From a virus: a DNA stretch of 23,313 nucleotides. Below are positions 1 through 23,313 of this stretch, in pieces. A program made the translations under genes and the position numbers. The stretch lies in the IMG/VR virus record IMGVR_UViG_3300017917_003154, positions 1 through 23,313 of that record. One strand, written 5' to 3'. Each line of letters opens with the position of its first letter. Within the stretch, counting starts at the first letter, position 1. The notes beneath the pieces are model-generated. The model made no database searches and was not told the origin of the DNA. It worked only from the letters and a program-made list of their open reading frames with translations.

Positions 1-3000
1 ATTATTCAAATAATTTTGATAGTGTAATGAATTTAATTGTACTATAGATTTGTTAGTTGATATTCCTGTTTCTTGAACAATTTCAATGATATATTTTGTA
101 TATCCATAATTTCCAGAAACTGTGGATATTCCAGGTGACAGTGAAGTTGTTGTTATTTTTGAACTTTCAAATATTGAAAGATTTTTTGTAAGTGTATTAT
201 ACCCAGCATAAGTATTGGTCAATAATTTTAAGTTTCCTTGTACAGTAACCCCTATACCAGTTAATGTGCTGTAAGTAAATTCTATATTTGATCCATTTGT
301 ATTAATTCCTATTGTTCCCAAATCTTTGTAAATTGCCTCTGTATATTTACTAACCAATAGTCCATTTGCAGTATTTACAAATGATGCTTCAAAAGAAGAT
401 TCTATATTGTTTGCAATAGATGAAATGCCAATAATCAATGTGCCAGAATTGCAATCAGAAATTGGAATTGAATAAATTACTGATGTTGAAGCAATACCAA
501 CTCCATAATTTTGACAGAATTCAACATTCTTACTATATCCAAAAGATGTTGTTGCTATTCCAACAGAAGATGGAACAGTTTCTTTAATTGCTTTAATATC
601 AATTGTTAAAAATGGATTAATTGGTTGGAAAGATAATACTACTTCATTTGGATTTGTATCACTAACACTTCCAATAAATTCTCCTAAATGAGCGTTATTT
701 CCTAAGTTAAATGAGTCATAATAGTAAGAATATCCAGTTAAATTAATAGTGTCTCCACTTCTACACACTAAAAGTTCAAATATTTCTGGATAAATAAAAT
801 CTCCCAAAAATGAATTTGTTGCAGTGAGATAAAATTCGTACTTTATAGTATTTGACGATGAAGATAATGTGTTATCAACTGGAATTGATGGTTTTGTTGG
901 TTGATTTATAAAAAGATTTGAAATGTCATCTATTGACAAAACTCTATTGTGAGTTGATTTTAAACTATTTCCAAAGGACAATCTTCCAAATTTTAAATAT
1001 TGTGAATATTCTCCACTTGTATCATCTAAATCTATTTCTTGAGTTAAATCATAATCATGAATTGAATTTACATTGCCATAAGAATTTATTGTTAATAAAT
1101 TAGATACTCCTTTTTCTAAAGTTGTTATTGAAGATCCTATTCCCAATGATTCTACACTAAGATCACTGAATTTTTTATATCCTGCAATATGTGTAATATC
1201 AGATACTGGAGAATTCCAAGTAGAAAATTGTTTTTTGCTTTTTAATGAATATGAGAATTTTTGATAGTAATCATTATCTGATAATTTTTGTATATTTGAT
1301 GACAAGTATCCTCTATTTTCAAATCCACCCAAAGTTTCAGAAACACTTGAGTCTACGTTAAAATAAAAATTAAATTTATTAATATCTACAACTTTACCTT
1401 TTGATTGTGAAGATTTTCCAGTAATAATATCATTGATGGAAATATTTTTTGGATTTTTAGTTTTGATAAGATTTGTTATTGGAGTATTTTTTATATTGTT
1501 GATGATTTGAACATTGTCATTGCTTATATATTCTTTGTTCGAGAATTGATTTTGTTCCAATTCTGCATCAATTACAGGAAGGTATGAATATGGAATCACA
1601 TAAGCATTATATGACTCTGTACTGTCATAAGATCCAGGGTTACTGTAGGTTTGATATTGAATGGTAGCAGCATCCTGAGACCCATAAGCAGGGTCTACTG
1701 AAGTTACTAAAAATGGATTATATTTATTTTGACGAGAATTAAATCCATCAGAAACCATTCCTTCTATAAAAATTTGATCTCCAGCAGAAACTGGCATAGG
1801 ATTAGAAGTAGTAAATCCAGAAGTTGGAGTCTTTACAGTTAATGTGATAGTGTATGGGGAGGACCCTGCAATTAAAGCATTAATAACTTTTAATCCATTT
1901 TGATTATTAATAGAGATGATTTTATTATCACTTGACTTCAATCCAAATCCAGGATTTAATAATTGAACCTGATCTACTGAAGAATTTTTTAAAATTGCTA
2001 TAGATGAAAAATTAGAAATAATTTGATCATCTTTTTCATTGTATAGCTTAATTTGAGGGGCAGTTGTATAATTAGATCCCTGAGATAAAATATTCAAAGA
2101 TTTTACATAATAATTGTCTATTAATTTAATACATGAAAGATTTGATTTTGGCTTTAAAGTTTTATCAAAAGGACATATTAATGATGTATTATTAACTTTT
2201 ACTTTTTCAATTTTTCCAATAGAATAGCTATTTGTAAATAAAGATGCGCCAGATCCAAAATTACTATCAACCCTCAAAATTTGAGGTAATTTAGTATAAC
2301 TAAATCCCTTTGATACCATTTCAATTTTAGATATTGGACCAAAGACATTTTTGGATAATACTGAATATGATAAAATTGAGGGAGAAGTATAGAGCAATCT
2401 TTCAGGTACAGTATTTAAGTTTACTGTAAATGAAAGACTTGTAAGAGAAAAGACAGTAGTTTTAAAATTATACAAACTGTCATTAATTATCAATTTATTA
2501 TGATCTTCTACTGATATATCATTTATTGATCCTGTCAATTTGTAATATAAAGTTTTCGGAGTATGTTCACTAATTGTCAATGTTAACTGCGTAGATGTTT
2601 TGGAAACTTCAATACCATTAAATTTGTTTCCAACATATGGATTTAAGAACTTTTCATCTTGATAAAGATTAAAAGTCTTTCCACTCAATGTTGCACTTGA
2701 TAAATTAAACACCACAACATCATTAGAATAAACATCAATTTTTGGATTAGTTGCAGAATTTATTTTTACTCTATCATCATTAAATGTCACATTAAAAGTT
2801 GTAGTTATCCCAGAAGTGACTTTTAAATTAACAATATCATTTACGTGCAACCCATGAGTGGATGCTGTAGATACCACACATGAAATATTCTTTAAATCTC
2901 CTTTAACAACTTCTCGGTCTGATTCAAATTTGTGAAGATCTGAAGACCCTGAAGATGTGTAAGTTAATATGTTGTCAATATTAGAAATTTGTGATTTAAA

Positions 3001-6000
3001 TGTAACAATCCCAATTACATCATCAGATATTTTTAAAATGTATAATTCTGCTAAAGAAGACAAATCTCCCTTGTTAGTTATTATGCTATTGGCCCCTGCT
3101 GTGTAGACTACTTTATCTCCAGTATTAAATCTATTATTTGGTAAATAAATTCCTCCAAGCTGAACATATTTTGTATATGATACCCCAACTCCTAAAGGAT
3201 AAATTGTCAAAGTATTTCCTAATCCAACAGAAACCGTTGTTCCAATAGAAATTGATTGAGAAGAATAAAAATAATAAGATTCATTTTTAATAGTATTTGT
3301 GGGGATAGAATCTTTTGATAAGAATTGGAATTTATTAGGCAATAATGTAATAGTTTCTGATTTTAAATGAGATATTCCCCCTGAAGGTCTTAAAATATTG
3401 AGTAAGTTATTTTTATAGTCTTTTCCAATAACTTTTACAATTTCACTATTCATGATTAACTGTGAATCTATATCAAAATAATCTAATTTATCATTAATTT
3501 GAATTGATGTTACTATTCCTGTTGTGCTAACAGAAGAAATTCCAGAAGATAAAGTAGATGAAACATCACTTACCACAATATTTTGAATTCCTTCTATATC
3601 TTTGAAAGAAGATGTTGAAATTCCACTTAAAGTTACATAAGATCCATTTTTTAATGAGTGGTATGTTGATGCTATTCCAACTACAATATTTCCACTAGAA
3701 ATAAAAGTTAAATTGGGAATGATAGTAGTTTGAGTAGTAATAGTAGTTACTCCAACTCCATCAACCTCAGAAACTTTAGATATTGCTCCAAATCCAGTGT
3801 TGTTAGCATTATCAAAAATTATAGAATCTCCAACTTCGTAGTTAGTTCCACCATCTAAGATTGTTATTTCATCTATAGATCCAGAAGAAGTTTTTTGTAC
3901 AATTAAATCATTTTCATTTTGATTTGGGAAAAAGTCAAAATACTCATATCTAAATTGACCATCCTCAATTCTATATGGATTAGTACATTTTACAATGTCT
4001 AAATCATTAAAATTTATTTCTTGAGTTTGTTTTAAATCAAAATTTTCATCAACTGGAGTAAAATTATATTCTGGTCCTATTACATAAGGAAACTCTGGTA
4101 TATTATTAGCATCAAATGTGCAAAAATATGCATATACTCCATTAGGATACTCTGGTGTGACACAATATCTCCCGTTATATTTGTCTAAAGTTCCTATGTT
4201 AGAGTTAAAATAGTATTCTTCTACTAAAATTTCAGAAATTCCTGTAGTATTTTGATATGCATAACCACTTCTCATTCTTGAGATTCCACCAGATCCATCA
4301 GGATTTGTGTATCCATATGGTCCATAAATGGGACAACCATCATAAGCCCAACCTACAATTGGAGAATGTGTTGTTGGGGAATTGGGAATATTAAAGAAGT
4401 TTCTTAATTTTTCATTTAAATGATATACTCCATAACTAGTTCCCAAAAGAGAATAGTTTTCCCCAAAAATTAATCCATCTTCAATAGTATTGAACCCATA
4501 TTTTTCTGCTCCATTAACAGTCCAAGATTTTATATTTGCTTTCAATTTAGCACCTGTTCCTACAGGAGTTATATCTATTCTTGTATTTGTTGAGGAATAA
4601 TTTACTCCTCCATTAACTACAATAACGTCAACAATTTGTCCATTATTAATGATTGGATAAAGTTTTGCTCCAAATCCATCGCCAGTGATTACAAATTCAA
4701 ACGTATTAAAATATCCTGATCCAGAAGATTTTACAATTACTTTTTTTATAACCCCATCAATTACTAATGGTTTAAATGACGCTCCAGATCCTTCTATAAT
4801 AGTTAATTTTGGATCATCTTCCCAATTAATTATTTCTTGTGATCCAAATTTATCAATAGAATTATTTACATTTGGATTTTGTTGGACAAAAGCACCAATT
4901 ACTGACCCCTGAACTAATGCAACAAGAGATGCTCCATATCCAACTGTAGTTACTCCAGTTACAGACAATGTTCCTGATATTTTTACCCTAATTGGAGAAT
5001 ATTCTATAAAGTATGTGGTGTAATAATCTACAGATGTAAAGTTTACAATATTTGCTGTAGTTTTTGATGTGGAAAGTCTAAAATTATCATCATCAATTTT
5101 ATCAATGTAATAATTTGTTGCAGTGCTTAACCCTGTTATAGTGGACCCTTGAAATCCAGTTAATGGTTTAAAACTAAAAACAACCTCTTCTCCAGAAACA
5201 AACCCGTGATTCTTTATCGTGATAATGTTATCAAGAACATTGACATTTTCTGCAAGAAAAGATATTTTTTTATACTCAAATTGACCTTCATTTTGAATAA
5301 TATTAACTTGATCAATGACTTGTTTTTTATCAACTGAAATAAAACTTTGAGACCCTCCACCATAAGTCCTAAGAGAAATTAAATTAGTTCCTTGCAGAGC
5401 GTCATTTTTATTAAATGCAATCTTCATTGAAGTTCCTGCTCCAATGTTGACTGCATAATAAATTGAATCATTTATCAGAGATCCATCTGCAACAACTGTT
5501 CCAATTCCAATTGGTGTTGACTTGTAATTTTTATAAATTATTGGTTCTCCAGTAACAAATCTATGTGCAGATTTAAATTTAAAAATATCATTAACAGTAT
5601 CAATTACAGTATCTTTAGTAGTGGCATTAAACTTGACCTCATTAAAGACATTTTTCATCTTAACTTCTGTGACAACAGAAGAATTATTTCCACCTAAAAC
5701 TGATACTGTAGGAGTTTCTATGTAATCAAATCCAGGATCTTCTACTATTATTTTTACTATGTTTCCTTTTAAATTTGGTATGATATTGCTATTGGTTCCA
5801 TTTTCAACATCAATTTTAGGTGGGTTTGTTAGATCATATCCAGAACCAGAATTCAATACAGTTACTGATTCTAGTTCTCCATAATAAAATTTATCATATG
5901 ATTTATAATTCTTTAATTCTATACCATTGACAAAAATACCTAAACTTCCAGGAGTTGTTTTTGTTTTTGTTTCTGCTATTTTTGGAGATTTTGGAAATTT

Positions 6001-8067
6001 TTTAAATAGTTTTCCTGAACTAAATTCTTTGTTATAATGTGATGTGCGTTGTAACTCAATGCTAGTTATCTTACCAGAAAAAATTCCTTTGGTGTCATAT
6101 TCAAAAAATGTGATGTAAGATGAAACGCCAACATTTTCTCTAGATTCTGATAACCTAACTTGGAAAGTGTTTATCCTTGTGGCAAAATATGATCTTCCAG
6201 TAAAAATTCCAACTTCATTTCTAAATCCAGGTGAAGCTGAATAATCTACTACTGATACTTCATCACCAGTTTTTAAATAACTTTCAACATAACCAAAAGA
6301 ATCTAAAGCATATGGAATATTTGAGAAAAATGTAGATGTAAAATCAAATGGAACAATTTGATAGTCTGGAAGACCATTTGTGGTCAAATAATAAGAATCA
6401 TCATCAACATAAGAATCTTGTATGTTTGCACATAGATTTAAATTTGCATAAGAAGATTTTTTCAAAGATCTTCTAACAAGAATTCCTTTCCCTAAAATAT
6501 TTTGTGGTAATGATCCTGCTGGAATTATAAATTCAAAAGAATTTATAACAGTAACTTGAGAATTGATTAAAATAGGAATATTTCCTGTTTTTAAATAGAG
6601 GCTTACAAAATCACCAGTTCTTAGATAATGTGGATATTTGCAAAGAACATTTCCTGTTGATATAGACAATCCTTCTTTTTGATTATTTCTAATCTGTGGA
6701 GTTAAACTACTTACTGCTTTACCAACAAAAATACTAGTAGGTAAATTATAAACTAATGAATTTAAAAAATTAGATGATTCAGTAGATCCTAATGATTCAA
6801 TTTTAATTGGATCTCCTTCTGTCAGGAATAATCCATTAGAATCTTCATATTTGGAAAAAACATTATAAACTCTAAATTTTACAGCAGTTGATAAATCTTT
6901 ATCATATGCATAAACATAATGATTAGAAAATACTTCTGTAGTCCTTAAAATTTGAGTACTAACTCCAGAACACCCTAAAAATTGATTATTAGTTTTATTA
7001 GTGTAAGTAACTGTCAAGGATCCAATTTCTAATGTTCCAGAATTTTCAAATCCTACAGTAGAATCAACAGTAATTGCAGAAGAGCTAGGATCTACAGTTT
7101 CTACTACAAATGTTTTTGGAGTAGATACAAAAGTTCCACTAATACTACCTTTTGGATTTAAATTGTTTGAATAACCAGAAAATATTTGTAATTTATAAAA
7201 ATCTTTTCTATTATTTTTGAACAACTGAACATCATAAATTGATCCAGAAGCTTTGCCAATATTATGCTCAGAAAATTCATCTTGATATAAAGTTTGTCCT
7301 TTAATGTTGAATGGATTGCCACTTATGAGTTCACAAACAAAAGTTTCTACAGACTTCCATTTATCATCAGAAGGTGTAAAGCAATAATCATCGGGTTTAA
7401 TTACTTTTACATTCTCTGCATATAAGACTTTGAACAAAATACTAAAAGCTTCATTTGTTCCTTTAGTTTGATAGAATGATTTAACTTTACTAATAAAGTT
7501 TTGGGGATTAATTTGTGGTGCAAATTCACGTTCCTCAAATCCTGGTGTAAATTGATATTTAATTTTTGTAAAAAATTCTTTTAGAAAAAGATTGCTTAAA
7601 TTATGAACAGTAGAATTTGAAGAATGTTCTGAAGATTCTGTTTGAGAAAATACTAAGAACTCTGGATTATTTTCTTGAGATAAAGATGAAATTCCACTGA
7701 ATCCACGAATACATCCAATAAATGAAGTTGATGTAATTCCTGTATATGTGATGATTTCATTATCAATTTTTAAGAGACCATACTCTTGAGGCCAACCTGC
7801 AGTTGATTCTACATTAATGACATCATCAAAAAAATCTACATCTGAAGATAGTGTAGTTTCTGAAATTAAATTAGTTAAATCAAAACTATCTAAGTCTTTA
7901 TAAGATATTAGATTCTCTGCAATATCTACATTAGAACCTTGAAATTCTTGAGAAATATAGTATTGTTTAAAAAATTCTACAAAGTTTGGATTCTCTGAAA
8001 GAATAAACTCTGGAATTTGATTTTGAACTACATCACTAATTTTAACTACTTTCTTTTCTTGATTCAT
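1..8067 (-). CDS. Giant virion structural protein following gp6, partial (C-terminus beyond left edge)
   Basis: An uninterrupted frame of 2689 codons starts at ATG 8067, one base after the gp6 stop, and is still open at base 1. The N-terminus (MNQEKKVVKISDVVQNQIPE, then FILSENPNFVEFFKQYY) is of the kind that opens large cyanophage structural proteins. About residues 730-1400 contain recurring segments such as VIVKSSGSGYFNT, VLNSGSGYDLTNP and VEDPGFDYIETP, often followed by GdGfGA. Residues about 1215-1330 form a YHYH-type domain (HSPIVGWAYDGCPIYGPYG near 1234-1252, NGRYCVTPEYPNGVYAYF near 1298-1315), with YAYF where the family name motif would be YHYH. Codon use is very AT-rich. By position downstream of gp25 and gp6 it stands where T4 has gp7, so a baseplate or baseplate-fibre role is inferred, not shown. 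Confidence 0.88.
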   Translation of the reverse strand, partial: MNQEKKVVKISDVVQNQIPEFILSENPNFVEFFKQYYISQEFQGSNVDIAENLISYKDLDSFDLTNLISETTLSSDVDFFDDVINVESTAGWPQEYGLLKIDNEIITYTGITSTSFIGCIRGFSGISSLSQENNPEFLVFSQTESSEHSSNSTVHNLSNLFLKEFFTKIKYQFTPGFEEREFAPQINPQNFISKVKSFYQTKGTNEAFSILFKVLYAENVKVIKPDDYCFTPSDDKWKSVETFVCELISGNPFNIKGQTLYQDEFSEHNIGKASGSIYDVQLFKNNRKDFYKLQIFSGYSNNLNPKGSISGTFVSTPKTFVVETVDPSSSAITVDSTVGFENSGTLEIGSLTVTYTNKTNNQFLGCSGVSTQILRTTEVFSNHYVYAYDKDLSTAVKFRVYNVFSKYEDSNGLFLTEGDPIKIESLGSTESSNFLNSLVYNLPTSIFVGKAVSSLTPQIRNNQKEGLSISTGNVLCKYPHYLRTGDFVSLYLKTGNIPILINSQVTVINSFEFIIPAGSLPQNILGKGILVRRSLKKSSYANLNLCANIQDSYVDDDSYYLTTNGLPDYQIVPFDFTSTFFSNIPYALDSFGYVESYLKTGDEVSVVDYSASPGFRNEVGIFTGRSYFATRINTFQVRLSESRENVGVSSYITFFEYDTKGIFSGKITSIELQRTSHYNKEFSSGKLFKKFPKSPKIAETKTKTTPGSLGIFVNGIELKNYKSYDKFYYGELESVTVLNSGSGYDLTNPPKIDVENGTNSNIIPNLKGNIVKIIVEDPGFDYIETPTVSVLGGNNSSVVTEVKMKNVFNEVKFNATTKDTVIDTVNDIFKFKSAHRFVTGEPIIYKNYKSTPIGIGTVVADGSLINDSIYYAVNIGAGTSMKIAFNKNDALQGTNLISLRTYGGGSQSFISVDKKQVIDQVNIIQNEGQFEYKKISFLAENVNVLDNIITIKNHGFVSGEEVVFSFKPLTGFQGSTITGLSTATNYYIDKIDDDNFRLSTSKTTANIVNFTSVDYYTTYFIEYSPIRVKISGTLSVTGVTTVGYGASLVALVQGSVIGAFVQQNPNVNNSIDKFGSQEIINWEDDPKLTIIEGSGASFKPLVIDGVIKKVIVKSSGSGYFNTFEFVITGDGFGAKLYPIINNGQIVDVIVVNGGVNYSSTNTRIDITPVGTGAKLKANIKSWTVNGAEKYGFNTIEDGLIFGENYSLLGTSYGVYHLNEKLRNFFNIPNSPTTHSPIVGWAYDGCPIYGPYGYTNPDGSGGISRMRSGYAYQNTTGISEILVEEYYFNSNIGTLDKYNGRYCVTPEYPNGVYAYFCTFDANNIPEFPYVIGPEYNFTPVDENFDLKQTQEINFNDLDIVKCTNPYRIEDGQFRYEYFDFFPNQNENDLIVQKTSSGSIDEITILDGGTNYEVGDSIIFDNANNTGFGAISKVSEVDGVGVTTITTQTTIIPNLTFISSGNIVVGIASTYHSLKNGSYVTLSGISTSSFKDIEGIQNIVVSDVSSTLSSGISSVSTTGIVTSIQINDKLDYFDIDSQLIMNSEIVKVIGKDYKNNLLNILRPSGGISHLKSETITLLPNKFQFLSKDSIPTNTIKNESYYFYSSQSISIGTTVSVGLGNTLTIYPLGVGVSYTKYVQLGGIYLPNNRFNTGDKVVYTAGANSIITNKGDLSSLAELYILKISDDVIGIVTFKSQISNIDNILTYTSSGSSDLHKFESDREVVKGDLKNISCVVSTASTHGLHVNDIVNLKVTSGITTTFNVTFNDDRVKINSATNPKIDVYSNDVVVFNLSSATLSGKTFNLYQDEKFLNPYVGNKFNGIEVSKTSTQLTLTISEHTPKTLYYKLTGSINDISVEDHNKLIINDSLYNFKTTVFSLTSLSFTVNLNTVPERLLYTSPSILSYSVLSKNVFGPISKIEMVSKGFSYTKLPQILRVDSNFGSGASLFTNSYSIGKIEKVKVNNTSLICPFDKTLKPKSNLSCIKLIDNYYVKSLNILSQGSNYTTAPQIKLYNEKDDQIISNFSSIAILKNSSVDQVQLLNPGFGLKSSDNKIISINNQNGLKVINALIAGSSPYTITLTVKTPTSGFTTSNPMPVSAGDQIFIEGMVSDGFNSRQNKYNPFLVTSVDPAYGSQDAATIQYQTYSNPGSYDSTESYNAYVIPYSYLPVIDAELEQNQFSNKEYISNDNVQIINNIKNTPITNLIKTKNPKNISINDIITGKSSQSKGKVVDINKFNFYFNVDSSVSETLGGFENRGYLSSNIQKLSDNDYYQKFSYSLKSKKQFSTWNSPVSDITHIAGYKKFSDLSVESLGIGSSITTLEKGVSNLLTINSYGNVNSIHDYDLTQEIDLDDTSGEYSQYLKFGRLSFGNSLKSTHNRVLSIDDISNLFINQPTKPSIPVDNTLSSSSNTIKYEFYLTATNSFLGDFIYPEIFELLVCRSGDTINLTGYSYYYDSFNLGNNAHLGEFIGSVSDTNPNEVVLSFQPINPFLTIDIKAIKETVPSSVGIATTSFGYSKNVEFCQNYGVGIASTSVIYSIPISDCNSGTLIIGISSIANNIESSFEASFVNTANGLLVSKYTEAIYKDLGTIGINTNGSNIEFTYSTLTGIGVTVQGNLKLLTNTYAGYNTLTKNLSIFESSKITTTSLSPGISTVSGNYGYTKYIIEIVQETGISTNKSIVQLNSLHYQNYLNN

Positions 8068-8068
8068 C

Positions 8069-9943
8069 TTAATTTCTTATTTTAGTTCCAGACAAATAAC
8101 TTGATTCAGGTGTAAATCTACTTCCAGAAGCATTTTCACCAGAAGAAACTATATCTTTCTCTAATGAAATATTACTTTCGCCAATGTCCAGTTTTAAATA
8201 AACTGATTTTTTGGCAATGATATCATTTGAATATGGTGTTGCTTCAATTTGAATAATGTTATTTGGTTTTAATGTAGAAGATACATTTATATTATCTATA
8301 TTCAAAATTCCATTGACATAATCAACAGTTCCTATGTTATTTGATTGAACTGTAACTTGACCTGCACTGAGAGAAAATAGGAATAATCTGCCAGTTTTCA
8401 TATCTGAATTTGGAGAATCTGAAATATAAACTATATCAGGAATCCCCTTCACATAGAATCCTGAAGACCTAATATTGTATCCACCTTCATCTGTATGAAA
8501 TCTATTTTCAAAGCACACATAATATTTTGTAGCGTCATTTAAAATAGTTCCTACATTCCTTCTAATTTTAACTTTGGTGATGTTTGATGTAATTGAATTA
8601 TTAGTAGCATCAATAACTCTTAAAGATTTACTGTATTTGAATCTTCCTCCAAATTTATTCAAATCAGTAGAATTAGAATAAGTTGTTAAAGAATTTGTGA
8701 TTTGTGTTTGTAAATCACTTACGGAACCAATATAATTTGCATTATAGTAAACTGTAGAGTCAAGTTCCACATAAACAACATTGATATCTACAAATTCAGG
8801 TTTAATTCCTGCTACTGAATACTTTTTAAGAGAATTTAAAATAGATTCTTTAGTTGCTTCTGATAAGTAATCTGAATTTTTTGGTTTTGCTGCAATAAAA
8901 ACCTTTCCATATTGTGGAGGATTTAACTCTTCTCCCCCATATGCAGTGACTGATTCAATATTTGGGTAAATTGATGGTAAAATTGCTTCATAATCACCTG
9001 CTGTAACTGCTCTATATTGGGATGCATACAATCTTGGAGCATAATATCTTACAGATTCTATAGATTGAATATTATCGCCATTTTGAGAAGGAGTATTAGT
9101 GACAACAAAACCTACAGGAGGGGTTACTGAAGCACCAGAATTGTCTGTAAATGATCCAGAGAATGTGAAATTGGATGCACCATTACCTGCTGGACCATTA
9201 GTGACAACATAGGAGACGCTAATTTGATCACCATTGCTTAATTTTTTCCCAAAAATGCCATCTCCAAAGAAAAGTTCATAAGTTTCATCAGAAATTTCTT
9301 GAATTAAGAAGATTTGTGAGGTAGAATTGATGCCAACAATGTTATCTACTGCAGTATATTGCTCATTAGTTCCACCATTACTGACAGTTACCCTAATTGT
9401 AGAGGTATCTACATAAGGATTTGGTATAATAAATTTCTGATTTGGTTGAGAATTGTCTACTGAAAATGTTTTTGTGAGATATGTTCCTTCATAAATGTCA
9501 ATATTAGAGAAAACTGCTTCATTATTTGACACTCCAACAGTAATATCTTCTGGAATTGAAAAAATGTAACTAGTATTATCTAATGAACCTGTACAAACTA
9601 TGCCTGAGTTGAGAGTTAATGTCTTAACTGATGAATTAAGACCTGTTACAATAAAAGAAATATTTGCTTTTGATGCTTTTCGTGACTGTGGAACGAACCC
9701 TATATTCCTTGCAAGAGAGACTACATTCTCTCTAAGGGTTGCACTGTCAAGGAATGCCTCATTTGCCACCATATTGGTGTTGTAGGCAGTCAGATAACTG
9801 TTATAGGCAAGGATATCAATCAGAATAGAAAAGTTAGAACCTTCAAAATCAAAGTCGCTAAAGGTTGAATTTGCCCTTAAGTAATCTTTAATAGAGGCTC
9901 TAATCTGATCGAAGTCCAGATTAGTAAAATCTGTAAATGCCAT
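8069..9943 (-). CDS. 6: Baseplate wedge protein gp6
   Basis: A 624-residue protein of the T4 gp6 / phage baseplate J family, which forms the inner ring of the baseplate that links the wedges. The N-terminus (MAFTDFTNLDFDQIRASIKD, then FEGSNFSILIDILAYNSYLTAYNTNMVANEAFLDSA in residues 34-69) is the strongly conserved gp6 signature; the middle carries the J-like region with ELFFGDGIFGKKL. The ATG overlaps the gp25 stop (TAATG), implying translational coupling, and the giant structural gene follows after one base. The first 110 or so codons are clearly richer in G+C than the rest. Family assignment is confident; the C-terminal 300 residues are less conserved. Confidence 0.95.
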   Translation of the reverse strand: MAFTDFTNLDFDQIRASIKDYLRANSTFSDFDFEGSNFSILIDILAYNSYLTAYNTNMVANEAFLDSATLRENVVSLARNIGFVPQSRKASKANISFIVTGLNSSVKTLTLNSGIVCTGSLDNTSYIFSIPEDITVGVSNNEAVFSNIDIYEGTYLTKTFSVDNSQPNQKFIIPNPYVDTSTIRVTVSNGGTNEQYTAVDNIVGINSTSQIFLIQEISDETYELFFGDGIFGKKLSNGDQISVSYVVTNGPAGNGASNFTFSGSFTDNSGASVTPPVGFVVTNTPSQNGDNIQSIESVRYYAPRLYASQYRAVTAGDYEAILPSIYPNIESVTAYGGEELNPPQYGKVFIAAKPKNSDYLSEATKESILNSLKKYSVAGIKPEFVDINVVYVELDSTVYYNANYIGSVSDLQTQITNSLTTYSNSTDLNKFGGRFKYSKSLRVIDATNNSITSNITKVKIRRNVGTILNDATKYYVCFENRFHTDEGGYNIRSSGFYVKGIPDIVYISDSPNSDMKTGRLFLFSLSAGQVTVQSNNIGTVDYVNGILNIDNINVSSTLKPNNIIQIEATPYSNDIIAKKSVYLKLDIGESNISLEKDIVSSGENASGSRFTPESSYLSGTKIRN

Positions 9944-10347
9944 TAGTATCTGGTTGGTTGTAATATGAAGTTAATTGCTTGTGTTGGAACAGCAAGTCCA
10001 ACAATATCATATGTAATAGTAACATCTAACTCATTATCTTCAGGATATAATGCAACATTTACATCTCTGACCAAAACTCTTGGTTCAAAGTTAGATAAAA
10101 CGGTTCTAATTTCTTCTTGTAAAGGGTCAACAATACCACTATCTGCAAGTTCAAAGAAGTAAGATTCTACTTTTGACCCTAAAAGTGAGTTAAAGAACCT
10201 TTCGCCAACTCTTGTTCTTACTAAATTCACTACAGATCGCTTGATTGCGTCTTCATTTGAGAGTGTTCCAATGTCGTTAGTTACAGGATGCCTTAGAAAA
10301 GACAAGCTGATATCTTTAAATCCCCTTGAAATATTCTCTAAAGGCAC
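9943..10347 (-). CDS. 25: Baseplate wedge protein gp25 (gpW/gp25, lysozyme-like family)
   Basis: 134 residues, the usual size for T4 gp25 and for the related type VI secretion TssE. The sequence NISRGFKDISLSFLRHPVTN at residues 5-24 and RVGERFFNSLLGS at 46-58 are family hallmarks; the C-terminus has the typical VTITYDIVG strand. gp25 binds gp6 in the baseplate wedge and helps initiate sheath assembly. The start is GTG at 10347: a TAG stands in frame three codons upstream and there is no ATG before the conserved block. No clear Shine-Dalgarno precedes it beyond an AGG touching the GTG. A T4-type late promoter box lies about 25 bases upstream, and the stop overlaps the gp6 ATG by one base. Confidence 0.94.
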   Translation of the reverse strand: MPLENISRGFKDISLSFLRHPVTNDIGTLSNEDAIKRSVVNLVRTRVGERFFNSLLGSKVESYFFELADSGIVDPLQEEIRTVLSNFEPRVLVRDVNVALYPEDNELDVTITYDIVGLAVPTQAINFILQPTRY

Positions 10348-10371
10348 CTGTAACTACTGACACATTACTTT

Positions 10372-10379
10372 TATTTATT
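10372..10379 (-). promoter_or_regulatory. T4-type late promoter box before gp25
   Basis: Minus strand reads AATAAATA, matching the NATAAATA late promoter motif reported for cyanomyoviruses (T4: TATAAATA). It lies about 25 bases before the gp25 GTG and overlaps the stop codon of the preceding 81-aa gene, as expected for a late promoter serving gp25, gp6 and the giant gene. Transcription would start roughly 10 bases before the GTG, leaving a very short leader. Confidence 0.7.
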
Positions 10380-10620
10380 GTGGTTTCCCATAGGTTGGTT
10401 CAGTACCATAACTCCAGTCATCATAATCTTCATCATTACGAATTTTCTCATGCATTTCTGTTTGTTCCTTTAAAAAATGCTTAGTTTTTGGAACATCATC
10501 ATGCATAATCTCTTGAATGGTTCTTTTTTCAAGTTTAACTTGATAATCAGTAACTAAATTTGTGGTCCCCCACATCTGATACATGTACTCTTTGTCTCTA
10601 TCTACAGGTAAGTTAGACAT
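10375..10620 (-). CDS. Small unknown protein upstream of gp25 (81 aa)
   Basis: MSNLPVDRDKEYMYQMWGTT begins an acidic, hydrophilic 81-residue protein rich in D, E, K, Y and W, with no membrane segment and no motif I recognise. The start is well supported by TTAGGAGCACAATG, a good Shine-Dalgarno with six bases of spacing. A perfect 8-bp stem-loop ends exactly at the start of that ribosome-binding site. It lies between the terminator of the upstream operon and the late box of gp25, so it begins the structural block; it may be a small virion or assembly factor, but this is only inferred from position. Confidence 0.75.
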   Translation of the reverse strand: MSNLPVDRDKEYMYQMWGTTNLVTDYQVKLEKRTIQEIMHDDVPKTKHFLKEQTEMHEKIRNDEDYDDWSYGTEPTYGKPQ

Positions 10621-10627
10621 TGTGCTC

Positions 10628-10646
10628 CTAATTCAGTGTGAATTAG
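10628..10646 (-). repeat. Perfect 8-bp stem-loop abutting a ribosome-binding site
   Basis: Minus strand CTAATTCA CAC TGAATTAG, a perfect inverted repeat with a 3-base loop. The last two bases of the stem are also the first two of the AGGAG ribosome-binding site of the 81-aa gene. In the mRNA the hairpin would hold the 5' edge of the site, so it may tune translation or mark an RNA processing point. No T-run follows, so it is not an intrinsic terminator. Confidence 0.6.
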
Positions 10647-10670
10647 AACTTTTTAAGGGGTTGCTATCCC

Positions 10671-10699
10671 AATAAAAAAGCAGGGAATTTCCCTGCTTT
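10671..10699 (-). terminator. Rho-independent terminator
   Basis: Minus strand AAAGCAGGGAA / TTCCCTGCTTT forms an 11-bp near-perfect palindrome (effective loop 3-5 bases) followed by TTTTTTATT. It lies 8 bases after the stop of the 46-aa basic protein gene and ends the leftward glycosyltransferase operon, separating it from the gp25 block. Confidence 0.88.
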
Positions 10700-10706
10700 A
10701 TCTATA

Positions 10707-10847
10707 TCAACCTTGACCTCTGTAACGCTTTTTCCTGCCATTACGTGATGTGGCAGAGAGTTTGGTATTTTGAGAGAGACCTTGGCGCGTTTTTTTTGGT
10801 CTACTCTCAATAACGACTTTACCAGACAATGAAGGGCGCTTAGACAT
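10707..10847 (-). CDS. Small basic protein (46 aa)
   Basis: ATG TCT AAG CGC begins MSKRPSLSGKVVIESRPKKT and the protein ends NGRKKRYRGQG. Roughly one third of residues are K or R and there is no hydrophobic segment, suggesting binding to nucleic acid or to another phage component. A ribosome-binding site (AGAGGA, eight bases before the ATG) supports the start. It begins two bases after the stop of the 57-aa gene and is the last gene before the intrinsic terminator. Short proteins of this look are common in cyanomyovirus genomes; no function is known to me. Confidence 0.8.
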   Translation of the reverse strand: MSKRPSLSGKVVIESRPKKTRQGLSQNTKLSATSRNGRKKRYRGQG

Positions 10848-10849
10848 AA

Positions 10850-11023
10850 TTAATCCTCTGAATCACGTGTACATTCTACCACAAGGTCCTCTGGTTTGGG
10901 AACCCCTGTCTCATAATATTGTTGAGACAGTTCATCCATGACCTCAAACATTTCTTCTTGAGAGAGGTACTGGTACAAAACTCTACCAGCACACAGAATT
11001 CTAAATGATTCTTGTTTTTTCAT
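10850..11023 (-). CDS. Unknown protein (57 aa)
   Basis: MKKQESFRILCAGRVLYQYL starts a 57-residue acidic protein (about ten E/D in the C-terminal half) without recognisable motifs. Its ATG lies 23 bases inside the end of the glycosyltransferase gene, in another frame, and its stop is two bases before the next ATG, so the three genes look translationally coupled. The AGGA next to the ATG is too close to be an ideal ribosome-binding site, which again fits coupling. Confidence 0.72.
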   Translation of the reverse strand: MKKQESFRILCAGRVLYQYLSQEEMFEVMDELSQQYYETGVPKPEDLVVECTRDSED

Positions 11024-11756
11024 GTCCTACACGAATCTGAGGGTGGCACCAAATTTCAAAACCACACTTCTTGGCTTCCAGGCAGAAGGAAACATCTTCA
11101 CCACACATATCCTGAACCTCACCAGAGTCAAAGACTTGCATCTGAGGGGCAAACCATGGATACTTCATATCAACATGTTCAAAGACGCCTTTCTTAATCA
11201 GAACCCAACCAAAACCTGTGTAATCCACCGTGAATGGTTTTTTTCTGTTGGTAATGGTATCAACCATCTCATGGTTCATGACGCCTCCATTCTTCTTGAA
11301 GTCATCCTCTTCCAACCAGTGAGCAACTGAGGTGGTTCTACCATCTTCTGTGGCATACCAACCTGCTGCAATATCCTTGTCCATGGCAAAAATTGCCCAG
11401 AATGCATCTGTGTTAAAGACAATATCGCTGTCAATCCAGAGTTGATAGTCATAATTCAGTTTACCCTGCCAAGGTTCTTGGTCTGGTCCTGCCAATACAT
11501 TTGCACCAAGAACTTTACAACGTGCAAAGTTTACCATTGAACTATAGTCTTGTGAGATTTGAATACTTGCCCCTGCCTGTACCAGATCAAAACACAGTTG
11601 TACGAAGTTCTTCAAAAAGATATATGAAACCCCACGTCCTGGAAGACAAAATACAATACTCTTACCTCTAATTCGCTCCAGACATTCTTCCCTATTAAAC
11701 AAAGGTTGTTCTTCCTCTGTAGATTTTTTTGCTTTTACAGTAAATCCTTTAGCCAT
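11001..11756 (-). CDS. Glycosyltransferase, GT-A fold, family 2-like
   Basis: 251 residues. After a short charged N-terminus, KSIVFCLPGRG (32-42) is the first strand of a nucleotide-sugar binding fold. YQLWIDSDIVF (104-114) contains the D-S-D metal/sugar-nucleotide motif at 109-111. CGEDVSFC (218-225) is the acceptor-side ED motif and RVGHEK (242-247) a possible C-terminal metal ligand. These are GT-A features seen in cyanophage glycosyltransferases, which may decorate virion proteins or host surface sugars; donor and acceptor cannot be read from the sequence. No Shine-Dalgarno is visible before the ATG. A 14-bp perfect palindrome lies 20 bases upstream. Confidence 0.88.
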   Translation of the reverse strand: MAKGFTVKAKKSTEEEQPLFNREECLERIRGKSIVFCLPGRGVSYIFLKNFVQLCFDLVQAGASIQISQDYSSMVNFARCKVLGANVLAGPDQEPWQGKLNYDYQLWIDSDIVFNTDAFWAIFAMDKDIAAGWYATEDGRTTSVAHWLEEDDFKKNGGVMNHEMVDTITNRKKPFTVDYTGFGWVLIKKGVFEHVDMKYPWFAPQMQVFDSGEVQDMCGEDVSFCLEAKKCGFEIWCHPQIRVGHEKTRII

Positions 11757-11776
11757 AAAATTTTCAATTTAAAATG

Positions 11777-11790
11777 TTGATACGTATCAA
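11777..11790. promoter_or_regulatory. 14-bp perfect palindrome upstream of the glycosyltransferase gene
   Basis: TTGATACGTATCAA reads the same on both strands. It sits in the 53-base gap between the 111-aa gene and the glycosyltransferase gene, inside a possible weak leftward promoter (TTGAAT-17-TTAAAT on the minus strand). The position suggests an operator or a DNA-binding site; no binding protein can be named. Confidence 0.5.
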
Positions 11791-11809
11791 TTCAATGATA
11801 CTGGTTTAT

Positions 11810-12145
11810 TTAGTTCTCGTCAATATCGTCCTCTGACCATTCTTTCATGTGTTCCATTACTTCTTCCAAGGAATATGTCTTGACTTTTCCTGAATCAATG
11901 TCTTCTACCATCTGCATCAGATATTCAAGGAACTCTTTGGGGTATACATCATCCTCATTCAAAGACACCCAGAACCACTCTATACACTCCTGTAAGGGGT
12001 CTTCTACGGTTCTTGGTAGGGCATAGTCCTCATAGTTGCTTCTCATCAAATCTGACCAGATCCTGAAGGTACTTCTGATGGATTGCCAACCTGTCATCCA
12101 GCAGTGTCCAATCCAATATTCATACCAATTAAGTTTTTTTGCCAT
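11810..12145 (-). CDS. Unknown acidic protein (111 aa), tryptophan-rich N-terminus
   Basis: MAKKLNWYEYWIGHCWMTGW begins a protein with eight tryptophans, seven of them in the first 60 residues, and a very acidic C-terminus (EEVMEHMKEWSEDDIDEN). There is no transmembrane helix. The ATG lies 17 bases inside the end of the 53-aa gene in another frame, so translation is probably coupled; no Shine-Dalgarno is seen. I recognise no family; the length and style fit the conserved unknown proteins of cyanomyoviruses. Confidence 0.8.
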   Translation of the reverse strand: MAKKLNWYEYWIGHCWMTGWQSIRSTFRIWSDLMRSNYEDYALPRTVEDPLQECIEWFWVSLNEDDVYPKEFLEYLMQMVEDIDSGKVKTYSLEEVMEHMKEWSEDDIDEN

Positions 12146-12290
12146 CTGTAATAATTAAAAACTCTTCTACTTGAAAGTCTGTAGATAATCCTGCATGAAT
12201 CATCTGAGAAATACCTGTGAGGGTTTTCTGGCATTCGCTCAGGGTGCCCTCACAAAACACCTTATCCCTTGCAATTAACTTATATTCCAT
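12129..12290 (-). CDS. Unknown protein (53 aa), first well-supported gene of the leftward operon
   Basis: MEYKLIARDKVFCEGTLSEC starts a 53-residue soluble protein of unknown function. The start is supported by CAGGGTAAAAAATG, an AGGG ribosome-binding site seven bases before the ATG. It overlaps the following gene by 17 bases. A near-late box (TGTAAATA, one change from NATAAATA) lies about 50 bases upstream, and a sigma70-like promoter about 240 bases upstream, so both early and late expression are possible. Confidence 0.7.
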   Translation of the reverse strand: MEYKLIARDKVFCEGTLSECQKTLTGISQMIHAGLSTDFQVEEFLIITDGKKT

Positions 12291-12397
12291 TTTTTACCCT
12301 GGGAAATTTTTTTCATATAATGGGAACCAATTATATTTACAGTTTCCCACAGACAACTCACAATATAACACAGTTCTTCAAAAAGGTCCAGGGGCAT
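12275..12397 (-). CDS. Possible small protein (40 aa)
   Basis: ATG 12397 opens MPLDLFEELCYIVSCLWETV and ends NWIS-like at TAA 12275. It is preceded by CCCAGGTAAAAATG, almost the same leader and ribosome-binding site as the 53-aa gene that it overlaps by 16 bases, which is the main reason to list it. A longer reading to 12604 would begin upstream of the sigma70-like promoter and is cysteine-rich and improbable. A plus-strand frame also covers this place, but no plus-strand gene is supported elsewhere. Confidence 0.35.
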   Translation of the reverse strand: MPLDLFEELCYIVSCLWETVNIIGSHYMKKISQGKKWNIS

Positions 12398-12532
12398 TTT
12401 TACCTGGGAAAAATTTTTTTTATGGACTTGATATCGCTTTGTCAATTTGTCACCTCTGTAGGTTAGGGGAGTCTTGTTTTTTCGCATTACCCCCACCAAG
12501 GCAACACAAATACCCCCAAATACTGCCAATTC

Positions 12533-12561
12533 ACTATAACACACATCACAACATCTGTCAA
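12533..12561 (-). promoter_or_regulatory. Sigma70-type promoter, leftward
   Basis: Minus strand TTGACA (12561-12556), a 17-base spacer, then TATAGT (12538-12533): a full -35 match and five of six for the -10. Transcription would start near 12526 and run leftward into the 40-aa, 53-aa, 111-aa and glycosyltransferase genes, stopping at the 10671 terminator. It is the best promoter in front of that operon and points to early expression by host polymerase. A second TTGACA at 12445-12440 has only a poor -10 (TAAAAA). Confidence 0.75.
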
Positions 12562-12616
12562 CCCCTATACACTGAGACCCACACATTCTCACACTGATTA
12601 ACACTGGTTTTCCACA

Positions 12617-12660
12617 GGTTTGTTATACTTTTTCCACAAGTTTGTTATACTTTTTCCACA
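12617..12660 (+). repeat. Two tandem 22-bp iterons carrying DnaA-type boxes
   Basis: Copy 1 is 12617-12638 and copy 2 is 12639-12660. They differ only at the first base; each contains GTTTGTTATAC followed by the box TTTTTCCACA. A third box follows directly after copy 2 without the GTTATAC part. Perfect direct repeats of one helical double-turn are typical of initiator binding arrays. Confidence 0.8.
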
Positions 12661-12809
12661 AGTTTTCCACAGATTTCTAATAGTTTTCCACAGGCAAATT
12701 CACTGTCTATTTGTATAACTGTAGTGAGGCACTGTGTTCTCACTGTTTTACACTTAAGACCTGTGGAAAACTTTATACATGTGCCAGAAATCTTGGTGTC
12801 CTGGGGGTG

Positions 12810-12838
12810 TTGACATTTGGGAGGATTTGTGATACAAT
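12810..12838 (+). promoter_or_regulatory. Sigma70-type promoter, rightward, without a downstream gene
   Basis: TTGACA (12810-12815), 17-base spacer, TACAAT (12833-12838). RNA would start near 12845 and run rightward across the last two boxes and then antisense to the minus-strand genes from 13002 on. No plausible plus-strand gene follows, so the product would be a non-coding transcript such as a replication primer or an antisense RNA. Confidence 0.55.
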
Positions 12839-12964
12839 GGGGGCCAAGATCACAACAACCAGACACATTTACCAACACACAGTAGATAACACAAATAATT
12901 CACATGTTTTCCACAGAATTAACACAAACTGTGGAAAACTCATTTACATTTATTCTCACATTTT

Positions 12965-12990
12965 ATTGTATGTCGCTATACACATACAAT
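12965..12990. repeat. 9-bp stem-loop between the early operon and the origin-like region
   Basis: ATTGTATGT (12965-12973), 8-base loop, ACATACAAT (12982-12990). It lies 11 bases after the stop of the 68-aa gene in the direction of transcription. No T-run follows on the minus strand, so a weak or factor-dependent terminator, or a 3' end protecting structure, is more likely than an intrinsic terminator. Confidence 0.55.
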
Positions 12991-13001
12991 CTCCGTATCT
13001 A

Positions 13002-13208
13002 TTACAAATTAAACTCAAACTTATCCTCTAACATGTATGCTAACTCACTGACATACGACCACTCTAACCATGCCACACTTTCCTGCTCTTCAGTCTCACA
13101 TGCCTCAAGTTGTTTGTATGTCTGAGTCCTGAGAAGTTCAAGTCCTTGGATGATCCTTTGTGCATCCTCTGGACATAACTCTAATTGAAAAACTTTGTTC
13201 TGTTTCAT
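13002..13208 (-). CDS. Unknown protein (68 aa), last gene of its operon
   Basis: MKQNKVFQLELCPEDAQRII opens an acidic, probably helical protein (PEDAQRIIQGLELLRTQTYKQL-type helix, then SVAWLEWSYVSELAYMLEDKF). ATG 13208 is chosen over frames reaching to 13277 because it is one base after the upstream gene's TAG, giving a tight coupled junction. No membrane segment and no known motif. It is the last of five coupled genes read from the 14068 cassette and is followed by a stem-loop and the DnaA-box region. Confidence 0.72.
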   Translation of the reverse strand: MKQNKVFQLELCPEDAQRIIQGLELLRTQTYKQLEACETEEQESVAWLEWSYVSELAYMLEDKFEFNL

Positions 13209-13209
13209 A

Positions 13210-13422
13210 CTACTTAAGGACATGAACATAATCAATGGATTTGATACACCAACCTGATGCACATGTGATCTCTTCAATTAGATCATCTTCATCATCTGCT
13301 TCCCAATTCGTTCCAATGTATTCATCTCTTAATTCTTGTTGAACTTGCTCATGAATGTGTTCTGGAATACTATCATCATCAGTGGAAAGATCAAACTCAA
13401 TGTAGGTAATTTGGTACATCAT
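13210..13422 (-). CDS. Unknown acidic protein (70 aa)
   Basis: MMYQITYIEFDLSTDDDSIP begins a strongly acidic protein (DDDSIPEHIHEQV, then EADDEDDLIEEI) ending in IKSIDYVHVLK. Two ATGs in tandem (13422 and 13419) are possible starts; a TTG at 13431 would overlap the upstream gene and is less likely. Five bases separate it from the upstream stop. The acidity resembles that of DNA-mimic or inhibitor proteins, but nothing specific supports this. Confidence 0.7.
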   Translation of the reverse strand: MMYQITYIEFDLSTDDDSIPEHIHEQVQQELRDEYIGTNWEADDEDDLIEEITCASGWCIKSIDYVHVLK

Positions 13423-13427
13423 AATTG

Positions 13428-13655
13428 TCAAAGAATAGTATCAGGATCAACACCTATGGACGACAACATTTCAGGAAGTTCATCATCAAAATAGTTGGAA
13501 ACTTCATTGAGAAGATCCTCCTCAGACAAACATTCTGCATTGTTGACTATAGTATCATAGACAAATTGTTCCATGGTTTTCATGTCCATGCTTTCCACAA
13601 GTTTCTCAGCATAAAGAGAAACAAGATCATCAAATTGGGTAGAGGTTAGAGTCAT
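13428..13655 (-). CDS. Unknown acidic protein (75 aa)
   Basis: MTLTSTQFDDLVSLYAEKLV starts a 75-residue acidic, helical protein ending MLSSIGVDPDTIL. The start at 13655 is fixed by the ATGA overlap with the stop of the 42-aa gene before it; longer readings begin at TTG inside that gene. No Shine-Dalgarno is visible, so expression probably depends on coupling. I recognise no family. Confidence 0.75.
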   Translation of the reverse strand: MTLTSTQFDDLVSLYAEKLVESMDMKTMEQFVYDTIVNNAECLSEEDLLNEVSNYFDDELPEMLSSIGVDPDTIL

Positions 13656-13780
13656 TTGGATTGTTGGATTTTGTTGATTGCAGTGGTGATAGATGTGGTC
13701 AACATGATACAAACATCTTGCTTACACACAGCATAAACAGGTTGCTTAGTATTAATGTCGAAAGTGTATTTAATGGTCAT
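13652..13780 (-). CDS. Unknown protein (42 aa)
   Basis: MTIKYTFDINTKQPVYAVCK is the start of a 42-residue protein ending NKIQQSK. Both ends are joined to neighbours: its ATG overlaps the upstream stop (TGATG) and its TGA overlaps the downstream ATG (ATGA). Such double junctions are good evidence for a real gene despite its length. It is slightly basic and has no membrane segment. Confidence 0.7.
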   Translation of the reverse strand: MTIKYTFDINTKQPVYAVCKQDVCIMLTTSITTAINKIQQSK

Positions 13781-14070
13781 CAAACTTGCTCCTCATTGTA
13801 ATAATCAATCATCATCTCATTGATCTCATCATGGTTGATCTTTTGGTCATCCCAACGAACACCATCATTGGTGGTCAGTTTATCAACATTGTGCATGTTT
13901 CTGATGAACTTTTGGTAAGGAGTTTCATCATCAGAAACATACTCTACACATGCAACAGCAGTGTTATACAGAAACTGGTTGTTTTGCATCCACAGAGCAA
14001 CATTCCAGGTCTCATAATTTGCCCAACCATTGTAGGTCTCTTGGGGCATTGCAGTGGTTTGATTTTTCAT
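13780..14070 (-). CDS. Unknown protein with NGW-NYETW-N-W motif (96 aa)
   Basis: MKNQTTAMPQETYNGWANYE begins it. The block NGWANYETWNVALW at residues 14-27 is a signature of a widespread family of small phage and bacterial proteins of unknown function. The rest is acidic with the tail EINEMMIDYYNEEQV. The first seven residues are cassette-derived (shared with unrelated neighbours), and a second in-frame ATG at residue 8 may be the ancestral start. It is first of five coupled genes down to 13002. Confidence 0.82.
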   Translation of the reverse strand: MKNQTTAMPQETYNGWANYETWNVALWMQNNQFLYNTAVACVEYVSDDETPYQKFIRNMHNVDKLTTNDGVRWDDQKINHDEINEMMIDYYNEEQV

Positions 14071-14137
14071 ACATGTATGATAGCATGGATTCTGGCAAAA
14101 GTCAAGGGGTCGTGTGCCACTTTGTTCAACTGGCACA
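14068..14137 (-). promoter_or_regulatory. Early cassette 1: stem-loop, promoter, palindrome at start codon
   Basis: In transcription order: stem TGTGCCA/TGGCACA (14137-14113), -35 TTGACT (14105-14100), 17 bases, extended -10 TGC-TATCAT (-10 at 14082-14077), ACATGT, ATG at 14070. The palindrome CATACATGTATG covers the end of the -10 and the ATG. Predicted RNA start is the A of the ATG. Confidence 0.85.
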
Positions 14138-14155
14138 TTGCTATACTTAGCAGTC

Positions 14156-14443
14156 CTAAAATGCTGCACCCAGAGCGACAAACTTGTGGTCAACTTCATG
14201 CTTTGCGATACGCTTACCATCAATCTGATAGGTATAACGCATGTGACCTTTTACGGTTTTAGAACGTTTCACGGTGAGGCAAATCTCACCAGAACGTTGA
14301 CCACTTCCATCATACTTTGCAAAGTAATGATGGCAAACGCCAGGCAGATTGTAATCAACAACTCCATTGAGTTTGTGATAGTGTTCATCAGCAATCTGCT
14401 CAGAAAGTGCAATGCTGGAGTAGAGGTCTTGAAGTTTCATCAT
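14156..14443 (-). CDS. Unknown protein (95 aa)
   Basis: MMKLQDLYSSIALSEQIADE starts a protein whose basic middle reads RSGEICLTVKRSKTVKGHMR and continues YTYQIDGKRIAKHEVDHKF. The beta-rich pattern with alternating basic residues could be a small nucleic-acid or protein-binding fold; I recognise no family. Two ATGs in tandem (14443, 14440) follow the promoter, the first at the predicted RNA start. It is the only gene of its transcription unit: the stop at 14156 is followed by the stem-loop of cassette 1 after 18 bases. Confidence 0.78.
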   Translation of the reverse strand: MMKLQDLYSSIALSEQIADEHYHKLNGVVDYNLPGVCHHYFAKYDGSGQRSGEICLTVKRSKTVKGHMRYTYQIDGKRIAKHEVDHKFVALGAAF

Positions 14444-14510
14444 ACATGTATGATAGCACAAAAACTCTAGAAAGTCAAGGGGTCGTGTGCCACTTTGTTC
14501 AACTGGCACA
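14441..14510 (-). promoter_or_regulatory. Early cassette 2
   Basis: Stem TGTGCCA/TGGCACA (14510-14486), -35 TTGACT (14478-14473), 17 bases, -10 TATCAT (14455-14450) with upstream TGC, ACATGT, then tandem ATGATG. Stem-loop, loop sequence and linker are almost identical to cassette 1, pointing to a recent duplication. Confidence 0.85.
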
Positions 14511-14519
14511 TCGTATACC

Positions 14520-14630
14520 TTACTCTCCTTGGATGATGTTAGCGACAGCATGAAGTGTGGTCCCTGTGTTATACCTTACAGATGGACTGAAGATAAACAA
14601 CACCAGGAAGATTAGACCTACAAGTTTCAT
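14520..14630 (-). CDS. Small membrane protein (36 aa)
   Basis: MKLVGLIFLVLFIFSPSVRY starts a 36-residue protein with one hydrophobic helix (residues 3-15) and a polar tail ending IIQGE. It begins seven bases after the stop of the ArdA-like gene without its own ribosome-binding site, so it is likely translated by coupling. Single-span or secreted peptides in the same distal position occur in several other cassette operons here. Function unknown. Confidence 0.6.
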   Translation of the reverse strand: MKLVGLIFLVLFIFSPSVRYNTGTTLHAVANIIQGE

Positions 14631-14637
14631 CTTTGAT

Positions 14638-15066
14638 TCAGAAGTTTTTGTGGAAGACATACCCATCATTGAAGGAAAAGTCATAGCGAAGGTTACACTC
14701 CCAGGTCTTTGTCCAATCTACAACAATAGGAGTATCATCCAGATTCAGAGGATAGCAATCATTGCAGAATTGCTCTGCAAATTGTTCCTCACTGTCATAC
14801 TCTCCATAGTAGGCATCAGTGAAATGTGCAATGCACTCAATACCAAACTCATCCACGAATGCGTCTACTGCTTCATAACAATAGTCCTCACCATTCTGGA
14901 CATACTCTTCATAATACTCTACAAAATTATCATTTCCATTCTCATTGATGAAGACAATTATGTCATCCAGTTCATAATTTTGCTCAACAAGTTCATCAAT
15001 TTTCTGTTGCACATTTGCAGGATAGGTAACAACAGTGGCAGTCATTTCAGTGGTTTGATTTTTCAT
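14638..15066 (-). CDS. ArdA-like antirestriction protein
   Basis: 142 residues, about 25% D or E. FTDAYYGEYDSEEQFAEQF at residues 82-100 matches the ArdA-type pattern (aromatic-x-YxGEYDSEEeFA), and VDW (116-118) followed by NLRYDF and DGYVF (134-138) matches the family's C-terminal part. ArdA proteins mimic DNA and block type I restriction enzymes, which would suit an early phage gene. The N-terminal half is shorter and more divergent than plasmid ArdA (about 165 residues), so the biochemical role is inferred. MKNQTTE comes from the cassette; a second ATG lies at residue 8. Confidence 0.72.
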   Translation of the reverse strand: MKNQTTEMTATVVTYPANVQQKIDELVEQNYELDDIIVFINENGNDNFVEYYEEYVQNGEDYCYEAVDAFVDEFGIECIAHFTDAYYGEYDSEEQFAEQFCNDCYPLNLDDTPIVVDWTKTWECNLRYDFSFNDGYVFHKNF

Positions 15067-15133
15067 ACATGTATAATAGCACAGAATCTTGGATTCCGCA
15101 AGGGGTCTTGTGCCACTTTGCGAAACTGGCACA
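15064..15133 (-). promoter_or_regulatory. Early cassette 3
   Basis: Stem TGTGCCA/TGGCACA (15133-15109), -35 TTGCGG (15101-15096), 17 bases, -10 TATTAT (15078-15073) after TGC, ACATGT, ATG 15066. The -10 is a better match to TATAAT than in the other cassettes but the change shortens the left palindrome arm to ATAC. Confidence 0.82.
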
Positions 15134-15142
15134 TGGTATAAC

Positions 15143-15280
15143 TTACTGGGGGCAGAATTGTGCCATCATAGCATCAATTTCTTTCTCGGAGATTGGTGCT
15201 TCACAGGGCAAAAGTGCCCAACCAGTGTTATCATCAATGTCAAAGATTTCTCCTTGCATGTCTTCAATTTCTTCCCACAT
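15143..15280 (-). CDS. Unknown protein (45 aa)
   Basis: MWEEIEDMQGEIFDIDDNTG begins an acidic 45-residue protein ending DAMMAQFCPQ. A GAGGAG ribosome-binding site overlaps the end of the preceding gene, whose stop is four bases before this ATG. This is one of few genes in the early region with a clear Shine-Dalgarno. No known motif; the stem-loop of cassette 3 follows nine bases after its TAA. Confidence 0.68.
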   Translation of the reverse strand: MWEEIEDMQGEIFDIDDNTGWALLPCEAPISEKEIDAMMAQFCPQ

Positions 15281-15284
15281 TTGC

Positions 15285-15497
15285 TCAGTTCTCCTCAGTA
15301 ACCAGGGTCAGTTGCATAACATCATCCTCCATCCATTTGAGGGTTTGAGTGTTCCATTCTTCTGCAATCATGTCACCTTCAGCATCATACAATTTCATCA
15401 ACCAGTAATCATAAACCTGACCACTTAGTTCAGAAAGGTTATAAAATGCAATGGAGATTGCGTCAACAAGTTCAGTTTGGTTCATTTCATTTTTCAT
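15285..15497 (-). CDS. Unknown protein (70 aa)
   Basis: MKNEMNQTELVDAISIAFYN starts an acidic 70-residue protein with aromatic residues and the segment YDYWLMKLYDAEGDMIAEEW. A second in-frame ATG is present at residue 5. The first ATG sits exactly six bases after the -10. It is the first gene of a two-gene unit with the 45-aa gene. I recognise no family. Confidence 0.75.
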   Translation of the reverse strand: MKNEMNQTELVDAISIAFYNLSELSGQVYDYWLMKLYDAEGDMIAEEWNTQTLKWMEDDVMQLTLVTEEN

Positions 15498-15563
15498 ACA
15501 TGTATGATAGCACAAAAACGCACAAAAGTCAAGAGGGTTTGTGCCAGTTCTTCAACTGGCACA
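15495..15563 (-). promoter_or_regulatory. Early cassette 4 (longest stem)
   Basis: The stem-loop is perfect here: ten pairs, TGTGCCAGTT with AACTGGCACA, and a four-base loop (15540-15563). -35 TTGACT (15532-15527), 17 bases, -10 TATCAT (15509-15504) after TGC, ACATGT, ATG 15497. Confidence 0.87.
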
Positions 15564-15572
15564 TGCCACACC

Positions 15573-15755
15573 TTATTTGTTATTTTTCAGGATAAATTGG
15601 ACATCTTCAAGCACATTTTTGAGTGCAGACCTGCTATAACCAGAGGCATAAGGATAACCTTTCTCAGTATCACCTATTGCCATTTCAGTTTCATAGATTG
15701 CCTGCTCACATGTGCGAGCAATTCTATTCAGTTGTTCAATCACAGTTTCAGTCAT
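15573..15755 (-). CDS. Unknown protein (60 aa)
   Basis: MTETVIEQLNRIARTCEQAI begins a 60-residue, mostly helical protein ending VLEDVQFILKNNK; the first 30 residues have a heptad-like pattern. ATG 15755 overlaps the upstream stop as TGATG, and a TTG two codons earlier is rejected for that reason. It is the second gene of cassette 5's unit. Function unknown. Confidence 0.73.
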   Translation of the reverse strand: MTETVIEQLNRIARTCEQAIYETEMAIGDTEKGYPYASGYSRSALKNVLEDVQFILKNNK

Positions 15756-16033
15756 CAGCAAGCACCTGCCATAGGATTACCAAGTTGGGGAAGATTGCTG
15801 TTGTCCTTGACAACAACATAACCAAGAGATTCATACTCTTTCAGTTGAACTTTGTGCTCAACTTTCTTGATGAACTTCTTGGAGATTGTCTCCACACCTT
15901 GCCACTCAAGCACCTTAAACACAAATGCTTGAGATACATCACCATAGGGCAATTTCACAGGATAAAATGACACAACCATAGTGCCATCTTTGGATTGAAG
16001 AGTTGGGAACTCAGTTGTGGTTTGATTTTTCAT
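15755..16033 (-). CDS. Unknown protein (92 aa)
   Basis: MKNQTTTEFPTLQSKDGTMV begins a beta-rich protein (VVSFYPVKLPYGDVSQAFVF) with a basic middle (ISKKFIKKVEHKVQ). There is no second ATG near the start (next at residue 19), which argues that the first ATG, six bases after the -10, really is used. The MKNQTT start is shared with two unrelated neighbours. No family recognised. Confidence 0.75.
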   Translation of the reverse strand: MKNQTTTEFPTLQSKDGTMVVSFYPVKLPYGDVSQAFVFKVLEWQGVETISKKFIKKVEHKVQLKEYESLGYVVVKDNSNLPQLGNPMAGAC

Positions 16034-16099
16034 ACATGTATGATAGCACAGAAACTCTAGAAAGTCAATGGGGTCTGTGCCACTTCATCAACTGGCACA
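16031..16099 (-). promoter_or_regulatory. Early cassette 5
   Basis: Stem TGTGCCA/TGGCACA (16099-16076) with a short loop, -35 TTGACT (16068-16063), 17 bases, -10 TATCAT (16045-16040) after TGC, ACATGT, ATG 16033. The full CATACATGTATG palindrome is present. Confidence 0.85.
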
Positions 16100-16227
16100 T
16101 CATTACACTTTTCCGCATGATGTTCATGGTATACGTGATACAAACTGTTGTTCAGGTTGATTAGAATGAACATCAGTGACCTGGCAAACAAGAATTGCCT
16201 GGCAAATACATCATCACTGATCTCCAT
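16057..16227 (-). CDS. Doubtful small protein (56 aa) reading through cassette 5
   Basis: From ATG 16227, MEISDDVFARQFLFARSLMF, with a hydrophobic stretch FLFARSLMFILINL. The frame overlaps the end of the HAD phosphatase gene by 14 bases and passes through the cassette 5 stem-loop and -35 before stopping at TAG 16057, which is unlike most neighbours. A shorter version starts at ATG 16173 (MFILINLNNSLYHVYHEHHA). It may be a decayed or very young gene; without it, 16100-16213 holds nothing I can name. Confidence 0.25.
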   Translation of the reverse strand: MEISDDVFARQFLFARSLMFILINLNNSLYHVYHEHHAEKCNDVPVDEVAQTPLTF

Positions 16228-16684
16228 AATCTGCCCAGAAATCATCATTATGTGATGGACGAATACAATCTACACCATGATCACGAATCACAGCAGCATT
16301 GTATGGAGAATCATCAACCCAGAATTGAATGTTCCAGAACCTGCAAATGTCCATGAGTTGTTGACCCTTACACTGTGAACCAGTTGCATCATCTTCAGAG
16401 TTCTTCATGTAGAGTGCATCAAACTCTGGGAGATGTTGTTGCAACCAGTATGCAGTTCCTTCTGCATAAATGTCAGGACGTGCAGTTGCAATAACTAAAT
16501 CAAACCCATGAGATTTGCAGTGCTTTGCAACATCAACAACAGCATCAATAGCAGGGAATTGATCACACTCATCAAAACCAGATTGTGAACCATGATGACA
16601 CAAAGTAGCATCAAGGTCAAACACAACACAATTAGGATTTGAGATGTTGTAGATAACTTTTGAGAATGTTTTGTTTTTTTCCAT
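16214..16684 (-). CDS. HAD-superfamily phosphatase
   Basis: 156 residues. CVVFDLDATLCHHG has motif I (D23 nucleophile, D25 acid/base in DLDATL); VIATARPD has motif II (T67); K106 (CKGQQ) is a likely motif III lysine; FWVDDSPYN has motif IV (D124, D125). All catalytic positions are present. The arrangement resembles the 3'-phosphatase half of T4 polynucleotide kinase and related stand-alone phage phosphatases, but no kinase domain is present, so the substrate (nucleic acid end, nucleotide or sugar phosphate) is open. The start at 16684 lies at the promoter; MEKNKT is a variant of the cassette-type A-rich start. Confidence 0.85.
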   Translation of the reverse strand: MEKNKTFSKVIYNISNPNCVVFDLDATLCHHGSQSGFDECDQFPAIDAVVDVAKHCKSHGFDLVIATARPDIYAEGTAYWLQQHLPEFDALYMKNSEDDATGSQCKGQQLMDICRFWNIQFWVDDSPYNAAVIRDHGVDCIRPSHNDDFWADYGDQ

Positions 16685-16749
16685 ACCTGTATGATAGCAC
16701 GTTTTCATGGATTTGTCAAGTGTATTGTGCCACTTTTATTAGTGGCACA
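16682..16749 (-). promoter_or_regulatory. Early cassette 6 (consensus -35)
   Basis: Stem TGTGCCACT/AGTGGCACA, nine perfect pairs with a 6-base loop (16749-16726); -35 TTGACA (16719-16714), a perfect match; 17 bases; -10 TATCAT (16696-16691) after TGC; ACAGGT; ATG 16684. The palindrome centre is AG instead of AT but both arms (CATAC, GTATG) are kept. Confidence 0.86.
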
Positions 16750-16754
16750 TGGTA

Positions 16755-17003
16755 TCACTGAATGGACGTCAATTCATTATCAATACAACTGAAGATTTCT
16801 TCATAGATGTAATCATAATCACTTTCTAAGTTAGAAAGAACTTGCTCTGCAATTTCACGTATAACAGGATCAGGATTTCCATCACTATCCATAACAAATA
16901 CATCTTCATTTGTGAAGATAAATGCAGCAACAGGAGCATCTGCACCCTGTTCAGCGATCATACGATCAACAGATTCTTTGAGTTGTTGAAGTGTTCTTAC
17001 CAT
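16755..17003 (-). CDS. Unknown acidic protein (82 aa)
   Basis: MVRTLQQLKESVDRMIAEQG is a helical start, followed by a strand-rich part (APVAAFIFTNEDVFVMDSDG) and a very acidic helical tail (LESDYDYIYEEIFSCIDNEL). No Shine-Dalgarno is visible; the 34 bases after the preceding stop are almost only A and T. It is second in the unit driven by cassette 7 and its stop is five bases before the cassette 6 stem-loop. No family recognised. Confidence 0.78.
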   Translation of the reverse strand: MVRTLQQLKESVDRMIAEQGADAPVAAFIFTNEDVFVMDSDGNPDPVIREIAEQVLSNLESDYDYIYEEIFSCIDNELTSIQ

Positions 17004-17037
17004 AGTTAATTGTTATTTTTAATTGAATTAGTTGTGA

Positions 17038-17271
17038 TCAGTGGAGGAGAGAGAATGAACCACAGAACTTACGAACCCACAGCAAAGTATCATAATGACT
17101 GCGAGGATTGCTCATCACCATGCTAACATTCTTCTCAGGATTGTAAGCAACAGCAACATACTTAAAGATGTCATCATAGTTACTAACTTCTTCAATCCAC
17201 ATTTGATTTACTTTTTCTTCCTTCCAATTAACAACATAGTGGAAGATTTCTAAGGTGTTTTGATTTTTCAT
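17038..17271 (-). CDS. Unknown protein (77 aa)
   Basis: MKNQNTLEIFHYVVNWKEEK starts a protein with many aromatic residues (VNQMWIEEVSNYDDIFKYVA) and a basic end (HYDTLLWVRKFCGSFSLLH). MKNQNT is the cassette start with one codon changed. It may be a small mixed alpha/beta protein; no motif is recognised. The 82-aa gene follows 34 bases later. Confidence 0.75.
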   Translation of the reverse strand: MKNQNTLEIFHYVVNWKEEKVNQMWIEEVSNYDDIFKYVAVAYNPEKNVSMVMSNPRSHYDTLLWVRKFCGSFSLLH

Positions 17272-17337
17272 ACATGTATGATAGCACACTTTTCAGGATT
17301 TCGCAAGGGGTCGTGTGCCACTTTGCGGAGTGTCACA
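17269..17337 (-). promoter_or_regulatory. Early cassette 7
   Basis: Stem-loop 17337-17314 with arms TGTG-CACT/AGTG-CACA and one internal mismatch, -35 TTGCGA (17306-17301), 17 bases, -10 TATCAT (17283-17278) after TGC, ACATGT, ATG 17271. Upstream lies the 3' end of the tRNA-Thr transcript. Confidence 0.84.
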
Positions 17338-17371
17338 TAGTATAATTGAAATGCCACACATTTGTGGTAAA

Positions 17372-17444
17372 AGCTACTGACAGGACTTGAACCTGCAACC
17401 TGAGACTTACAAAATCCCTGCACTACCAGTTGTGCTACAGCAGC
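17372..17444 (-). tRNA. trnT: tRNA-Thr(UGU)
   Basis: A full cloverleaf on the minus strand: acceptor GCTGCTG/CAGTAGC (one G-U pair), D stem GCAC/GTGC, anticodon stem GGGAT/GTCTC with loop TTTGTAA (anticodon TGT), T stem GCAGG/CCTGT with loop TTCAAGT. Discriminator is U73 and CCA is not encoded. It starts eight bases after the stop of the membrane protein gene, so it must be cut from an mRNA by RNases P and Z. A small CCACA/TGTGG hairpin follows it. It reads ACA codons, frequent in the AT-rich phage genes. Confidence 0.93.
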
Positions 17445-17451
17445 AAAAAGT

Positions 17452-17772
17452 TCACTCCTTGAGTGTATTTAGAAGGAACCAAATACCAAGACCAATAATA
17501 GCAAATACCAGCACATACTTCCATGCTGCAATTAGAATAAATGCAGCAAGTGCAAGTAACACAAACCCACCATCAATTTCACCACTACCAGATGATGAGT
17601 TGTTATCATCATCTTCCTCATCTATGCCAACATTATCTACAGTTGCCATGATACATTTGCCACCAGTTTGTGACTCTACAAATGCAACTGCATCACTATG
17701 AGTGTATGCTTCTACAAACATAGTTTGTAGATAATTGGAAGGCGTCTTAATTGTGCATTTCCAACGCATCAT
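17452..17772 (-). CDS. Membrane protein with acidic linker (106 aa)
   Basis: MMRWKCTIKTPSNYLQTMFV starts a small soluble domain of about 50 residues (FVEAYTHSDAVAFVESQTGG, as in small domains that sense or bind ligands), then an acidic Ser/Gly linker (DEEDDDNNSSSGSGEIDGG, about 51-69) and two adjoining hydrophobic helices (FVLLALAAFILIAAW and VLVFAIIGLGIWFLL). The N-terminal domain is probably cytoplasmic. ATG 17772 overlaps the nuclease stop as ATGA; a second ATG follows directly. Function unknown; it lies between a nuclease and a tRNA gene. Confidence 0.82.
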   Translation of the reverse strand: MMRWKCTIKTPSNYLQTMFVEAYTHSDAVAFVESQTGGKCIMATVDNVGIDEEDDDNNSSSGSGEIDGGFVLLALAAFILIAAWKYVLVFAIIGLGIWFLLNTLKE

Positions 17773-18437
17773 TTGTTCACATACTCCTGAATGTATTGCT
17801 TGAGAGTATCAACATAGTCAGCAGGATTCTTGACAAAAACTTGTGTCTCACCTGAATGACAAGAAATGAGCGTCACAATTTGTTCTACTTTGTGACCAGA
17901 CATTTCCTCATACATCATAGCATAACCTGTCTCCTGCACAAAATAATCTTGGATAGAACTTTCATGCTTTGGTTTAGAAGAACTCTTGAAGTCAATAATA
18001 GACAGTTTGCCATTGTATTCTGCAATGCAATCTACACGACCTGCAATGCCAAGTTGTTCAGAATACAGAGCAGATTCCTGATAGTGAATGTTATCCACAT
18101 CATCAAGCAAAGGTTGAAATTGACTGAAAAGTTTGAGGGCAACTTCATACTTTTCAGTATCATACTCTACCTGCTCATTGTTAAGATAGTCCTCTACAAG
18201 TTTGTGGAACTTAGTGCCATTAGTTGAGGAAAATTGACTAATCTTATTGGCAGTTTCTTCACCAACTTTCTGACGCCATTCTGCAATGACTTGACGTTTT
18301 TGATAAGACGTAACTGTGGTCACAGAAGGCAACAGTTTGCCATTGACCACATAACGACGAGAACCATCCACAGTTTCAGTGGGGATGTCTGCAAGTGCAG
18401 GAAGATTGAGATGGTTGAACTTAGTTTTGATTTGCAT
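17769..18437 (-). CDS. MGME1-like exonuclease of the PD-(D/E)XK superfamily
   Basis: 222 residues. LPSVTTVTSYQ (36-46), GTKFHKLVEDYL (74-85), GIAGRVDCIAEYNGKLSIID (130-149), FKSSSKPK (150-157) and DYFVQETGYAMMYEE (164-178) are the ordered motifs of this family. H78, D136, D149 and K151 are the expected active-site residues and Q168/Y172 the following Q-motif. Relatives (Cas4, RecB nuclease domain, mitochondrial MGME1) cut single-stranded DNA ends. In a phage it could degrade host DNA or trim recombination intermediates. ATG 18437 is preferred over a TTG seven codons earlier, which would overlap the preceding gene. Confidence 0.86.
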   Translation of the reverse strand: MQIKTKFNHLNLPALADIPTETVDGSRRYVVNGKLLPSVTTVTSYQKRQVIAEWRQKVGEETANKISQFSSTNGTKFHKLVEDYLNNEQVEYDTEKYEVALKLFSQFQPLLDDVDNIHYQESALYSEQLGIAGRVDCIAEYNGKLSIIDFKSSSKPKHESSIQDYFVQETGYAMMYEEMSGHKVEQIVTLISCHSGETQVFVKNPADYVDTLKQYIQEYVNK

Positions 18438-18454
18438 GTTTGTGTTGTTAATAA

Positions 18455-18604
18455 TCAAAGGAACTCAGCAATGTAATAGTCAACAGTAATTTCTAATTCT
18501 GCTGCTTTTGCTTCCAGTTCCATAGCATACTCTTCTGCCATTTGTGCATCTGCGTGTTGACAGAATAGATCAAGAGTGGAATCAGTCATAAACTTATCTT
18601 TCAT
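18455..18604 (-). CDS. Unknown protein (49 aa)
   Basis: MKDKFMTDSTLDLFCQHADA begins an acidic, alanine/glutamate-rich helical protein (MAEEYAMELEAKAAELEITV) ending YYIAEFL. A second in-frame ATG is at residue 6. It is first in the operon with the nuclease, the membrane protein and tRNA-Thr, and its stop is 17 bases before the nuclease ATG. Confidence 0.72.
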   Translation of the reverse strand: MKDKFMTDSTLDLFCQHADAQMAEEYAMELEAKAAELEITVDYYIAEFL

Positions 18605-18670
18605 ACATGTATGATACCATAGATTCACTAAAAAGTCAAGCATGTGTGTGCCAGTTCATCAGGTGTCACA
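18602..18670 (-). promoter_or_regulatory. Early cassette 8
   Basis: Stem-loop 18670-18647 (TGTG-CA against TG-CACA, one mismatch), -35 TTGACT (18639-18634), 17 bases, -10 TATCAT (18616-18611) preceded by TGG instead of TGC, ACATGT, ATG 18604. The full palindrome is present. The outer stem contains the stop codon of the upstream 39-aa gene. Confidence 0.84.
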
Positions 18671-18785
18671 TTGTATAACTTTGGTGAACCATTTTTTGTG
18701 TATCTTGTTGCATCTGTCTGTCTGCATTGTTACTCACAACAAATGCAATACACAGGCAAATGATACAGAATAATGTTGATTTCAT
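18666..18785 (-). CDS. Small secreted or membrane protein (39 aa)
   Basis: MKSTLFCIICLCIAFVVSNN has one hydrophobic segment (residues 5-18, four-residue-spaced cysteines) followed by a polar tail. Its ATG overlaps the preceding stop as ATGA, and its TGA lies inside the stem of cassette 8 (the GTGACA arm). Third gene of the cassette 9 unit. It could be a signal peptide or a single-span protein; function unknown. Confidence 0.62.
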   Translation of the reverse strand: MKSTLFCIICLCIAFVVSNNADRQMQQDTQKMVHQSYTM

Positions 18786-18934
18786 TTAGAGTTTACAATC
18801 AAATCAGATAGTTTCATTATTTCATCTTTCATGTCTTGTGTTGTTCCAGTTTTACAAACTTCATCATAAAACACAGTGAGAGCAACACTCAAGATGCTAA
18901 CTTGTTTTGTATTTAATTCAACAACTTTGTTCAT
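18782..18934 (-). CDS. Unknown protein (50 aa)
   Basis: MNKVVELNTKQVSILSVALT starts a 50-residue, mainly helical protein ending DEIMKLSDLIVNSK. It overlaps both neighbours with ATGA junctions, which supports both ends. No motif recognised; the pattern suits a small helical hairpin. Confidence 0.7.
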   Translation of the reverse strand: MNKVVELNTKQVSILSVALTVFYDEVCKTGTTQDMKDEIMKLSDLIVNSK

Positions 18935-19338
18935 TTGTAGAGATAACCTCCTGCCCAATCAGCACGTTGATACATTTGCTCACAAGACTTTTCATCCATC
19001 AGGTTATACCTTACACCTTTAGCAGGAGCACTCCAAGATGCAGATTTGTAGACATCTCCAGTGTTAAGATCGACAAAGGCATGAGCACTACGCTGACCAT
19101 GTGAAACATGAATAATCTTTGCATACTTTTTACCCTTCACATAGGTGTATTCATCAACACCTTCACCTATGCAAAGTTTATCAATTTGTTCCTTGTGATA
19201 GTCAACATTCTCACCTTTAGCGATGTATTCTTTATGGCGAGCAATGCAATAAGATTGAAAGTTGGTGCGCAGAACATCACAGAACTGCTCAATCTTGTCA
19301 ATTACTTTTTCAGTGGTCAAAGTTGTATTTTTCATCAT
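18931..19338 (-). CDS. Conserved unknown phage protein (135 aa)
   Basis: MMKNTTLTTEKVIDKIEQFC opens an N-terminal helical half; the C-terminal half, YAKIIHVSHGQRSAHAFVDL (near 73-92), TGDVYKSASWSAPAKGVRYN and ADWAGGYLYK, is a pattern I associate with a conserved but uncharacterised phage family. The R-S-x-H-x-F-V-D and T-G-D-V-Y-K strings suggest a beta-sheet domain. Tandem ATGs at 19338 and 19335 both fit the cassette; 19335 keeps the six-base distance to the -10 less well. First of three coupled genes. Confidence 0.8.
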   Translation of the reverse strand: MMKNTTLTTEKVIDKIEQFCDVLRTNFQSYCIARHKEYIAKGENVDYHKEQIDKLCIGEGVDEYTYVKGKKYAKIIHVSHGQRSAHAFVDLNTGDVYKSASWSAPAKGVRYNLMDEKSCEQMYQRADWAGGYLYK

Positions 19339-19404
19339 GAATGTATGATAGCACAGAATACTGGAAAAATCAAGGGGTCTTGTGCCAGTTTGTCAAGTGT
19401 CACT
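19333..19404 (-). promoter_or_regulatory. Early cassette 9 (variant palindrome)
   Basis: Stem-loop 19404-19381, -35 TTGATT (19373-19368), 17 bases, -10 TATCAT (19350-19345) after TGC, ACATTC, then ATGATG. The right arm has changed, but the shift gives ATCAT ... ATGAT with six bases between, so an inverted repeat around the start is kept. Confidence 0.82.
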
Positions 19405-19522
19405 TAGTTTTGTATTTTTGCTTCAGATTCTGCAACACTTGTTTGCGTGATTTAATACGCCCCTTGGATACACCTTTGGGGTTCTTTTTCTTGCCTGAAT
19501 TGTGTATCCAGTTGGGAGTCAT
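19400..19522 (-). CDS. Small basic protein (40 aa)
   Basis: MTPNWIHNSGKKKNPKGVSK is followed by GRIKSRKQVLQNLKQKYKTK; 14 of 40 residues are K or R. The stop TGA is part of the stem of cassette 9 (GTGACA). It lies after an intrinsic terminator in the same direction, with no clear promoter in between, so it is expected only from read-through. Likely a nucleic-acid-binding peptide, unproven. Confidence 0.68.
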   Translation of the reverse strand: MTPNWIHNSGKKKNPKGVSKGRIKSRKQVLQNLKQKYKTK

Positions 19523-19537
19523 TGTTCTCAAATAATG

Positions 19538-19565
19538 TAAAAAAGAAAGGGGTATTGCTACCCCT
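19538..19565 (-). terminator. Rho-independent terminator inside an early unit
   Basis: Minus strand AGGGGTA GCAA TACCCCT, seven perfect pairs with a tetraloop, then TTCTTTTTT. It follows the 49-aa gene after eight bases and precedes the 40-aa basic gene, so it would attenuate transcription into the latter. It is one of only two canonical intrinsic terminators in the window. Confidence 0.87.
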
Positions 19566-19573
19566 ATTTATCA

Positions 19574-19723
19574 TCAGAACTCAATGGGTTCTAGGGTAGG
19601 TTGAGCACTCACATCTTCAGCAGGTTGAGCACTTTCACCACCAGTGATAGCATCAAGAATGGCAAGGATTTCATTGCCAGTTTGACCACGACGCAGAGCA
19701 CCAATCATCAGTTCAGTAGACAT
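19574..19723 (-). CDS. Conserved small cyanophage-type protein (49 aa)
   Basis: MSTELMIGALRRGQTGNEIL then AILDAITGG is a helical core followed by a Gln/Pro/Glu-rich tail (ESAQPAEDVSAQPTLEPIEF) with a repeated S-A-Q-P. The ATG at 19723 is preferred over longer readings from 19771, which add a hydrophobic stretch not set off by any ribosome-binding site. The gene ends in TGATGATAA, three stops in a row. Proteins beginning M-x-x-E-x-M-x-G-x-L-R-R-G are common in cyanomyoviruses; their role is unknown. Confidence 0.75.
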   Translation of the reverse strand: MSTELMIGALRRGQTGNEILAILDAITGGESAQPAEDVSAQPTLEPIEF

Positions 19724-19782
19724 AACAAAAAAAGGTAAGGTTAACAAAGTGTGTAACTTTAAGGCAAACACATTCCCATCAA

Positions 19783-19920
19783 TCAGACAGTGATTTCTAC
19801 ATCAACTTCTACATCTTCATCAGGAAGATTATAGACAAGTTGATAGTAATCATCATAATCAATACCCAAATAGGTAGCAAAATCTTCTAAATCATCATGC
19901 AACTTACAAGTGTCAATCAT
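19783..19920 (-). CDS. Unknown very acidic protein (45 aa)
   Basis: MIDTCKLHDDLEDFATYLGI begins a protein with about 16 D/E residues and the tail DEDVEVDVEITV. Unlike most first genes of the region it has a real leader and a Shine-Dalgarno, GAGGACCATG. Extreme acidity with aromatic residues (YDDYYQLVY) suits a DNA-mimic or inhibitor, but there is no motif to confirm it. Confidence 0.72.
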   Translation of the reverse strand: MIDTCKLHDDLEDFATYLGIDYDDYYQLVYNLPDEDVEVDVEITV

Positions 19921-19934
19921 GGTCCTCAACTGTT

Positions 19935-20003
19935 GATGTTATACATCATAGCACACAAACCAGCATTTTAGGAGAACACTGTGCCACTTTGCGATCTGGC
20001 ACT
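19935..20003 (-). promoter_or_regulatory. Early cassette 10 (leadered type)
   Basis: Stem TGTGCCA/TGGCAC (20003-19980), weak -35 TCCTAA (19973-19968), 17 bases, -10 TATGAT (19950-19945) after TGC. The inverted repeat GATGT ATA ACATC (19947-19935) starts inside the -10 as in the other cassettes but with different arms. The ATG follows about 25 bases after the -10. Confidence 0.75.
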
Positions 20004-20086
20004 TGTGCCTTGAGTGTAACAAAAGGGTCACCTATAAGTAGAATCACACACAGAAAGATTCCTTTCCACATACTATTAAACATCAT
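19946..20086 (-). CDS. Small membrane protein (46 aa), ending beyond a cassette stem-loop
   Basis: MMFNSMWKGIFLCVILLIGD has one hydrophobic helix (residues 9-18) and a tail, PFVTLKAQVPDRKVAQCSPK, that is encoded by the cassette 10 stem-loop and spacer; the stop TGA is in the -10 region. The start overlaps the end of the preceding gene by 11 bases. The helix and the distal position match other small membrane proteins here, but the read-through tail makes the exact gene uncertain. Confidence 0.42.
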   Translation of the reverse strand: MMFNSMWKGIFLCVILLIGDPFVTLKAQVPDRKVAQCSPKMLVCVL

Positions 20087-20258
20087 ACAACTTATTCATG
20101 TTGATTTGTTCCTTGTACCACTGTTTATCTGCTTCAGTGTTCCAAGGAAGATTCAACAAAAAACTATAATGATTTACCCACATTTCACAACTATCCTCAA
20201 ACCATTGTTGCAGTGGTTCTTTGTTAATGTGTTGCAGTTGCATTTTAATTTTGTTCAT
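20076..20258 (-). CDS. Unknown protein (60 aa)
   Basis: MNKIKMQLQHINKEPLQQWF begins a protein rich in W, Q, N and E (EDSCEMWVNHYSFLLNLPWN, then EADKQWYKEQINMNKLYDV) with no membrane segment. A second in-frame ATG is at residue 6. First gene of cassette 11's unit. No family recognised. Confidence 0.74.
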   Translation of the reverse strand: MNKIKMQLQHINKEPLQQWFEDSCEMWVNHYSFLLNLPWNTEADKQWYKEQINMNKLYDV

Positions 20259-20322
20259 ACATGTATGATAGCACACAATCACTCAAAAATCAAGTGGTTG
20301 TGTGCCAGTTCATTAACTGTCC
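20256..20322 (-). promoter_or_regulatory. Early cassette 11
   Basis: Stem reduced to CAGTT/AACTG with mismatched outer bases (20301-20322), -35 TTGATT (20093 side; 20293-20288 on the window scale), 17 bases, -10 TATCAT (20270-20265) after TGC, ACATGT, ATG 20258. The full palindrome is present. The TAG of the upstream gene touches the stem. Confidence 0.8.
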
Positions 20323-20540
20323 TAACTTACTTCAAGTTCAGCAAGTTTCTTCTTGTTGCGTAGTTCTGTAATGATGATTTGCAGTTCAATTATGTCTTGC
20401 CTACAATCTTCTAGGTCTTCACACATAATTTCATACTGATACTCTGACTTACACCTACGAATTTGTTTGGTCAGTTTATCAAACCTTTTCTTTGCATCTT
20501 TGAGGTCTTTCTCGTATTCTGAAATTGATTTGTAGTTCAT
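20322..20540 (-). CDS. Coiled-coil protein (72 aa)
   Basis: MNYKSISEYEKDLKDAKKRF and the rest (DKLTKQIRRC, EIMCEDLEDCRQDIIELQII, ITELRNKKKLAELEVS) are almost entirely helical with heptad spacing of L/I and alternating K/E, predicting a long coiled coil or helical hairpin that probably dimerises. The ATG overlaps the preceding stop as ATGA. Role unknown; could be a small regulator or adaptor. Confidence 0.76.
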   Translation of the reverse strand: MNYKSISEYEKDLKDAKKRFDKLTKQIRRCKSEYQYEIMCEDLEDCRQDIIELQIIITELRNKKKLAELEVS

Positions 20541-20662
20541 TTGTTGAAAGGAGAATTATAATGACGACGAAAGGCAGTGACAAGAATAATAGCAGTGCTA
20601 ATGACACCAACCAAACCAAGGAAGGTAACAGCATCACCTGTAAATGAATAAGTGTTAGGCAT
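20537..20662 (-). CDS. Single-span membrane protein (41 aa)
   Basis: MPNTYSFTGDAVTFLGLVGV with a hydrophobic helix from about residue 11 to 30 (VISTAIILVTAF) followed by a positive cluster RRHYN, predicting a cytoplasmic C-terminus. It has a leader of about 20 A-rich bases without Shine-Dalgarno. First gene of its unit; its stop overlaps the coiled-coil gene start. Confidence 0.7.
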   Translation of the reverse strand: MPNTYSFTGDAVTFLGLVGVISTAIILVTAFRRHYNSPFNK

Positions 20663-20672
20663 TTGTTTTTAG

Positions 20673-20742
20673 ATTACTTTGTAATAGTAGCAGAAACTGT
20701 GAGAAAAGTCAAGTGATAGTGGACAGTTTCACCACTGTCCAC
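20673..20742 (-). promoter_or_regulatory. Early cassette 12 (leadered type, diverged stem)
   Basis: Stem GTGGACAGT/ACTGTCCAC, nine perfect pairs but different in sequence from the others (20742-20719), -35 TTGACT (20712-20707), 17 bases, -10 TACTAT (20689-20684) after TGC. Inverted repeat ATTAC AAA GTAAT (20685-20673) follows the -10; the ATG is 22 bases after the -10. Confidence 0.82.
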
Positions 20743-21013
20743 GCTGAATCAGAATCTTGCGAATTTCATTGTAAGCAAACTGTTGAACCTGCTTATCAGT
20801 TGCATTATCAAGAACATAATACATTCTATTCAGATAATCATCTTGAGTTGTAACTTTAATAACTTTTGCTTTAGTTACACCAAGACCTGAAATAGGAGAA
20901 CCTGCTTTAGTTTTTGGTCTGCCAAAGTTTCCAGTTACATTACCTTGAGTACGAAGTTTAGGTTTGATTTTGGAAAGATTAGAAGTTGCAAAGTTCATCT
21001 GTGTTTTATTCAT
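20729..21013 (-). CDS. Unknown basic protein (94 aa)
   Basis: MNKTQMNFATSNLSKIKPKL starts a basic, glycine-rich N-terminal half (RTQGNVTGNFGRPKTKAGSP, probably disordered), then a compact helical part (TTQDDYLNRMYYVLDNATDK, QVQQFAYNEIRKILIQRGQW). The basic tail plus helical domain suggests nucleic-acid binding. A second ATG is at residue 6. Its TGA lies in the loop of cassette 12's hairpin, so gene end and stem-loop overlap. Confidence 0.76.
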   Translation of the reverse strand: MNKTQMNFATSNLSKIKPKLRTQGNVTGNFGRPKTKAGSPISGLGVTKAKVIKVTTQDDYLNRMYYVLDNATDKQVQQFAYNEIRKILIQRGQW

Positions 21014-21076
21014 ACAAGTATGATAGCACATAAAGTGCCTCTGTGCTCTTTTATTGTGCCACTTGTACTTGTGTCC
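21011..21076 (-). promoter_or_regulatory. Early cassette 13 (weak -35, degenerate stem)
   Basis: -10 TATCAT (21025-21020) after TGC, ACTTGT, ATG 21013; the palindrome centre is TT with arms CATAC/GTATG kept. The -35 position holds GAGCAC, no match, so the extended -10 would have to suffice. The stem-loop (about 21056-21076) is poor and lies inside the last codons of the upstream gene. Confidence 0.65.
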
Positions 21077-21239
21077 TATTGATGTGCTCTACTGTGCTCT
21101 GGAGTTTGTTATACAGAGCATTTAGAGATACTTTACCAGAACTCTCCATGAGTTTCTGTTCTTTTCTGGACAACAGTTGTAGAGCACTTTTTAGTGCATC
21201 CAACTCATCAAGATTCAATCTTACAAAATCTTCAGTCAT
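21051..21239 (-). CDS. Unknown helical protein (62 aa)
   Basis: MTEDFVRLNLDELDALKSAL then QLLSRKEQKLMESSGKVSLN form amphipathic helices, ending NKLQSTVEHINRTQVQVAQ. It overlaps the membrane-protein stop as ATGA and is the last of four coupled genes from cassette 14. The last codons carry the remains of a GTGCCA-type arm. No family recognised. Confidence 0.74.
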   Translation of the reverse strand: MTEDFVRLNLDELDALKSALQLLSRKEQKLMESSGKVSLNALYNKLQSTVEHINRTQVQVAQ

Positions 21240-21427
21240 TTTGAAGAACCTCCAGGAGAATTAAAGATAGCATTAGTAAGGAAGATGATAGCAAAGTTCT
21301 GCCAGAAGGACAAGGTTACACCAAACCAAGACAGAATCAGTCCAAGTAACCACGCCTCAAAAAGAAGTCCAGCAGTTGCAAGAACAATTACAACAAAGAG
21401 AGCAAGAGCAGTAGCAGAAGTTTTCAT
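21236..21427 (-). CDS. Hydrophobic membrane protein (63 aa)
   Basis: MKTSATALALFVVIVLATAG, LLFEAWLLGLILSWFGVTLS and FWQNFAIIFLTNAIFNSPGG give two to three hydrophobic helices with few charges; one Glu (E24) lies in the membrane part. A GGAG ribosome-binding site nine bases before the ATG supports the start, and the ATG also overlaps the upstream stop as ATGA. Similar small membrane proteins are frequent in cyanomyoviruses; function unknown (an inner-membrane role is inferred). Confidence 0.8.
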   Translation of the reverse strand: MKTSATALALFVVIVLATAGLLFEAWLLGLILSWFGVTLSFWQNFAIIFLTNAIFNSPGGSSK

Positions 21428-21633
21428 TTTACAATTCTCCAGTGTGGATCATTTACTTTCTCAATCCAGAAAAAGTATTTCTTATTAAGAGATGCAAGAA
21501 ATAGTTTAGTATCAGTTTCCTGTTCTACATGACATCCATGAAACTTGTCCATGATGTTAGAAAATCTATTCTTTGCTTTATTTGAAATGGGTTCTACATT
21601 TACCATTTTACGTTTCACTTTAGTTTGCATCAT
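21424..21633 (-). CDS. Unknown basic protein (69 aa)
   Basis: MMQTKVKRKMVNVEPISNKA starts a basic protein (KNRFSNIMDKFHGCHVEQET, then KLFLASLNKKYFFWIEKVND, PHWRIVK) with the look of a small alpha/beta fold. ATGATG at 21633 overlaps the upstream TGA. Second of four coupled genes. No motif recognised. Confidence 0.75.
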   Translation of the reverse strand: MMQTKVKRKMVNVEPISNKAKNRFSNIMDKFHGCHVEQETDTKLFLASLNKKYFFWIEKVNDPHWRIVK

Positions 21634-22037
21634 ACATGAAGTGCAGCAGAGGGGATTTCTACTTGTTTCACCACATCAGGGAAACGATAATCATTAGTAT
21701 AACATACCCATTCACCATCTTTGGTGAACACATAGGAGTATTGTTCACTATCACTCAAATACTCATTTAGATCAGAATCATAACGAGGGGGGCAATCTTC
21801 ACCACGTTGAGAATAATATTCAGGACCATACTCTTCATTGAGTTTAGTATCCCAACGAGAAGTAGTCCAAGGAGAACTCATATCACCACCATCAATGAGT
21901 TCAGAAACTTTCTCTTTAGTGTTGTAATGAGTGCGAAGAATGCGACCCATCCATTCAGGATAACCATCCCAGTGAGAGTAAGCAGAAAGAATAGAACCAT
22001 CAGAAAGTTCCAATCCAATACGAGAACGTGTTGCCAT
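21630..22037 (-). CDS. Conserved phage protein, MATRSRIG family (135 aa)
   Basis: MATRSRIGLELSDGSILSAY, SHWDGYPEWMGRILRTHYNT and VSELIDGGDMSSPW are the diagnostic opening of a widespread phage protein of unknown function (basic start, H-W-D-G-Y-P, L-I-D-x-G-D). The C-terminal part, SYVFTKDGEWVCYTNDYRFP, is beta-rich. It has a leader of roughly 16 bases with no Shine-Dalgarno and leads a four-gene coupled unit. Confidence 0.83.
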   Translation of the reverse strand: MATRSRIGLELSDGSILSAYSHWDGYPEWMGRILRTHYNTKEKVSELIDGGDMSSPWTTSRWDTKLNEEYGPEYYSQRGEDCPPRYDSDLNEYLSDSEQYSYVFTKDGEWVCYTNDYRFPDVVKQVEIPSAALHV

Positions 22038-22047
22038 GTGTTTTATT

Positions 22048-22118
22048 GATTACTCTGTAATCATAGCACAGATTCCCCTGTTTGTGGGGAAACCTGTGCC
22101 AGTTTGTCAAGTGTCACT
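22048..22118 (-). promoter_or_regulatory. Early cassette 14 (leadered type)
   Basis: Stem-loop 22118-22095 with one mismatch, no good -35 (CCCACA at the 17-bp position), -10 TATGAT (22065-22060) after TGC. The inverted repeat GATTAC AGA GTAATC (22062-22048) begins in the -10. After it, GTAATCAATAAAACACATG closely parallels the leader of cassette 12. Confidence 0.74.
22067..22091. repeat. 25-bp repeat in cassette 14 (second copy in cassette 15)
   Basis: Matches 23191-23215 at 24 of 25 bases, differing only at the tenth or eleventh base (C or T). It replaces the -35/spacer segment found in the other cassettes and contains an ACAG...CTGT inverted repeat. Confidence 0.85.
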
Positions 22119-22119
22119 A

Positions 22120-23112
22120 TTACACTTCAATCAATTCATCATTGGATTCAACATCAATAATTTGAGGAACAAATCCTTTGAAATTGATAATAGGTTCTTC
22201 CATCTCAAACTTATTGAGTCCACACTTTTCTGCAAATGATTGAAAAACAAAACTATAAATTGAATTAAGTTCTTCAATTTCTTCTACAAGTTGTTCACGT
22301 TCTTCTTGAGCATTTTCAGATAGAACATTTTGCAAAAATCCTACTGCAATAACTTTTTTACCAGAAGCAATTCCTTTCATTGCAGCAGTAAAAGCGCGTT
22401 CAACATAGGTAGACCTGCCATTGTTAATTGCAATAACTTCAGTGTAGTTATCTACATTGAAATAATCAGATGCAAACTTTTCTGCTTGTTTCTTGGAGAA
22501 ATTAACCATATTATTAGATGCTTTAATATTTTTAAGCACCTTTTTGCAACGATTTTCTACAACAATTTGTGTGAAAGAATGACTGATTTGATTCCACCAA
22601 GACATGCACTCATGGAGATGAGGAGTTTTGTCTTGACGTGAAATCCACTTTGCCAAACGAACTTCAAAATCTTCAGGTTTAGCAGGTTTTGAATGTGCAT
22701 GGTTATTGCAACCAAGACCAATCTCATCTTTAAGGTCTTCAATGTTACAATCACCCTTAAGTTTAACTACAAGATAAATCCATTTATCTTGTCCAATAGA
22801 CTTAAGTGCACGACCACGAGTAAAACCATCAATGGAAGTTCCATCCTCAAGAATAATAGGAGGACAGGCATCAATTTGGATGCCATTAGCTTCAATGCTC
22901 ATCTTCAGATTGTCTCTGTTGAGAGCAGAAGTTCCAGTAGCACGTGCTACATTATTTTCTTGACCTTTGCTATTCTTGTATGAGATGCTTTTGCACTCAC
23001 GAATTTCAAGTCCAACAACTTGTGCTGTATTGAACTTAGGATACTTGAATTCGCTAAACCATTCAAGTTGAGGAACCTCACAGGGAGTTTGAAGTTTTTT
23101 GTAAATTGCCAT
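22120..23112 (-). CDS. ParB-like protein (330 aa)
   Basis: Residues about 65-120 (LNRDNLKMSIEANGIQIDAC, PPIILEDGTSIDGFTRGRAL, KSIGQDKWIYLVV) form a ParB/sulfiredoxin-type core with the DGFTRGRA box at 95-102 in the place of the nucleotide-binding G-x-x-R-x-x-A motif. The remaining two thirds are helical (RLAKWISRQDKTPHLHECMS, FSKKQAEKFASDYF) with a charged C-terminal coiled segment (EEREQLVEEIEELNSIY). Such phage ParB-like proteins are variously linked to DNA binding or nicking. The start ATG 23112 has no Shine-Dalgarno and lies about 60 bases after its promoter. Nothing like a parA is nearby. Confidence 0.75.
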   Translation of the reverse strand: MAIYKKLQTPCEVPQLEWFSEFKYPKFNTAQVVGLEIRECKSISYKNSKGQENNVARATGTSALNRDNLKMSIEANGIQIDACPPIILEDGTSIDGFTRGRALKSIGQDKWIYLVVKLKGDCNIEDLKDEIGLGCNNHAHSKPAKPEDFEVRLAKWISRQDKTPHLHECMSWWNQISHSFTQIVVENRCKKVLKNIKASNNMVNFSKKQAEKFASDYFNVDNYTEVIAINNGRSTYVERAFTAAMKGIASGKKVIAVGFLQNVLSENAQEEREQLVEEIEELNSIYSFVFQSFAEKCGLNKFEMEEPIINFKGFVPQIIDVESNDELIEV

Positions 23113-23174
23113 AGTTAAAATAAATCGCAGGATTGCAAATGGTCAGATAATTTCTGCAAAAGCATTTCTCATCT

Positions 23175-23242
23175 GATGCAAGCATCATAACACAGATTCC
23201 TCTGTTTGTGGGGAATACTGTGCCAGTTTGATTTGTGTCACA
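23175..23242 (-). promoter_or_regulatory. Early cassette 15 (long-leader type)
   Basis: Stem-loop 23242-23219 (TGTG-CA/TG-CACA), no clear -35, -10 TATGAT (23189-23184) after TGT. The inverted repeat GATGC TT GCATC (23186-23175) begins in the -10. The ParB-like gene starts about 62 bases downstream, the longest leader of the set. It directly follows the tRNA-Ala gene. Confidence 0.73.
23191..23215. repeat. 25-bp repeat in cassette 15 (first copy in cassette 14)
   Basis: One mismatch to 22067-22091. Together with the matching stem-loops the shared block is about 50 bases long, so these two cassettes descend from a common copy distinct from the TTGACT-type cassettes. Confidence 0.85.
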
Positions 23243-23313
23243 TGGAGAATACCAGAGTCGAACTGGTGACTAATGCTTGCAAAGCACTCATTTTACCACT
23301 AAACTAATTCCCC
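23243..23313 (-). tRNA. trnA: tRNA-Ala(UGC)
   Basis: Complete cloverleaf with its first base at the window edge: acceptor GGGGAAT/ATTCTCC including the G3-U70 pair that identifies alanine tRNAs, D stem GTTT/AAAT, anticodon stem AGTGC/GCATT with loop TTTGCAA (anticodon TGC), T stem ACCAG/CTGGT with loop TTCGACT, discriminator A73. CCA is not encoded. One base after it begins the stem-loop of cassette 15. Confidence 0.94.

Follow-up and report, generated by a model that had tools for sequence, protein, structure and literature searches.

Clustered cyanobacterial-type DnaA boxes upstream of gp25 form a candidate host-DnaA-dependent replication origin in T4-like cyanophages

A short stretch of DNA packed with DnaA boxes is kept at the same place in many cyanophages, which suggests that host DnaA probably starts or controls the copying of their genomes. 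In the window, by which we mean the whole analysed viral record of 23,313 bases, this locus spans about 12.53-12.94 kb. It resembles a bacterial oriC, and we read it as a site for host DnaA whose most likely role is that of the phage replication origin, a reading in which we place about even confidence. At the level of sequence, the origin is supported by the boxes, their conservation and position, spacing and flanks of the oriC kind, promoter sequences, and the lack of a phage DnaA DNA-binding domain in nine related records. The neighbouring named genes are of the T4-like cyanophage type, and the window is a fragment of a T4-like freshwater cyanophage, whose gp6 has its best matches in Synechococcus phages at no more than 55% identity.

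The window contains eight exact copies of TTTTCCACA within 12608-12938 and no other copy in its 23.3 kb (Table 1). For the whole window, 0.88 copies would be expected, and a count of eight was reached in none of 100 shuffles. Order-2 and order-3 Markov backgrounds derived from the window gave 0.013-0.015 boxes per 331 bp, with a maximum of one box in 2000 trials. Chance was thereby ruled out as the origin of the eight-box cluster, in agreement with an earlier note on this DNA, which had placed the boxes there and called them far beyond chance. The background rate given in that note, one occurrence of a 9-mer per about 130 kb per strand, needs correction: 4^9 corresponds to 262 kb per strand, and 131 kb applies to both strands together. 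Its start spacings for the five same-orientation boxes were right, and the placement of these boxes on one helix face holds approximately, with a phase coherence of 0.97 at a period of 11.0 bp and 0.84 at 10.5 bp. The inverted pair that it described is likewise present, and the lone eighth box on the minus strand had not been singled out. The boxes lie inside a gap (12146-13001) upstream of the GT-like gene and gp25, and the likely coding genes on either side are on the minus strand. A possible gene of 40 amino acids (12275-12397, minus) lies within this gap, left of the array and downstream of Pleft. An RNA element was rejected as a reading of the locus, as no Rfam family passed its gathering score in a search of the locus.

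Table 1. Features of the box locus and its surroundings in the window
Feature	Position	Strand	Remarks
Baseplate gp6 gene	8069-9943		phrog_219
gp25 gene	9943-10347		
Glycosyltransferase-like (GT) protein gene	11001-11756		phrog_1574
First recognised gene left of the locus	11810-12145	-	phrog_31449; downstream of Pleft
Pleft, predicted sigma70-type promoter, extended -10	12533-12561	-	TTGACA-N17-TATAGT; predicted start about 12526
DnaA box starts	12608, 12630, 12652, 12663, 12684, 12762, 12907, 12930	+, +, +, +, +, -, +, -	
Left array, five direct DnaA boxes	12608-12692	+	start spacings 22/22/11/21
Spacer, array to central box	12693-12761		contains conserved CACTGTGTTCTCACTG segment
Central reverse DnaA box	12762-12770	-	78-79 bp from last array box in most near relatives
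Pright, predicted sigma70-type promoter, extended -10	12810-12838	+	TTGACA-N17-TACAAT; predicted start about 12845
Conserved block GGCCAAGATCAC	12842-12853	+	at predicted start of Pright transcript
Right DnaA box pair, inverted	12907-12938		12907+/12930-, 23 bp apart
68-aa gene bordering the locus	13002-13208	-	listed as 91-aa ORF to 13277
Early-promoter modules	about 14087, 14460, 15083, 15514, 16050, 16701, 17288, 18621, 19355, 20275, 21030	-	

Except for a weak microvirus match, the locus as a whole had no DNA homology in named phages, and the survey of relatives was therefore run by pattern and synteny. Near relatives were defined as gp25 homologues in IMG/VR, fetched independently of the boxes. 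Upstream DNA of about 3.5 kb or more was available for 28 gp25-homologue loci, and 22 of these have the exact cluster. Where the available flank contained it, the cluster lay 2.3-3.7 kb upstream of gp25, or about 8 kb in two contigs (L145 and L147), and several related contigs lacking it stop short of its position. Two further relatives bear degenerate boxes at the cluster position (L153 and L169), the former still with a spacing of 21/11/21. Near relatives usually hold three to five array boxes at 11/12 and 20-22 bp, and the two boxes of the right pair share one orientation in some of them. In the aligned relatives, box columns are 84-100% identical, as against 52-93% for the DNA between boxes. 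When a three-box DNA pattern was used alone, without gene criteria, it retrieved 109 viral contigs. Homologues of GT, gp25 or gp6 occur in 76 of these and point away from the cluster in 75, at median distances from the cluster of 1.4 kb (GT start) and 3.4 kb (gp25).

Among 25 complete isolates, 13 carry at least two exact boxes within 400 bp at one place only, 2-8 kb upstream of gp25 (DSL-LC03, DSL-LC02, S-SZBM1, P-TIM68, Sf-FR1, S-PM2, Syn9, S-RIM12, S-MbCM100, S-CAM8, S-RIM2, S-ShM2 and S-RIM8); given the relatedness of these phages, the counts do not represent independent events. The other 12 have no exact-box cluster (S-SRM01, S-CRM01, S-SSM7, P-RSM3 and others). Isolate DSL-LC03 (172.8 kb) has ten exact boxes, seven of them inside 457 bp, in an annotated intergenic gap of 605 bp (80113-80717), and a contig of 107.8 kb has all eight of its exact boxes inside 383 bp. 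Marine isolates possess chiefly an inverted pair resembling the right pair of the window, with a spacing of 23-25 bp in eight of them. This right-pair element is common to S-RIM12, S-MbCM100, S-CAM8, S-RIM2, S-RIM8, S-ShM2, Syn9 and S-SZBM1. The earlier note had proposed looking for the cluster at the same place in other cyanomyoviruses, and this check was positive.

The 9-mer TTTTCCACA is the published cyanobacterial DnaA box (PMC4674748). Domain IV of Cyanothece DnaA binds two such boxes 2 nt apart, apparently cooperatively, and does not clearly bind a single box (PMC4674748); the boxes at 12652 and 12663 have the same geometry, with 2 nt between them. In Prochlorococcus, thrC and dnaN flank the origin (PMC2836286). 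In the cyanobacterial contigs that we examined, clusters of the same 9-mer adjoin genes for DnaN, DnaA or threonine synthase, recognised from their translations, an arrangement that origins, known or predicted, also have (PMC4674748, PMC2836286). The host and phage sets are both dominated by spacings of 11/12 and 20-22 bp, the host set being partly selected for them because its search pattern demands such spacings and the phage comparison set not having been so chosen. Both sets also favour the box flanks GTTTTCCACAGGT, with G before and GGT after the box. Only nine of 61 genomes, sampled from the family of one host-side genome, contained paired exact boxes in the searched geometry, and exact clusters are thus not universal among hosts. 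The published 9-mer, the oriC-like flanks and spacing, and the conservation in place support well the earlier note's assignment of the boxes to the cyanobacterial type. The DNA-binding domain IV of DnaA (Bac_DnaA_C) was absent from nine such phage records, in a search whose control detected it in ten known bacteria, and a phage homologue of DnaA was accordingly dismissed for these nine. This absence points to host DnaA as the likely ligand, and the sequence makes it very likely that host DnaA binds the locus.

Like the cyanobacterial oriC linked to dnaN, dnaA or thrC, the phage locus has exact boxes spaced 11/12 and 20-22 bp, flanks of the form G-box-GGT and two opposed box groups. Unlike that oriC, it has no adjoining dnaA or dnaN, neither being present among the identified neighbours, and it lies between early and baseplate genes with predicted divergent sigma70-type promoters around the array. 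The T4 origins oriE, oriF and oriG are of the R-loop type, and the locus resembles them in belonging to a T4-type phage and in having a predicted promoter inside the candidate origin region whose transcript could prime synthesis. Use of DnaA boxes is not known for T4 origins, and the phage locus differs from them in its conserved box number, position and spacing. The origins of P1 (oriR), pSC101 and F combine their DnaA boxes with iterons and with a Rep protein. They share with the phage locus the presence of host DnaA boxes on a foreign replicon, but no recognised rep gene was seen beside it, with no rep family among the neighbouring proteins scanned. Furthermore, only the 9-mers are near-invariant in the phage locus and the spacers diverge, unlike in an iteron plasmid-type origin.

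The predicted promoters Pleft and Pright both match the sigma70 -35/-10 consensus and diverge, with the array between them. Pleft would read left toward the gene at 11810-12145, the GT gene and gp25, and Pright would read right, antisense to early genes. Many relatives keep such promoters. The alignment shows an order common to the window and distant isolates: a box pair, an AT-rich stretch, a GTCTTaGC-type block and TGTCAA. The GTCTTaGC-type block is the other strand of GGCCAAGATCAC, whose counterpart in marine isolates is a GTnGTCTTaGCAC block on the other strand, and TGTCAA is the -35 of a promoter directed away from gp25. The aligned marine isolates additionally have a TTGACA promoter toward gp25.

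Such divergent promoters make transcriptional control a serious rival to the origin, one that the earlier note did not raise. Host DnaA bound between the promoters might activate or repress them, and thereby time both the expression of the genes up to gp25 and an antisense transcript across early genes, with replication starting elsewhere. We consider this possible but clearly less probable than an origin. In its favour, promoter matches with at most two mismatches flank 57 (minus) and 46 (plus) of 63 nonredundant clusters, as against 18 and 20 in shuffles, but under a strict rule both promoters lie close by in only 25 of 72 clusters. The centre of the central box lies at about -80/-91 from the predicted Pright start. 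Distances from the central box to Pright group at 46-48 and 57-59 bp, and those from Pleft to the array at 47-50, 60-61, 70-72 and 104 bp. Box-promoter distances 11 bp apart suggest helical phasing, which we count for transcriptional control, although a count of each distinct distance only once gives no significant phasing. Moreover, Pright has no recognised gene to drive in its direction, and transcription and origin function are not exclusive.

An unlikely role is that of a sink, in which the boxes would titrate host DnaA as phage copies build up and so halt new host rounds. The locus shares a dense DnaA box cluster with datA, a DnaA titration site, and a high phage copy number would multiply the perfect boxes, of which one genome has up to eight, in arrays that are dense and phased. 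Against a sink, marine relatives hold only two to four boxes, and a pure sink needs neither the conserved position and pair geometry nor the flanking promoter-like elements; unlike datA, the phage cluster is conserved with promoters at one syntenic place.

An initiator or regulator encoded by the phage and recognising the same sequence is the least probable reading, and we regard it as very doubtful: T4-type phages have their own replication genes and many genes beside the locus have no assigned function, but the domain IV search was negative in the nine records, the flank preferences agree with host oriCs, and the neighbouring 68-aa protein is a simple predicted helical hairpin. Many freshwater relatives have a homologue of this 68-aa gene next to the cluster, whereas a search of named phages at E 0.01 gave none. 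Its product, a predicted two-helix hairpin with no match above a Pfam cut-off, was rejected as an initiator on these two grounds. Where the earlier note had left a choice between an origin using host DnaA, titration and a phage initiator with the same preference, the host DnaA boxes stood and the phage initiator became less likely.

The reading that we favour is an origin dependent on host DnaA. Host DnaA would form an oligomer upon binding to the phased array together with the central box and right pair. DnaA binding and transcription from the two divergent promoters could then open the duplex, either by way of an R-loop or by transcriptional activation. The helicase, loader and polymerase of the phage, all of the T4 type, would be installed at the opened duplex. 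Bidirectional replication would come first and recombination-dependent replication would take over later. We infer DnaA binding, strand opening, R-loops, priming, helicase loading and origin activity from the DNA itself. The usual view of T4-type phages is that they initiate without DnaA, which we count against the origin, as we do the lack of a clear skew switch, the lack of a strong unwinding element and the roughly half of isolates without an exact cluster. GC and TA skew have no clear switch at the cluster. In five of seven genomes the nearby extremum of the detrended GC skew, 4-14 kb upstream of the cluster, is a maximum and so has the wrong sign, an origin being expected at a minimum; gene-class composition confounds it. 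Nearest-neighbour stability revealed no exceptional instability at the locus; the flanks of the boxes are AT-rich, and marine relatives have an AATAAA-rich stretch near the box pair.

That several T4-like cyanophage lineages start replication at one such oriC-mimicking, host-DnaA-dependent locus upstream of gp25 is a broader proposal, which we hold tentatively, at slightly less than even confidence. In the literature searched, with subscription papers mostly outside that search, we found no description of DnaA boxes in cyanophages, and the word DnaA is absent from a comparison of 26 genomes (PMC3037559). For Syn9, a review cites a predicted single theta origin and calls it unknown whether other cyanomyoviruses possess one (PMC2984593). 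In many phages, sequenced isolates among them, the locus offers a precise origin candidate of some hundreds of bases, which makes this question directly testable. Syn9, which has the box pair, encodes the gp59 helicase loader. If host DnaA starts or controls replication of T4-like phages, this would depart from the T4 picture and combine a bacterial initiator with a T4-type replisome. Phage DNA synthesis would then be linked to a host cell-cycle protein, and tied to its availability, in ecologically important viruses.

Several minor observations were made along with the survey. The microvirus match concerns Microvirus mar31 (MZ089777.1, 1951-2047), which has 77% identity to the box array region. 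There are four such places in the microvirus record, a hint that this small, unrelated phage has repeats like DnaA boxes. Among the 109 pattern-found contigs, 26 had no match to the window genes used (L351, L363, L373, L375, L379, L394, L395, L406, L409, L423, L434 and others), and some of them are probably other phages that carry DnaA-box arrays of their own; the L351 array has a helicase gene nearby, and L406 an integrase gene. A viral record of 284,050 bases (G005) has four tight boxes at 239066-239129 besides a group at 29317-29434, and may thus hold two such sites. Finally, the minus strand of the window carries 11 near-identical early-promoter modules between 14087 and 21030, roughly GTGCCAGTTGA-N-AAGTGGCACA-N-CTTGACTTT-N-TGTGCTATCATACATGTATG, each ahead of a small gene. 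The ATG lies about where transcription should begin, so the mRNAs may be leaderless.
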